Assembly: GCA_903892565.1 (NCBI GenBank)
Contig: CAITIX010000241.1
Location: forward strand, 1-64,000
Direction of reading: 5' to 3'
Source: an uncultured Acidobacteriia bacterium
Lineage (GTDB): Bacteria; Acidobacteriota; Terriglobia; Bryobacterales; Bryobacteraceae
Length of the DNA stretch: 64,000 nt
Below are positions 1 to 64,000 of the stretch, piece after piece. A model generated the notes under the pieces. The model searched no databases, was not told where the DNA came from, and worked only from the letters and a program-made list of their open reading frames with translations. Numbering within the stretch: the first letter of the stretch is position 1; each line of letters begins with the position of its first letter. A program made the translations under genes and the position numbers.

Positions 1-687
1 GGCGTGGTGCATCCGCTGGTGTTGCTCGCGAGCTACATCTTCATCTTCCAGGTCTGCCTGAAAGTGAAGCTGCCGCCGGGCGCCGTGACGCAGAATTACA
101 CAATGCACTTGTTCTGCGGCGTCCTGCCGTGGCTGCTCTTCAGTGAAACGGTCACGCGCTCGGCTTCGAGCATGGTGGAGAATTCCATGCTGATTACAAA
201 GACGGTGTTCCCGGCCGAAGTGGTTCCGGTGTCGATATTTCTATCGTCGTTGATCCAGCACATGATCGCGCTGGTGCTGTTGGTCGTGGCCACGGCGTTC
301 ACAGTGAAGGCCGTGAGCCCGATGATTTTGTTGCTGCCGATTTACATGCTGTTTATCGGACTGCTGGCGGTCGGCGTGGGATGGATCGCCGCGAGCTTGC
401 ACGTGTATTTGCGCGATACGGCGCAGATCCTGGCCGTCGTAATGACCTTGTGGTTCTGGATTACGCCCATCATGATCAACGAGCAACAGGTGCCGGAGCG
501 GTTCCGCCCGCTGATTACGTGGAACCCGATGTCCTGGGTGGTGCGCGCGTATCGCGAACGCTTATTCCTGACGACGTGGCCGGATTGGCAGGAGATGGCC
601 GTGCTGGCGGCCTATTCGATGGCCGTGTTCATCGTCGGTGGATTATTCTTCCGACACTTGAAGCGCGGCTTCGCGGACGTTCTTTAG
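1..687 (+). CDS. ABC-2 type permease, polysaccharide/polyol-phosphate export (Wzm/TagG-like), 5' end outside the window
   Basis: Multi-TM protein with family-typical 'WLLFSETVTRSASSMVENSMLITKTVFPAEVVPVSIFLSSLI', 'YLRDTAQILAVVMTLWFWITPI' and 'NPMSWVVRAYRERL'; frame open to the window edge. Confidence 0.85.
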   Translation, partial: GVVHPLVLLASYIFIFQVCLKVKLPPGAVTQNYTMHLFCGVLPWLLFSETVTRSASSMVENSMLITKTVFPAEVVPVSIFLSSLIQHMIALVLLVVATAFTVKAVSPMILLLPIYMLFIGLLAVGVGWIAASLHVYLRDTAQILAVVMTLWFWITPIMINEQQVPERFRPLITWNPMSWVVRAYRERLFLTTWPDWQEMAVLAAYSMAVFIVGGLFFRHLKRGFADVL

Positions 688-694
688 ACGCGGT

Positions 695-2314
695 CTAGCG
701 GCCGACAATCTTCAAGAAGTCGTCGTTGCTACCAACGCGTCCGTGAACCGGCACGTGCTGGGCGACGTCCAGCTTCTGCTTCTTCATGTTTTGATACAGC
801 GTCCGCATGGCGGGAGTGGCCGCGGGAGCAGCAGCGCCTGCTGCCGGTGGCGTGTAGAGATCGGCATTGAACAGGATCTTTTCTTTCGGAAGATAGACCA
901 TCAACATGTCGGCGGCGTGATTGCCCTGCGCGATGGATGGCGTCTCTAACTCGTACGCCATGTCCTGGACATGGAAGATCTGCAGGATGCGTTCGCCATC
1001 GGTGATGTTGTACTGCGCGGCGCCTCCGCCAGGCCCGCCGGCGAAGCTCGCGACGGTCTCTATAGGAGCGGGACGACGACTGATCATGTACATGGGGCTG
1101 TAAAAAGACATGCGATCCGGCTGCAGTTCGCGCCCGGCGGGATAGAACATGATGTCCATGTAATACTGCCTGTTCGATTCATGCGTGACCACCGTGGTGC
1201 CTTGCGAAAGATACGTACGCAGACCGCCCGCGTGATCGAAATGATGGTGCGTGTTGACCACGTACTTGATGAGTTTATTGGGAACCAGGCGCGTGGCTTC
1301 TTCGATCACGGCAAGCGAGCGGGCCTCATTGTTTGGCGCTTCCACAACCGTGACGAAGTCTTTGAACTCCACCAGCATGCTGTTGTGACTGCCTCCGCCG
1401 AGCAGCCACACGCCATCGGCGAGTTTCTGGCTCTCCACTTTCACCGGGGCGATGGTCGCGCTGCGCACGGCATCGGGGACGGGGATCGTCACCACGGGGG
1501 CGTTCACCTTTACGTCCGTCACGAAGTACTCGTAATAGTTGTGCGCAGGGTTCAGACGAGGATCGCCCTGGTGCACGTGCAGCAACGTAGGAAATTGCAC
1601 GCCGTCGAAGCTCTTGTACTTCGTGTAGCGGAATTCGAAATCCATGTCGCCGTAAACGGGATTCGGAAACCATGTGTCGGTGAGTTCCACCAGGTTCTGA
1701 TCGTTGATGGTGCCGTTGATGCGGTACTTGCCCATCGTGAACGCGACAATTGTCACTTTGCGTCCAAACGCCGACAGGCCCGCGTCTGAGGCTCCCACGA
1801 TCGGCAGCGTGATGGCCGTGGCATCCTTCGCCGCGAGCGCCGCTTTCAAGAATCCGTGAGGCGTGATGGCGAGTTCCAGCTTGCGCAGGTCCGAGTAGGT
1901 CACGCCATCGAGATAAAGACTCGTGAGCGGCACGGGTTTGTCGCCCTGCATATCCCAGGCGAAGTTGCCGCTAACAATGGACGTGATTTTTTCGTCGAGC
2001 ATGGGAGGACGTCCCAGCAAGGGATACTTGCCTTGGCGGCGCGTGTAGTCCTCGCGCGACCACTGGGCGTCGTAGTCGATCGCGCGCGTGTAATCGGCGA
2101 CTTCGTAGTGCGGCCAATCTTCCGCGAGCCCGTAAGTCTGGCCGATGCGCGAGGACCAACCGTTGGCCGAGTAACGAATCGTTTTCAGATTCGCACCGCC
2201 CATGGCCTTCATGGACGCTTCCAATACGGCGCGGACATCCTTCACGGCTTGTGCCGGGGCGTTTCCAGCGGCCAGCGCGACTGCCACACAACAGATGACG
2301 ATTTTATTTTTCAT
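695..2314 (-). CDS. Secreted MBL-fold metallo-hydrolase
   Basis: Signal peptide; canonical HxHxDH in 'VNTHHHFDHAGG'; distal 'HVPVHGRVG'. Confidence 0.85.
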   Translation of the reverse strand: MKNKIVICCVAVALAAGNAPAQAVKDVRAVLEASMKAMGGANLKTIRYSANGWSSRIGQTYGLAEDWPHYEVADYTRAIDYDAQWSREDYTRRQGKYPLLGRPPMLDEKITSIVSGNFAWDMQGDKPVPLTSLYLDGVTYSDLRKLELAITPHGFLKAALAAKDATAITLPIVGASDAGLSAFGRKVTIVAFTMGKYRINGTINDQNLVELTDTWFPNPVYGDMDFEFRYTKYKSFDGVQFPTLLHVHQGDPRLNPAHNYYEYFVTDVKVNAPVVTIPVPDAVRSATIAPVKVESQKLADGVWLLGGGSHNSMLVEFKDFVTVVEAPNNEARSLAVIEEATRLVPNKLIKYVVNTHHHFDHAGGLRTYLSQGTTVVTHESNRQYYMDIMFYPAGRELQPDRMSFYSPMYMISRRPAPIETVASFAGGPGGGAAQYNITDGERILQIFHVQDMAYELETPSIAQGNHAADMLMVYLPKEKILFNADLYTPPAAGAAAPAATPAMRTLYQNMKKQKLDVAQHVPVHGRVGSNDDFLKIVGR

Positions 2315-2382
2315 AGGAGATCTTCTTGGATCTTGGTCGTTGCCTGGTCCTGATGTATTGTCCTGAAAACGCAGTCGGCGAG

Positions 2383-4752
2383 TTAGGCCTTCGCCGTCTG
2401 CAACGCGGCCAGCACGCGCGGAGCACGGAACGGCACGCGACGCAGGCGAACGCCGGTGGCATCGTAAATGGCGTTGGCGACAGCAGCGAGCAACGGCTTG
2501 CAGGCCGTCTCACCGCCGCCATAAGGAGCTAGATCCGGACGATTCGGATTCGGATCGCCGTTCACCAGCACGACGTCGATCTTTTCCGGCGTATCGGCGT
2601 GGGTCAGCGTGGGATGCGTGATCCAATCCACGCCCGTAGTCTTCGCGCCATCGAACTGGCACTCTTCATGCAACGTGCGGCTGAGCGAGTGCAGCATGGC
2701 GCATTCAATCGTATGGCGCAGAGATTCGGGATTGACCACCAATCCGCAATCGTGCGCACACGCGAGCCGTTTCACCCACACGTGTCCCGTGCGGCGATTC
2801 ACTTCCACTTCGGCTACTTGCGCCACCACCGTGTTATTGCGGAACGTATAAGCAAGTCCGCGTCCGGTGGCAATGTCGCCCGTGGCGCGCGCCTTCGGTG
2901 AAGGACGGCGATCCCATCCATACAGATCGGCCACGGCCTTCAGGCATGCAATGGAGCGTGCGCGTCGAAACGTCGCGTCTTCCGTCGTACTGGCCGTCAA
3001 CATCTTCATGCGGAACTCGTAGGGATCCGCGTTGGCCGCGGCTGCGAGTTCATCGATGAACGATTCCGCAGCGAACGTGGACTGCGGACCATTGGGATCG
3101 CGCAGATTGCCCGTTCGCACCGGCGTTTCCCAAATCAGCGGCAAGCTGACGACGGAGGCGGCCATACGGCGGTGCGGAATCGCGTACATTTCCGAGGGCG
3201 TCGCCGAACTGCCCGCAGGCACGGGATTTCGCCGTACGCCCATCAGCTGCGCGATCAACACGCTATCCGGCTCGTTATAGCCGAGGTGATTGTAGTCCGC
3301 GGAAATCGCGTGATAGTCGAGCGCCAATAGATTGCCTGCGGCATCGAGGCCTCCGCGCACCTTCACCGCAAACGCCGGAGCTTTCGAATCCCACGCGGTT
3401 TCTTCGTCGCGCATCCACTGCATGCGCACGGGCCGTCCAATCTCTTTGGCGATGTAGGCCGCTTCGCATCCGGCATCGTCCGCCGCGGTGCGTCCGTAGC
3501 CTTGCGGACCTTCCATCCACACCACGCGCACCTGCTCCTGCGGGATGCCGAGGAACGTCGCAACCCCGCGGCGCATGCCGTAGGACTTCATGTCGTTCGA
3601 ATAGATCGTCATCTGGCCATTCGACGGATCCGCCGTGGCATGGGCTCCACTGATCGCAGTGTGGCCCTGGAATGGGATATCGTAGTCGGCTTCGATGACT
3701 TTCGCCGCGCCGGCAAAAGCGGTGTCGGGATTGCCGACGAGAATCGGCTTCGCAGTGGACGTCGGCGTGGCCGCGCGCATGAAGGTGAACAAATCGTCGG
3801 ACTTGGGGAAGGGAGCCGTCGCAGGCTTTTCCCAATTCGCCTTTAACGCCTTGGCCGCTTTGATGGCTTGCTCTTCGCGCTCGCACACGACGGCAACATA
3901 GTTTCCCTTGCTCACGACCTTCACGAAGCCCGGCAGCTTATTGACGGACGATTCATCGATGCTCACCAGCTTGGCCCCCGCGACCGGAGGCTTCACGTTC
4001 CGCGCATGCACCATGCCGGGCAGCTTCACATCGACGGCCCACTTGAGAGATCCGTCAACCTTCGCGGGAATATCGTAACGCTGCGGCGACTTGCCGACGA
4101 TCTTGTGCTCCTGCACGGGCTTCACCGGCGCAGCACCTGTGGCCGCGTTGATGTCTTTGCCCGTGAGCGTGACGTTGAATTTCTTGCCGCCGATCAGCTG
4201 CCCGTAAGTCACCTTGCGCGCCGGATCGGCCTTCACGCTAATGACGCCGTCGCTCACGGCCACTTGATTGACGGTCACGCCGAGCTCGTTCGCGCCCATA
4301 TCCAGCAGTACGCGGCGCGCTTCGGCCGCGGCGCGGCGCATGGGCCAGGCGTCTCTTTCCATGGCCGTCGATCCGCCGGAACCGCCCTGATCCACGGTGA
4401 TGTCCGTGCTGCCCATGATGCAGGTGGTCTTGTCATAGGCGATGTCGAGTTCATCGGACATCAACTGCCGGAAGGACGTTCCCGTTCCCTGCCCGCAATC
4501 GGTTTTGCCGACGTAGAAGGTCGCGGTTCCGTCCTGATGGATCACGACCCACGAATCGAGCTGGTGATAATCGGGATCAATATAAGGTCCCGATCGCGCT
4601 TGCGCGCTCGCCGACGGGACGATCTCATCCGCGTTCGATGCCGCGATACCGACGGCCAGGAATCCAGCGGTCTTCAGAAAATTGCGGCGCGAAGGCGTCA
4701 GCGCGGACTTCTGCAGTTCATTTTCAATCTGAACGTTCGTTATGGATTTCAC
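2383..4752 (-). CDS. Xanthine dehydrogenase family molybdopterin-binding subunit (isoquinoline 1-oxidoreductase beta-like)
   Basis: Tat-like 'SRRNFLKTAGFL'; 'VGKTDCGQGTGTSFRQLMSDEL', 'GAHATADPSNGQMTIYSNDMKSYGMRRGVATFLGIP'; likely GTG start at 4752 overlapping the upstream stop (GTGA). Confidence 0.88.
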   Translation of the reverse strand: MKSITNVQIENELQKSALTPSRRNFLKTAGFLAVGIAASNADEIVPSASAQARSGPYIDPDYHQLDSWVVIHQDGTATFYVGKTDCGQGTGTSFRQLMSDELDIAYDKTTCIMGSTDITVDQGGSGGSTAMERDAWPMRRAAAEARRVLLDMGANELGVTVNQVAVSDGVISVKADPARKVTYGQLIGGKKFNVTLTGKDINAATGAAPVKPVQEHKIVGKSPQRYDIPAKVDGSLKWAVDVKLPGMVHARNVKPPVAGAKLVSIDESSVNKLPGFVKVVSKGNYVAVVCEREEQAIKAAKALKANWEKPATAPFPKSDDLFTFMRAATPTSTAKPILVGNPDTAFAGAAKVIEADYDIPFQGHTAISGAHATADPSNGQMTIYSNDMKSYGMRRGVATFLGIPQEQVRVVWMEGPQGYGRTAADDAGCEAAYIAKEIGRPVRMQWMRDEETAWDSKAPAFAVKVRGGLDAAGNLLALDYHAISADYNHLGYNEPDSVLIAQLMGVRRNPVPAGSSATPSEMYAIPHRRMAASVVSLPLIWETPVRTGNLRDPNGPQSTFAAESFIDELAAAANADPYEFRMKMLTASTTEDATFRRARSIACLKAVADLYGWDRRPSPKARATGDIATGRGLAYTFRNNTVVAQVAEVEVNRRTGHVWVKRLACAHDCGLVVNPESLRHTIECAMLHSLSRTLHEECQFDGAKTTGVDWITHPTLTHADTPEKIDVVLVNGDPNPNRPDLAPYGGGETACKPLLAAVANAIYDATGVRLRRVPFRAPRVLAALQTAKA

Positions 4753-5240
4753 GCCACCACCTCTTTCTCCGCCGTCCCGGCATCGGCGATCATCTTCGCC
4801 CCGCGCTTGATGGCCGCTTGCACGCGGTAGTACGTCATGCAGCGGCACAGCGTGCGATTCATGCCCTCGCGAATTTGTGCGTCCGTCGGATGCGGATTCT
4901 TATCGAGCATCGCTTTCGCGGTCATGATCTGCCCGTTTTGGCAGAAGCCGCATTGCGGAACCTGCTCGTCGATCCACGCCTGTTGTAGGGGATGCAGCTT
5001 GCCACTCTTGGCGATGCCTTCGAGCGTGGTGACCTCGCTCTTTACCGCGGAACACGGCGTGACGCAGGAGCGGGTCGCGTTGCCGTTGATGATCACGGTG
5101 CAAGCGCCGCATTGGCCGAGTCCACAGCCAAAGCGCGGACCTTGCAATCCAATGTCATTTCGCAGGACGTAGAGCAGCGGCGTCGATGGGTCGACATCCA
5201 CCGTATGCGTGCTACCGTTCACCTTCAAGGTAATGCTCAT
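4749..5240 (-). CDS. (2Fe-2S)-binding protein, small subunit of the molybdenum hydroxylase
   Basis: Cys pattern 'GCGLGQCGACTVIINGNATRSC' and 'CGFCQNGQIMTAKAML...CRCMTYYRVQAAIKRG'. Confidence 0.93.
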   Translation of the reverse strand: MSITLKVNGSTHTVDVDPSTPLLYVLRNDIGLQGPRFGCGLGQCGACTVIINGNATRSCVTPCSAVKSEVTTLEGIAKSGKLHPLQQAWIDEQVPQCGFCQNGQIMTAKAMLDKNPHPTDAQIREGMNRTLCRCMTYYRVQAAIKRGAKMIADAGTAEKEVVA

Positions 5241-5356
5241 GGACGAATCTCCTTCGGAACGAAGCGATGTACGCGATTTTAACAGATACTCTTATGCCGC
5301 ATCGTACTGGCATTTCAGCGTTTGCCTGGCCCCGCGACGCTTAACGGAATCTTCAT

Positions 5357-5380
5357 ACTGCCAGAATAGAATGTGGCAGT
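5357..5380. promoter_or_regulatory. Inverted repeat ACTGCCA-N10-TGGCAGT upstream of the TonB receptor
   Basis: Perfect 7-bp arms about 45 nt before the likely ATG at 5424. Confidence 0.35.
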
Positions 5381-5423
5381 TCGTTTCTCGCGCCCGGATC
5401 ATAGCCCAAAGGGGGGTCTATTG

Positions 5424-8400
5424 ATGTCCGCCAAGAAGATCAGCTCGTCTATGCTGCAGTCCATTGCTGCCGCAGTCATATTGTTTGTTGCGGCAGGGTC
5501 ACTCGTCGCACAGACCAGCACTTCCATCATTTCCGGAACCGTAACCGATAGCTCCGGCGCCATCGTCACGGGGGCCAAGGTTGACGTGAAGAACGTGGGT
5601 ACAGGCATTGTCGTTTCCTTGACCAGTGACGCCCAGGGCCGCTACCGTGCTTCGGAACTCGTCATCGGTGAATACGAAGTGCAGGCGGGCCAGGCGGGTT
5701 TCCAGACGGTGATTAAGAAAGGCATCGAAACGGCAGTCGGCGGCGAAGCCATTGTCGACGTGGTGCTCACCGTCGGCCAATCGCAACAGGTGGTGACGGT
5801 GGACGCGCAAGTATCGCAAGTGGATACGACGACGTCGGCGATCACCAACACCGTGACGCGTACGCAGATCGAAGAGCTGCCGATGGGCAATCGCAATCAG
5901 ACGGACCTACTGCTGCTCGCTCCCGGCGTTGCGGCCGTTGCCTCGGTGGGCGGCGCGAACTACGGACGTCAGGAAAACTACTCGATTTCCGGATCGCGCG
6001 CGAACGGCATTTCGTTCCTGATCGACAACACAAACTTGGCGACCTACAACGGCCATTCCACGGGATCGGCCGCCACGGGGGCAACACTCGGGCTGGAAGC
6101 ACTGGGCGATTATCAGACGCTGACTAACACGTATAGCGCGCAATTCGGCGGCAACGGCGGCGTCGTGAATGCGGCCAGCAAATCCGGCACGAACAGCTTC
6201 CACGGATCGCTGTATTTCTATCTGACCAACAGCGCGATGCTTTCGGCGCGCAATACGTTCGACACGTTTGTTCGTCCGGGCGATAGCATCGCGATTGCTC
6301 CGCCGTCGCACAAAGGACAATTCGGCACCAGCCTCGGCGGTCCCGTGAAAAAGAATAAGGCATTCTTCTTCGTGAATTACGAGGGCATCCGTCAGGGTGC
6401 CGAGGCGGAAGGCATTCTGCAGGGCGTACCCGACGCCAACGCGCACGTGGGCTTGCTTCCGTGTGCCGTGGCGAATCCGAAGGGGGCGACGATCACCTAC
6501 GCTTGTAACTCGGTTTCCGTGGATGGAACGCCCGGCAGCTACGCCAATGTCGGAGTGCCTTCGTCCATTGCTCCGATCATGGCGCTGTTCCCGGTGGGCC
6601 AGTCGACATCGGCAGGCATCGGAAACTTTGTGAGCGTCAGCCCCAAGTCGAACCGCGACGACTATTTGCTAACGCGCTTCGACTACACGCTATCCCCGAA
6701 AGACTCCTTGTTCGTCCGCTACGTGCGCGATACGGCACTGGCGCTGACCAGCCAGCCGAATGGATCAACCGTCGCCAATTACTGGGGCGAGTCCGATACC
6801 ACGCACAACCACTTCGTCACCATCGAAGAAGATCACGTGATCTCGCCGACTCTGATCAACCTGGCGCGCGTCAGCTTCCTGCGTCCTTACGAGAATGCGG
6901 AAACAACGACGCCTCCCGTTCCCGCCCTCGACAAAGTGAACACGCCTGGAGCCTCGCAGGAGACTTTGGCTCTGGGAGCGAAGCTAACGCTGGGACCCAC
7001 TAATCTGGTCCCCTATCGTATGGTGGAGCAAACCTATCAAGCGATGGACGACGTGATCTGGACGCACGGCGCGCATAGCATCAAGTTTGGAGCACTGTAC
7101 GCCGTGGTTGCCGATTTCACCAACCAGGGCAACACGGGTGCCCAGTGGACCTTCAACAATATCCTGAATTTCCTGCAGGCATTGCCGAGCCAACTTGCGG
7201 CCAGCGTCCCGGGACACCTGGACAACTACCGCGATGCGGTGTCCACGCAATTCATGCCATATATCAACGACGAATGGAAGATTACGCGCAAGCTGACCTT
7301 GAACCTGGGTGTGCGCTATGAATGGCTCAGCAATCCTGGCGAGCGTCACAACAATCTGACCAACGTCACCGATTTGAAATCCAATACCAATTTCGTGCCC
7401 GTTCCGACGGTGATGCCAAACAACCCCAGCACGAAGAATTTCGCGCCGCGCATTGGCTTTGCCTACGATCCGTTCCCGGATCACAAGACGTCCATACGCG
7501 GCGGTTTCGGCATGTTCTATAACGAGCTCACGGCGCACATCTGGTTGAACTCCTATTGGAACAATGCGCCGTATCAGAGTGTGACCGTGACGCCCATCAG
7601 TGCGACGGATAACCTCGGCTGGCCGGTACCGCTCTCGGGTGGCGCAATCAGCGCCGGCGTGCCGACCACGGGACAATTCGGCCTGGACTACTTCGACCAG
7701 CTCCGCACACCGTACATGATGCAGTACAACCTCAGCATCCAGCGCGAAATCGCACGGGGAACCGTTTTCAGCGTCGCCTACGTCGGCTCCAAGGGGACCC
7801 ACTTGATCAGCACCCGCGATTACAATTTTCCCGTGCTCAATGCGAGCGGAATCGTGATTCCCAACGTGAGGCCGAATCCGAACTTCGGCATTCTGGAAAT
7901 GCGCACCACAAACGCGAACTCCAATTACAACTCGCTGCAGGCCAGCTTGAATCGGCGCTTCGCGAACCACTTCCAGACGCAGGTGTCCTACACGTTCTCG
8001 AAGTCGATGGACACGGGCTCGGGCGATCAGGGTCCGGATAGCGCCGGCCCCACGGGCGGCAATCAATATTCCAACCCGTTCAACATGGCCCTGGATCATG
8101 CGCGTTCCAACTTCGATCACACGCACGTTCTCAAAATCAACGGCATTTACGAGTTGCCCTTCGCGCAAAACCAGTTCGTGAAAGGATGGAGACTGAGCGG
8201 CGTCTTTACCGCCCAGACCGGCAATCCGTTTACCATCTTCGATGGCTTTGACCAAACCGGCTCGGGCGTCGTGGGCAAAAATGCTCCGGGTCATCCGAAC
8301 CTGATCCCCGGAGGAAACCAGAATCCGATTCTGGGCGACGTGAATGGCTGGTTCGACGTCAACCAGTTCGCACTGAATCCGGTGGGGACGTTCGGAAATC

Positions 8401-8663
8401 TGGGCCGTAATACGGCCATTGCTCCGGGCCTCACAAACGTCAACGCCGCTCTACTCAAGCGTACGGCCATCAGCAAGATTTCCGAACAGTTTGTGTTGGA
8501 GTTCCGCGCCGAAGCGAGCAATCTCTTGAACCACGCCAATTACGGCCTGCCGACGAATCTTCTATGGAACAGCGCCAGCACGCGGAATCCGCAGGCTGGT
8601 GTCATCACGTCTACCAACGGAGGAGCCCGCAGCGTACAATTCGCGCTGAAGGCTACCTTCTAA
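5424..8663 (+). CDS. Carboxypeptidase-regulatory-like/TonB-dependent receptor (Oar-like)
   Basis: Signal peptide then 'SGTVTDSSGAIVTGAKVDVKN' domain, plug 'ISGSRANGISFLIDNTN', outer-membrane 'TLNLGVRYEW' and 'SIRGGFGMFYNE'. Confidence 0.92.
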   Translation: MSAKKISSSMLQSIAAAVILFVAAGSLVAQTSTSIISGTVTDSSGAIVTGAKVDVKNVGTGIVVSLTSDAQGRYRASELVIGEYEVQAGQAGFQTVIKKGIETAVGGEAIVDVVLTVGQSQQVVTVDAQVSQVDTTTSAITNTVTRTQIEELPMGNRNQTDLLLLAPGVAAVASVGGANYGRQENYSISGSRANGISFLIDNTNLATYNGHSTGSAATGATLGLEALGDYQTLTNTYSAQFGGNGGVVNAASKSGTNSFHGSLYFYLTNSAMLSARNTFDTFVRPGDSIAIAPPSHKGQFGTSLGGPVKKNKAFFFVNYEGIRQGAEAEGILQGVPDANAHVGLLPCAVANPKGATITYACNSVSVDGTPGSYANVGVPSSIAPIMALFPVGQSTSAGIGNFVSVSPKSNRDDYLLTRFDYTLSPKDSLFVRYVRDTALALTSQPNGSTVANYWGESDTTHNHFVTIEEDHVISPTLINLARVSFLRPYENAETTTPPVPALDKVNTPGASQETLALGAKLTLGPTNLVPYRMVEQTYQAMDDVIWTHGAHSIKFGALYAVVADFTNQGNTGAQWTFNNILNFLQALPSQLAASVPGHLDNYRDAVSTQFMPYINDEWKITRKLTLNLGVRYEWLSNPGERHNNLTNVTDLKSNTNFVPVPTVMPNNPSTKNFAPRIGFAYDPFPDHKTSIRGGFGMFYNELTAHIWLNSYWNNAPYQSVTVTPISATDNLGWPVPLSGGAISAGVPTTGQFGLDYFDQLRTPYMMQYNLSIQREIARGTVFSVAYVGSKGTHLISTRDYNFPVLNASGIVIPNVRPNPNFGILEMRTTNANSNYNSLQASLNRRFANHFQTQVSYTFSKSMDTGSGDQGPDSAGPTGGNQYSNPFNMALDHARSNFDHTHVLKINGIYELPFAQNQFVKGWRLSGVFTAQTGNPFTIFDGFDQTGSGVVGKNAPGHPNLIPGGNQNPILGDVNGWFDVNQFALNPVGTFGNLGRNTAIAPGLTNVNAALLKRTAISKISEQFVLEFRAEASNLLNHANYGLPTNLLWNSASTRNPQAGVITSTNGGARSVQFALKATF

Positions 8664-8697
8664 ATCCAGCGAGCGTCGTCGCCGGGCGTTTTTAGAG

Positions 8698-8746
8698 ACC
8701 GAGCTCCGGTAGAGATCCATTACGGATCTTTGCCGGGGCTTTTCTC
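8698..8746 (+). terminator. Candidate terminator hairpin after the TonB receptor
   Basis: 'gagctccggtagagatccattacggatctttgccggggctttt': nested stem followed by a T-run. Confidence 0.6.
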
Positions 8747-8939
8747 GTTGGCAGATCGCTGGATGCCGACCAAACCTTTGCATCGCCCGATGGCAGTAGG
8801 AAAAGAGGGGCACATTTTAGGCGCGATGTCAGGTCTGCGCCTTAGCTCCGTCAACCATACAATCGCGGTTCGTAGATTTTTCATAATGGTTTAGGATTTA
8901 AAGCACTTTTCGTATCCTGCCGAAAGTTCAGATATACGG

Positions 8940-9904
8940 CACGAATCCGTGGCCTGGGTGACGTACCCAGCACACGCGTTGTCCGTGCGCTGATTACGCT
9001 TGCCTCCATCGCGCTTCCCTGCTCTGCCGCGAATTTTGACCTCGGCGTGTTGATTAACGCCCAGATGAGTTCCGCGGGCGGGACAATCGTGGTGAAAGAA
9101 GGGGACGCCAGCACCGCTACGAGCGTCTCGAACACCACCACTTGGAATGGGCAAGGTCAAAGTGACGCCTTCACAATCACGTACGCTGGAGGCACGAATA
9201 CGCTGACAACGGCCATTGCCGTAGGCGCTAGCATGATCCAATCGAGTCACAATCCCACAGGAGGCGTTGGAGTCGCGAACGCCACTTGGACAACCAACCC
9301 GAGTTCCTTCTTTGCGTCCGCTACGTCGCCGGCGAACGGCCAATCCGCCAACTTCACCGTGAATAACCTTGCTCTTACAGGCGTTTCCGGAGCAATCACG
9401 ATTTTGAACCCACTCGGACAAACCAGCCTTTCGGCAAGCAATTCCGCGGGCGGCACCACGACGACAAATCAGAGACAAGCGCTCGTATTTAGAGCTGATT
9501 CCATCGGCCGTTGGATCTTGAGCGGGACGTTTATCCCGTCTGGGGTCACGCTGCCCGCTACCGGAACCACGACTTTGACGTTTGGTTTCTCCGCACAAGG
9601 AACCGGCACCCCTGCGTCACCAACTCCGGAAGCATCCTCTCTCTCCATGATTGGCGGAGGAATGCTCGCCCTCGGACTGCTGGGCCGTCGCCAACGGACG
9701 GAACAAAACCGTTTAAATGCGGAGATCACCAAGATCCGAAAACAATTCGCCGTGGGACCGGAAGTGGAACACGCGCGCCTGCAATTGATGCGTGAATATG
9801 ACGCCGCCAAAACGCAGTATGCCGAGTTGCTCATCGCCAGCAGGAATCGCATTTGTCGTCCGACGTGGAACGCCACGGCCATGGAGAAACCGCAGAGTTG
9901 GTAG
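8940..9904 (+). pseudogene. PEP-CTERM-like secreted protein fused to a fragment of a Wzz/GumC-like chain-length determinant
   Basis: ORF 9047-9904; signal-peptide-like codons upstream without in-frame ATG/GTG/TTG; tail 'TPEASSLSMIGGGMLALGLLGRRQR' followed directly by 'RLNAEITKIRKQFAVGPEVEHARLQLMREYDAAKTQYAELL'. Confidence 0.6.
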
Positions 9905-11031
9905 AACCTCCCACGCTGCCGCTGCGTCCGGAAACGCCCACGGAAATGTTCCTTCTGGCCATCGGCTCCGTATGCGGGGCGATTTTGGGCAATGCTCTTG
10001 CCTTCCTGAGCTTCGTGTCTGCGCCGAAGATCCGGACCACCAGCCATATTGGGCTCTTGGGGAACATCCCGATTCTGGTCAGTCTGCCCGGAAACACTCC
10101 GTTATTCAGCCCGTCGAAACTTTCGACGCGCACGATCAACCACTCGCTTATGGCGCTGGTCGCGGTGACCATCGTGTCCGCGACAGGATGCGGAATCGTT
10201 GGGGGGAACCGATTCGCCGCGGAACTGGCCGCGGGCAACTCGGCACTGAAAACCGCAGACTATCGAGTGGCGGAGCTGCGCTATCGCAAGGCAATCAACA
10301 TCGACGCGCGCAGCGGAGAAGCGCATGAGGGATTATCTCGCGTGTATCTCGCCACTGGAAATTCGATGCGCGCCGATGAAGAGCTAATCCGCGCGGCTGA
10401 GCTATTGCCGGATCGCGCCGAGATCGCCGAACATCTCGCGGACCTTACGTATCAAATCTATTTCGCCGATCCTGGACGTCCCGTCACCCGCTTGCGCGAG
10501 CTGGAGATCCGAACGAAGAACCTGCTGAAAAGCTGGCCTGATCGGCCCACGGGATTCCGACTCGCCGGACTCGTTTTAGTCGAACGGCACCGCAACACCG
10601 AGGCCATAGACGTCATGGAAAGCGGACTCGCACGCATCGAAGACGGCGATCTACGCACGCAGCTTGCGGCCATTTACTTCGAGAATGGCGATCAAGCGAA
10701 GGCGGAAGCGCATCTTCGTGCGGCGATCCGGGTCAATCCCCGTTACGTGCCTGCCTTCGACCTGCTCTACTTGCAACTGATGGAGCGCGCGAAGGTGGCG
10801 GCGGCGCGTGAGGTCTTGGACGATAAGCTCCGGCAAAACCATAATCTGGAAACCGCCCTGCAGTTGGCTCCGCACGATGATGCCGCTGGCCAGCGCGCCC
10901 TCGCCGAAGAATTGCGGGCAACGGCGGCGCAAGAGTTCGCAAAGGGGCCGGAGACGAACGCCCGCATCGGAGACTTTTGGCTCAATCGCGCCGAACTCGC
11001 TCGCCGCCTGACCGATTCGAACGCGCTATAA
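9853..11031 (+). CDS. C-terminal remnant of the same chain-length determinant run into a TPR lipoprotein (PEP-CTERM/EPS-locus type); lipoprotein start probably near 10150
   Basis: 'VERHGHGETAELVEPPTLPLRPETPTEMFLLAIGSVCGAILGNALAFLSF' is Wzz-like; then 'MALVAVTIVSATGCG' lipobox-like and TPR 'NSALKTADYRVAELRYRKAINIDARSGEAHEGLSRVYL'. Confidence 0.6.
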   Translation: MSSDVERHGHGETAELVEPPTLPLRPETPTEMFLLAIGSVCGAILGNALAFLSFVSAPKIRTTSHIGLLGNIPILVSLPGNTPLFSPSKLSTRTINHSLMALVAVTIVSATGCGIVGGNRFAAELAAGNSALKTADYRVAELRYRKAINIDARSGEAHEGLSRVYLATGNSMRADEELIRAAELLPDRAEIAEHLADLTYQIYFADPGRPVTRLRELEIRTKNLLKSWPDRPTGFRLAGLVLVERHRNTEAIDVMESGLARIEDGDLRTQLAAIYFENGDQAKAEAHLRAAIRVNPRYVPAFDLLYLQLMERAKVAAAREVLDDKLRQNHNLETALQLAPHDDAAGQRALAEELRATAAQEFAKGPETNARIGDFWLNRAELARRLTDSNAL

Positions 11032-11034
11032 CTT

Positions 11035-11829
11035 CTATTTCACAGGCTTTGGCGCAGCCTTCGGTTCGTCTTTCACCTCGTCGCCGAAGGTGATCTTTAC
11101 GTCGGATTTGAACTGCTTGTAATCTTCGTATCGAATCGTCTGGCGCATGCGCTGATCGCCGGTCTGAAAGTGCAGAGTCGAGTTCGCCACCGTGTAGGTG
11201 GGAAACCAATACTTGCCATCGATCTGCTCGCGATAGGTTTCAAACTTCGGAAATTGGTTATCGCCCTTCTTGCTGGTGGTGCCCAGGCCCCGCCCGTAGG
11301 ACTTCACGATTTGCAGGTCGCGATCATCCACCCAGACTTCTCCCGCAAAGTAGCGTTGCCCCGCGTCCAGTTTTTTGGGTCTGACAGCAAACAGATAGCA
11401 TCCGATCTCGTCGACATTCTGATGCCCCAGATAGCGGATCTTGTACTTGGGCAGCTCGGACGAAGTCAATACAAAGGGCTGGACGCTCTGCATGTCCTGC
11501 ATATCTTCGGGAGTCAGCAGGATGTTGTGCAGCGTCGGCACAGGCGAACGTACCACTTTTTCCGTTCGTTTTCCGTCGCCCGCGAACACGATGTCGGAGA
11601 CAGTTTCCCAGCGACCCGTGATGTTGCCGGAATCGTCGAGCTCCTGAATGCGCGCAGTCTGGCGATACGTGTAGTTTTCGCGCGCCTTCGAGAAGTCGGA
11701 TTCCTTGGCCGCGAACTTTTGGATGATGTCGTCGATCTGCGAAGCGGAGGGCTCCTGCACACCAGCCGCGAGCAGAGGTACGGCGGCGAACAGAACTGGG
11801 CCGAGAATGCGTAGTACGGGAACGCGCAT
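11035..11829 (-). CDS. Secreted protein, LolA-like fold suspected
   Basis: Signal peptide; 'YRQTARIQELDDSGNITGRW', 'GEVWVDDRDLQIVKSYGR'. Confidence 0.5.
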   Translation of the reverse strand: MRVPVLRILGPVLFAAVPLLAAGVQEPSASQIDDIIQKFAAKESDFSKARENYTYRQTARIQELDDSGNITGRWETVSDIVFAGDGKRTEKVVRSPVPTLHNILLTPEDMQDMQSVQPFVLTSSELPKYKIRYLGHQNVDEIGCYLFAVRPKKLDAGQRYFAGEVWVDDRDLQIVKSYGRGLGTTSKKGDNQFPKFETYREQIDGKYWFPTYTVANSTLHFQTGDQRMRQTIRYEDYKQFKSDVKITFGDEVKDEPKAAPKPVK

Positions 11830-11883
11830 ACTTCCACGTTAGTCATTCCTGGGGCGGCGGTCAAACGGGCACGACTCAAAACA

Positions 11884-11921
11884 AAAACGCCTCCCGAAGC
11901 GGAGGGGGCTTCGAGAGGCGC
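11884..11921 (-). terminator. Rho-independent terminator of the sdh operon
   Basis: Minus strand CGCCTCTCGAAGCCCCCTCCGCTTCGGGAGGCGTTTTTG, just after the sdhB stop. Confidence 0.85.
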
Positions 11922-11940
11922 AAGGGAGCAACAGAACAAC

Positions 11941-12672
11941 TTACTTGAACATCTTTGCGAGCGGATCGAAGAACACATCGACCACGCGTTCCTTCAGTGG
12001 AATGATCGCGTTATCGGTGATCTTGATTTCTTCCGGGCAGACCTTGGTGCAGCACTTGGTGATGTTGCAATAGCCGATACCGAAGTCTTCCTTCAGAGCG
12101 GGCACTCGGTCGCCGGTGTCGATCGGATTCATCTCCATTTGCGCCGTGTAGATCAGGAAGCGCGGACCGATGAACTCGTCGTGCAAATGGTGATCGCGCA
12201 GAACGTGGCACACGTCCTGGCACAGGAAACATTCAATACACTTGCGGAATTCCTGCGGACGATCCACGTCGGCCTGCTGGACGCGCCATGAACCATCGGC
12301 GGCATCCGGTTTGCGCGGCTTGAACTTCGCGATCTTTTTCTTGACTTCGTAGTTCCACGAAACGTCCGTCACCAGATCTTTCACATGGGGGAACGTCTGC
12401 ATGGGCTCGATCGTCACAGGCTGCGTGAGATCGAGCTGATTGAGCCGCGTCATGCACATCAAACGCGGCTTGCCGTTGATTTCCGCCGAGCACGAACCGC
12501 ACTTGCCGGCCTTGCAATTCCAGCGCACGGCCATGTCGTTGGCCACTGTGGCCTGCACGCGATGCACGGCATCGAGCACCACCATACCGGAGGAGATTTC
12601 GGTTTTATAGTCGACGAACTTGCCAGTGCCGCGTTCGCCGCGCCAAATGCGAAATGTTGCTGTGTCCGCCAT
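11941..12672 (-). CDS. sdhB: Succinate dehydrogenase iron-sulfur subunit
   Basis: 'CKAGKCGSCSAEINGKPRLMC', 'CIECFLCQDVCHVLRDH', 'CNITKCCTKVCPEEIKI'. Confidence 0.95.
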   Translation of the reverse strand: MADTATFRIWRGERGTGKFVDYKTEISSGMVVLDAVHRVQATVANDMAVRWNCKAGKCGSCSAEINGKPRLMCMTRLNQLDLTQPVTIEPMQTFPHVKDLVTDVSWNYEVKKKIAKFKPRKPDAADGSWRVQQADVDRPQEFRKCIECFLCQDVCHVLRDHHLHDEFIGPRFLIYTAQMEMNPIDTGDRVPALKEDFGIGYCNITKCCTKVCPEEIKITDNAIIPLKERVVDVFFDPLAKMFK

Positions 12673-14487
12673 TTACTTACCCTCCTCGATCGCAGCCTTC
12701 AAGTCATCCGTGAGCGGCACAACCGGGATCTTTTCGATCTTGGGGCGCCCATCCGGACCCTTGGTGACGCGCAGGTTCCACTTCGCCCACTCGTCGGATT
12801 TCGCTTGATAATCTTCGCGGAAGTGACCGCCGCGCGATTCCTTACGTTCAATACCCGCGAGCGTGATGATCTCCGAAATCGAGAGCATGTTTTCGAGATC
12901 CAGAGCCGTATGCCAGCCCGTGTTGTACTCGATATTGCCAGAGACACCGGCACGCACCGCACGTTCGCGAAGCTTCGCGATCTTGCCGAGCGCTTGCTCC
13001 ATCTCGCCTTCCACGCGCACGATGCCGACCAGGTCCTGCATGAAATCCTGCAGTTCGGCCTGGATGGTAAACGGATTTTCTCCCGACGCTCCACGTTCGA
13101 ACGGCGCAAGAGCTTCCTTCGCGGAAGCCTCCAGCTCGGTTTTGCTGATCTTTCCGGCTCCGTTTTCCTTGGCGAACTTCGCAGCGTACTCGCCCGCGCG
13201 CTTGCCAAAGACGAGCAGATCGGACAGCGAGTTGCCACCCAACCGATTCGCTCCGTGCAATCCGGCAGCGCATTCACCGGCGGCGAACAAGCCGTTGACG
13301 CCGGACATCTGCGTATCGGCATCCACCTGGATGCCACCCATGATGTAGTGCGTGGTCGGGCCGACTTCCATCGGCTCCTTGGTGATGTCGAGATCCGCCA
13401 GCTGCTTGAACTGGTGATACATGCTCGGCAGCTTTTTCTTGATGTGCTCCGCGGCATTCGGGAGCTTTTCCTTGATCCACGCGATGTCGAGGAACACGCC
13501 GCCGTGCGGACTTCCCCGCCCGGCTTTCACTTCGCGGTTGATGCAACGCGCCACGTGATCGCGCGTCAGCAGTTCTGGTGGACGCCGCGCGCTCTTATCG
13601 CCCTGCGTATAGCGCCAGCCTTCTTCCGGATTGTCGGCCGTCTGGTTCTTGTAGTTGTCCGGGATATCGTCGAACATGAACCGCTTGCCGTCCTTGTTGC
13701 GAAGCACGCCGCCTTCGCCACGAACGCCTTCGGTCACCAGGATGCCTTTGACCGACGGAGGCCACACCATGCCCGTGGGATGGAACTGTACAAATTCCAT
13801 GTCGAGCAGCGCGGCTCCTGCCTGATACGCCAGAGCTTGGCCGTCAGCCGTATATTCCCAGCTGTTGCTGGTGACTTTGAACGAACGTCCCACGCCGCCG
13901 GTGGCCAAGACAACAGCCTTGGCGTTGAACGTGATGAAGCGGCCTTTTTCGCGATCGTACGCAAACGCGCCGACGCAACGGTTGCCATCCATCATCAATT
14001 TGATGACGGTGTGCTCCGCGAAAACGTCCATGCCCTGGTGGATGCCATGATCCTGCAGAGTGCGGATCATTTCCAGACCAGTGCGATCGCCGACGTGCGC
14101 CAAGCGCGGATAACGGTGGCCGCCGAAGTTACGCTGCAGAATGCGGCCGTCTTGCGTGCGATCGAAAATCGCGCCCCATTCTTCCAGTTCATGCACACGC
14201 GCCGGAGCTTCCTTGGCGTGCAGTTCCGCCATGCGGCAATTGTTCAGATATTGCCCGCCACGCATGGTGTCGGCAAAGTGAACGCGCCAGTTATCGCGAT
14301 CGTCCACGTGGCCCATGGCCGCAGCCATTCCGCCTTCCGCCATGACCGTGTGGGCCTTGCCCAACAGCGACTTCGTGACAACCGCAGTCTTGCAACCTGC
14401 ATTCGACGCTTCAATGGCCGCGCGCAATCCGGCACCGCCTGCGCCAATCACCAACACATCGTAATCGTGAATCGGATAGTCCGCCAT
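12673..14487 (-). CDS. sdhA: Succinate dehydrogenase flavoprotein subunit
   Basis: 'DVLVIGAGGAGLRAAIEA', 'MAEGGMAAAMGH', 'EFVQFHPTGMVWPPSVKGILVTEGVRGEGG'; ATG at 14487. Confidence 0.96.
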   Translation of the reverse strand: MADYPIHDYDVLVIGAGGAGLRAAIEASNAGCKTAVVTKSLLGKAHTVMAEGGMAAAMGHVDDRDNWRVHFADTMRGGQYLNNCRMAELHAKEAPARVHELEEWGAIFDRTQDGRILQRNFGGHRYPRLAHVGDRTGLEMIRTLQDHGIHQGMDVFAEHTVIKLMMDGNRCVGAFAYDREKGRFITFNAKAVVLATGGVGRSFKVTSNSWEYTADGQALAYQAGAALLDMEFVQFHPTGMVWPPSVKGILVTEGVRGEGGVLRNKDGKRFMFDDIPDNYKNQTADNPEEGWRYTQGDKSARRPPELLTRDHVARCINREVKAGRGSPHGGVFLDIAWIKEKLPNAAEHIKKKLPSMYHQFKQLADLDITKEPMEVGPTTHYIMGGIQVDADTQMSGVNGLFAAGECAAGLHGANRLGGNSLSDLLVFGKRAGEYAAKFAKENGAGKISKTELEASAKEALAPFERGASGENPFTIQAELQDFMQDLVGIVRVEGEMEQALGKIAKLRERAVRAGVSGNIEYNTGWHTALDLENMLSISEIITLAGIERKESRGGHFREDYQAKSDEWAKWNLRVTKGPDGRPKIEKIPVVPLTDDLKAAIEEGK

Positions 14488-14489
14488 GG

Positions 14490-15323
14490 TTAAAAAATGC
14501 TCCAATCCGTCCAGGTTCCAGAGGCACACATGCGGACGTAGAAATCGACGAAGCCGACGTAGAACATGCTGATCCACGCCCACTTCATGTGGTTTTTATT
14601 CAAGCCGGAGACGCAGTCGTAGCACTTCTTGCGCGCAGGCGAATCGGAAAGAACGTCCTTCTTGCCGCCGATCAAGTGGCGCAGCGAGTGGCATCCGAAC
14701 GTGTACATCCCGAGCAAAATCGGATTCAGAATCAGCACCAGCGATCCCACGTGAACACCAAAATGCTTGTTGCCTTCGGGACCGAACCACAGCGCTTTCC
14801 AGCCGTCGTAGGCCAGCAAGAAGATGAACACGATGGCGGCGTAGAGCGCGTAGCGATGGACGTTTTGGAAGATCAACGGAAAATACTTTTCGCCCAGATA
14901 CTTGTTGCGCGGCTCGCCGACGGCGCACGATGGTGGATCCATCCACCATCCCTTGTAATACGCACCTCGGTAGTAATAGCAGGTGAAGCGGAACGCCAGC
15001 GGAAAGATCAGAATCAGCATGGCGGGCGAGAACGCGATCGGCATGAAACTCGGCCACCAGGACGGCGTGGGGCCGGGATCGGTGGTGAGGCCGCTGGCCG
15101 AGACGGGGCCTTCTTGCGTGAGCAAAGGCGAATACATCGGAGAGATGTAATCGGCTCCACCGCCCACGAAGTGGAAATGGGTGGGCGTCAGTAGCGACCA
15201 GTTGGCGTAGATGATGAACGCCAAATAGCCCAGGAAAATATACAGTGGTTCGACCCACCAGTTATCGGTGCGGCGCGTTTCGCCAAAGCCCCTTTTAGTA
15301 AGGGGGACGTCAATGGAGGACAT
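14490..15323 (-). CDS. Succinate dehydrogenase membrane (cytochrome b) subunit, single large type
   Basis: Multi-TM with conserved His residues ('VHRYALYAAIVF', 'NKHFGVHVGSL', 'CHSLRHLIGG'); immediately upstream of sdhA. Confidence 0.85.
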   Translation of the reverse strand: MSSIDVPLTKRGFGETRRTDNWWVEPLYIFLGYLAFIIYANWSLLTPTHFHFVGGGADYISPMYSPLLTQEGPVSASGLTTDPGPTPSWWPSFMPIAFSPAMLILIFPLAFRFTCYYYRGAYYKGWWMDPPSCAVGEPRNKYLGEKYFPLIFQNVHRYALYAAIVFIFLLAYDGWKALWFGPEGNKHFGVHVGSLVLILNPILLGMYTFGCHSLRHLIGGKKDVLSDSPARKKCYDCVSGLNKNHMKWAWISMFYVGFVDFYVRMCASGTWTDWSIF

Positions 15324-15486
15324 TCAAAGCTCCCTGAGAGTTGTGGAATACGAGGTAATCGATAAGGATAGCGTTTCTTGCTCTAGTTTATCAAGCCGCC
15401 GCGACAAGAGGAGGCTCGCTTTTCCCAGCCGCAATCGGAATGGCAGATCGTGAACTGAGAGTTTTCGCGCCAGTTTATACTATTAG

Positions 15487-15684
15487 TTGATGAACATTGA
15501 CGAAAGATTGGAAGCCATAGCGCAAAGCGTCGAACTCATCGCGCACATGCAGATGAAGAACGAAGAGGCGCATCAAAAGAACGAGGTTCTCCTCGGTCAA
15601 GTGATGGAAAGCGTCAACAGCCTCGCGCGCATTGCGCATGCCCACGAACGTCGCATCTCTGATCTTGAGGATCGCCAGAACTAG
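15487..15684 (+). CDS. Small coiled-coil hypothetical protein
   Basis: Heptad-rich 65-aa ORF. Confidence 0.5.
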   Translation: MMNIDERLEAIAQSVELIAHMQMKNEEAHQKNEVLLGQVMESVNSLARIAHAHERRISDLEDRQN

Positions 15685-15699
15685 TTCGGATTCCGCGCG

Positions 15700-17679
15700 C
15701 TACTTCAACCCTTGCACGAAATCCCATTCCTCGGCGCCGCGCTTGACCAGCTCCGGGACATCTTTCGGCATCAGGAATCGATCCTTCACGAGCGCTTCCG
15801 CGGCAGTCTCGAACTTTTTGAGGTAATCGTCCTTGCCCGCGTAGCGTTCTTCGATGGAGGGGCGCGGATCGCCCGTCGCCATGCGTTCGGCTCTGGTCCG
15901 CGCGAACGGAATCATCGAACCCGCCTGGGTGAACAAATGCTCCGACCCGCCGATTTCTTTTGAGCGCAAGTTCCAGCCCGTGTAGGTCGCGAGCGGCACC
16001 TGGATCTCGGGCATCTTCGCGCCCGCGAGATCGATGCCATCGGCATTCACCTGCGGTACCAGCACCGGATACGGCTTGCCGAGCTGCGGAGGCTCAATCG
16101 TGGCGATGCCTTTGGTGAAGAACTCGGGGCCGTAATTCGACGGATACGCCAAGTGGATCAGCGTTGGGAATTCCACGCCCGGAATTTTCGGAAACTTCAC
16201 TTCATTGACCGGCACCAGTTCCCCGGCGGAGATGAGCGGATAGCGCGAGGGCGGGGGCGCTTTATCGTTCTTGATCCACTCGTTCATATCGACGAGCAGT
16301 GCGCGGAACATCCACTGGTAAGGATTCGGGCTCGGCAGATTCCGTGCGCCTGTCGGTTTCGGAGGAAACGCGGCCGGTCCGTGCTGGCCGCCGGTGAACA
16401 TATAAATGCGCGTGCTGGAGATGGGTTTCACGTCGCTCTTGCCATCCAGACTGATGTGAATCAGCGACGCCGCGCGTCCATAATATTCGTGCGACGAATT
16501 CATGTAGAAAATGCGTGGCCAGAATTGCCCGCGCATGGCGTGCGTGAGCAGTCCGTCTTTCCGGCCTGTCTCCGGATCGGTTTCCTCGGCGTCCGTGAAC
16601 GGGAAAAGATCGACCGGCGTCAGCGTGTTGAAGAACGGATTACTATCGCGCGAAGGCTGCGCGAAGCGCATGTTGAAGCCTCCGCGGCCCCCGCCCGAAA
16701 CATCGGCCATGATTCCGTCGAACACCTTGCGGCCTTCCTCATCACGATTGAAGCCGTTGTAGAGGAACGTGCGCAGCAGGCGTCCGCTTTGCGAAATGCC
16801 GAAGCCGATGGCGCGCGCATAACGATCCTCGGGAGCGTTGGCCACGCGGCCGCCGTATTTCAGCCACGAGATGGTATCGCGAATCGCGGCGAGGCCCACG
16901 CCCGATACCGGCGAGTCCTGCGCCGTGTAAACCAGTTCGTACAAGCGTCCGGGATCGAAGCCGCCCTTGAGCACGACAACCGAGTTGTCCTCAACGTGCC
17001 AGTCGTCGCGAGGAACCGTTTTCCGCGGACCTTCCACTTGATCGCGAACCGTCAACTGCAGCGCCTTGTCGTCGGGATTCAGGACGGGATACGGCTGGTG
17101 CCCGCGATCCGCCACGCTCTGGCGATCCGTGCGCTTGTCCACAATAAACTCGGCGCGCACAATACCCTGGATTCCTTCGACCACCGGCGGATACAGGCGC
17201 ACCAGGCCCGGAGTTTTCGGCATATCGCCCTGCCAGCCCAGCCAGACGAGCGTATAGCCCTGCTCCAGCAAAAACGCATCGCCGAAATCTTCCGGCTTGC
17301 GCGGGTCAAGATTTCCGGCGCGATGAAACGCCGCCAGCATCCCCTTCGCTCCGCGATTCGACGCTTCGTAGAGCACCGTGCCGTTGCCCCTCTTGGCCTC
17401 GCGCGGCTTCAGGATATAAATGTCCGCGGCGAACTCCACCAACCCGGCTTTTGTATGGGGAGCCAGGCCGATGTCGGCGATCGGCAGATTGACCCCCGCC
17501 GTCGGATCAATCGAAAAATGTGCCAAACCAACGATGCGTTCGTACGATCCGACTGGTCCAAAAACCTTCGAATTGAGAACCGTGCTGCGGTCCGTGATGT
17601 CGATGCTCACAATGGCGCCCTGGCTGCAGGCGGCCGCGAGCATCCCGATGCAAATAAGCTTTTTCCAGAGTTGGAGCAT
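15700..17679 (-). CDS. Secreted alpha/beta-hydrolase-domain protein
   Basis: Signal 'MLQLWKKLICIGMLAAACSQGA'; 'GFGISQSGRLLRTFLYNGFNRDEEGRKVFDGIMADVSGGGRGGFNMRFAQPSRDSNPFFNTLTPVDLFPF'. Confidence 0.75.
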   Translation of the reverse strand: MLQLWKKLICIGMLAAACSQGAIVSIDITDRSTVLNSKVFGPVGSYERIVGLAHFSIDPTAGVNLPIADIGLAPHTKAGLVEFAADIYILKPREAKRGNGTVLYEASNRGAKGMLAAFHRAGNLDPRKPEDFGDAFLLEQGYTLVWLGWQGDMPKTPGLVRLYPPVVEGIQGIVRAEFIVDKRTDRQSVADRGHQPYPVLNPDDKALQLTVRDQVEGPRKTVPRDDWHVEDNSVVVLKGGFDPGRLYELVYTAQDSPVSGVGLAAIRDTISWLKYGGRVANAPEDRYARAIGFGISQSGRLLRTFLYNGFNRDEEGRKVFDGIMADVSGGGRGGFNMRFAQPSRDSNPFFNTLTPVDLFPFTDAEETDPETGRKDGLLTHAMRGQFWPRIFYMNSSHEYYGRAASLIHISLDGKSDVKPISSTRIYMFTGGQHGPAAFPPKPTGARNLPSPNPYQWMFRALLVDMNEWIKNDKAPPPSRYPLISAGELVPVNEVKFPKIPGVEFPTLIHLAYPSNYGPEFFTKGIATIEPPQLGKPYPVLVPQVNADGIDLAGAKMPEIQVPLATYTGWNLRSKEIGGSEHLFTQAGSMIPFARTRAERMATGDPRPSIEERYAGKDDYLKKFETAAEALVKDRFLMPKDVPELVKRGAEEWDFVQGLK

Positions 17680-17771
17680 GATTTCGTCCCAGTTTAGCAG
17701 CCGGAGTTGCCGGGAACAGGCCGACGCACGGTCTTCCACGTCCAGGCATAGCCGGTAGCTGCGAGGCATCG

Positions 17772-17862
17772 CGGTAAAACCCCGCGGCGTGAGCCCGGGG
17801 ATACATCCATGCTTTATCACGCCTGCAAGTGTATCCCCGCACTCACGTGCGGGGTTTTACCA
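17772..17862. repeat. Two inverted REP-like hairpins (BIME-like)
   Basis: Arms CGGTAAAACCCCGCGGCGTGAGCCCGGGGATACAT and GTGTATCCCCGCACTCACGTGCGGGGTTTTACCA are near reverse complements; right arm folds CCCCGCAC-TCAC-GTGCGGGG. Confidence 0.8.
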
Positions 17863-17908
17863 TTGCCGGACCCAAGCGTTAGCGGCTCCCAGCAACTCTG
17901 AAAATGGT

Positions 17909-20900
17909 CTAGAAGGTAATGCGAGCCACAAGCTGCCCGTAGCGCGAGTTGCTCGGGAAGAACTGCTGATACTGCCCGAACGCGGGGTTATTGGGAATCA
18001 GAAAGTTGCGATTGGTGTTCTTGCTCTGCGCGACGTCGTTCGTGGATCCGCCTGTGAATTGCGGATGATTCAAAAGATTGAAAAACTCCGCGCCCAGCTC
18101 GATCTTCACGCGCTCGGTGATCGACAGGCGCTTGCGCAGAGAAATGTCGAAGTTGTTGATCGGATCCAACGGAAACGTATTGCGGCCGCCGTTGGCCAGC
18201 GCCCCAACCGCCGCCAGAATATAGCGAGCATTGGGATTGTTCGCAACATAGGCCACGATCGTGTTCGACGACGCAACCTGCGCGATTCCCGCGGCATTGT
18301 AGCCCGTCACGCCGCTGCCCAAATTTGCGGCTCCCGCCGGATTCACAATGGATCGGTCTCCTATCGTATCGGTATTCAAATTCGAATCCACGTTACTGCC
18401 GACCGTCGCGTATTCGGGAGATTCATAGGTATAGGTCAACCCGAGCGTCCAATTCCCCACCAGGTTTCGCATCGCCCAACCGCGGCTCGAAAACGCGGTG
18501 ACGTCATACACCGGCGAAAACGTGAAGCGATGCCGGCGATCCAGCAAAGAAGACGACCAGTCGGCCGCGATATTGTTGAAATCCTGCGGACGGCGCGGCG
18601 TGAGCAGCGTGCTGTTGACCGTAGCCGTGGAATCGTCCATCGTGTGGCTCCACGTGTAGGCCGCGATAAACGAAAGATTGCGGGAGTAGCGGCGCGTCAA
18701 CTGCAGCGCCAGGCCGTTGTATTCGGAGTTGCCACGAGGTGCGTAGTCCGTAATCGCGTTGAGGATTCCATACTGCGCCAACGGATTACTGGCGATGCTC
18801 TTCAACTGGCCTGTGGTCAAACTGAGCGCAGCAAGTTGATCCGTCGATGGCATGCTCAGAAACGTCGGAATATATTGCGTCGGGGTCACCACGGCATTGC
18901 GATTGATCTGCGTCTGAATCAGCAAATGCACGCCGCGCGAGTACAGGTAGCGGGCCTCAAGCAAATATCCCTGGCCGATGCGCCGCTCGACGGAAAGCGT
19001 CCCGTTCAAAGCGTAAGGGCGCTTCTGATCTTCGGTGTATGCAGAAATCGCGGACCGCGCGGATGCCGCGGAAGAGAGCAGCCCGGAGGTTCCCGTGATG
19101 CCGCCACTGCCCAGGAACGAGGGGGTCGACTGATTGGGATTCACGCTGACGCTCGATCCATAAAACTCCGGTGCGGTATTAGCGGCGATATTGGCGAACG
19201 GCATGTCGAAGGCCACCACCGCGGATCGACCACGCGCCCGACGTACCCGGCGAATACGCAAAACCGAGACGCGGCGACCAGTCGTTCTTGGTGGGCTGCG
19301 GTTCATTGAACGAAATGACGCCGGGCACGTTGGCCAGTGCGCTAAATTGCTGCATCCGTGAAAGCACCGGCACGGTGACGTATTCATAGCGGACGCCCAG
19401 ATTCAGAGTCAAATTCGGCCGCACACGATAATCGTCGTTCACATACGCCGCATTTTGCAGGAATCCGGCGGGCATTCCTGCCACCACGGATCCGGTGGTT
19501 CCCAAAAACCTGGACCCGGAGACGTCAGGACTCAGATCCTGAAGATATGTGCCCAGGGTCGAGTAAACGTAGCTGCCTCGCGGATTAGAAACGAACGACG
19601 TCGTCAGAATAATATCGTGGAAATCGTAGCCCACCTTGAGCGCATGCTTTCCCATGGTGCGGGTGAGCATATCGGACGCATTGAAATCGCCCTGGACGGT
19701 ACCGCTCGGCACACTGGGATTCGGGCCCAAGGTCAGCTTGACGTCTACAAACGCAAGCGTCGGGAAAGCATCGAGGCCCGGATACTTCAAGTTACTGGCA
19801 TCTTCGCGCGCATTCACCCGGCTGTACGTCACGCGGAAATCGTTCAGCATCGCCGGGGAAAACGCATGGTATTCGGACAAGGAAATCAGATTCGTATCGC
19901 TCGGCTGCGCCACGAAGAAAGCCGGAAGCCCTCCGGTCGTATCCAGACCGCGGAAGCCGCTAAATAAGTAGCGTCCACGCAAGCGATCCTGGGAGCTTGC
20001 GTCCCAATCGATACTGGCCACGGCACGCTTCTGGTTGGCGTAACTCGGAGCGATGATGGAAATCGGGCCAACCGGGATTGCCGTGCCCGCCACTGTGATC
20101 GTACTCGTCGGCAGCGAAGCGGGCTGCACGTATTGCTGCAAAACACCGAGATTCGTTTTGCTCAGCCCCGGCAGGCTGCCGAGGATCTGATATCCGGACG
20201 CGGTCGGCGCATTGACCACCTGAGGCGCCACGGACGCGAAGCCAACCGGGCTGTACTCGTAATTCCCGAAGAAGAAAAGCTTGTTCTTCAGGATCGGCCC
20301 ACCCACGGTGCCGCCGAAGCGGTTGTTGTCGTAACGCGGGGCCGTCGTAATCCCCTGCCGCGCGACTGAGGCATCGATCGCCGTAAGCATGCGGTTCTGG
20401 TTGTACTCGTAAAGGGAGCCGTGGAACTGATTGCCGCCCGTTTTTACGACCGTGTTAAAAATGCCCCCGGGCCCTCCACCGAATTCCGGACCAAAATTAT
20501 TCTGGAGCAGCGTAAACTCGGCAACGGCCTCATTCGGAACGCAAGCCAAAGGAGAAGGCGAGAAGTAGCTATTGTTATCCGCGCCTTCCACGAAGAAACG
20601 ATTGCCCGTGGGGCGCTGGCCGCCTACGGCTGGTCCAATGCCTACACCCAGCCCCCCAGAGGAACCGACACCGGCTCCCAGGAGGCTCAAATTGATGACT
20701 CCGTTCCCGCTCGCGGCCGTCGGGATGTTGACCAGCTGAATGGATTCATAATTCGATTGCAGCTGCGACGTCGCTTCGTCGAGCGACGTCCCGGCTTCCA
20801 CCGTAACCGTGCTGGTGGTTGCGCTGGCAAGCGCGAGCCCCAGGTTCTGCGTAACGACTCGATTCAAATCGACAACCACTTTGGAAACCGGTAACGCAGC

Positions 20901-21191
20901 GAAGCCTGTTTTGTCGGCCTTCACTTCGTAGACGCCAATGGCCACGTGATCCAGCCGATATTCGCCCGCAGCGGTGGTGGTGGTCGTATACCGGGCACCA
21001 GTCGCCTCACTGGTCGCGGTTACCGTGGCCGAAGCCACAACGGCACCGCTCGGGTCGTTCACTCGCCCCGTGACCGTGCCGTCCACGGACTGGGCAAGAA
21101 CGATCGCCGTCGCGAAACAAAATAGGGCTATCGCAGCCAGGATCGACCTGGTCGCAGAAGCGAAATTCATGGTACTGGTACTCCTACACAC
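17909..21191 (-). pseudogene. Oar-like TonB-dependent receptor, split by a frameshift near 19220
   Basis: ORF 19179-21191 (N-terminal domain, plug) and ORF 17909-19387 (barrel) in different frames; combined length about 1094 aa, like the intact paralog (1079 aa from ATG 5424; 1096-aa ORF). Confidence 0.85.
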
Positions 21192-21321
21192 ATCTTTCGA
21201 GAGAATTATCGATCAACTGTAGGGCTGCGACGTGGCGGTGGGGCCCTAGAAGCGTTTTTTTTGCATCGGAAGTTACTGAAACGGTATTGACTTACGCTAA
21301 TACCCACAACACTACTACCAG

Positions 21322-21338
21322 ATAAGACGGCGTCTTAT
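21322..21338. promoter_or_regulatory. 17-bp perfect palindrome ATAAGACGGCGTCTTAT, operator-like
   Basis: 8+1+8 palindrome in the upstream region of the receptor gene. Confidence 0.4.
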
Positions 21339-21449
21339 AACTTACATTCATGATAGTACTAATGCATACCCGGATTTGGGGGCCTTCTGAGGATTTTCAA
21401 AGCCTGGGGTAGGCCGGGCTCTTTGCAAATCGAGGATTGCGAATGCCGC

Positions 21450-22922
21450 TTACTTCGCCGCTGGGCTCACGGTTTTCGCGGGAGGAGTGGCCCGACCAGC
21501 CTCTGCTCGAATCTGATCAAAATAGCGCTGGACGAAAGGTTCGTATTCCAGAGGCACTTGATCCCGGTGGATTTCGCCGCCGGATTCCGCGTGCGAGGCA
21601 TTGCGCTGCGCGAGCGGCGTCTTTAATTGCTGGCGTGTGGAGCCCACTTCAATCATCATGTCGCCCTTGACGTTCTCGGCGCGCTTGCCAAACAGCTCGG
21701 AAATCTTGCCCATGGCCTTGGCGGCCTCGGCCTGGCGGGCGGATTTATCGCCTTCCTGCGATCCTACGCCGCTGTGCTCGTTATCGTCCTTCTGGCCTTC
21801 GGCGCTGCTGCCGCTGGCGTCCATTTCATTACCCTTGTTGTGATTTTCGGAATCCGCGTTGTCCCCGGGATTCTTGTCGTCGGCGTCCGATTTTTCCTGA
21901 TCGTCGCCCTTCTGCTGATCGCCCTTCTTGCCCTTTTGCGCCGTCTTTTGCTGCTGCTTTCCGTTGGGCTTCGATTTGCCCATCATGTCGGAGACCGCGT
22001 CTTTTAACTTATCGAGCAGAGACTCCTGTTGCTGGCCATCCTGATCCTTGCCCTGGTCGGAGGCATCCTGCGAATTCGGAGGATTCTGCGCGTCGGGCGC
22101 GTCGGCCTTCGATGTATCGCCCTTGCTGTCGCCTTTTTGCTGGCTGCCCTTTTGCTCGTCGGCAGTCTCCGGATTCTCGGGCGACTCCGCAGCCTGCACC
22201 TCAGGCTCGCCCGCGTAATCGCGATTTTTGTCGAGATCCTTGGTGGTCTCATCGCCGTTTGCAGGCTCGTCTCCTTCCCCCGGCTTCTTCCCGCCGCGCA
22301 ATTGCTTTTCGGAAGACTTCAGGAGCGATTGCAGCGGACCTTCCACCAGCGACGCCCGGGTATCGAACGAACCGGTCGCGGTGACGCGCAGCAGCAGCAC
22401 GCCCAGCACTACCAGCGCCATCATCGCCGCAGGGTAGAGCGTCACGGGACGCCGCAAGGGCATTGCCTGCTGCAAGTCCACCCCACGCGCGGCTTGTTCG
22501 GCACGTGCGCGCTGCAACTCGCGCAAGGCCGCATCCACATGCGCACTGGCCTCGGGCTCCGCGAAATAGGCGGCGGTAGAAAGCGTGTCCGCGAGTTTCA
22601 TCCGCGCGTCCATCTTCTGGGCCAGCACATAGGCCGACGGACGCCTGCGGTGTTCAACGAATAACCGCACGGCGAGCGTCACCAGCGCTACAACGGGAAT
22701 CCAGTAGAGCCCGATATGCGCGGTTCCTGCCAGCAGAGCCACTGCGGCGACGCCCAACCCAACGGAGGCAGCCAACAAGGCTTCGCGGATCGCGACGTGC
22801 CCGAACGCGCGATTTCGCGCGGCGGCAAGGAGCACGGTGAGTGAGTCGTGAAGCGGCAAAATCCTGCATCCGATTATGGCATGTCCCTCTGCCCGAGGCG
22901 ATACGGGCCCAATTTCGGCCAA
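21450..22922 (-). CDS. Membrane protein with long charged low-complexity region (start uncertain)
   Basis: Two TM regions, 'YVLAQKMDARMKLADTLSTAAYF', then Asp/Lys/Gln/Ser-rich stretch. Confidence 0.65.
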   Translation of the reverse strand: MAEIGPVSPRAEGHAIIGCRILPLHDSLTVLLAAARNRAFGHVAIREALLAASVGLGVAAVALLAGTAHIGLYWIPVVALVTLAVRLFVEHRRRPSAYVLAQKMDARMKLADTLSTAAYFAEPEASAHVDAALRELQRARAEQAARGVDLQQAMPLRRPVTLYPAAMMALVVLGVLLLRVTATGSFDTRASLVEGPLQSLLKSSEKQLRGGKKPGEGDEPANGDETTKDLDKNRDYAGEPEVQAAESPENPETADEQKGSQQKGDSKGDTSKADAPDAQNPPNSQDASDQGKDQDGQQQESLLDKLKDAVSDMMGKSKPNGKQQQKTAQKGKKGDQQKGDDQEKSDADDKNPGDNADSENHNKGNEMDASGSSAEGQKDDNEHSGVGSQEGDKSARQAEAAKAMGKISELFGKRAENVKGDMMIEVGSTRQQLKTPLAQRNASHAESGGEIHRDQVPLEYEPFVQRYFDQIRAEAGRATPPAKTVSPAAK

Positions 22923-22957
22923 ATGACCGAAATTTGCCGGGTCGCGCTATGATGGTT

Positions 22958-23066
22958 ACAGGAGATCCCCTCATCACGAACTTTGAACCACCGCATAAGT
23001 TGGCGAGCGAGCAGCCCGAAGGCAGCCGACACTCGTGCGGGTTCAGATTTCAGCCTGCGGGATCCG
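22958..23066 (+). ncRNA. Candidate structured RNA or 5' leader
   Basis: Nested stems GATCCC/GGGATC, TGAACC(AC)CGCA/TGCGGGTTCA, GTTGGC/GCCGAC, GCC-CGAA-GGC; TATGAT box at 22948-22953. Confidence 0.35.
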
Positions 23067-23178
23067 TACTTCCCCGTTGCAGGTATGCTGTCAGCGGGAT
23101 GGCGCAACGCCACCTTCAGCCGGGACTTTGAACCAAAAGAACTGCGCGACGAAACGGCGTGTGTAGAGAGGAGTTTTT

Positions 23179-23379
23179 ATGGCAGGTCGTGGAGCACCGA
23201 CGTTCCAAAAGCGTCAAAAAGAACAGAAGCGCAAAGAGAAGCAGCAGAGCAAAGACGAGCGCCGCGAAGCGCGCAAAAAGGGCGAGGGCGAAAGCGAGAC
23301 CCACGCCGAGCTCGAACTCCTCACCGGACCCGTGGTTCACAATGAGCCGGATCCGCTCGATCGCAATTCTCCCGTTTAG
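23179..23379 (+). CDS. Small highly charged hypothetical protein
   Basis: 'MAGRGAPTFQKRQKEQKRKEKQQSKDERREARKKGEG'; GAGGAG ribosome-binding site upstream. Confidence 0.65.
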   Translation: MAGRGAPTFQKRQKEQKRKEKQQSKDERREARKKGEGESETHAELELLTGPVVHNEPDPLDRNSPV

Positions 23380-23517
23380 CGTCTGTGTGACATAGAGTAT
23401 GCGTGAAAACGCAAGGGGACGATTGGACTGCGGGAACCCTTCCCGCAGTCGATCCCCGAACCGGCGCTATTCTTAAGCGAAAGTCAGCCGGCCTCACCCC
23501 AGGAAGCCGAGCAAGCG

Positions 23518-24894
23518 TCAGCCCAAGAATCCAAGATTGTTGGACCCGAAGTTCCCAATGTTCGGGAACACGGTCGGCAGATTTGCCGCTGGGACGCCAA
23601 ACCACTGCGCCAGCGTCGCTCCGTATTGATCGAGCGCCGTCGTCGGCAGCAGCACACCGCGCGTGCCCGCATCGTTTGGACCGCCCGGCGCCAGCAAAGG
23701 GAAATTCCCATAGAATTTTCCGCCACTCACGTTCGATCCAATAATGAAGTGATGATTGCCCCAGGCGTGATCGCTGCCATCCGTCCCGCTCGGCGTCAGC
23801 GTCCGTCCAAATTCGGAGGCAGTGAACGTGGTCACTGCGCCATCGATCCCCAGCTCCAGCGTGGCCTGATAGAACGCAGAAACCGCCTGGCTAAGCTGCT
23901 GTAGCAGCGGCGTCTGTGTCGCCATCTGCGCGGAATGCGTATCGAACCCATCCAGCACGCAGAAGAAAATCTGACGATTCAATCCCAGCTGACCGCGTAC
24001 CGACATCACATTCGCCACCGTGCGCAACTGTGCGGCCAGAGGATTGTTCGCGGGAAACACAGTATTCAGAGCCGGAGCGCTGGCCAGCAATTTCGTGAGC
24101 GTATTCGCATAGTTATTGCCATTGGTCAGCACGGTGTTGGCCGATTGCACCAGTTGCACGCCATTGCTGAATTGCAGCAACTGCTGCAGTCCGCTGGCCG
24201 TGTTCGGAGCAAGGCTCCCGAGCGTCGCCATCCCCGTGGGCGATGAAGATCCGTTATAGGGCGGCGGCACCGTGGCGGGCGACGTATTCACGCCGGTGCA
24301 GAATAATTCGCAACCGGAGGTCGCCGTAACCGCCGGGAAAATGCCCGCCGAATTCTGCACTTGCACCAGATCCGTGATGCGTCCTCCCCAGCCCGAACTC
24401 CCCGTGCCCGCTGGAATTCCGGTTTGCCACTGCGCGCTTTGATCGGAGTGCGAAAACAGCGCGGACGGAACGAGCGCACTATTGTGATTGGCCAAATATG
24501 CCGCGCGCGACATCGGCTGCACCATCATGCCGACATTCGCCAGCACCGCAGCCTTGCCCTGATTGTAGAGCCCCTGGATCTCCACCAGGCTGGGATGCAG
24601 CCCGTAAGCGTCGCCGCCATTGGCGATGGGCAGTAGAGCGTTTTGCGGAATCACCAAACCTCCGCGATTCTGCTGGTAGGCGCTATAGTTCTGCTGCGCG
24701 GTGCTGATCGGGATCACGGTATTGTGCCCGTCGTTGCCTCCGAGCAGGAACACGCACACCAGCGCCTGATAGTTGCCGCCGGGGGCAGCCAAGGCGTTCA
24801 TCTCGCCGAACTTTGCCATGCTCCCCACGGCCCCCAGTGCCGTCACCGAGCGCAGCGTATCTTTCAAAAAATCACGTCTGGAACGAATCAACAT
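23518..24894 (-). CDS. DUF1501 domain-containing protein
   Basis: 'SRRDFLKDTLRSVTALGAVG', 'LVCVFLLGGNDGHNTVIP', 'FDTHSAQM', 'SEFGRTLTPSGTDGSDHAWGNHHF'. Confidence 0.9.
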   Translation of the reverse strand: MLIRSRRDFLKDTLRSVTALGAVGSMAKFGEMNALAAPGGNYQALVCVFLLGGNDGHNTVIPISTAQQNYSAYQQNRGGLVIPQNALLPIANGGDAYGLHPSLVEIQGLYNQGKAAVLANVGMMVQPMSRAAYLANHNSALVPSALFSHSDQSAQWQTGIPAGTGSSGWGGRITDLVQVQNSAGIFPAVTATSGCELFCTGVNTSPATVPPPYNGSSSPTGMATLGSLAPNTASGLQQLLQFSNGVQLVQSANTVLTNGNNYANTLTKLLASAPALNTVFPANNPLAAQLRTVANVMSVRGQLGLNRQIFFCVLDGFDTHSAQMATQTPLLQQLSQAVSAFYQATLELGIDGAVTTFTASEFGRTLTPSGTDGSDHAWGNHHFIIGSNVSGGKFYGNFPLLAPGGPNDAGTRGVLLPTTALDQYGATLAQWFGVPAANLPTVFPNIGNFGSNNLGFLG

Positions 24895-24940
24895 GACAAG
24901 TCTCTCCTTGATTTGTAGTGGCTGCCGATCTGGACTTGCT

Positions 24941-27730
24941 TTAGTGCCAGACGTTGTAATAGCTGGACGTCAGAATGAGATAACACGCCGTTTGCACGCG
25001 ATGCAGCGCGCCCGCGGCGTCATTGGTTACGGTATTGACGATGATGGATTTCATGGTCGCGGGCATCGCGCCATGCGTCAGCGTGAGGTCCAGCGCGCTC
25101 ACCAGCGTTGCGGGCGTTGCCGCCAGCGAAAGGAACGGCGTCAGGTCCACCGTCGTTCCTGGTCCATACGATTGCACCGGATTCGAATACTGGCTGAACA
25201 GACTCTGGACCACGTTGTCGCGATAGATTGCATTGTTCGGCGTGTGGATTTCAAACTCGGGCCCCAGCAATCCGGTACCGGGGATGGCATAGGTGGGCGA
25301 ATAGTAATTGAAGACGCTCGGCGAAGAGAAAATATCCTGCCCCATGTTGGCCAAGTCGGATGCGTAATAATTCCCGCTGGTCATTTGGCCGCCGAAGGCG
25401 CGGACCATCCCTGCGATGAACAGGGCAGGCTCTTGCAGATGCCCGTCTGTGATGACATCATTGCCACCGGCATCGTTGGCGCGCGCTTCGGGATCCAGCA
25501 GAATCGCCGTGATCACGGCCTTCATATCGCCCCGCACGCCTTGGCCGTTGTTATTGAACGCTGCCGCGACGCGCGAAATATACGCAGGGCTCGGATTGCT
25601 CTTCACCAGATGCTGGATGAGCAACTTGCCGAGGAAAGGCCCCACATTCGGATGATTGAAAATATTCGCGAACGCGTTGTTCAGATCCTGCTGCGGAGTA
25701 AGGCCGGCGGGCGAAATCGTGAGCAGCGCTCCCGGATACGTCAGCAGCTGCTTCTGTCCAGCATCGTGTTCCGCAGCATAGGGCACCATCGGGCCGTTGC
25801 TCGTGATGTAGGCACCCCAGGAAACCGGTTGTCCCGGGGCAGGCGCGTACGTCCAGCCGGTATAGATGCGCGCGAATTCGGTAATATCGGTCTGCGAATA
25901 AGTGGGGATCGGCAAATTGCTGCTGTCCAGTTGGGGAGATCCATCCACATTCAGCATCTGTGTGCCGATCGTGAACAGCTGCATCAACTCGCGTGCGTAG
26001 TTCTCGTTCGCCACCGCGCCCGTCGCCGGATTTCCTTTCCCGTTGTTAGCCATGTCGAGATACTGCCCCATGGCGGGGCTGAGCGTAACGTCCGACATGA
26101 TTTGGCTGAAGTTGGAAAACGCGTCATTAAGAAGCATGTCCTGGAATAGAATCATGTTCTGATTCCAGATCAGCTTTTGGATCGACGTGACAAAAATCTG
26201 ACTCAGCGCAAACGCCACCCTCTGGCGCAATTGATCCGCATTCGTCACCGCGTTCGCCAGGAACAGCGCCGGCAAGCCGCTTTGATCGGAAACAATGGAG
26301 TCATAGTTCGAAACCGGCGCCATCGCGAATTGTTGATTCAACCAGCCTTGGAAGCCTAGCGCCTGCACGCTCGCCGCGTCGCTCGGCGTGGGCCCGAACG
26401 CCGCTTGTTCCAGGAAACGTCGCGCCGCGGCCGAAGACACCTGCGCGTTCGCAACGCCAATCTGCACAGGAAACGGTTGGGAGGTTACCGCGCCATTGCT
26501 CACCGTGATGCTGCCCGCGCCGGACAAACTCGCATATCCGTTCACCGTAAGATTGACCGCGCTAAACGTGGTTCCGAGCGGCGTGCCATTCAACTTGGCG
26601 ATCGACGCCGAGGTGAAGCCCGTGCCCGCAATCGTGGCATTGAAGAGCCCCAGCGGCAATTGGCCGTTCGCTCCCACGCTGGTAATCACCGGCGTCGGCG
26701 GTAACAGCGTAACGGTTGCTAGCGCGCTGCCGTTCGGTCCGGTGGCCGTCACCGTGTCCGAACTGCTGGCCGGATAAACAGCAGGAGCCGTATAGAATCC
26801 GGCGGAGGTCACGGTGCCGTAGGTCGCGGTCCACGTGGTTGCTCCCGCCGAGGTGAACTGCTGCGTGGCGCCCAGGTTCAAGGAAACGGTCGTGGGCGAA
26901 ATCGTCTGTGGATTTGCCACTTGCAGGGTGACCGTGGCCGCGGCCGATCCGCCCGGCCCAATGGCCGTCACCGTAGCGGTGCTTGACGCCGGCATCGCTG
27001 CCGGAGCCGTATACAGCCCGCTGGCGCTCACAGTGCCCGCGCTGGCCGTCCACGACGTCGCACCCGACGACGTGAACTGCTGCGTTGTACCGAGCTTGAG
27101 GGTCACAGATGTCGGAGCGATGGTCTGCGGAGGAACGGGCCCCGTCGAAGCAAACGTCGCACTGAACGGAGCGCCCCACAGCGTCAACGGATTCATCACC
27201 TGAAACGCCACCGCGCCTGCGGATCCTTGATATCCGGCCACCTTCAGCGTGGTGGAATTCACAAACGTCGTGGGCAGGTTCACGCCCGGCGTTCTCGCCG
27301 TCGCACCGCTGACAAAACCGGTGCCGGTGATGGTGGCCGTGTAGTTGCCGACAGGAATAGGGTTGGGAGAAATCGACGTGATCGAAGGCCCGGCTGGCTC
27401 CACCGCCACATACACGATGCCGGTAGTCTTCTTATCCGAGCCCAGCGCGCTCACCGTGATTCCGGCGGCGGGAATGGTCGCGGGAGCCGTATACAAGCCG
27501 CCGGTCGTAATCGTCCCATAGGTGGCGTTGCCGCCCTTCACTCCGCTCACCGACCAAGTCACGGCTGTATTCGCAAGCCCCATAACCGTGGCGCTATATT
27601 GAACGGTTCCATTTACTCCCACGGTTGTATATCCGGGACTGATGGTGATCGACTGGGCCATCAGTACCGTTGGCATCAACATCGCTGCGATCCAGAGCGA
27701 ACGAGAGATCGACTTGGGACTCAAGTGCAT
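24941..27730 (-). CDS. DUF1800 domain-containing protein with N-terminal Ig-like repeats
   Basis: 'RRFLEQAAFGPTPSDAASVQALGFQGWLNQQFAM', 'NENYARELMQLFTIG'; tandem 'ATQQFTSSGATSWTA...GLYTAPA' repeats. Confidence 0.9.
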   Translation of the reverse strand: MHLSPKSISRSLWIAAMLMPTVLMAQSITISPGYTTVGVNGTVQYSATVMGLANTAVTWSVSGVKGGNATYGTITTGGLYTAPATIPAAGITVSALGSDKKTTGIVYVAVEPAGPSITSISPNPIPVGNYTATITGTGFVSGATARTPGVNLPTTFVNSTTLKVAGYQGSAGAVAFQVMNPLTLWGAPFSATFASTGPVPPQTIAPTSVTLKLGTTQQFTSSGATSWTASAGTVSASGLYTAPAAMPASSTATVTAIGPGGSAAATVTLQVANPQTISPTTVSLNLGATQQFTSAGATTWTATYGTVTSAGFYTAPAVYPASSSDTVTATGPNGSALATVTLLPPTPVITSVGANGQLPLGLFNATIAGTGFTSASIAKLNGTPLGTTFSAVNLTVNGYASLSGAGSITVSNGAVTSQPFPVQIGVANAQVSSAAARRFLEQAAFGPTPSDAASVQALGFQGWLNQQFAMAPVSNYDSIVSDQSGLPALFLANAVTNADQLRQRVAFALSQIFVTSIQKLIWNQNMILFQDMLLNDAFSNFSQIMSDVTLSPAMGQYLDMANNGKGNPATGAVANENYARELMQLFTIGTQMLNVDGSPQLDSSNLPIPTYSQTDITEFARIYTGWTYAPAPGQPVSWGAYITSNGPMVPYAAEHDAGQKQLLTYPGALLTISPAGLTPQQDLNNAFANIFNHPNVGPFLGKLLIQHLVKSNPSPAYISRVAAAFNNNGQGVRGDMKAVITAILLDPEARANDAGGNDVITDGHLQEPALFIAGMVRAFGGQMTSGNYYASDLANMGQDIFSSPSVFNYYSPTYAIPGTGLLGPEFEIHTPNNAIYRDNVVQSLFSQYSNPVQSYGPGTTVDLTPFLSLAATPATLVSALDLTLTHGAMPATMKSIIVNTVTNDAAGALHRVQTACYLILTSSYYNVWH

Positions 27731-27998
27731 AATGTGTGGGGTCTCCGATCCAGCGATCTAGACCTCGGCTCGGGTCCCATCGCCAGTGCTGAATCTGATC
27801 GTCCAAGCAGCGTGTTTCGGATAGGCGGAAATTGCAGTTTCATCGCATTTCGCCCAATAAAAACGCACTTATGTCCCCTACTTACGACTTCTGGAAAAGT
27901 GCTTAGTATGCGGGGGCACTCATTGCGCTCTTTCTGGCCGAACGTCAGGGCAGCACACCGGGGCGTTATATTGAACGGGGAGAGTTACAGCACGCATC

Positions 27999-28877
27999 AT
28001 GCTTCGTAGATCCAGAAACTGCACACTGTTCGCCGGAATGTTCGTCGCCCTTTGCGGCGCCCGCCTGGTCGTTGCTCAAGGGACAGCCGCCCAAGGGACA
28101 AATGAAGCGGGGGCAAATCCAGCCATGCTCCAGAACGATCGCAGCTTCGTTCAAGCCGTGACGAAAGCCGATACATCCGCGCTCGCCAAGCTTCTAGACG
28201 CAGAGTTCACCTGGACCGATTTCGAAGGCCGGCAGCGCACCCGCGCACAGGTTCTACAGGCCGTTCCGAAACTGGCTATTGCAGACGAAACCGGCGTGGA
28301 CCAAACAAGGACCGAGCGCAAGTCATTTGCGTACGGCTCTCTGGGCGATGTCCAAATCAACCAGGGTCGCGCGCATGTCGTACGCGTCTGGGCCAAGCGC
28401 GCGGACGGATGGAAGCTAGTGGTCTATCAGGAACTCATGACGCTCGAAGCCGCGCCGACGTTTGCGCCCGGCGCGGGCAAGGATTGCGAGAATCCGTGCA
28501 AGGGCATTCCCTTCCAGCCGAAAACCGAAACCGAGCGGCAAGTGTCCACCGCGTATTCGAAACTCGAGACCGCCGCGATGGCCAAAAACTCGGCGGTGTT
28601 CAGTACTATGGTCGCGGACGAATTTGTCGCCGCCAGCTCCAATAGCAACAAACTCGCAGGCAAGCGCGAGCGCATGGACGATTTCGATCATTCGAAGAAC
28701 GCCGGCGTCGCGCCCACTCCTCTGAAAACCGTGCGTATGTTCGATTTCGGCGATGCAGTGCTCATGACGTCGGACCACGTGCCGGATCGCGGCCGTCCGC
28801 TGCGCGTCACACGCATCTGGGTCAAGCGCAACGGCGGCTGGGTGGAAACTATCAGCTACCAGACGTCCGTGAAATAG
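27999..28877 (+). CDS. Secreted nuclear-transport-factor-2-like (DUF4440/SnoaL-like) protein, two domains
   Basis: '[26 protein letters not shown]', '[17 protein letters not shown]' and a second copy '[18 protein letters not shown]'. Confidence 0.65.
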
Positions 28878-28966
28878 ATCCCAGCAAAATAGATCCTCCC
28901 GAGCACGTCGACCAGACGCATGTACCTATATCTCTATGCAGCCCGTCTAACCTCGTGGAGGGTTTT

Positions 28967-29506
28967 ATGAAAAAATTTGCACTTCTGGTCGGCATACTCT
29001 CGATCGGGTTTCTAGCCGCGGAAGCACAGCAGCGAGGAGGCGGCGGAGGCAGTCCGCGCGGCAACGGTGGACACATTCCTTCGCGCGGCCCCGCGCCGTC
29101 CCGGCCGCAGCAGTCGCAACGTCCCCCGCAGGCGCGCCCGCAGGCTTCCGGACCAGATCGGCCCGGTCATCCCACGGCTCCTCACGTGGATAACAACAAG
29201 TGGGTGGGCCATGATATGGGTCGCAATGACGACCGCTTCCACGTTGATCGCCCCTTTGAACACGGGCGATTTACCGGAGGCATCGGCAGAAGCCACATTT
29301 GGCGTTTGGGCGGCGGCGGTCCCGCGCGCTTCGGATTCGGCGGATTCTTCTTCGGCGTGGCGCCGTTTGAATTCGGGCTCTGCGATGGCTGGTTCTGGGA
29401 TAGCGACGAAATCGTGATCTATGACGATCCGGACCACATTGGCTGGTATCTGGCCTACAACGTGCGCCTTGGGACGTACGTCCACGTGAATTATCTGGGA
29501 AACTAA
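28967..29506 (+). CDS. Secreted Gly/Pro/Arg-rich hypothetical protein
   Basis: Signal peptide '[21 protein letters not shown]'. Confidence 0.6.
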
Positions 29507-29550
29507 CCACGCCGGATTCCGTTCCCGCAAACGGACCGTCAAGCGGGCGT

Positions 29551-29595
29551 AAAAATGGGGAACCCGATCCCATCGCGAGACGGGAAGGGTTCCCC
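29551..29595 (-). terminator. Terminator downstream of orphan leader copy 1
   Basis: Minus strand GGGGAACCC...GGGTTCCCC followed by ATTTTTA. Confidence 0.75.
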
Positions 29596-29651
29596 GAGTT
29601 TGAGAGTTGTCATTGGCGGAAGGATGCCGAATTCCAAGGATTTCCCCGGAG

Positions 29652-29770
29652 GTCTGCCACTCAGGATGGCTGAGTGGCAGACACCACTGGAGGATCTAAA
29701 TCCCCTAACTCTGCAATCAAGAATGCGGCAAGTCGGTGCGCGAAGTCGTAATGGAATTGTGAACTTTTTG
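29652..29770 (-). ncRNA. Orphan leader-like element (copy 1) with perfect 12-bp hairpin
   Basis: GTCTGCCACTCA-N7-TGAGTGGCAGAC; flanks match the leader of the 31383 gene. Confidence 0.5.
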
Positions 29771-29853
29771 TGAATTGTGCAGTCGCTGGCGTTATTCCTG
29801 CGGAAAAGGGACGCAAGCGCGAATGGGCCGCTCACGGTCTGGCAGCAAAACCC

Positions 29854-29901
29854 GAAAAAAAATGGGGAGCCAGCCACACCGCGAGGTATGACCAGCTCCC
29901 C
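29854..29901 (-). terminator. Terminator of the 29926-31383 gene
   Basis: Minus strand GGGGAGC...GCTCCCC followed by ATTTTTTTT. Confidence 0.8.
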
Positions 29902-29925
29902 TAGGTTGGGAAGGTATCGCAAAGA

Positions 29926-31383
29926 CTACTTGAAGTTCGCCTGCACGGAGGTGTCTTTTCCGATCACAACCGTGCACGTATTTGCCGTGCCGGTGCAGCC
30001 ATTCGTCCAGCCGGTAAACTTCAGCCCTGGCGCGGGCGTCGCGATGAGTGTAACCGCCGTCCCAGCGGTGAACTTGGCCGAGCATGCGCCGCCGCAATTG
30101 AGTTGGCGATCATTGCCGTTCGGCGTGGCGACCACCGTTCCGCTGCCGCTGCGTCCGATCGAAACCGTATACTGCGCCGCGAAGTTGGCCGTAACGTTCT
30201 GTTCGGCGTTCACAACGAAGGTGCAGGTGAGGCTTGTGCCGCCGCAATCTCCGCTCCAGCCCGTGAATACACCGCCGCCGGCGTTGGCCGTGAGCGTCAC
30301 GCTCGTCCCTTGATTGAACGTCGAGGAGCAGGATCCACCGCAATTGATCTTGCCGTTCGCGCCCGTGACCGTACCACTCCCGATCTTCGTCACCGTGACG
30401 GTGGGAACGCCGACGTTGGCGGCTGCGTTCTGAGCGCCAATGAAGTCGCCGAGTTCACCATCGAGCGGAGCGCTGCAGGTGCCATCGCCACCGCAGGTCG
30501 CGCTGTGGTCTAGCGGATCATACGTGCCGCTGTACTTGTAGAATTCGTAGCGGCGCACCACAGCCTTGGAGCCGCTGCCGATTCCACCCTGATTCCGCAA
30601 CACGCCGCTGTTGCCATGCGTGTTCGGATTGAACTGCAGCAGCTTCCACGCGGTTTCCAGGTGTCCTGCATCCGCCGGAACCACAGGATTGTCCGCGAGG
30701 AGTTCATCCAAGCCCACCTGACGCTGCAGCTCGTTCTTGTAGACCTTGACCCATTTCGCGTCGCCAAACTGCGCGACCGGCTTGGGTACCTCCGGGGGAG
30801 GAGGCGGCGGCACTACGATTTCGAAAGCAACCTGCGGCGGATTTCCAACCTGCGCGGGCGGAATCACCGTCACCGTGGGGTGAGGAATCTGCACTTGGGA
30901 GCCAGCGAAACGGATGAGCGTTCCCGGATTATTGATGTCTTCCACCAGCCAGTAATACTTCGCAGTGTTGGCAGCCGGGGAATAATACAAAGTATAGATT
31001 CCGTAGTGATCGCAACCAACGATGGCCGTTAAAACACACGAATGGCCAAACGTCGGCTGGAAGGACGCGGGAGTGACCGTGGTTGCGCTCCAGCGTTGCG
31101 TTGCAGCGTCATAGGCAGCAGCCCAACGGACAATGACTCCTCCTGTGGGCGTCGCCTGGAACGTCGCGCCACCGTAACGCGTGGCGTTAAACGTGCCATA
31201 AGCCTGGGCCTGGGACGCTTGCACCTCAATCTCGAAGCCATGGGCATCCTGGCCGGTGTCATTCAAAACGTCGAAATTCGCGAGCGATCCGAACAATGTC
31301 ACCGACTGGGCGGACAGCACTGCGGGCAGCGCCAAAGCCGCCGCCAGCACAATACTCGCCCGAAGTTCTCTTTTCCTGAACAT
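29926..31383 (-). CDS. Secreted protein with C-terminal divergent InlB B-repeat-like domains
   Basis: 'TVTKIGSGTVTGANGKINCGGSCSSTFNQGTSVTLTANAGGGVFTGWSGDCGGTSLTCTFVVNAEQNVTANF' and a second copy. Confidence 0.75.
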   Translation of the reverse strand: MFRKRELRASIVLAAALALPAVLSAQSVTLFGSLANFDVLNDTGQDAHGFEIEVQASQAQAYGTFNATRYGGATFQATPTGGVIVRWAAAYDAATQRWSATTVTPASFQPTFGHSCVLTAIVGCDHYGIYTLYYSPAANTAKYYWLVEDINNPGTLIRFAGSQVQIPHPTVTVIPPAQVGNPPQVAFEIVVPPPPPPEVPKPVAQFGDAKWVKVYKNELQRQVGLDELLADNPVVPADAGHLETAWKLLQFNPNTHGNSGVLRNQGGIGSGSKAVVRRYEFYKYSGTYDPLDHSATCGGDGTCSAPLDGELGDFIGAQNAAANVGVPTVTVTKIGSGTVTGANGKINCGGSCSSTFNQGTSVTLTANAGGGVFTGWSGDCGGTSLTCTFVVNAEQNVTANFAAQYTVSIGRSGSGTVVATPNGNDRQLNCGGACSAKFTAGTAVTLIATPAPGLKFTGWTNGCTGTANTCTVVIGKDTSVQANFK

Positions 31384-31459
31384 CTTGATTTCTCCTCTTC
31401 CTCGTTAGAAGGGGTGTCCACCGAAATCGCTGATCTATCCCCGATTACGACTCCCGAGC

Positions 31460-31580
31460 TCCGCCACCCAGTTGGATGGCAGAACGCTCGCAGGACTTAA
31501 ATCCCCCAGATCCGTGGACCCAGAATGCCGGAGGACACTACAAGAAGTCGCCAAGAAGTTGTGAACAAATTGTAAACAAG
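31460..31580 (-). promoter_or_regulatory. 5' leader element (copy 2) of the 31383 gene
   Basis: Shares GTTCACAA..., CCGGCATTCT, GGGGATTTA..TCCT and the TCTGCCA hairpin with copy 1. Confidence 0.5.
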
Positions 31581-31676
31581 GGACATATGACGTTCGCCCC
31601 TGGTTCGGGCCCAGACACTTAGGAAGAAAGAACAAAGTAGAGGGCGAAATCCAAACGCATCAATAGCAGAAAAGCT

Positions 31677-32369
31677 CTACAGTTCGAGATTGCCGCGATA
31701 CACCATGTCCCTGAGCGCGAACTTACACTTCAACTCCAGGGGACCGACCTTGGTGACGAACGTGACTTGCTTATCGTCGAGCACAATGGGGAAAACGCGC
31801 GAGAAGTAGAAGGCGGTTCCCGGCGGCGAAAACGGCGTGCGATGCGAGAACTCCACGCGCTTCAGTTCTAGCGGATCGTCCTTCCGCTCCAGGCGCGTGC
31901 GCTCTTGCAGGATTTCAAACTTGGTCTTGCGTTCCTCTTCCGAATCCTGATCGGAAGGCGCGGGGCTCGGGATGCTGCCAAACACGTTGATGATGTAATA
32001 CTCCGACAACGCGACCGTCGTCGCCGTATCGCCCAGCGCGGCACGAACCGGGAGCGCCGATTCCCAGCGCACCGTAGCCTGCCACTTTCCTGCAAATTCC
32101 GGAATTTGCGCGTCGCCGTTGGGATTGCCGCGATTGCTTCCCCGGCGGTTCGACGTCACACGGGCCACCAGCGGTCCCGTTTGCGCTTTATTGTCGATGG
32201 AGGCGTCTTTCGCCCATGGCGATTTCGTCATCAGGCGAGTGAGTTCATCCTTGGACCAATCGCCCGGCTGCTTCTGCTCCCAGAATTCGGCACCGAAGCC
32301 GCGTTCGGCTGTCACCAGCGCCGCGCCGGACATGCCCAACATCATCATCGCCCTGCGTCTGGTCATCAT
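31677..32369 (-). CDS. Secreted hypothetical protein
   Basis: 'MMTRRRAMMMLGMSGAALVTAERGFG' signal; 'WEQKQPGDWSKDELTRLMTKSPWAKDA'. Confidence 0.5.
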   Translation of the reverse strand: MMTRRRAMMMLGMSGAALVTAERGFGAEFWEQKQPGDWSKDELTRLMTKSPWAKDASIDNKAQTGPLVARVTSNRRGSNRGNPNGDAQIPEFAGKWQATVRWESALPVRAALGDTATTVALSEYYIINVFGSIPSPAPSDQDSEEERKTKFEILQERTRLERKDDPLELKRVEFSHRTPFSPPGTAFYFSRVFPIVLDDKQVTFVTKVGPLELKCKFALRDMVYRGNLEL

Positions 32370-32520
32370 TGGTCGTTTGTCGTGTGATCTATCACGTGCT
32401 TTGCCACTACATTATCCATTAAGTCTGTCCGCTACGATGGTTTGACGTCCTACCGGCTTGGCCCGTTACGTGCGCAAGGCTCCCGCGCGATAATAGGCGG
32501 ATACCGCTCGGCTCGCCTCC

Positions 32521-34329
32521 ATGGCCATAAATCGCTCACATCTCTATCTCCTGCTGCTTCTCTTTGCCGGCGCAATCTACATCGGCTGCATGGTTTCTCC
32601 TCCCTCTTTGATGGACGATGTGGACGCCGTGCAGGCGCAGATCGCCAGCAACATGCTGACCTCGCACGACTGGGTGACGGCGCGCCTGGCGGGCGTTGCC
32701 TACATGGAGAAGGCTCCGCTCATCTATTGGCTCATCGCGATCTGCTACAAACTGTTCGGTGTTTACGATTGGGTCGCGCGCATTCCCGTCGTGCTCTCCG
32801 TTCTGCTGCTGGCCTGCGTCACCATGGCTTTCGGGAACTGGGCTTTTAAAGGACGCGCGGGGTTCTATGCCGGATTATCGGTCTCCACCTGCGTGGGATT
32901 ATTTCTCTTCACGCGCATTCAAATTCCAGACGTGATGCTCACCGCGAACATCACGCTCACGATGTGGGCCTTCCTCAGGACTATCGACGAGCCCACCATT
33001 GACGATGCCGATCGCAATCCGCGCTGGTGGGCCTTCGTGCTAGCCGCAAGCCTCGGCGTCAGCCTGCTGTGGAAGAGCCTGATCGGCGTCGTGTTCCCGG
33101 TTGCGTCGTGCCTGTTGTATCTTGCCATCACCGGCCAGCTTTTGCAGGCGAAAGTCTGGAAACGCATTCGTCCCTTTAGCGGATTCGCCATAGTCCTGCT
33201 GATCGCCGCGCCGTGGCACATTTTAGGCACTCTGCGAAATCCTCCGTATTTCGATTTCACGATGCGCAGCGCGCCCGGAGAATATCACGGCTTCCTGTGG
33301 TTCTATTTCATGAACGAGCAGGTGCTGCGCTTCCTGAACCTGCGCTATCCCCGCGATTACGATACCGTCCCGCGCTTGTGGTTCTGGTTGCTGCATCTGG
33401 TGTGGCTGTTCCCCTGGAGCGTGTACCTTCCGGCAATCTGCAAAGGTCCCTTCCGTCCTGTGGACCGCGCCGGAAAGACGCGCCTGCTGGCACTCTGCTG
33501 GGCCGGATTCATTCTGGTGTTCTTTACGTTTTCCACCACGCAAGAATATTATTCGATGCCCTGCTATCCGGCGCTGGCGTTGCTGCTGGGCTCGGCCATG
33601 GAAGAAGGCGGCGTGTGGATTCAGCGCGGAACACGCGTATTGTCGGGAATTCTCGCGCTCGCGGCGCTCGCGTGCTTCGGGCTCTGGTTCGCGGTGAAGA
33701 ATCTCCCAACGCCCGGCGATATTTCCGTCGCGCTCAGCCAGCATCCCAGCGCGTACACGTTGTCGCTCGGGCATATGGGAGATCTCACGATTCCCGCCTT
33801 TGCCTACTTACGCGCGCCCTTGCTGCTCGCAGGCGTCGCCTGCCTGATCGGCGCCTTGGGGACCATGCGAGCCATCGGCCATCGGGCTTTCCTATCCGCA
33901 GCCTTGATGGCGGTGCTCTTTTTCCAGGCCGCCAGAATGGCTCTCGTGGTGTTCGATCCTTACATGTCCTCGCGGCCCCTGGCGGACGCGCTCCTGCATG
34001 CGCCCAAGGGCCGCTTGATTATCGACCATCACTACTACACGTTTTCTTCCGTCATCTTCTACGTAGATCCCGTGTATCCCGAACGGGACACGCTCTTGCT
34101 CAACGGCCGCATCGATAATCTGATCTACGGCTCCTATGCGCCCGACGCGCCGAAAGTATTCATCGACGACGCGCAGTGGAAAGATCGCTGGTACGGCGCG
34201 GATCGCTACTATCTGGTCGCGACCACCGAAGGGATGCTGCGCCTGCAACAACTGGGCGCAAGCGACCACTTAGTGACCGTCGCGGCAAGCGGGGGCAAAG
34301 TCCTGCTGACGAATCATCCGCTTCCGTAA
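32521..34329 (+). CDS. GT39/ArnT-like membrane glycosyltransferase
   Basis: 'MDDVDAVQAQIASNMLTSHDWVTARLAGVAYMEKAPLIYWLIAICYKLFGVYDWVARIP' and many TM helices. Confidence 0.9.
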   Translation: MAINRSHLYLLLLLFAGAIYIGCMVSPPSLMDDVDAVQAQIASNMLTSHDWVTARLAGVAYMEKAPLIYWLIAICYKLFGVYDWVARIPVVLSVLLLACVTMAFGNWAFKGRAGFYAGLSVSTCVGLFLFTRIQIPDVMLTANITLTMWAFLRTIDEPTIDDADRNPRWWAFVLAASLGVSLLWKSLIGVVFPVASCLLYLAITGQLLQAKVWKRIRPFSGFAIVLLIAAPWHILGTLRNPPYFDFTMRSAPGEYHGFLWFYFMNEQVLRFLNLRYPRDYDTVPRLWFWLLHLVWLFPWSVYLPAICKGPFRPVDRAGKTRLLALCWAGFILVFFTFSTTQEYYSMPCYPALALLLGSAMEEGGVWIQRGTRVLSGILALAALACFGLWFAVKNLPTPGDISVALSQHPSAYTLSLGHMGDLTIPAFAYLRAPLLLAGVACLIGALGTMRAIGHRAFLSAALMAVLFFQAARMALVVFDPYMSSRPLADALLHAPKGRLIIDHHYYTFSSVIFYVDPVYPERDTLLLNGRIDNLIYGSYAPDAPKVFIDDAQWKDRWYGADRYYLVATTEGMLRLQQLGASDHLVTVAASGGKVLLTNHPLP

Positions 34330-34330
34330 G

Positions 34331-35182
34331 CTATTGGGCTTGTAGTCTGCGCAACAGCGCTTCGGCTTCACGCTTCGGAGGATCGTCGGGACTGACGTCG
34401 GCTTTCAAATATCCATCCAGCAAACGCCGAGCACGTTCCGGTTCCCGGTGATGCTCCACGTAAAACTTGCCGTGGTCGAAGGCCAGGCGGCGGTCGCCGG
34501 ACCAGTGCGCTTCCGCCTGCACGAATGTCGCTTCACTTTCATCCAAGCGTCCGAGCTTCGCCTGATAACGCGCCACGTCGAGCGCGCGACCCAAGTCGCC
34601 GGGCGCGAGCTCCCAAGCCTTTTTCAGATGCGCCAGCGCCTCGGGAAATTGCTTCTTGTGATCGGCCAGCAGAGCCAGTTCGTGCTGATATTCGTCGGGA
34701 CGATCGCGCTCGAAGCGCCGCGCGATGGCTTCGGCTTTGTCGATTCCGCCGCCGAGAAATCCCGGTGCGCCCAGGTAATAATCGAACAGATCGTTCACTG
34801 CGTCAATATCGTTGGGGGCAAGCGATACGGCTGCTTCCAATTCCTGGCGCGCTTTGCCTGCACGCCCAGGAGCGGCGAAAACATTCGCGTTTTCCGCACG
34901 ACGTCCATAAGCGCGCCCGAGCCACAAGTGATACTCGGCCACATTGGGCGCAAGGTCGCGCGCCTTTTCGAGAAACTGCGTGGCCTTATCGAAGTTCTCC
35001 AGCATGAAGTAGTTCTTGCCGGTGAGCGCGAACGTGGCGGCGTCGGGCGCGGGATCTTTTTCCAATACGGAAAGCGCCGCGCGATAGTCCGTCTTCTGAT
35101 AAAGGCGCTGCGCGCGTTCGACAAATTCCCGGGAAGCGTGGAGAGCGCGAATCGCAAACAGAAACACCAGCAGCGTGCGCAT
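34331..35182 (-). CDS. TPR-repeat protein
   Basis: 'FALTGKNYFMLENFDKATQFLEKARDLAPNVAEYHLWLGRAYGRRA'. Confidence 0.8.
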   Translation of the reverse strand: MRTLLVFLFAIRALHASREFVERAQRLYQKTDYRAALSVLEKDPAPDAATFALTGKNYFMLENFDKATQFLEKARDLAPNVAEYHLWLGRAYGRRAENANVFAAPGRAGKARQELEAAVSLAPNDIDAVNDLFDYYLGAPGFLGGGIDKAEAIARRFERDRPDEYQHELALLADHKKQFPEALAHLKKAWELAPGDLGRALDVARYQAKLGRLDESEATFVQAEAHWSGDRRLAFDHGKFYVEHHREPERARRLLDGYLKADVSPDDPPKREAEALLRRLQAQ

Positions 35183-35243
35183 GCGGAAGAGGCCGAAAAT
35201 GTTCCGGCGCCTTCAGTATAACGGCAGTGTGATCGAACCTCGG

Positions 35244-36122
35244 TTAAGCCTGCGGCTGCTGCGCCGGGCTCTGCGTAACTTGATCCATGGGAGGCAGGCC
35301 CACTGTGATGCAATCGCCGCTCGGAGGATTTCCAGCGACGCCGCAAGCTTGCTCCATCAGCCAGATGTAGCTGGTCAGATGGTGCATGCACGCAATGGTT
35401 GGCCGGATCGCGCCGCGCGGACTATTCAGTTCGTACTTGGTGTTCACGTGTTCATAAGGCAGCGGCAGCATCGGAGGCAAGTGCGTCACAAGATCCTGCC
35501 GATTCGCGATGCGATAGCTACGGGGAACCGCGGCATCCAAGGCCTCCGCGAACAAAGGATTGCCCACCCGCGGGCTGGCAAAGGTGTACAGCGAAGGATC
35601 CTTACAGGGCGTATGCAATGCCGTATCCAGCGCCACGAGCGTCGCCAATGCAGCTCCCAGGCTGTGGCCGCAAATGGTCACGGCCGTGACGCCGCCATCG
35701 GCCAAACGTTTTCCAATCGCCTCGCGCACCAGTGCCGACGTTACCGCTTTACCAACGCGCAAGCTTTTGTAGATCGACGTAAAACCATCTTCCGTGAGTC
35801 CCTTCGACCCGGGGATGGGCGACGGCACGAGCAGGCAGGCCCCGTCGTGGATCCATTCCAGGATGGTGGCCGTTCCACGGAGGCACGCCACCAGTTCGCC
35901 GGAGGCAGACAACGCCAGGAATCCGAAGGACCGCACGTCTCCCCGATGCGGATCCATCGCCGTCGCGAGCTCATTCGCATACATGGTTTCCAGGTATCGA
36001 TATCCGACGCTCGCCAGCGCCGATGTAAGCTGCGCGTTATCGCAATTCGGGGGAGTACTTTCGGACAACTGCACCAGCTTCGCGTAGTGGATGGCGGAAT
36101 TCCAATTGAGAGACGGCATCAT
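35244..36122 (-). CDS. Class 3 lipase family protein
   Basis: 'ICGHSLGAALATLVALD' and 'LYTFASPRVGNPLFAEAL'. Confidence 0.88.
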   Translation of the reverse strand: MMPSLNWNSAIHYAKLVQLSESTPPNCDNAQLTSALASVGYRYLETMYANELATAMDPHRGDVRSFGFLALSASGELVACLRGTATILEWIHDGACLLVPSPIPGSKGLTEDGFTSIYKSLRVGKAVTSALVREAIGKRLADGGVTAVTICGHSLGAALATLVALDTALHTPCKDPSLYTFASPRVGNPLFAEALDAAVPRSYRIANRQDLVTHLPPMLPLPYEHVNTKYELNSPRGAIRPTIACMHHLTSYIWLMEQACGVAGNPPSGDCITVGLPPMDQVTQSPAQQPQA

Positions 36123-36270
36123 GGCTACATTTGGATCTTTGGCGATAGATGCGCTGTATATCGAAGTTCAACTGCGGAACCCGTTTATAGGAGAGAAGTT
36201 GGCGTTGCCCTTCCGCGAGTGATTGGCGCATGCGACCATGCCCGAAATAAGATTGCCAGTCTGCGCTACT

Positions 36271-37038
36271 ATGTTTCTGATGACAAATTGGCGACGAGTA
36301 CAAATCGCGGTTTTGATTTCCCTGACTCTGACGGCGGGCAGTGCGTTCGCCCAACCGGCCCAGAAGAAAGGCCCTCCGGCCGCACCGAAAAACCTGAAAC
36401 TACTGCCGGCGGCAAATCTCCGCGACGTGATGGAAGGCTTCAACAAGTCGCTCGGCGTGCAGTGCGTCTACTGCCACGTGCAGGGCGATATGGCGAGCGA
36501 TGAGAATCCGAAAAAGGCCATCGCGCGTAACATGATCGCGCTGGTGCGCAAGGTGGAACCGTTCTTCCCGACCGGTGGCGCTACATTTCCGGGCGGCTAT
36601 CACGAAGTGGATTGCCTCACTTGCCACCAGGGCAAGACAAAACCTGAGACGACGACCACGTACTACTTCATCAATAAGCGCGAGGCGACAACTCCTCCGA
36701 CGGATAACGACAAAGGCGTAAATCTGAAGGTCCTGCCCGCCGATTGGCCGGTGCACGGCGCCCACTCCATCATGGAAGACTTCCGCGACGCCCTGCATGT
36801 GGACTGCGGATTCTGCCACGGCGGCCCCGGCGGCTTCGCCAACGATGCCAATCCGCGCAAGGACATCAGTCGCAAGATGATCGAGATGACCCGCCTGATC
36901 AACGCCGAATTCCCGGGCACGGGACGTTATCCGGAAGGCAATAAGGCCGTGACGTGTTTCACATGCCATGCGGGAAGTCCTCATCCGCAGGCCTTGGCCA
37001 ATATTCGTTACGAAGGTCCGATTCCGCCGGTCCAGTAA
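36271..37038 (+). CDS. Four-heme c-type cytochrome, duplicated reaction-centre cytochrome c-like domain
   Basis: Four CxxCH: CVYCH, CLTCH, CGFCH, CFTCH; signal peptide. Confidence 0.88.
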   Translation: MFLMTNWRRVQIAVLISLTLTAGSAFAQPAQKKGPPAAPKNLKLLPAANLRDVMEGFNKSLGVQCVYCHVQGDMASDENPKKAIARNMIALVRKVEPFFPTGGATFPGGYHEVDCLTCHQGKTKPETTTTYYFINKREATTPPTDNDKGVNLKVLPADWPVHGAHSIMEDFRDALHVDCGFCHGGPGGFANDANPRKDISRKMIEMTRLINAEFPGTGRYPEGNKAVTCFTCHAGSPHPQALANIRYEGPIPPVQ

Positions 37039-37070
37039 GAGCGTCGACGGAAGACGAATCTTTTGGAACA

Positions 37071-37102
37071 AAGGGCCCCCTGCGAGAGCACGGGGCTTTT
37101 TT
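37071..37102 (+). terminator. Terminator after the cytochrome gene
   Basis: gggccccctgcgagagcacggggcttttttg. Confidence 0.65.
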
Positions 37103-37249
37103 GCGTTCACAGTTCGATGCGCGGCAACGATGTCTAGTAACGATGTGTAGTAATAACGATGACGTGCTGGTTTAGGCCGTAATCCCCGCGCCTCCGCGGC
37201 CGTCTACGAATATGAGGTCCGCGAATATGCGGTCCACAAAGGAGCGCAT

Positions 37250-37660
37250 GTGAAACCAGCCATCTCCGTGCTTGTATTAGGAGCCCTCGCCATCGCGACG
37301 CCGCTTTCGGCGCACCACTCCTTCGCCGCAGCCTACCTCGAAGACCAGAGCGTCAAACTAGACGGCAAGGTGACGGCGTTCCTCTACCGGAATCCTCATT
37401 CGTTCGTGGAGATGGAGACGGTGGACGCGCAGGGAATCGCCACAAAGTGGGTAGCGGAATGGTTCAGTTCCGGACGGCTTGCTCGCGTCAATATCGAGCC
37501 TGAAACGTTCCAGCCTGGAGATCGCGTGATCATCACCGGCGCTCCAGGCCGCGACGCTCACGATCACCGCGTTCACTTGAAGACCATCGACCGGCCTGCC
37601 GATGGATTGCACTTCGACAGGATGGCTCGTAACGGCGGAACGAACAGGGGCCGACGCTAG
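37250..37660 (+). CDS. DUF6152-like secreted protein
   Basis: 'AHHSFAAAYLEDQSVKLDGKVTAFLYRNPHSFVEME'. Confidence 0.8.
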   Translation: MKPAISVLVLGALAIATPLSAHHSFAAAYLEDQSVKLDGKVTAFLYRNPHSFVEMETVDAQGIATKWVAEWFSSGRLARVNIEPETFQPGDRVIITGAPGRDAHDHRVHLKTIDRPADGLHFDRMARNGGTNRGRR

Positions 37661-37813
37661 GGATCTATCGCAAAGAAACCGTTATCATTCGGTCCGCTCC
37701 CTGACGGTCGCCGTTCGGTGCTGAACACTGGCGCCCTTCACAAAACTAGCACCGAACCCCGACTGTAAAGGAGGGGACATAAGTAACAATCTCGTCGCGA
37801 CACGCTACTAGGC
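37657..37813. repeat. Dispersed palindromic repeat, copy 1
   Basis: GCTCCCTGACGGTCGCCGTTCGGTGCTGAACACTGG...ACTAGCACCGAACCCCGACTGTAAAGGAGGG, matches the reverse complement of 47885-48019. Confidence 0.88.
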
Positions 37814-37853
37814 GCTTGCGGGACTTTCGTTCACGCTAGTTCTTCCGCTGCCG

Positions 37854-38042
37854 TTAAACCATATGCCGTAGCATGGCTTGCATCACGGCCACGAACAGCC
37901 CGACCGCGGCTGCCAGAGAATGCCCCTTCAGGCGTTCCGGAATTTCCCTCGAACTCTTGACGGCAAACTGGGCGCCACAGGCTTCACAGTAGGAAACGCT
38001 CGCGTCGCGGCGGGAATGGCATTCTTGGCAATACGTCCACAT
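37854..38042 (-). CDS. Small zinc-ribbon membrane protein
   Basis: 'YCQECHSRRDASVSYCEACGAQF' then a TM segment. Confidence 0.65.
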   Translation of the reverse strand: MWTYCQECHSRRDASVSYCEACGAQFAVKSSREIPERLKGHSLAAAVGLFVAVMQAMLRHMV

Positions 38043-38057
38043 GAGTAGACTATTCCA

Positions 38058-38123
38058 AAAACACGAAAGGGCGGGAAGGATCTCCAGTACCGATTTTAGT
38101 ACTGGACCCTTCACCGCCCTATG
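38058..38123 (-). terminator. Long nested terminator hairpin after the 38150 gene
   Basis: Minus strand AGGGCGG...CCAGTAC-N8-GTACTGG...CCGCCCT then TTTCGTGTTTTTGG. Confidence 0.75.
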
Positions 38124-38149
38124 GTTCTAAAACTTGCGAAACGGTGGTA

Positions 38150-40111
38150 CTACTTGGCCGCCTTCAAGTCGTTGTAAATGGCCTCGACGAACAGGTTGGT
38201 CGTCCAAGGGCCGGTATTCTTGCCGAAACGCGTGTCATAGTCGGCCGTGGGACGGAACGCCTGCACTTCGGCGAGCGTCTTACCGCGCTTGATCATGTCC
38301 TGGATGCGATCGCGAATAATGACCATCATGTCGCGATATTCCAGCACTTCGTGTTCATTGCACACGTAGCCATGGCCCGGGATGATGATCGTGCCGCCGT
38401 CCTCTTCGTGCTCGTAAACCGTGCGGTTGAGGATATCGTTCAGCGCCTTGATCTCGCCCGCGACGCTGCCACCGTTCTTCAGATCGATGAACGGATATTG
38501 CGTCGTATTGAAGATGTCGCCGGTGGCGATCAGATCCGCGCGGCGCAGCTGCACGATCGCATCGGCATCGGTCACCGCGTTCGGCTCCCAGAACATTTCC
38601 ATGGAATCGCCGTTGTGAAACTTGCGGCGGCGATCGTCCAGGAACGTGTCGGCGGGAATCGATTCCGCGGGCAGCTTCAGCTCCTGCATGTGAATTTGAA
38701 CGTTATTCTGCGCGATCAACGTCGCATGATGCGTGGGATCCGTCTCCTGACCTGTGGCGCCGGCCGGGGATTGCAGACCGAAGAACGATCCGGGCAAGCT
38801 CAAGTCCGCACCCGCGGCTCCGAGTTTCAGGTTGCCGCCGGTGTGATCGGGGCGGTAGCCGGTATTGACGATGAACTGGATCTTGCGCATCGGGGAAAGC
38901 TTCTGAATCGCCGCGATCACCTTGTCGGACAACGCGCCCGTGCCCGTATCGATCACCAGCGCGCCTTCATCGCCCACTTGCACCGTGATGTTGCCGCCAT
39001 CGCCCACCAGCAGGAATACGTTCTCGCGAAGCGGCAACACGTGGATTTCTCCATCGTGCGGTTCGGGATCCTGCGCCTTGCTGGTTTCCTGCGGCTTCGT
39101 GGTATCCGCCTGTAACTTCGATTTGAATTCCGCCTCCGTCACGTTGCCTTTCAGCTTCGCGGCGAATTCGGGATACATGGACTCCGCGCCGCCTAATCCC
39201 GCAATCGCCGGAAGCTTGTAGCGCTTGGCGTATTCATCGGCATAAGGCTGCTGGCCGATCAAATAATGCGGAACCTTATCCGGAGCGCGGCCCGTGATCT
39301 GTTCGCCGTCATCGCAGGCGTACAGCCACGAGTGGTGATCCACCGGCTGGCGGAAATAATCGTTGCTGCGAATTTCCGGCTCCGTGAGGAACACGGGATC
39401 GGTGATGATCGTCGTATCCGTCAAGTGATCGCCATGCAGCACGATGAATTCCTTCACCGTGGCCTGATCGCTCTCCGGCGTGCCGTTGCGGCGCAGCCAG
39501 CCCTGCTTCATGTGCGTGGTTTCAATGTAGAGCGCGTTGCCCAGAAAATATCCGGTGGAAAATCCACGGAACGTGTGCGGAGCCCAGGCCGGAGGATGCG
39601 GACGCCCGTCCATCCACACCACGCGATGGCCTTCCGTCGTCGCGCCCCATATGTGGATGGCCGTGAGCGTCATGTTGTGCGGATCGCGCTCTTCCCAAAT
39701 GCGGAAGTTGCCGATCGCGCGCATCTGGTACGGAGCCACGTACGCATCGCACTGATGATGCTTCAACGTTACGCGCGATGGATCGTAGGACAGCGCCCAC
39801 AGGCGGCCTGCTTCGCTGAGCGCGAAACCCGCGAAGTCACCGAGCTCGGATCCTCCGCCGCGCTCGAGCGCATCTTCGTGCATGGGAGGCGTCCAATAAC
39901 CAGAAAGGTCCACGCCCGGCGACGGCCCCGCTTTTTCCGCAGCCTTCGGCGGCGGAGGCGGACCGAACTGAGCATGTAACATTGTGACGGCCATCGTGGC
40001 CGTCACGATCACCACAAAGGATCTTGCGAGCGTTCTATTTATACTCATGGCAGTATTCTTCATGTTCGATATCCTCGCGCCTACTTCACCGAGCACGGCG
40101 TTGGATTCCAA
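38150..40111 (-). CDS. Secreted two-domain protein: N-terminal acidobacterial DUF plus degenerate MBL-fold domain
   Basis: N-half resembles the 40081 gene product; C-half MBL-like 'VQVGDEGALVIDTGTGALSDKVI', 'IIPGHGYVCNEHEVLEYRDMM'. Confidence 0.75.
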   Translation of the reverse strand: MESNAVLGEVGARISNMKNTAMSINRTLARSFVVIVTATMAVTMLHAQFGPPPPPKAAEKAGPSPGVDLSGYWTPPMHEDALERGGGSELGDFAGFALSEAGRLWALSYDPSRVTLKHHQCDAYVAPYQMRAIGNFRIWEERDPHNMTLTAIHIWGATTEGHRVVWMDGRPHPPAWAPHTFRGFSTGYFLGNALYIETTHMKQGWLRRNGTPESDQATVKEFIVLHGDHLTDTTIITDPVFLTEPEIRSNDYFRQPVDHHSWLYACDDGEQITGRAPDKVPHYLIGQQPYADEYAKRYKLPAIAGLGGAESMYPEFAAKLKGNVTEAEFKSKLQADTTKPQETSKAQDPEPHDGEIHVLPLRENVFLLVGDGGNITVQVGDEGALVIDTGTGALSDKVIAAIQKLSPMRKIQFIVNTGYRPDHTGGNLKLGAAGADLSLPGSFFGLQSPAGATGQETDPTHHATLIAQNNVQIHMQELKLPAESIPADTFLDDRRRKFHNGDSMEMFWEPNAVTDADAIVQLRRADLIATGDIFNTTQYPFIDLKNGGSVAGEIKALNDILNRTVYEHEEDGGTIIIPGHGYVCNEHEVLEYRDMMVIIRDRIQDMIKRGKTLAEVQAFRPTADYDTRFGKNTGPWTTNLFVEAIYNDLKAAK

Positions 40112-40938
40112 CCCTTCGCGTCGGCCTGCTTCTTGTAATGGGTGCTGGTCCAGAACGGCGAGATCATGTACTGCGGATCGTCGACCTCGGCCGAAACCAC
40201 CATGATCGTGTCGCCACCGGGAACATCGAAGCGGTCGTAGTATTCCGTGAGCACGGCATTCGCGCTATACGGCACGCCATTGCGGCGCAGATAGCCCGGC
40301 TTCATCTTCGTGGTCGTGACCTTCAAGCCCCCGCCCCAATCGCCCTGCGGCGCGAAGAATCCGACAGCCATGCGGCTCTTCGGACGATCCCAAATCGCTT
40401 GCGACACGCCCTGCCAGTCGCCGCCCGCGGCGTTATTCGGAGTGAACGGGAAAATGCGCGTTTGCGTGCCTGTGTCGATTTCCATCTTCAGCGTGTTGTC
40501 GTCCTGCCAGGTGATGTGCAGGCGTTCCGGCATTCTCATAATGGCAGCGGCTCCATACGCCCGGCACTGCAATCCCGCAGCTTCGTCCTTCGCGGGATCC
40601 CATGCATCGGCCGCGGCCTTGCCCGCTGCGTTGAGCGGCACACCATCGACGTCGCCCTTAGGAGCAACCGTCATCCGATAGCGCCAGTCTTCGTTCACAA
40701 TGGAGACCCAGTATCCGGTGATGTCGACCGGTGTCGTGGCTTTCGCCGGGGGAGGCGGCCCTGCCGGAGCTCCTCCGCGCCCTTGCGCGAAGGCTGGAGC
40801 GGTCAGCGCCAACGCTGCTAGCCCTGTACAGGCTATGGATGTTAGGTGTTTCAATATCAGGTGATTCAATTTCAAGACGTCATACCTCCCGGCGATTTCG
40901 AATACTGCCCCTAGTCCAGCCATCATCTGGCGGACCAT
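40081..40938 (-). CDS. Secreted hypothetical protein, paralog of the N-half of the 38150 gene product
   Basis: Shared 'VD(L/I)(S/T)GYW' and 'T(T/H)MK(P/Q)G(Y/W)LRRNG(V/T)P'. Confidence 0.65.
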   Translation of the reverse strand: MVRQMMAGLGAVFEIAGRYDVLKLNHLILKHLTSIACTGLAALALTAPAFAQGRGGAPAGPPPPAKATTPVDITGYWVSIVNEDWRYRMTVAPKGDVDGVPLNAAGKAAADAWDPAKDEAAGLQCRAYGAAAIMRMPERLHITWQDDNTLKMEIDTGTQTRIFPFTPNNAAGGDWQGVSQAIWDRPKSRMAVGFFAPQGDWGGGLKVTTTKMKPGYLRRNGVPYSANAVLTEYYDRFDVPGGDTIMVVSAEVDDPQYMISPFWTSTHYKKQADAKGWNPTPCSVK

Positions 40939-41033
40939 CTAGTATTCTAGCCCACAGCAATGCGAGCTGGAATATCAAACGTCGGTTTTCCGCAAGGGGC
41001 GGTGCTCCCCAAGGGTAGTCTTGCGCGAAACTT

Positions 41034-43931
41034 CTACTTTGCCAGTGCCGGCAAGGTCGTAAACGTAAGCGCCGGAGGAGAACGAATCCCCAGCACGCTG
41101 ATCGCGGCACCCGCAGGCGTGGCGAATTCCAGAGTCCCTCGGATATTCGCCGTCGCAGGGAATCCTTTTGGAGGATCGTTCAGAGTAAACGACGTGTGGC
41201 CGTTGCCGTTGAGCGCAATGGAGCTCGTGCCGATCTGCGTGCCCGCGTCATTGCGGATGATCACGGGCACATTCGCATTCTGCGAAGAGCTCAGGCTCAG
41301 CGCGACACCCGTGACCGTGCCTCCGGTGTTATCGAACGGGATCACGTAGGAACTCGCGTTGCGCGATTCCAGCGGCACAACCGCCTCTTGACCGTTGGGA
41401 TTGTAGCGGAAGATCGCATAGCCGCTGACGTTGCCCGTCGTAGTCAGTTGCGCCGATCCGGAGAGCAGCGCGCTCGTCGCGGCTCCAGAGGCCTGAATCC
41501 ACACGGAGGCTCCCGGAATCATGTTCGAAAACGTTAAGAAAGGAGCTGTCAATGATCCATTGATCGCATCCACTACGGTCAGTGGAAGACGTAGGGGTAG
41601 GCCGCTATCGTCAAAGAAACTGAGCTTAAAAGTAGCGGCCGCCGTTCCCGTGTTGACCAACGCAAACGTCGTCTGCCATCCAGCGCCAACCGCGAGATGC
41701 GCCATCAGTCCGCCTACATTGTTGACGTTCGCTAAAACAGGAATCGTCGTCAGTGTTCCGCCCGTGTAACGAATGCCGAGCGCGCTGATTTGCCCTAATT
41801 GCGGCGTGTCAAACTCCACGGTGCCGCGAATATTGCCGGTCAAAGGATATTGCGTGGAAAGCACAAACGACGTATGTCCGAACGGCGGCAAGGTGATGGA
41901 CGACGGCCCGAAAAACCCGCTGCCGCCAGACGGTGGGTTTACTACCGTACTGGGGATCATCTGCACTCCGGTACTGTCACGAAAAACGACCGGGATCGTG
42001 ACGCTTTGCGCCGAGACGTTCTCCAGCGCCACGCCCGTCAGCACGCCGTTCGTGTTGTCGAACGCCAGCAAGTACGACGCGGCGGTGCGCGTTTCCATCG
42101 GAACAACGGCTTCCTGATTATTGGGATTGAAGTGAAAAATCGCAAAGCCGTCGACCGCCGCTCCCGCGCCCGTAGCGTTGAGTTGCGCGGAGCCTTCTAA
42201 ATACGTCGGTGCTGGTCCCGAGGCCTGCATAACGAACTGGGCGTTGGGCGCGATGGTTTGATCGAGTGAAGCTGCAATCAGCGGCCCTGCGGTCGAAGGC
42301 TGTTGTAATAACGAGACCGGCAACTGCAACGGCGAGCCCGTGGGAGAAAACAAATTCGTCCGCGTGGTCGCCGCCGTCGAGCTCTTATTGACGAATGTGA
42401 ACGTCGTCAGCCATCCACCCTCGGCCGCCAAATGCGGCATCGAGCCCACGTAGTTCAGTCCCGGAATTGTGGCCGATTGCAATTGCAGCGTAAACGTCGC
42501 ATCGCCGATGGTGAACGTATTCGTGAGATCCGCACCCGTGTTCGGCGATACTTCAAACCTCACGGTGCCGCTTCCCACGCCCGACGGCGGACTATCCCAC
42601 GTCACCCACGAAGGTTGCGGACCCGCGGTCCAAGAGCAACCCGGCTGCGTCGTGATCGTGATCGTACCGATGCCTCCCGCTGCGGTAAACGCTTGCCCGC
42701 CGGAACTCAGCGCATACGAACACAAGTTCATCGGAGCACCGCTGAAATACGGCAGCGTGTAAAATTCATTGCCTTGCAGGTCCGTTCCCTGGAATCCATT
42801 GCCGAAGGAAAAGCTCCACTCAAAGTTGGGAGCCGGACCCGCCGCATCGCACGGCGCGGCCACTTTCGTGCCGGAGCACGACCAATACAAATACGGCTGA
42901 ATGTTATTGAAGGGCCCGACAGGAGTATTGGGCGCAGTGACCACCGGAGTCCCTTGGGTCAATCCCAGCTGTCCATAGTAAAGCTCCGTCAGCGGATCGT
43001 CATTCGCATTGCATCCGAATCCCGTGCAGTTTTGCCCGATGGTCGGCAGCTGCCATTTCGTCTGCCCCAGATAAGACGCCGAGTTCATGTTCGCGATGAA
43101 CTGCATGGCGGCGGCCAACGTCATGGAGCCATCCACGTTCACGCACACGGCCGGCGTCGTCGGGCTCGTGCAATACGGCAGACCAAACGTATTGCTCGCC
43201 GCGAGATTCGCGTTCGCGAGCCACGTAACATTGGTCACGGGATCGTAAACCGTCGCGCCTCCCGGATTCGCTTGCAGCGCGGTGCCAGTGGCAACCGGAG
43301 TCCCCGCAAGTTTGCCGGGAATCATCGGCAATATATAAAGAAAGTTATAAACCGTGTTCGCGCCCTGGAATCCGCTATTGAAAGAAAGCGTCGCGTTGCC
43401 ATCGGTCGCGGCCGCCCCTTGCGATCCGGTCCAGTAAAGATACGGCTGGAAATTCGTGAACGGACCAACCGCCGCCGAGGGAATCGCCACCGCAGTGTTC
43501 GGCGCAGTCAGCGCGAGCGTCTTGTAGTAGAGAGATCCCAGACCGCTCAGCGTGCATCCAAAGCCGAAGGAATTCCCTTGCGGCCCCGTCTTGCCGCAGC
43601 CGCTGTCAGAGATCGGTGTGGTGGGAAGCTGCCAGTTGTTGTGGCCCAAATAGTTCGCAGCATTCATCGCGGCGACCCAGGCGACGGCACCTTGATACTG
43701 CATCAGGCCGCTGGGATACACGCACGGCTGCGGACCCGCGCCTTTACAGGTAGCAAGGCCAAATCGATTCGTTGCCCCCAGATTGGCATTCGCAAGCCAG
43801 GTGACGTTGTTGGCGGTGTCGTAGACCAGCCCGCCATCCGTCGTGGGGATCAACGCGGCGTTCGTCAGCGGAGACAGCAAGAGCGAAACGACCGCCACGA
43901 CGAACAACCATGTGGGCCTCGAGACGTTCAT
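41034..43931 (-). CDS. Secreted protein: two DUF1566 domains plus two copies of a ~200-aa C-terminal module
   Basis: 'GLVYDTANNVTWLANANLGATNRFGL' and 'TVYDPVTNVTWLANANLAASNTFGL'; paired 'QEAVVPMETRTAASYLLAFDNTNGVLTGVAL' / 'QEAVVPLESRNASSYVIPFDNTGGTVTGVAL'. Confidence 0.75.
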   Translation of the reverse strand: MNVSRPTWLFVVAVVSLLLSPLTNAALIPTTDGGLVYDTANNVTWLANANLGATNRFGLATCKGAGPQPCVYPSGLMQYQGAVAWVAAMNAANYLGHNNWQLPTTPISDSGCGKTGPQGNSFGFGCTLSGLGSLYYKTLALTAPNTAVAIPSAAVGPFTNFQPYLYWTGSQGAAATDGNATLSFNSGFQGANTVYNFLYILPMIPGKLAGTPVATGTALQANPGGATVYDPVTNVTWLANANLAASNTFGLPYCTSPTTPAVCVNVDGSMTLAAAMQFIANMNSASYLGQTKWQLPTIGQNCTGFGCNANDDPLTELYYGQLGLTQGTPVVTAPNTPVGPFNNIQPYLYWSCSGTKVAAPCDAAGPAPNFEWSFSFGNGFQGTDLQGNEFYTLPYFSGAPMNLCSYALSSGGQAFTAAGGIGTITITTQPGCSWTAGPQPSWVTWDSPPSGVGSGTVRFEVSPNTGADLTNTFTIGDATFTLQLQSATIPGLNYVGSMPHLAAEGGWLTTFTFVNKSSTAATTRTNLFSPTGSPLQLPVSLLQQPSTAGPLIAASLDQTIAPNAQFVMQASGPAPTYLEGSAQLNATGAGAAVDGFAIFHFNPNNQEAVVPMETRTAASYLLAFDNTNGVLTGVALENVSAQSVTIPVVFRDSTGVQMIPSTVVNPPSGGSGFFGPSSITLPPFGHTSFVLSTQYPLTGNIRGTVEFDTPQLGQISALGIRYTGGTLTTIPVLANVNNVGGLMAHLAVGAGWQTTFALVNTGTAAATFKLSFFDDSGLPLRLPLTVVDAINGSLTAPFLTFSNMIPGASVWIQASGAATSALLSGSAQLTTTGNVSGYAIFRYNPNGQEAVVPLESRNASSYVIPFDNTGGTVTGVALSLSSSQNANVPVIIRNDAGTQIGTSSIALNGNGHTSFTLNDPPKGFPATANIRGTLEFATPAGAAISVLGIRSPPALTFTTLPALAK

Positions 43932-44042
43932 CGAATCTTCCTCCGAACTGACGGCTTGCGAATTTTGCTTCGCAAGAAATGATAGTGATACGATCCCCTT
44001 TGGATCGTCCACATCCAGACTGAGGTTACTCCTTTGCCCACC

Positions 44043-45041
44043 ATGAAAGCCATCCTGGTCCGCTCCGCCGGAGCCGACTTTGAGCTGATCCACCGCGAGA
44101 TCCCGGAGCCGCGCGAGCACGAAGTGCTCCTCAAAGTGGAAGCCTGCGGCATCTGCCACGGCGATGCGCTTTTGAAAGAAGGCCGTTTCCCCGGGCTCAG
44201 CTATCCGCGCGTCCCAGGGCATGAAGTGGTCGGCACCATCGCGAAGCTGGGATCATCCGTCACGACGTGGAAGCTCGGCGAACGCGTCGGCGTCGGCTGG
44301 CATGGAGGACACTGCTGCTATTGCAAGGCCTGCCGCAAGGGCGATCACGGCGCGTGTCCGGATCACGTCGTAACGGGGCTTTCGATGGACGGCGGCTACG
44401 CGGAATATATGATCGGCCGCGCCGAGGCGATGGTCGCGATCCCCGATGAGTTGAGTTCGGTGGAAGCCGCACCATTATTGTGCGCGGGATCCACGGTGCT
44501 GGGCGCGTTGCGCCATGCGGGCGCCGAAGCCGGAGATCTCGTGGCGATCCAGGGAATGGGCGGATTGGGGCACTTAGGCGTCCAGTTCGCCGATAAGCTC
44601 GGATGCAAAACTGTGGCGATCTCGCGCGGCAAGGAAAAAGAAGCGCTGGCGTTCAAGCTGGGCGCGGATGCCTATATCGACACCAACGAGACCGATGCCG
44701 CGAAGCAGTTGCAGGTGATGGGCGGCGCGCATACCATCATCTGCACGGCCCCGAGCGGCAAAGCGATGAGCTCGCTGATTGGCGGACTCGCGGCTGGCGG
44801 CAAGATGGTGATCGTCGCCGCGAGCCCCGAGCCCATGACCGTCATCCCGTTTGCGATCCTCGGCAAGAAATCCATCAGCGGATGGGTCGGCGGCAGCATG
44901 CAGCAATCGCTCGATTTCGCCGTTCATGGCAAGATACTGCCCATGATCGAGACGTTCCCCTTGGAGCGCGCCGCCGAGGCGTTCGAAAAGATGATGACGG
45001 CGAAGGTACACTTTAGGGCCGTGCTGAAGATGGAATCGTAG
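44043..45041 (+). CDS. Zinc-dependent alcohol dehydrogenase
   Basis: 'CGICHGDALLKEGRFPGLSYPRVPGHEVVG', 'GWHGGHCCYCKACRKGDHGAC', 'IQGMGGLGHLGVQFA'. Confidence 0.93.
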   Translation: MKAILVRSAGADFELIHREIPEPREHEVLLKVEACGICHGDALLKEGRFPGLSYPRVPGHEVVGTIAKLGSSVTTWKLGERVGVGWHGGHCCYCKACRKGDHGACPDHVVTGLSMDGGYAEYMIGRAEAMVAIPDELSSVEAAPLLCAGSTVLGALRHAGAEAGDLVAIQGMGGLGHLGVQFADKLGCKTVAISRGKEKEALAFKLGADAYIDTNETDAAKQLQVMGGAHTIICTAPSGKAMSSLIGGLAAGGKMVIVAASPEPMTVIPFAILGKKSISGWVGGSMQQSLDFAVHGKILPMIETFPLERAAEAFEKMMTAKVHFRAVLKMES

Positions 45042-45089
45042 AGGCAGAGCTACCGCGCCTCACCAGCGCTGCAAGGGCTTATCGAATGC

Positions 45090-45338
45090 CTACCGATACG
45101 CGTCCTTACGATCTCGGATGCGCAGGACACGAATTTCATCTCCGTCCAATTGGAAGCGAACGCGCCAATCTCCGACGCGAAGTCTATATTCGGGTGGATC
45201 GAGGCCCTGAAGCTTCTTGATATCCGCAGCACCCGTTTCGGCGAAACGCACGATGGATTGTTTGATTCGAAGGGCGATGCTCTTATCGAGCGCCGCCAGA
45301 TCGCGGAGCGCGGGCTCGGTCCATTCAATCGCTCGCAC
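45090..45338 (-). CDS. RelE/ParE-family toxin
   Basis: 'IEWTEPALRDLAALDKSIALRIKQSIVRFAETGAADIKKLQGLDPPEYRLRVGDWRVRFQLDGDEIRVLRIRDRKDAYR'. Confidence 0.85.
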   Translation of the reverse strand: MRAIEWTEPALRDLAALDKSIALRIKQSIVRFAETGAADIKKLQGLDPPEYRLRVGDWRVRFQLDGDEIRVLRIRDRKDAYR

Positions 45339-45350
45339 GTACAGCGTCCG

Positions 45351-45599
45351 TTATTCTAATCCGAGCCGACGCATGGCGTCAGCGTGCGGGATACCTTTGC
45401 CGCCGTTGCTTTTCAGCCACTCGCGAGCTTCGGAAACAGACTGCTTTTCCTGTTCGCTTTCCGGCTCGTCGTCGATCTCGGCGCTGCGCAGAGCCGCGGC
45501 AACGGGATCGACCATAGTTTCCAACAACCCGACGAGCGCCGAGACTTGCGCGTCCGGCAGGCGGTCGATTAACTGGCGGGCGTGGTCGCGTTCGCTCAT
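45351..45599 (-). CDS. Cognate antitoxin
   Basis: 82-aa ORF 12 nt upstream of the toxin; 'MSERDHARQLIDRLPDAQVSALVGLLETMVDP'. Confidence 0.75.
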   Translation of the reverse strand: MSERDHARQLIDRLPDAQVSALVGLLETMVDPVAAALRSAEIDDEPESEQEKQSVSEAREWLKSNGGKGIPHADAMRRLGLE

Positions 45600-45758
45600 C
45601 GAAGATCCTACGCTCAGTATGCCACGCGCGACAATAGCCGGGGAGCGCGCTCGAAATTACACAAATATGACAGTCGGGCCACCCGATTTTGTCGTTTAAT
45701 AGAGTAGGCCTCCCCGCCGAGCGTCACTCCGAACCGGGGGAGCCGGTGGGAGGAAGCT

Positions 45759-46658
45759 TTGGCTACTCATTACGAAAGCCGCGCGCAACGCGACGGAACG
45801 AACTGGACCGCGGTCCTGGCATTCATCTTTTTTCATATCGGAGCCGTAGTGGCTCTGTTCCATTTCACCTGGCCTGCATTTTTCGCATTCCTTGTTCTTT
45901 ACTACGTGTCCCTCAGCTTCGGCATCGGGATGGGCTATCACCGATTGCTGACGCACCAGGGCTATGTGCCGCCGAAGTGGGTCGAATATTTCCTGGCGAT
46001 CTGCGGAACGCTGGCGCTCGAAGGCGGACCTCTGTCCTGGGTCACGACGCATCGCATTCATCACCGGTATTCGGATCTCGACGGCGATCCGCACTCGCCC
46101 AACGACGGCAAGTGGTGGAGCCACCTGCTCTGGATGACGGTGGGCAGCGCCACCAATTGCACTCCCGAAGAATACCGGAAGTACTCGCCCGATCTGATGC
46201 GCGATCGCTTCCTTGTTACGCTTTCGAAATACTTCTGGGTTCCGGTGGTGGTCGTCAGCCTCGTGCTGTTGGCCTTGGGCGGATTGCCGTGGCTGCTGTG
46301 GGGAACATTTTTCCGAGTCACTGTTGGGTGGCACGCCACCTGGCTGGTGAACTCCGGCACGCATCTGTGGGGACCGCGCAGGTTCGAGACCACCGATATG
46401 TCGCGCAATAACCGCCTCATCTCGATTCTCACGTTCGGCGAAGGCTGGCATAACAACCACCACGCGTTTCCCACCTCGGCGCGTCACGGCCTGGCGTGGC
46501 ACGAGCTCGATATCAGCTGGCTGGGCATCCGCACGCTGAAGGCACTCGGCTTGGCGAAGCACGTGCGCGTGGCGAGCGTGGATGCGAAGTATCGTCCGCC
46601 GGTGATCCGTTCCGGCGTCATTATCGAGGATGAGCCCGATCAACAAGAAGTGGCCTAG
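45759..46658 (+). CDS. Acyl-CoA/fatty-acid desaturase (TTG start)
   Basis: His boxes 'YHRLLTHQGY', 'HRIHHRYSD', 'EGWHNNHHAF'. Confidence 0.93.
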   Translation: MATHYESRAQRDGTNWTAVLAFIFFHIGAVVALFHFTWPAFFAFLVLYYVSLSFGIGMGYHRLLTHQGYVPPKWVEYFLAICGTLALEGGPLSWVTTHRIHHRYSDLDGDPHSPNDGKWWSHLLWMTVGSATNCTPEEYRKYSPDLMRDRFLVTLSKYFWVPVVVVSLVLLALGGLPWLLWGTFFRVTVGWHATWLVNSGTHLWGPRRFETTDMSRNNRLISILTFGEGWHNNHHAFPTSARHGLAWHELDISWLGIRTLKALGLAKHVRVASVDAKYRPPVIRSGVIIEDEPDQQEVA

Positions 46659-46723
46659 TACAACCACTTGATTTCATCCCGGGTGATCCCGGCGCGCGTA
46701 CGTGAGAAACTAGCGATAGCCGT

Positions 46724-47470
46724 ATGCGCACTCTTCATCGAACTCACGCCCGTCTCGTGACGTTATTCGTGACGTTATCCGTCGCGTTTGGAATGCTTCT
46801 GCCCGCCGCGGGGTTCGCGCAGGGGGTCTCGGCTTCGTGGGACGTCACCGTTGCCGCGCAGAGTCTGGCAATGCAGGCGTCGCGATTGCAACCGCTGCTC
46901 GATCAAGTGAAGCCGCAACAGTGGGAATCCGGCGCAGCCACGGCCACCTATATCCTGCAACTGCGCGGCAGCCAGGATGAAGTGCGCTACCTATTGAGTG
47001 CCGCACAGACGCTCGGCAAACAGCCGGAGAAATTATCGGCGGCGCTCGAAACGTACTTCAGGCTGCAGTCCGTGGAAAAACAGGTGGGATCGCTGGCCGA
47101 CGGCGTGCGACATTATCAGGACCAGTCGCTCGGCGATCAACTGAATACCGTCATGGCCGCCAACGGAGCGAATCGCGATCAATTGCGCGACTATATTTCG
47201 GATTTGGCGCAAACGCGCGAGCAGGAATATAAAGTCGCAGACAGCGAAGCGCAACGCTGCCGAGGAATGATCCTGCGGCAGCCGGCGGCGGCCCCTGCGA
47301 AGCCCGCGGCCAAACCCGCTGTTTCCGCAGTCGCCCCACCGGCAACACAAACCGCACAGCCCGCCGCGCAGCCTGCTACCCGACCTGCAGCCGTTACACC
47401 CGTCGTCGCACCTGCTGCCGTCCCCGGCGCCAATCCACAGAGCGCCAATCCACAGAAAGGATCGCGATAA
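46724..47470 (+). CDS. Secreted hypothetical protein with Ala/Pro-rich C-terminus
   Basis: Signal peptide; low-complexity 'AAAPAKPAAKPAVSAVAPPATQTAQPAAQPATRPA'. Confidence 0.6.
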   Translation: MRTLHRTHARLVTLFVTLSVAFGMLLPAAGFAQGVSASWDVTVAAQSLAMQASRLQPLLDQVKPQQWESGAATATYILQLRGSQDEVRYLLSAAQTLGKQPEKLSAALETYFRLQSVEKQVGSLADGVRHYQDQSLGDQLNTVMAANGANRDQLRDYISDLAQTREQEYKVADSEAQRCRGMILRQPAAAPAKPAAKPAVSAVAPPATQTAQPAAQPATRPAAVTPVVAPAAVPGANPQSANPQKGSR

Positions 47471-47473
47471 TCC

Positions 47474-47632
47474 ATGAGCGAGATCGCCACTTTCGTTTGC
47501 AGCATCTGCAACGAGCCTTCCACCGAAATTTGCGTCTATTGCACCAAGGATTGCTGCCCCAATCACCGCTGCGAGCGATGCAAGTGCTGCAGCGATTGCT
47601 GCAAGTGCGAGATGCGGCGCAACCAGAATTAG
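47474..47632 (+). CDS. 52-aa cysteine-rich putative metal-binding mini-protein (not in supplied ORF track)
   Basis: MSEIATFVCSICNEPSTEICVYCTKDCCPNHRCERCKCCSDCCKCEMRRNQN*: 13 Cys, begins 3 nt after the upstream stop. Confidence 0.75.
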   Translation: MSEIATFVCSICNEPSTEICVYCTKDCCPNHRCERCKCCSDCCKCEMRRNQN

Positions 47633-47884
47633 CCAAGGCTCACGAGGTCGAAGGAAGCCGCGAATTTGACCTCCCGCTGCGCCCTAGGGCCGCTTGCGGC
47701 CCCGCGCGGGCCATTTTAAATGTCCGCACCCTAACCCCTTCCGGGGCTTTAAAAACGCCTTAAAATGCCCGCTATTGCGATGTTTTTGATTCCTGACGGC
47801 TTACAGGAAAACGCAAGAGCGATTCCGCACGCCTGCTTTTCGGAACGTCCCGGCAATGATTGGCGTGCTCGAAGCCTATCGCGA

Positions 47885-48019
47885 AGAGTTCGTCACTATA
47901 TTCCCTCCTTTACAGTCGGGGTTCGGTGCTAGTTCTGCGAAAAAGCCAGTATTCAGCACCGAACCGCGACCGTCAGGGAGCGGCCAGGATGAAAACGTTT
48001 TCTTTGCGACAAGCTACTA
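47885..48019. repeat. Dispersed palindromic repeat, copy 2 (inverted relative to copy 1)
   Basis: CCCTCCTTTACAGTCGGGGTTCGGTGCTAGTT...CCAGTATTCAGCACCGAACCGCGACCGTCAGGGAGCGGCC; ends GCGACAAGCTACTAG. Confidence 0.88.
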
Positions 48020-48844
48020 GTGGACGCCACCGAGACTCATATGCGGCGAGTCTTTTTCGTTCTCGCAATAGGTCTCGATTAAATCGCTATCGGCCATGAG
48101 ATGGGCGGGGACCTTCGCGGTCCACGGTTTCACGTAGGCCTTGGGATCGTCAATCGTGATGGCGATTTCCAGGTGCCCGTAGTCGCGGCGCGTGAAGCGT
48201 TCGATGACGCGGCCCTGATCGGATTGCGGGTGTCCCTTGACCGTATCGACCCAGGCTTCGCCGTTAAATCCGGTGGTTTCGACCACGAGCGTGTTGCCTT
48301 CCCAATGCCCGATCGAATAGCCGAGCCACGTGGGATTCGGATTTTTCGGGAAAGGGCGTCCATCCATAAAGACCTGGCGAAACGTGGAATTCGCGGAGGT
48401 TTCATAGAGCAGCATGACGAGCGAGGGAGCCTGCACAATCTTGAACGGATGCACCATGTCCCGGCTGGTCGACAGGTTCATGCGCGGAACGCCGGGCGGC
48501 ATGCACTGGGTCATGCGGTCGGCATTGTGCTCGCTCGATTCGCGCTGCGTTTGCAGATCCTTGGCCCACTGCGTCATGACGATGTCGCCGGGTTTGAGGT
48601 CTTTGCCGAGATCGGCGAAGTAGCCGTATTCCGACTCCCATGTCCCGCCCAGATCCGGATGCCCGTCGAACGATTTCGGCACAGGAGCCGTGAGATTCAC
48701 CTTGCCGTCGGGTGTGCGAGGAACCCCGGGTGCACGATAGCCTGTCCATTGAGCATCGGCGAATGGTGCCGAGAAACAGAACATCACTGCACTTGCGACG
48801 AACAACTTCGTGGCTGATATAAGCGTCATAGCGGCCTCCTTCAT
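48017..48844 (-). CDS. Secreted hypothetical protein, expanded acidobacterial family
   Basis: 'HPDLGGTWES', 'VFMDGRPFPKNPNPTWLGYSIGHWEGNTLVVETTGFNGEAWVD'. Confidence 0.7.
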   Translation of the reverse strand: MKEAAMTLISATKLFVASAVMFCFSAPFADAQWTGYRAPGVPRTPDGKVNLTAPVPKSFDGHPDLGGTWESEYGYFADLGKDLKPGDIVMTQWAKDLQTQRESSEHNADRMTQCMPPGVPRMNLSTSRDMVHPFKIVQAPSLVMLLYETSANSTFRQVFMDGRPFPKNPNPTWLGYSIGHWEGNTLVVETTGFNGEAWVDTVKGHPQSDQGRVIERFTRRDYGHLEIAITIDDPKAYVKPWTAKVPAHLMADSDLIETYCENEKDSPHMSLGGVH

Positions 48845-48880
48845 AAATGCGGAGAACCATCATATACGATTTGCTCGCAG

Positions 48881-49300
48881 CTAGTCGCCGATGATTTTCA
48901 CCAGCACGCGCTTCTTCCGGCGGCCGTCAAACTCGCCATAGAAAATTTGCTCCCAGGGGCCGAAGTCGAGTTTCCCTTTGGTGATGGCGACCACCACTTC
49001 GCGGCCCATGATCTGGCGTTTCATGTGCGCGTCGGCGTTATCCTCGCCGGTGCGGTTGTGCTGATATTGCGAGGTCGGCTCGTGCGGAGCGAGCTTTTCC
49101 AGCCATTTTTCGTAGTCCTGGTGGAGCCCGTGCTCGTCGTCATTAATAAAGACGGACGCGGTGATATGCATGGCGTTCACCAGTACCAGACCTTCCTGGA
49201 TGCCGCTTTCCTGCAGGCAGGCGTCCACCTGAAGGGTGATGTTGACGAGTCCGCGGCGCGCAGGCACTTCGAACCATAACTCTTTTCGATAACTCTTCAT
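48881..49300 (-). CDS. YjbQ/UPF0047 family protein
   Basis: '[36 protein letters not shown]' and '[48 protein letters not shown]'. Confidence 0.93.
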
Positions 49301-49387
49301 GATTCAATGCTCTCCAGGAGTTTTCATTCTAGTGAATCCCGCGCCCCATGGTCCGTCATCAGTTTGTTAAAGTAAAAGCTTACAACG

Positions 49388-51163
49388 ATGCGAACCACCC
49401 CCCCCAAGGTTTGGTCGGCCAAAGCTTGCGCGTTTGGAGCGGCTGTCGTCCTTACAAGTTGCGCGATCACGAGTTGCGCTACTACGGCCCCATCGCCGAA
49501 GCAGTTCCAAAACTTTTACGTTCCCCCGCGGCACATCCCCACGGAAATTCAACCGATTGACCCCCCGGATGTAAACACAACCGGTTTAGTATCCGCCTTT
49601 TACGCGAACGAAGTTCCCAGCCTTGCCCCCGGCCTCCCCGCGATCCCCCGCCCTTCCGATGCTGAATTCCTGATCAAGCGCGCCGACGATTACTTTGCCT
49701 CTGGCAAACGGGCGTTTCAGGGCGGCAACATGGATATCGCGCGGCGGGATTTCGATCGTTCCATTGAGGTGCTGCTTTCGGCCCCTGAAAACGTCATCGA
49801 TCGCCCCAAACTGGAGCGCCGCGTCGAGCAATTGGTGGAAGAGATTTACCGCTATGACGTCGACCAGGATTCGGCGCCCGATGCCGATACCGATGCCGCG
49901 GTGAACTACGACGAATCGCCCAAAGACGACATTTTGAACATGACGTTCCCCGTCGATCCCTCGCTGCGCAGCAAGGTGCAGGAGCAGATCCGGGCGACGA
50001 GTTCGCAGCTCCCGCTGCAGACCAACGACGCGGTCATTAGCTTCATCAATTACTTCTCGTCGCCCAAGGGCAAGCGCGTAATTGCATACGGCCTGCAGCA
50101 CTCGGGCCGGTATCGCGCGATGATCCAGCGCATTTTGCGCGAGGAAGGCGTCCCCGAGGAACTGATTTATCTGGCGCAGGCCGAATCCGGATTCTCGCCA
50201 CGCGCGATGTCCAAGGCGCTGTGTGTCGGCGTGTGGCAGTTCGCGACATTTCGCGGACGCGAGTATGGATTGAACCAGCGCCCAGGCACCGACGATCGCA
50301 TGGATCCGGAACGTGCGACGCGCGCCGCCGCACGGCACCTGCACGATCTTTTCGATCACTTCGGCGATTGGTACCTGGCGATGGCGGCCTACAACTGTGG
50401 CCCCGGTTGCGTGGACAAAGCCGTGCAACGCACCGGCTACGCGGACTTCTGGGAATTGCGGCGGCTGAATGTTCTGCCGAAGGAAACCGCGAACTATGTT
50501 CCGGCGATTCTCGCGATGACGATTGTGGCCAAGAACGCCAAGGATTACGGACTCGAAGATCTGGAGTTTGAAAAGCCCGTGGAATATGAAACGGTGGAGC
50601 TGGAATCGGCAACGCACATGTCGCTGATTGCCGACGCGCTCGACCGTCCTCTTACGGAACTTCGCGAACTGAACCCCAGCGTACTGCGCAGCGTCGCGCC
50701 GTCCGGCCATCCGGTGCACGTTCCGGTAGGAACGTTGGCTCAGGTACAGGCGGCGCTGCAGGCCGTACCGGCAAGTCGTCGGGATTCCTGGCGCGTGCAT
50801 CGCATGGAAAGCGGAGAAACGCTCGCCGACGTGGCGCGTCGGTTCAATGTCACAACGTCGGTGCTGGCCTCGGCCAACCGCGCGGCCGTCGACGAGCCGG
50901 AAGCAGGAAGCTTTATTGCGGTGCCGGTGGCTTATCCTGGCGACCGCACTCCTGTGCGATCCGCGAAAGTGGTTCGTAAGCCGGCCGGCAAAGTCGTCGC
51001 GACCAGCAAGACCAGTCCGAAACCTGCCGCAACAGCTCGTCCCGTGACCACGGCTTCCGCTACGCCTCTCGCACAACACAAGCCGGCGACCCAACCAGCA
51101 ACCCGGCCCGCGAACAAGAACATCAGCAAGGCACCTGTCTCCAAGCCCGCCTCCCGTAGCTAG
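49388..51163 (+). CDS. MltD-like lytic transglycosylase lipoprotein with LysM domain
   Basis: 'EEGVPEELIYLAQAESGFSPRAMSKALCVGVWQFATFRGREYGL', 'AMAAYNCGPGCVDKAV'; LysM 'WRVHRMESGETLADVARRFNVTTSVLASAN'. Confidence 0.9.
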   Translation: MRTTPPKVWSAKACAFGAAVVLTSCAITSCATTAPSPKQFQNFYVPPRHIPTEIQPIDPPDVNTTGLVSAFYANEVPSLAPGLPAIPRPSDAEFLIKRADDYFASGKRAFQGGNMDIARRDFDRSIEVLLSAPENVIDRPKLERRVEQLVEEIYRYDVDQDSAPDADTDAAVNYDESPKDDILNMTFPVDPSLRSKVQEQIRATSSQLPLQTNDAVISFINYFSSPKGKRVIAYGLQHSGRYRAMIQRILREEGVPEELIYLAQAESGFSPRAMSKALCVGVWQFATFRGREYGLNQRPGTDDRMDPERATRAAARHLHDLFDHFGDWYLAMAAYNCGPGCVDKAVQRTGYADFWELRRLNVLPKETANYVPAILAMTIVAKNAKDYGLEDLEFEKPVEYETVELESATHMSLIADALDRPLTELRELNPSVLRSVAPSGHPVHVPVGTLAQVQAALQAVPASRRDSWRVHRMESGETLADVARRFNVTTSVLASANRAAVDEPEAGSFIAVPVAYPGDRTPVRSAKVVRKPAGKVVATSKTSPKPAATARPVTTASATPLAQHKPATQPATRPANKNISKAPVSKPASRS

Positions 51164-51215
51164 GCGCGCGCCGCTGTGTTCCAACGGCCTTAGTTTAAAA
51201 CGGCAGCCGGAAGCG

Positions 51216-51665
51216 TCAGGCTTCGACGATGTACATGTGAGGATACGCACTTCGCTGCTCTTCGGCGATTTCCATGGCAGCGGCAATTTGAATCAGCGGC
51301 CCTTGTCCAATACCGGGACAATAGGTGGCAGCTTCGTTCCACTCCACTTCGCGCTCGAGAAGTTCCGGCCAAAACGGGAAGGTCCTGCACTGCGTGGGTT
51401 TCGCGGGATGAATACTACAGCCGGATGCCACCAGGAACGGACACTGCTTTTTGCGAGGCTTGCGAAAGCGCAGTTCGTGACTCGTGCGCACGACATGTTT
51501 TTTCTCGAACGCCTTGGGGGTCATCGAGACAAATTTCGCCGCACGCACCAAGTCGTCCTCGGTGATATAGATCCGCCCCTCCTGCGTGCAGCAATTGATA
51601 CAGCCTCGCTGGCAGGTAAAACGGATGCTTTCCATCTCGGGACGCCGCGTTTTCGGCGCGCTCAT
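51216..51665 (-). CDS. YkgJ-family cysteine-cluster protein
   Basis: 'CQRGCINCCTQEGRIYITEDDLVRAAKF...CPFLVASGCSIHPAKPTQCRTFPFW'; ATGA overlap with the upstream gene. Confidence 0.88.
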   Translation of the reverse strand: MSAPKTRRPEMESIRFTCQRGCINCCTQEGRIYITEDDLVRAAKFVSMTPKAFEKKHVVRTSHELRFRKPRKKQCPFLVASGCSIHPAKPTQCRTFPFWPELLEREVEWNEAATYCPGIGQGPLIQIAAAMEIAEEQRSAYPHMYIVEA

Positions 51666-52570
51666 TCGTACTCCAGGTAAGCCTTCTTCACCGACCCTGG
51701 CACGCCGAACCACATTTCCCAATCGGGATAATCGGCCTTGAGCTTTTCGGTGATTTGCTTCGCGGCATCGTCGGCGGGCATGCCCTGGTGCTTCAACACC
51801 AAGACCTGATCGGAGAGATCGGCCAGAAAACGCCGCTGCGATTGGATCATGGCTTCCGCTGGTCCCGGATCGCTGTGATCGGGAAGGATGGTTTTCGCGC
51901 GCAGGCCGCCGATTTGGTCCAGCATCCAGATCCAATTCTTCACGCTGCCTCGCTCGAATCCTGCCGCAGCCGCTTGCTTTTGCTGCACGATATCGCCGGA
52001 AACCAGAACGCTATCCGGATCCACCATGATCATTTCGTCCCCTGCGGTGTGCGCGGCGCCCATCCAGAACAGCCTGACTTTTACACCTCCGCCAAGGTCC
52101 AGATTGATCTGCTGGTCGTAAACGATATCCGCCGGACGCAGAGTGACACCCGCCCGGAGTTCTTTCATTTCGGGACGCTCCCCGAAACGTTTGATCATCT
52201 CCATGCCGGCTTGGTCCGCCTCGATCTGCTGCGCGACGTTGCGTACCAGGATGGCCGACTCGGGAAACGCAGCCGCGCCACCAAGGTGTTCGGGATGAAA
52301 ATGCGTGGTGGTCAGGTAGAGCGTTGAGCCTTTCGCGAGTTTCTTCACGGCGCGCATGGCGATTTCGCCGTTGCGTGGGCCAAGGCCCGTATCGACGACC
52401 AAGGTCGCTTTATCGCCGACAATGATCGCGACATTCGGGAACCCTTTGAGCATGTAGACGTGATCGGAAACCTTGGTGGGCTCCTGGGACAGCATCAGGT
52501 TCCCGGAAAATTGCGCGAAGGCCGAGCAGGTAGAGATCAGAGCAATTGCAAGAAGACTAAAAAGACGCAT
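51662..52570 (-). CDS. MBL-fold metallo-hydrolase
   Basis: 'GDKATLVVDTGLG', 'TTTHFHPEHLGG', 'GAAHTAGDEMIMV', 'VSGDIVQ'. Confidence 0.88.
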   Translation of the reverse strand: MRLFSLLAIALISTCSAFAQFSGNLMLSQEPTKVSDHVYMLKGFPNVAIIVGDKATLVVDTGLGPRNGEIAMRAVKKLAKGSTLYLTTTHFHPEHLGGAAAFPESAILVRNVAQQIEADQAGMEMIKRFGERPEMKELRAGVTLRPADIVYDQQINLDLGGGVKVRLFWMGAAHTAGDEMIMVDPDSVLVSGDIVQQKQAAAAGFERGSVKNWIWMLDQIGGLRAKTILPDHSDPGPAEAMIQSQRRFLADLSDQVLVLKHQGMPADDAAKQITEKLKADYPDWEMWFGVPGSVKKAYLEYE

Positions 52571-52604
52571 CTCATTCGATGCTACAACAACCCACCGCGT
52601 ACCT

Positions 52605-53981
52605 CTACGGCGCGATGTCCTCGAGCCGCCGATTGCGCGTTTCAATCATGCCAACCGCCAGAATGGCCCCCAGCATCGCCACGCCGGCAAACATCCAGAA
52701 AACGGGGCCTACGCCGTTTCGCCCCACCATAACGCCCACCATGGTGGGACCAATGGCCGAAGAAATACGCAACCACGACGTGCAGAGCCCCGTGCCAATC
52801 GCACGCATTCGCGTGGGGTAGATTTCCGGCGTGTATAGATATAGCACGGCGTTCGCGGAGCCGATGATTCCGTAGCTGAGCGTGACCAGGATCATCACGC
52901 GCGTCACACTGGGCTCGCCACCGAAGCCGAGGCTTGCGAGCAGGATCGCACTCAGGATGAAGCTGGCGATGGTCCACGTTCTACGTCCGACGCGATCGAT
53001 GGCGAACGCACACACCAGCAACACGGCAACTTGCGCGACGTTCAACATCGACGCCGCGCGCAGCGATTGTTTTAATCCCAAATGAAACACGGTGTTGTAC
53101 AAACTGGGCATCCAGTTATTTAGGCCGTTCGAGACGAAGTAGGCGCAGAACCACAGGGACCAGGCGATCAATGTGCGGCGTAAATAGACCGGGGAAAGCA
53201 CCTCACGCCACTTCGCTCTGCTTTTTGGAAACGCCGCGTGCACGGTTGCCTCGGGCACCGGAACTCGCTTCGTGGTGGATGCTTCGGCTTGCTGCACCAC
53301 TTTTTCGGCTTCCGCCAAGCGTCCGTGGGAGATCAGCCAGCGCGGCGATTCGGGCAGCCGGGTCAGGAGATACGCCACGATCAAGCCGGGAATTCCGCCG
53401 ATGAGAAACATCGACTGCCAGCCGAGCCAGGGAACCAAAATCGTTCCGACCTGCCCGGTGGCCATGAGGCCGATGGGGAAAATTAATTCGTAGAGCAGGA
53501 AGAAGCGCCCACGGCCGCGCGTTTGCGAGAGTTCGCTGACGTAGGTTGCCGCGACGGGCATTTCGCCGCCAACGCCGATGCCCTGGATCAAGCGGCAGGT
53601 AAGTAACGCCGCGAAATTGCCGGTGAACGCACACGCGATGCTCATCACGGACATGATCGTGACGGCCCACGCGGCGCTTGGCACGCGGCCGGACTTTTCC
53701 GCGAGCCAACTAAAGAGCAGCGCACCGGCGAGCTGACCGATGTAAGCCGTCCCGATCAGCACACCGCTTTGCGCCGGGGTGATGTGCCAGAGCTTGACCA
53801 GAATCGGAAGCGCGAAGGCCAGCGAGAGCGCGTTGAAGGCGTCGAAAAATGTAGCGCTGCCCATGACGACGCGCGCTTTCGCGTGCCACAGAGTGAACGG
53901 AACGCTCTCCATGCGCGCCAGCAGCGCACCGGCGTGCGTGCGATCCGCGAGGTCCTTCGACAATGTCGCCGTGTCGCTCAT
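52605..53981 (-). CDS. MFS transporter
   Basis: 12-TM; 'GVGGEMPVAATYVSEL', 'LPESPRWLISHGRLAEAEKVV', 'YTPEIYPTRMRAIG'. Confidence 0.93.
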   Translation of the reverse strand: MSDTATLSKDLADRTHAGALLARMESVPFTLWHAKARVVMGSATFFDAFNALSLAFALPILVKLWHITPAQSGVLIGTAYIGQLAGALLFSWLAEKSGRVPSAAWAVTIMSVMSIACAFTGNFAALLTCRLIQGIGVGGEMPVAATYVSELSQTRGRGRFFLLYELIFPIGLMATGQVGTILVPWLGWQSMFLIGGIPGLIVAYLLTRLPESPRWLISHGRLAEAEKVVQQAEASTTKRVPVPEATVHAAFPKSRAKWREVLSPVYLRRTLIAWSLWFCAYFVSNGLNNWMPSLYNTVFHLGLKQSLRAASMLNVAQVAVLLVCAFAIDRVGRRTWTIASFILSAILLASLGFGGEPSVTRVMILVTLSYGIIGSANAVLYLYTPEIYPTRMRAIGTGLCTSWLRISSAIGPTMVGVMVGRNGVGPVFWMFAGVAMLGAILAVGMIETRNRRLEDIAP

Positions 53982-53992
53982 GAATGAAATTG

Positions 53993-54853
53993 CTACGGGG
54001 TCACGCGGCGGCGCAACAATTCCTTGGCAATGAGAAGCGAATCCATGCGCTGGAACAAATCGCGCAGTTCGCGTGCAATGCGATCCGGGCTCTCAATCGG
54101 CGTCAGGTGTCGAGCCGCAGGCAGAACCGTGAGCGTCGCACCGGCGATAGCATCCTTCATTTGTTGGGCCATGGCGACGGGCGTCGCGTAGTCTTCTTCT
54201 CCGACGATAACCGCCACCGGCATCTTGAATCCGGCCAGCATATGGCGCACGTCGGCTGCGCCCAGCATCGCACACGTGGACGCGTAGGCTTCGATCTCAT
54301 TCGCCATAAACACTTCGGCGGAAGCCTGCACAATGGCAGGATTTTCGGCGCGGAATTTATCACCGAACCAGCGTGTGGTTTGAAAATCGATGGCGCCGTC
54401 GAAACCTTTCTTGCGCACGTTTTCGGCGCGTTCGCGCCACTGCGCGGGAGCTTCGGCGCCATACCACGCGGTGGTATCGATCAAGCCAAGAGCCGTCGCG
54501 CGCGCCGGATGCAACCCGGCGAACGCTTGCGTAACGCACCCGCCCATGGAACATCCTGCGACTGCGGCCGAGGTCCATTCGATGTGGTGGAACAACTCGG
54601 CAAGATCGTCGGCGAATTGCTCCACCGTGTAAGGACCCGCGGGCTTGTCCGATTTTCCATGTCCGCGGCAATCGTAGGTGAGCACGTTTGCTTCATCGGC
54701 AAGCTCGCGGACAACGCCATCCCACATGGTGCCATCCATGGCCAGAGAGTGGATCAGCGCAAGGCACGGAACACTCTTCTCGGAGTTCGCTTGGCGCGCC
54801 GTGTGCAAGGTGTATTCAATCCGGCAGCCGTCTAACGTTTTGAAGTGAGCCAT
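53993..54853 (-). CDS. Alpha/beta hydrolase (enol-lactonase / NicD-like)
   Basis: 'LIHSLAMDGTMWDGVVRELADEANVLTYDCRGHGKSDKP', nucleophile 'GCSMGG'. Confidence 0.88.
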   Translation of the reverse strand: MAHFKTLDGCRIEYTLHTARQANSEKSVPCLALIHSLAMDGTMWDGVVRELADEANVLTYDCRGHGKSDKPAGPYTVEQFADDLAELFHHIEWTSAAVAGCSMGGCVTQAFAGLHPARATALGLIDTTAWYGAEAPAQWRERAENVRKKGFDGAIDFQTTRWFGDKFRAENPAIVQASAEVFMANEIEAYASTCAMLGAADVRHMLAGFKMPVAVIVGEEDYATPVAMAQQMKDAIAGATLTVLPAARHLTPIESPDRIARELRDLFQRMDSLLIAKELLRRRVTP

Positions 54854-54859
54854 GAAGCG

Positions 54860-56011
54860 TTACACCGTCTGCGCTGCGGGAATCAAAGGCACGCCCCAGG
54901 CATCGTATCCGTACAACCAACTGGTATCTTCGTTGCCGCCTTTCATCCACGTATTCGCGCTGGAGATTGCTTGAATGCGCGAGACGCGTGGTTTGCGATT
55001 GGCTTCGTACAACTGGAACGCGCCCGGGATATCCTCGCCACGCGTTTCTTCAAAACAGCGCGCTAAAATCGCGGAATCTTCGATGGCAGCCGCCGCGCCC
55101 TGCGCCATGTACGGCGTCATGGGATGGCATGCGTCTCCCAACAGCGCGACGTTGCCATCGCTCCAGCGAGGGAGCGGTTCACGTTCGAGGATGGCCCACT
55201 TATGGCAATCCGGACAAGCTTCGAGCACGGCGCGAACGTCTTCGTGGAAGCCTTCATACTCGGCACGCAACTCGTGCACGTCTCCTTTGGCGGACCACGA
55301 CTCTTTCGTGATCCAATCGGCGGGTTCCGGCACACTGGTGACGAAATAGATTTCGCTGCGGTCGGCTTTCGTGTAATAGATGACGATGTGGCGATCGATG
55401 CCCCACCACTTCGTACGCGACGGGCCGATATCGCGGCCTCTTAAATGAGAAGCCGAAAAGTTCGCGCGATAGGCAATGCGGCCTTTGTGAATGGGCGCAT
55501 CCGGCCCCACGACAATGTCGCGCACCAGCGAATGGACGCCGTCGGCGCCGATAACGGCATTGGCCGTGACCTTCGTGCCGTCGGTGAACGACATCCGCAC
55601 TTCGCCGCCTTTTTGATCGAGCCCGGCAAGCTTTTTGTTTAAGTGAATGATGTCGGAAGGCAGCACGGAGGCGAGCGCCGAGTGCAGATCCGCACGATGC
55701 ATGCAGAGGTACGGGGCATTAAACAATGTCTCCGGCATCGGCAGCTCGCGGATTACTTCGCCCGTGTCCCACACGCGATTCAAGTGCGAGTACGGCATAA
55801 ACGACAGCTTGCGGAGGCGCTCTTCAATGCCGAGCTTGCGCAGCACCTTCATGGAATTCGGCATCATCTGGATGCCCGCGCCGATGCGTTCGAAGTGCGG
55901 CGCCTGCTCGTACACCTGCACGCCAAAGCCGGCCATGCGGAGTGTGCCCGCGGCGGCTAATCCTCCCATGCCTGCGCCGATGATGGCAATGGATGGTTTT
56001 CCTGCGCCCAT
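54860..56011 (-). CDS. FAD-dependent aromatic monooxygenase, 6-hydroxynicotinate 3-monooxygenase (NicC)-like
   Basis: 'IAIIGAGMGGLAAAGTLRMAGFGVQVYEQAPHFERIGAGIQMMPN', 'TKWWGIDRHIVIYYTKADRSEIYFVTSVPE', 'NVALLGDACHPMTPYMAQGAAAAIED'. Confidence 0.85.
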   Translation of the reverse strand: MGAGKPSIAIIGAGMGGLAAAGTLRMAGFGVQVYEQAPHFERIGAGIQMMPNSMKVLRKLGIEERLRKLSFMPYSHLNRVWDTGEVIRELPMPETLFNAPYLCMHRADLHSALASVLPSDIIHLNKKLAGLDQKGGEVRMSFTDGTKVTANAVIGADGVHSLVRDIVVGPDAPIHKGRIAYRANFSASHLRGRDIGPSRTKWWGIDRHIVIYYTKADRSEIYFVTSVPEPADWITKESWSAKGDVHELRAEYEGFHEDVRAVLEACPDCHKWAILEREPLPRWSDGNVALLGDACHPMTPYMAQGAAAAIEDSAILARCFEETRGEDIPGAFQLYEANRKPRVSRIQAISSANTWMKGGNEDTSWLYGYDAWGVPLIPAAQTV

Positions 56012-56060
56012 GAAGTCTCTGTCCCTTTCGTATTCGCGTTTTTGGTGGTGAACTCTTGAG

Positions 56061-56066
56061 TATAAT
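56061..56066 (+). promoter_or_regulatory. TATAAT -10 box 9 nt before the yciI-family start codon
   Basis: gagTATAATcggttccatATG; predicts a leader of a few nt at most. Confidence 0.5.
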
Positions 56067-56075
56067 CGGTTCCAT

Positions 56076-56363
56076 ATGATCTACGCCGCTATCTGCAAAT
56101 ACACGACGGACACAGACACGATCGCCCGCACGCGTCCGTCGCATCGCGAATATCTTACGGGCCTGCAGGCCGAAAACAAGCTGGTAATTTCGGGGCCCTT
56201 CGTGGGCGATGAAGGCGGGTTACTGGTGTACGAAGCCGAGAGTCCGGAAGAAGCGGAGAAGCTGGTGAGCGAGGATCCGTTTGCGGTCGAAGGCGTGTTC
56301 GTGTCCTGGGAGATTCGTCCTTGGAACGTGGTGTTTCGGAATAAGGATTTGTTGTGTAAGTAG
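56076..56363 (+). CDS. YciI family protein
   Basis: 'RPSHREYLTGLQAENKLVISGPFVGDEGGLLVYEAESPEEAEKLVSEDPFAVEGVF'. Confidence 0.92.
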   Translation: MIYAAICKYTTDTDTIARTRPSHREYLTGLQAENKLVISGPFVGDEGGLLVYEAESPEEAEKLVSEDPFAVEGVFVSWEIRPWNVVFRNKDLLCK

Positions 56364-56396
56364 ATCGCGCGGCGTGAAGTTCGCGTAGATTCCCCG

Positions 56397-56828
56397 CTAT
56401 GTGGCGCTCCAAGGATTGATCGTCTCCGCGCCGACGCCTTCGAAATCTTTCGTGTTCCGAGTGACGATGGTCAGGCCATGAGCAAGCGCGGTTGCGGCAA
56501 TCAGCGAATCAACCGCAGGTAGAGTCCGCCCCATCCGTGAGCCCCGCGCGGTAAGGGATGCCCAGCACATGGCCACATGACGATCCACAAGCAGGATTCG
56601 GCCCGAGAACCAAGCTTCCAAGTCGTGCGTCAGCCATCGCTCCAATTGGGCGCGGCGTTTACCATCGGGAAGGAGTTCAATGCCTTTTTGAATTTCCGCA
56701 AGCGTGATGATGCTCACATACTGCGATTGACGGTCCGTAGTTTCGAGCCAACGTTTCACCCTGGGCGCGGGTCCGTCAAGCCGGTTGTATTCGGACAGAA
56801 CGTTCGTGTCGATCAGAAAACCCGGCAT
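56397..56828 (-). CDS. PIN-domain toxin (VapC family)
   Basis: 'FLIDTNVLSEY', 'ITLAEIQKGIELLPDGKRR', 'AVDSLIAATALAHGLTIVTRNTKDF'. Confidence 0.93.
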   Translation of the reverse strand: MPGFLIDTNVLSEYNRLDGPAPRVKRWLETTDRQSQYVSIITLAEIQKGIELLPDGKRRAQLERWLTHDLEAWFSGRILLVDRHVAMCWASLTARGSRMGRTLPAVDSLIAATALAHGLTIVTRNTKDFEGVGAETINPWSAT

Positions 56829-56845
56829 GTGCTTGACGAAGGAAT

Positions 56846-57106
56846 TTAGACAAGATCAACAGGGCGCGGGAGATCCTTGGATCGTTCAAGATCTAGGTTT
56901 GCGCCGGCGAACGGTGAATTGAGGAGAAAATCAGATAGATTATCGAACTGCTCCTGTACGGGGCGCGGTTCGTCGGGCGCGGCCAAATCCTGCTCCAGAA
57001 TTTGCAGAGCGTACTGCTCGGCCGAGACGCCTCGCGCCGAGGCCTTCGCCTTTAGGGCGACTACATCCTCGTCCGGAAGATTAATAGTCAGGTTCACGAA
57101 TTTCAC
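56846..57106 (-). CDS. VapB-type antitoxin
   Basis: 'NLTINLPDEDVVALKAKASARGVSAEQYALQIL'; directly upstream of vapC. Confidence 0.85.
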   Translation of the reverse strand: MKFVNLTINLPDEDVVALKAKASARGVSAEQYALQILEQDLAAPDEPRPVQEQFDNLSDFLLNSPFAGANLDLERSKDLPRPVDLV

Positions 57107-57158
57107 CTTTCTCTATGTTACCCCGGCCCTAGGTCAATAGCACCGTTCTACATTTTGC

Positions 57159-57188
57159 TAGACATGCACCCTCCGCGAATCCTACAAT
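57159..57188 (+). promoter_or_regulatory. Putative promoter of rrf2: TAGACA-N18-TACAAT
   Basis: Close sigma70-like match 13 nt before the ATG at 57201. Confidence 0.45.
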
Positions 57189-57200
57189 CAACGTTTCAGC

Positions 57201-57611
57201 ATGAATATATCCGTGAAGAGCGAGTACGCGCTGCAGGCGGTCTTCGACCTTGCTACGCAACCGCCCGGAGAACCGATCAAGATCGCCGAGATCGCCAAGC
57301 GCCAGAAGATTCCGCAAAAATTTCTGGAGCTGATTCTGGCGGATCTGAAGCAAGGCGGCTTCCTGGAATCACGGCGCGGCGCCGAGGGTGGATATCGCCT
57401 GGCGAAGCCCGCCGATCAAATCCTGGTGGGCGAGGTTCTGCGTCACATGGAAGAATCCAAGAACAAGCGCACGCCGGACAACCCCTTTTCGGACATGTGG
57501 TCGCGCGTGGATGGAGCGATTTCGGCGGTGGTCGATCACACGACGTTCGCGGAGCTGGTGCGCGACTACAACAAATCGCAATCGCGATACGTGGCAAACT
57601 GGGATATCTAA
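57201..57611 (+). CDS. Rrf2-family transcriptional regulator, cysteine-free (CymR-like)
   Basis: 'MNISVKSEYALQAVFDLATQ', 'ISKR-like IAEIAKRQKIPQKFLELILADLKQGGFLESRRGAEGGYRLAKP'; no Cys in the translation. Confidence 0.92.
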   Translation: MNISVKSEYALQAVFDLATQPPGEPIKIAEIAKRQKIPQKFLELILADLKQGGFLESRRGAEGGYRLAKPADQILVGEVLRHMEESKNKRTPDNPFSDMWSRVDGAISAVVDHTTFAELVRDYNKSQSRYVANWDI

Positions 57612-57658
57612 TGAACTTCGCTGACATGATTGTTCCTGACACATCATTTTCCATATGA
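57611..57658 (+). CDS. 15-aa minicistron [15 protein letters not shown] between rrf2 and cysK
   Basis: ATG overlaps rrf2 stop (TAATG); TGA overlaps cysK ATG (ATATGA). Confidence 0.5.
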
Positions 57659-58608
57659 TCTTTCCTGATAATTCGTTCTCGATTGGGCGAACGCCCCTGG
57701 TCCGGTTGAATCGCGTGACGGACGGCGCGAAGGCGACGGTTGTCGGCAAAGTGGAAGGGCGCAATCCGGCGTATTCGGTGAAGTGCCGCATTGGCGCGGC
57801 CATGATTTGGGACGCGGAGCGGCGCGGCATCTTGAAGCCGGGCAAGGAACTGATCGAGCCGACCAGCGGCAACACCGGCATTGCACTCGCATTCGTGGGC
57901 GCGGCGCGCGGTTATCCGGTGACACTGCTGATGCCGGAGACGATGTCGATGGAGCGCCGCAAGGTGCTCAAGATGCTGGGCGCGAAAATTATCCTGACGG
58001 ATGGCGCGCTGGGGATGGGTGCATCGGTGGAGCGCGCCGAGCAGATCGTCGCGGGCGATCCGCAGCGCTGGGTGCTGCTGCAGCAGTTCCGCAATCCCGC
58101 GAATCCGGATATTCATTTCAAGACCACAGGCCCCGAGATTTGGGACGATACGGCGGGCAAGGTGGATGTGCTGGTTTCGGGCATCGGCACCGGCGGCACG
58201 ATCACGGGCATTTCGCGCTACATCAAGGTCGAGAAGAAGAAGCCGATTTTATCGGTCGGCGTGGAGCCGGCGGGAAGCTCGGTGATTTCGCAAACGCTGG
58301 CGGGCCAGCTGATGCAACCGGGGCCACATGGAATTCAAGGCATCGGCGCGGGATTTATTCCGGAAACGCTCGACCTGAAGATGGTGGACCGGATGGAAAA
58401 GGTCGAGGACGACGAATCCATCGAGATGGCGCGTCGGCTGGCGAAAGAAGAAGGCCTGCTGTGCGGGATCTCCTGCGGTGCGGCGGTGGTGGCGGCAGTT
58501 CGCATCGCGAAAGAGCCGGCCATGGAAGGCAAGACGATTGTCGTGATCCTGCCGGATTCGGGTGAGCGGTATCTGACGTCGGTGCTGTTCGACGGTATTG
58601 GGGACTAG
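57655..58608 (+). CDS. cysK: Cysteine synthase A / O-acetylserine sulfhydrylase
   Basis: '[11 protein letters not shown]', '[18 protein letters not shown]', '[20 protein letters not shown]', '[17 protein letters not shown]'. Confidence 0.96.
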
Positions 58609-58629
58609 CGGCGCGATCGGAAGCCCTGT

Positions 58630-58950
58630 AAAGGAAGTGCCTGGGAAGAAGTGGCGGGCGCTTTCTTGGGTGAATCAGGGGTGAAAGTGCCCGCCATCGT
58701 AACGGGGATTTAGTTGCTTATAAAACGACGCCGGCACATCGAAGGTTACAGGGCTCCAAATGTTTTTCCATCTGAGCCAATAAATCGTTTGCGGGACTGG
58801 TCTGGGAATTGAGGAACTGCTGAGAGAGAAACAGTGGGCGCTTTTCTGGGTGATAGGGGTGAGAGCGCCCACTGTTTGTAACGGGGATTTAGTTGTATAT
58901 AGAACGATGGCAACCTACGTTAAGGTTACAGGGGCACGAAAATATTTCCC
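58630..58950. repeat. Tandem two-hairpin intergenic element, two units with 179-bp period
   Basis: GTAACGGGGATTTAGTTG at 58699 and 58878; each unit has a GC-rich hairpin and GTAAC...GTTAC arms. Confidence 0.85.
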
Positions 58951-61900
58951 ATGCCTATCCGTCGCGTCCTGAAATCCCGATCTCACGGCCGGCTCGCGGA
59001 CTGTGCAGCGTCCGTCCTTTCGCAAGAACCCGAAAAGATTCTAATAGTTCCGAGCGTTGAAGCGGGAAATCGTTTCGCGCACTCGCTGCCGGGCGGAACG
59101 CTAGGGCTGCACCGGATCTCACTGATTTCCTGGGCAGCACAGCTATCCCAGGAGCATTTGGCGGAAAACGATCTGACGCCTGTAGGCGGATTAGGGCTCC
59201 AGGCCGTCGTCGCCCGGGCGTTACATGAAGCGAACCAGGCAGGCGAGCTGCGGTACTTTGCCCCGGTTTCCGAGTTCCCCGGTTTTGCAAAAGCACTTGC
59301 CCGGACGATTCAGGAGCTACGCTTGGCGAGTGTTCTTCCGACGCAGCTCCGGGAAACCGGCGAGGCAGGGGCGGATCTCGCGAACCTGCTGGCACGCTAC
59401 GAAGCCGAACTGCAGAGCGCTCGGCTTGCGGATCTGGCACAGATGCTGGCCTTCGGGGGCAGAGCCGCGAGAACAGGCAGCCGCCGCGCGCTCATGGGAC
59501 TTCCGATCGTCGCACTGGATGCGCTCCTCGAAACGGCAGCGCATCAGGATTTTTTCCGCGCGGTCGCACAGCAATCGCCTTCTGTCGTGGCCGCCGTCAG
59601 CTGGGACGCCGAGACGTACGAAGAGATCCTGGGCGTCAGCGCAGAAGACCTGGACGATCCGTGGGACACCTCGACACTCACGCGTTTGCGCCGCGGATTA
59701 TTTTCGCCAGAAACACTAACGGGGAAAAACGGCGGTAAACCGGAAGAGACAGGCGAGCCTACAGGCGACGCGTTCGAAATCTTCTCGGCACCCGGCGAAG
59801 GCTTGGAAGCCGTGGAGATCGCGCGGCGGATCAAGAAGCTGGCGAGCGAAGGCAAGCCGTTCGATCAACTGGCCGTGCTGCTGCGCTCGGTGGAGCGCTA
59901 TCAGCCATTGCTCGAGGAGGCCTTCCGGCGCGCGCGCATCCCCGCATACTTCAGCCGCGGCTCGCTGCGGCCATCCCCGGCAGGCCGCGCGTTTCTGGCG
60001 CTGCTGGAGTGCGCAGCAGAAAAGTGTTCGGCGTCGCGATTCGCAGAGTACTTGTCTCTATCGCAAGTTCCTGCAAAGGATGCGGCGCCGCACGAGGAGT
60101 GGATCGGGCCACAGGACGAAGTGTTGGGGCAAGACCTAGGAGGACAGTCGTCGGGCGATGCGGCGGGCAGTGCGGATGCACAAGAGCACGGCGATGCCTT
60201 GCGGCTCCCTGCGCGGTGGGAAAAACTTCTGATGGATGCAGCGGTCATCGGAGGCAGCGATCGATGGGAGAGGCGTCTTCGAGGACTCCAGAAAGAGCTG
60301 GAACTCCGCATCGCCACGGCGGAACGCGAAGACCCGGCGCAACGAGCGAGCCTGGAACGGCAGTGCGAACAACTGCGTGAACTGGAATTGTTCGCGCTTC
60401 CCGTCATCGAGCAGCTCGCCGCTCTGCCGACTTCGGCAGTGTGGGGTGAGTGGTTGGAGCAATTGGAACGGCTGGCGCGGCGCACGTTGCGCACGCCTGA
60501 GGTGGTCTTGAGCGTCCTGGCGGAGTTGGAGCCCATGGCCGGCGTTGGGCCCGTAACGCTGGAAGAAGTCGTGAGCGTATTGCAGGAGAAACTGCGTTTT
60601 CTCCGCACGGAACCAGTAAAACAAAGCTACGGCAAAGTATTCGTCGGATCGATCGAGGAAGCTCGCGGACTCCACTTCCCGGTCGTATTCCTGCCGGGGC
60701 TGGCCGAGGGATTGTTCCCGCAGCGGTCGCTGGAGGATCCGCTCTTGCTCGATGTGTTTCGGGCTTCGGTCTCCGCGAACTTGCTGACGCGTGACGATCG
60801 GGTGGAGCAGGAGCGCTTGAAACTGCGGCTTGCTGTGGGCGCCGCTGGCGATCGACTGATCGCATCGTATCCACGCATGGACACCGCCGAGGGGCGTCCT
60901 CGAGTGCCGTCGTTCTATGCGCTGGAACTGCCCCGCGCGATTGACGGACATCTGCCGGACTTAAAAGAGTTTGAGGCGAACGCTCGCGCAGGCTCCGCGG
61001 CGCGCATCAACTGGCCCGCTCCTGCGGAAACATCCGACGCCATCGACGACGCCGAATTCGATCTCGCGATGTTGGGACGTACGGATAAAGCTGCGCGTTA
61101 TCTGGTTGAAGTCAGTGAGACGCTGGCGCGTTCTCTGCGGGCACGCTGGAAGCGGTGGAATCAGAAATGGTGGGATGCCGATGGGTTGATCGTCTCCGAT
61201 CCGGACGCGCTCGAGGCATTGCAGAGCCATCGATTGACAGCGCGGGCGTGGTCGCCCTCCGCGTTGCAGAAATTCGCGGAGTGTCCTTATCAATTCGCGC
61301 TTCACGGGATCTTTGGATTAAAACCGCGCGAACAAGCGGAAGCGTTGGAGCAGATGGATCCGTTGACACGGGGAGCGTTGTATCACTCTGCGCAATTCAA
61401 ACTGCTGGGGATGCTGAAAACTTCGTCGTTGCTGCCTGCGACGCCGGAGAACTTAAGCGAAGCTTTGCGGCATCTGGATACAGTACTCGACGCCGTGGCA
61501 TCGGAGTATCGCGAAACGCTTGCGCCCGCGATTGACCGCGTGTGGAGAACGGGCGTGGAGGATCTACGCACGGATCTGCGCGGCTGGCTGCAACACGTGG
61601 CCGCAGGCGCAACAGGAAGCGATGTGGGATGGGAGCCCATGCACTTCGAATTTGCGTTCGGGTTGCCGCCGAGCACGGAGCGCGACCTCGCCAGCACAAA
61701 AGAAACCGTAACGCTCGACGAAGGCGTTCAGTTGCTCGGGTCGATTGATCTAATCGAACGTGACTTAATAGAACGCAACTTGGTAGAACGGCATTCGACA
61801 CCCGGGACGCTGCGCGTGACGGATCACAAAACCGGAAAACGTCCGCAGGCGATTCCGCTATACGTCGGCGGCGGCAAGCTCCTACAGCCCTTGCTCTACG

Positions 61901-62214
61901 GCTTGGCTGCACAGAAGCTCCTGGGAGCGGACGTCGCAACGGGACGCCTGTTTTACGCAACACAACGGGGCGCGTTTGAAGCCATAGATATTCAAATCAA
62001 CGAAAAGTCGCGAGGGACGCTGGCAAGGCTGCTCGAAAATATCGACGCAAGTATCGCAAATGGTTTTCTTCCACCCGCACCGCAGAAGGACACGTGCGAG
62101 CACTGCGACTATCGCACGATTTGCGGTCCTTACGAAGAATTGCGCTACGAAGAACACAAGAATCGTCGCGATGAGAGACTAGACCCGCTGATCGAGATCC
62201 GGGGGATGGCATGA
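58951..62214 (+). CDS. AddB-like PD-(D/E)XK nuclease/helicase-family subunit
   Basis: 'VFVGSIEEARGLHFPVVFLPGLAEGLFPQ', 'WSPSALQKFAECPYQFALHGIFGL', 'VTDHKTGK', C-terminal 'CEHCDYRTICGPYEE'. Confidence 0.88.
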   Translation: MPIRRVLKSRSHGRLADCAASVLSQEPEKILIVPSVEAGNRFAHSLPGGTLGLHRISLISWAAQLSQEHLAENDLTPVGGLGLQAVVARALHEANQAGELRYFAPVSEFPGFAKALARTIQELRLASVLPTQLRETGEAGADLANLLARYEAELQSARLADLAQMLAFGGRAARTGSRRALMGLPIVALDALLETAAHQDFFRAVAQQSPSVVAAVSWDAETYEEILGVSAEDLDDPWDTSTLTRLRRGLFSPETLTGKNGGKPEETGEPTGDAFEIFSAPGEGLEAVEIARRIKKLASEGKPFDQLAVLLRSVERYQPLLEEAFRRARIPAYFSRGSLRPSPAGRAFLALLECAAEKCSASRFAEYLSLSQVPAKDAAPHEEWIGPQDEVLGQDLGGQSSGDAAGSADAQEHGDALRLPARWEKLLMDAAVIGGSDRWERRLRGLQKELELRIATAEREDPAQRASLERQCEQLRELELFALPVIEQLAALPTSAVWGEWLEQLERLARRTLRTPEVVLSVLAELEPMAGVGPVTLEEVVSVLQEKLRFLRTEPVKQSYGKVFVGSIEEARGLHFPVVFLPGLAEGLFPQRSLEDPLLLDVFRASVSANLLTRDDRVEQERLKLRLAVGAAGDRLIASYPRMDTAEGRPRVPSFYALELPRAIDGHLPDLKEFEANARAGSAARINWPAPAETSDAIDDAEFDLAMLGRTDKAARYLVEVSETLARSLRARWKRWNQKWWDADGLIVSDPDALEALQSHRLTARAWSPSALQKFAECPYQFALHGIFGLKPREQAEALEQMDPLTRGALYHSAQFKLLGMLKTSSLLPATPENLSEALRHLDTVLDAVASEYRETLAPAIDRVWRTGVEDLRTDLRGWLQHVAAGATGSDVGWEPMHFEFAFGLPPSTERDLASTKETVTLDEGVQLLGSIDLIERDLIERNLVERHSTPGTLRVTDHKTGKRPQAIPLYVGGGKLLQPLLYGLAAQKLLGADVATGRLFYATQRGAFEAIDIQINEKSRGTLARLLENIDASIANGFLPPAPQKDTCEHCDYRTICGPYEELRYEEHKNRRDERLDPLIEIRGMA

Positions 62215-64000
62215 ATCCCGCAGCCTATCCTGCTACCGACGAAGGAGCACGCCGCCGCATTCGCGAATCCATCGAAGAGAGCCTGATTGTGGAGGCTTCG
62301 GCAGGCACCGGCAAGACGACAGCGTTGGTGGAGCGCATCGTTTCCGTATTGAAGGGTGGCGCAAAGATTGACCGCATCGCCGCAGTCACGTTCACGAACA
62401 AAGCCGCGGGTGAAATGAAACTGCGGCTACGCGCGGAGCTCGACAAAGCGCGGCACGACACGGCGCTTTCGGCGGAGCAACGGAATAAGCTAGATGACGC
62501 CCTGCAGCGGCTGGAAGAAGCCTCTATCGGAACGATCCACGCTTTTTGCGGACAAATTCTGCGCGAACGTCCGGTAGAAGCAAAGATCGATCCAGGCTTT
62601 GAGGAGCTCACGGATCAAGGCAACGAACGGATTTTCCGAGCCGCGTTTCGCACGTGGATGGAACGAAAACTCGCGGAGTCTTCTCCCGCATTGAAACGGG
62701 CATTCGCGCGCATGGCGTGGCGCGACTCATGGGACGACACGCCGCCCATGGAACAGCTCATGTATGCAGGCCGCAAACTCATCGAATGGCGCGACTATCA
62801 AACCGCATGGCAGCGAGATCCGTTTGAGAGAGAGCAAGAGATCGATGCGCTGGTAGACTCCGCGCGCGATCTGGCGGCCTTGAGCTCGCGCCCGCGCAGG
62901 ACCACCGACACCCTCTATCGATCCTTGGCAGCGGCACGCTGGCTCGCGGAATCCATCGAGCGCTCGGAGGCTGCCGCTTCGCGCGATTACGACGGCCTCG
63001 AGAGCTTGTTGCTGAAACTGGGACGCGATCTGGCCCGCGATACCAAGAGGGGCTCCGGTGCATATGGCGAGGGCGTAACGCGCGACGAACTCCTGGCCCG
63101 CCGGGAGCAGATGCAGCACGCGATCGAGCACTTTCGGCGTCGCGCGGATGCGGACCTGGCCGCGGGATTGCACGACGAAATGGTAGATCTTGTCACCGAG
63201 TATGAGGATCGCAAACGTCGCGCGGGGAAGCTCGACTTCGTGGATCTGCTCATCGGCGTGCGCGATTTACTGCGCGATCAGGCGACCGTGCGAGCGCATC
63301 TGCAGCAACGCTTCACGCATCTTTTTGTGGATGAGTTTCAGGACACGGATCCTCTCCAGGCAGAGATTTTGTTGCTACTAGCGGCGAACGATCCAAACAT
63401 CACCGATGGCCTCCGCGCCAGGCCCGTCGCCGGGAAACTGTTTCTGGTGGGCGACCCCAAGCAATCGATTTACAAATTTCGGCGCGCCGATATGGTGATG
63501 TATCGCCAAATTCGCGACTCACTCGTCGAGTGCGGCGTGGGGCTTGTTCGTTTGACGAAGAGTTTCCGCTCGGTTCCCGAGATTCAACAATTCGTCAACG
63601 CTGCGTTTGAAACAGAAATGACCGGCAATGCGGATGCGGGCCAGGCCGATTGGGCGGCACTGCAGCAACATCGCCCCGCGCCGGAAGGTCGCCCCAGCGT
63701 GATCGCGCTACCGGTGCCGCGTCCTTACAAGAGGCAGATCGCGAAAGAAGCGATCAATCGTTCGCTGCCGGATGCCGTGGCGGCGTTCGCGGCGTGGCTG
63801 GTGAACGAAAGCGGCTGGGGATTCCGGGCGCGCGACATCGCCATCCTGTTGCGACGCCGCACGCAAAACGGAAAAGATTTGACGCGGGATTACGCGCGTG
63901 CGCTCGAGGCCCGCAATATTCCGCATCTGCTGGGCGCATCGCGATCGTTCCACAAGCGCGAAGAAGTGGAGACCGTGCGCGCCGCGCTGAACGCGATCGA
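62211..64000 (+). CDS. AddA-like UvrD/REP helicase, 3' end outside the window (not in supplied ORF track)
   Basis: Start overlaps addB stop (ATGA); Walker A 'VEASAGTGKTTALVERIV', 'AAVTFTNKAAGEMKLRLR', 'FVDEFQDTDPLQAEIL', 'LVGDPKQSIYKFRRAD'. Confidence 0.93.
   Translation, partial: MNPAAYPATDEGARRRIRESIEESLIVEASAGTGKTTALVERIVSVLKGGAKIDRIAAVTFTNKAAGEMKLRLRAELDKARHDTALSAEQRNKLDDALQRLEEASIGTIHAFCGQILRERPVEAKIDPGFEELTDQGNERIFRAAFRTWMERKLAESSPALKRAFARMAWRDSWDDTPPMEQLMYAGRKLIEWRDYQTAWQRDPFEREQEIDALVDSARDLAALSSRPRRTTDTLYRSLAAARWLAESIERSEAAASRDYDGLESLLLKLGRDLARDTKRGSGAYGEGVTRDELLARREQMQHAIEHFRRRADADLAAGLHDEMVDLVTEYEDRKRRAGKLDFVDLLIGVRDLLRDQATVRAHLQQRFTHLFVDEFQDTDPLQAEILLLLAANDPNITDGLRARPVAGKLFLVGDPKQSIYKFRRADMVMYRQIRDSLVECGVGLVRLTKSFRSVPEIQQFVNAAFETEMTGNADAGQADWAALQQHRPAPEGRPSVIALPVPRPYKRQIAKEAINRSLPDAVAAFAAWLVNESGWGFRARDIAILLRRRTQNGKDLTRDYARALEARNIPHLLGASRSFHKREEVETVRAALNAI

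Follow-up and report, generated by a model that had tools for sequence, protein, structure and literature searches.

A mini-ORF between rrf2 and cysK in an acidobacterial genome: probable scar of a duplicated cysK start

Introduction

In an acidobacterial draft genome, a reading frame of only 15 codons, here called the mini-ORF, lies between the regulator gene rrf2 and cysK and overlaps both of them. This raises the question of where such a frame came from and what it does at the junction. The window, i.e. the whole stretch of 64,000 nucleotides that was analysed, belongs to an assembly of 454 contigs with a completeness of 95.6%, and its named relatives are assemblies of Bryobacterales and of Candidatus Sulfopaludibacter. 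Our results suggest that the mini-ORF is probably a scar, left when the start region of cysK was duplicated locally where stop and start codons overlapped, and that it now likely serves as a ribosome relay.

Results

The mini-ORF carries two copies of the cysK head

The sequence of the junction was read again, and the coordinates and the mini-ORF translation of the initial annotation were found to be correct (Table 1). The TAA of rrf2 (57609-57611) shares a base with the ATG of the mini-ORF (57611-57613) in the motif TAATG (57609-57613), and the TGA of the mini-ORF (57656-57658) overlaps the ATG of cysK (57655-57657) in the motif ATGA (57655-57658). At both ends, stop and start have the spacing of a coupled pair (overlapping or at most about 10 nt apart).

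Table 1. Features of the rrf2-cysK junction (positions in the window)
Feature	Position	Strand	Remarks
rrf2	57201-57611	+	CymR-like Rrf2 regulator of 136 aa that lacks cysteines and ends in VANWDI
Weak Shine-Dalgarno GGGA in rrf2 tail codons	57601-57604	+	serves the mini-ORF start; corresponds to the ancestral cysK start context
Mini-ORF, 15 codons + stop	57611-57658	+	shares bases with the rrf2 stop (TAATG) and with the cysK start (ATGA)
44-nt insert, GC 39%	57611-57654	+	in no relative examined; no second copy in the genome
Copy 1, a truncated duplicate of the cysK head (MNFAD)	57611-57625	+	P about 0.001 when scored with a profile of CysK N-termini
Copy 2, a 10-codon duplicate of the cysK head	57626-57655	+	matches the real cysK head in 8/10 aa and 21/30 nt
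cysK, cysteine synthase A, 317 aa	57655-58608	+	TIGR01139, 4e-130; start without Shine-Dalgarno but very open

Codons 6 to 15 of the mini-ORF were compared with codons 1 to 10 of cysK. The identity of 8/10 residues that had been noted at first reading was reproduced, and 21/30 nt were identical, with two codons identical, six differing silently and two changing the residue. The preceding residues MNFAD had also been likened to CysK starts, and their likeness was indeed above chance in the profile. When the mini-ORF was subjected to 20,000 dinucleotide shuffles, the best ten-codon match to the CysK head was 6 of 10 residues, reached in 5 shuffles. No shuffle gave 8 of 10 residues, and 21 of 30 nucleotides were obtained once. 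When all 64 kb of the window were scanned in both orientations, no second match to the cysK head above 6 of 10 was found. The homology of the copy to the cysK head is not due to chance.

The insert is composed of the 5-codon copy of the cysK head and the 10-codon copy, followed by the real gene. The offset between copies 1 and 2 is 15 nt, which keeps them in frame, and that between copy 2 and the real gene (copy 3) is 29 nt, which is ten codons minus one base. Copy 2 is free of internal gaps, and the mini-ORF frame is still open.

Junctions in related genomes

The order rrf2 then cysK is common to all 23 genomes of the genus. Apart from the window genome there are 22 of these; 11 have a direct overlap of the rrf2 stop with the cysK start, and in the other 11 the two are separated by 2-24 nt; one junction of this set, L014, was assigned by eye. 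A set of 120 distinct rrf2-cysK junctions from the taxonomic order was sorted by spacing: 19 show an overlap, 44 a gap of 0-10 nt, 49 one of 11-40 nt and 8 one of more than 40 nt. The 44-nt insert was present in none of the other approximately 119 junctions examined, including those of the 22 congeners. When the insert was used as a query, its own genome gave a single match and the 22 congeners gave none that was significant. A conspecific genome was not found among the genomes searched. A MIRU-like mobile repeat was ruled out, since the element is not dispersed, being present once in its own genome and without significant matches in the congeners.

Three congeners show similar duplications. 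At the L013 junction (genome G009), a 17-nt tandem duplication that includes TGATG has generated an independent, doubly overlapping mini-ORF, MPVDI. L019 has a duplication of 13 nt, and at L030 (genome G022) 20 nt of the rrf2 tail are duplicated. All junctions in which the two genes lie 12 nt or further apart were scanned for duplications, and no match was obtained beyond those in the window genome, L013, L019 and L030. The second rrf2 tail of L030 (ANWEI-stop), located 3' of the real stop, has silent differences only and provides a Shine-Dalgarno sequence. The longest rrf2 branches in the genus are those of the L030 genome and the window genome. A third doubly overlapping mini-ORF, MTQLLPPEAL (TGATG ... 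TAATG), was observed at L186 (genome G156). It is unlike CysK, and a strong Shine-Dalgarno precedes cysK there.

Origin of the insert

The rrf2 tree and the cysK tree agree and place the window genome in the group of G002, G003, G006, G011 and G021; a foreign donor of cysK is therefore not needed. The best likelihood placement of copy 2 was as sister to its own cysK, with other branches not significantly worse over the 30 sites. The branch of copy 2 is long (0.36 compared to 0.05-0.11 for the real cysK), as expected of a copy freed from constraint. The second serine codon is TCN in copy 2 and in its own cysK, GCG (Ala) in the sister pair G006/G011 and AGY in the other members of the genus, and the shared TCN also points to a duplication inside this lineage. 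Since the copies are down to 70% nucleotide identity, the duplication is old. The uniqueness of the insert, the best, though weak, placement of copy 2 beside its own cysK and the duplications in three congeners support the proposal of the initial annotation of a scar, in which the cysK start was duplicated and the start codon was thereby moved.

At the ancestral junction, rrf2 would have ended in T(A/G)ATG with the cysK start inside the overlap and the Shine-Dalgarno GGGAG within the conserved NW(D/E)I codons. In junctions with this type of layout, the rrf2 tail codons AACTGGGAGATCTGATG hold the Shine-Dalgarno of cysK (e.g. L002, -7.3 kcal/mol). A head-to-tail duplication in this lineage, probably in more than one step, would then have moved the real cysK ATG 44 nt downstream. 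The old start would have kept its Shine-Dalgarno and the overlap with the rrf2 stop, now opening a frame of 15 codons whose end coincides with the new cysK ATG. From the 29-nt offset of copies 2 and 3, it is possible that the product was at some stage an in-frame N-terminal extension that was later broken by a one-base deletion.

The offset of copies 2 and 3 one base short of ten codons, next to the in-frame offset of copies 1 and 2, could also mean that a base is missing in the assembly and that an in-frame N-terminal extension of CysK is hidden by this error. This is very improbable, because the later one-base deletion predicts the 29-nt offset equally well, no homopolymer longer than 4 is found at the junction and the genome is otherwise of good quality, with the high completeness given above. 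The copies may instead have diverged in two separate functional genes, if illegitimate recombination had fused a diverged cysK start of another strain to the resident junction. Such an event would account for the silent-biased difference between the copies and finds a parallel in L030, where the two rrf2 tails differ only silently. However, the L030 pattern fits equally well with a coding constraint on one copy and a Shine-Dalgarno constraint on the other, and for the window genome the agreement of the two trees and the best placement of copy 2, on a long branch beside its own cysK, argue against a start from another strain, which we regard as unlikely. The local duplication of the cysK start remains the probable origin.

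The peptide is not visibly under selection

The silent bias between copy 2 and the real cysK head was polarised with the relatives. The real cysK head showed 5 silent and 0 replacement changes (P 0.0002). In copy 2, 2 of the base changes were silent and 3 were replacements (neutral expectation, P 0.24), where the ancestral codons had been inferred by hand and were partly ambiguous; a count of 4 silent of 7 changes would give P 0.027. An unpolarised simulation of neutral drift (9 random substitutions, at most 2 residue changes, P about 0.0005) had pointed to constraint, but polarising erased the signal and it was dropped, because half of the divergence sits on the constrained cysK branch. The raw 6:2 silent bias belongs to the real cysK and is therefore no evidence of selection on the mini-ORF peptide.

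A functional leader peptide that is selected at the protein level and regulates cysK had been the other reading of the initial annotation. It could draw on the 6 silent differences among the 8 differing codons and on the intact 15-codon frame with its overlaps at either end. Yet the polarised test gave no constraint on the copy, the mini-ORF is absent from all congeners compared, an outcome that the initial annotation had itself named as a refutation, it contains no Cys codon and no other regulatory codon run, and the descent from the cysK head already explains its sequence. We consider a leader peptide quite unlikely; of the pair of readings, the duplication scar was supported and the constrained leader was not. 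The peptide is most likely only a by-product. It may be under weak constraint, and selection to keep the frame open is possible, given the old duplication and the ungapped copy 2. It is extremely improbable that the Ile-ended peptide (DTSFSI) is a ligand in the CysK active site, like the tails of CysE, CymR and CdiA-CT, and tunes the enzyme that is made next on the mRNA. If this were true, MPVDI of L013, which likewise ends in Ile, would be a second case.

Translation of cysK behind the insert

The double overlap is cheap to obtain, because the TAATG was inherited and the ATGA of cysK provides a stop for any insert of 3k+2 nucleotides without an earlier stop. A random 44-mer is free of stops in 47% of the cases, and with the right frame taken as 1/3 about 16% of such inserts would produce a double overlap. 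The layout alone is therefore no proof of selection. This figure also speaks for an inert insert, where cysK is translated alone from an unstructured, AT-rich start and the overlaps of the mini-ORF are coincidental. The surroundings of the AT-rich cysK start have the lowest GC content and the second lowest opening energy of the 120 junctions, in line with an independent start. However, the real cysK ATG is without a Shine-Dalgarno (+0.7 kcal/mol) and in this respect the weakest of the 120, and rrf2 and cysK overlap or are at most 10 nt apart in 63 of the 120 junctions, which suggests that coupling is usually kept. An inert insert is thus rather unlikely.

At the ATG of the mini-ORF (57611), the upstream GGGA gives a duplex energy of -4.0 kcal/mol. 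In both E. coli and H. volcanii, coupling and reinitiation are nearly lost once the genes are about 20 nt apart, and the final 15 nt of the upstream gene are enough for coupling (PMC10666635). Since such short gaps are already disruptive, the 43-nt gap between rrf2 and cysK should uncouple the two genes unless the mini-ORF relays the ribosomes. Ribosomes ending rrf2 would reinitiate at the mini-ORF, stop at its TGA and reinitiate at cysK, and a gap that otherwise breaks the coupling would be bridged. Judged from this arrangement, and from a cysK start that is very open and AT-rich but has no Shine-Dalgarno, the mini-ORF probably relays ribosomes from rrf2 to cysK, and it is plausible that the two genes are coupled in this way.

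The Rrf2 regulator and its C-terminal Ile

The Rrf2 protein of the window matched the Pfam Rrf2 family (1.4e-29), and its nearest NCBIfam equivalog was CymR with 2.2e-23 and 82.9 bits, below the cut-off of 195 bits. CymR of B. subtilis and S. aureus was among its PDB matches. The cysK-linked Rrf2 ends in Ile at all 120 distinct junctions (57597-57611 for the tail in the window), and a Trp is found two residues before the terminal Ile (position -3) in 113 of them, typically as NW[DE]I. With one exception, the other Rrf2 paralogues are without this tail. A C-terminal Ile on CysE was absent in the ten relatives' genomes checked, including the window genome. The C-terminal Ile is known to anchor CysE and CdiA-CT in the active site of CysK, and such a tail has been noted for CymR (PMC12895370, PMC4961446). 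From its sequence, the Ile tail of Rrf2 is a candidate for a CymR-like CysK-binding tail that replaces the tail of CysE. A reasonable purpose of the coupling would then be an Rrf2-CysK complex whose partners are made in step.

Neighbouring elements

Downstream of cysK and before the following gene, a conserved hairpin was observed twice, at 58650-58712 and 58829-58891; its single-stranded parts are conserved as well (GCGGGCGC..GGGTGAAAAGGGGTGAG..GCGCCCGC..GTAACGGGGATTTA). This hairpin is present in one copy in 12 congeners (L283-L296) and in two copies in the window, and it folds with a z of about -4. The second copy in the window has a paired change of C-G to T-A in the stem. An Rfam search of positions 56000-60000 of the window gave only chance matches far under the gathering scores, and the hairpin matched no Rfam family. 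The gene after the hairpins starts at 58951 and encodes a protein of 1087 aa that is AddB-like by eye. On the other side, divergent from rrf2, a PIN-domain protein is encoded on the minus strand (56397-57106) with a small upstream ORF. The two are probably a toxin-antitoxin pair of the VapBC type.

Discussion

We regard the mini-ORF as a lineage-specific scar of evolution in a widespread type of gene coupling and not as a new system. It suggests a route by which coupled minicistrons may be born: a duplication at a stop-start overlap shifts the downstream start, the old start still receives ribosomes, and the frame that it opens can end on the new start. The four congeners with independent junction duplications form a small natural series on how an operon survives the loss of its stop-start overlap. 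The locus is also a warning: a small ORF can differ from its parent gene mostly at silent positions without being under selection itself.

The order of the genes, an Rrf2-family regulator beside cysK, and the C-terminal Ile of the regulator are shared with the CymR-CysK pair of B. subtilis (PMC4961446, PMC12895370), and so is the lack of cysteines in the Rrf2 of the window and of the closest relatives. In contrast to CymR, the Rrf2 of the window scores under the CymR equivalog cut-off and its complex with CysK is putative.

Termination-reinitiation coupling is known at TAATG, TGATG and ATGA (PMC12548453, PMC6728339, PMC10666635), and the ends of the mini-ORF use exactly these overlaps, of -1 and -4 nt. 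Unlike in ordinary termination-reinitiation pairs, a 15-codon frame stands here between two real genes, whose coupling is predicted. The mycobacterial MIRU (Supply et al. 1997), as described in PMC12548453, inserts at start codons, where its small ORF keeps the coupling; the insert described here would act likewise but is a single-copy duplicated piece of the downstream gene's own start and not a dispersed repeat. Short coupled upstream ORFs that deliver ribosomes are already known (PMC12548453). The uORF and the bicistronic design likewise place a short coupled frame right before a start without its own Shine-Dalgarno (PMC12548453), whereas the mini-ORF lies inside an operon between two genes and was probably born by duplication.
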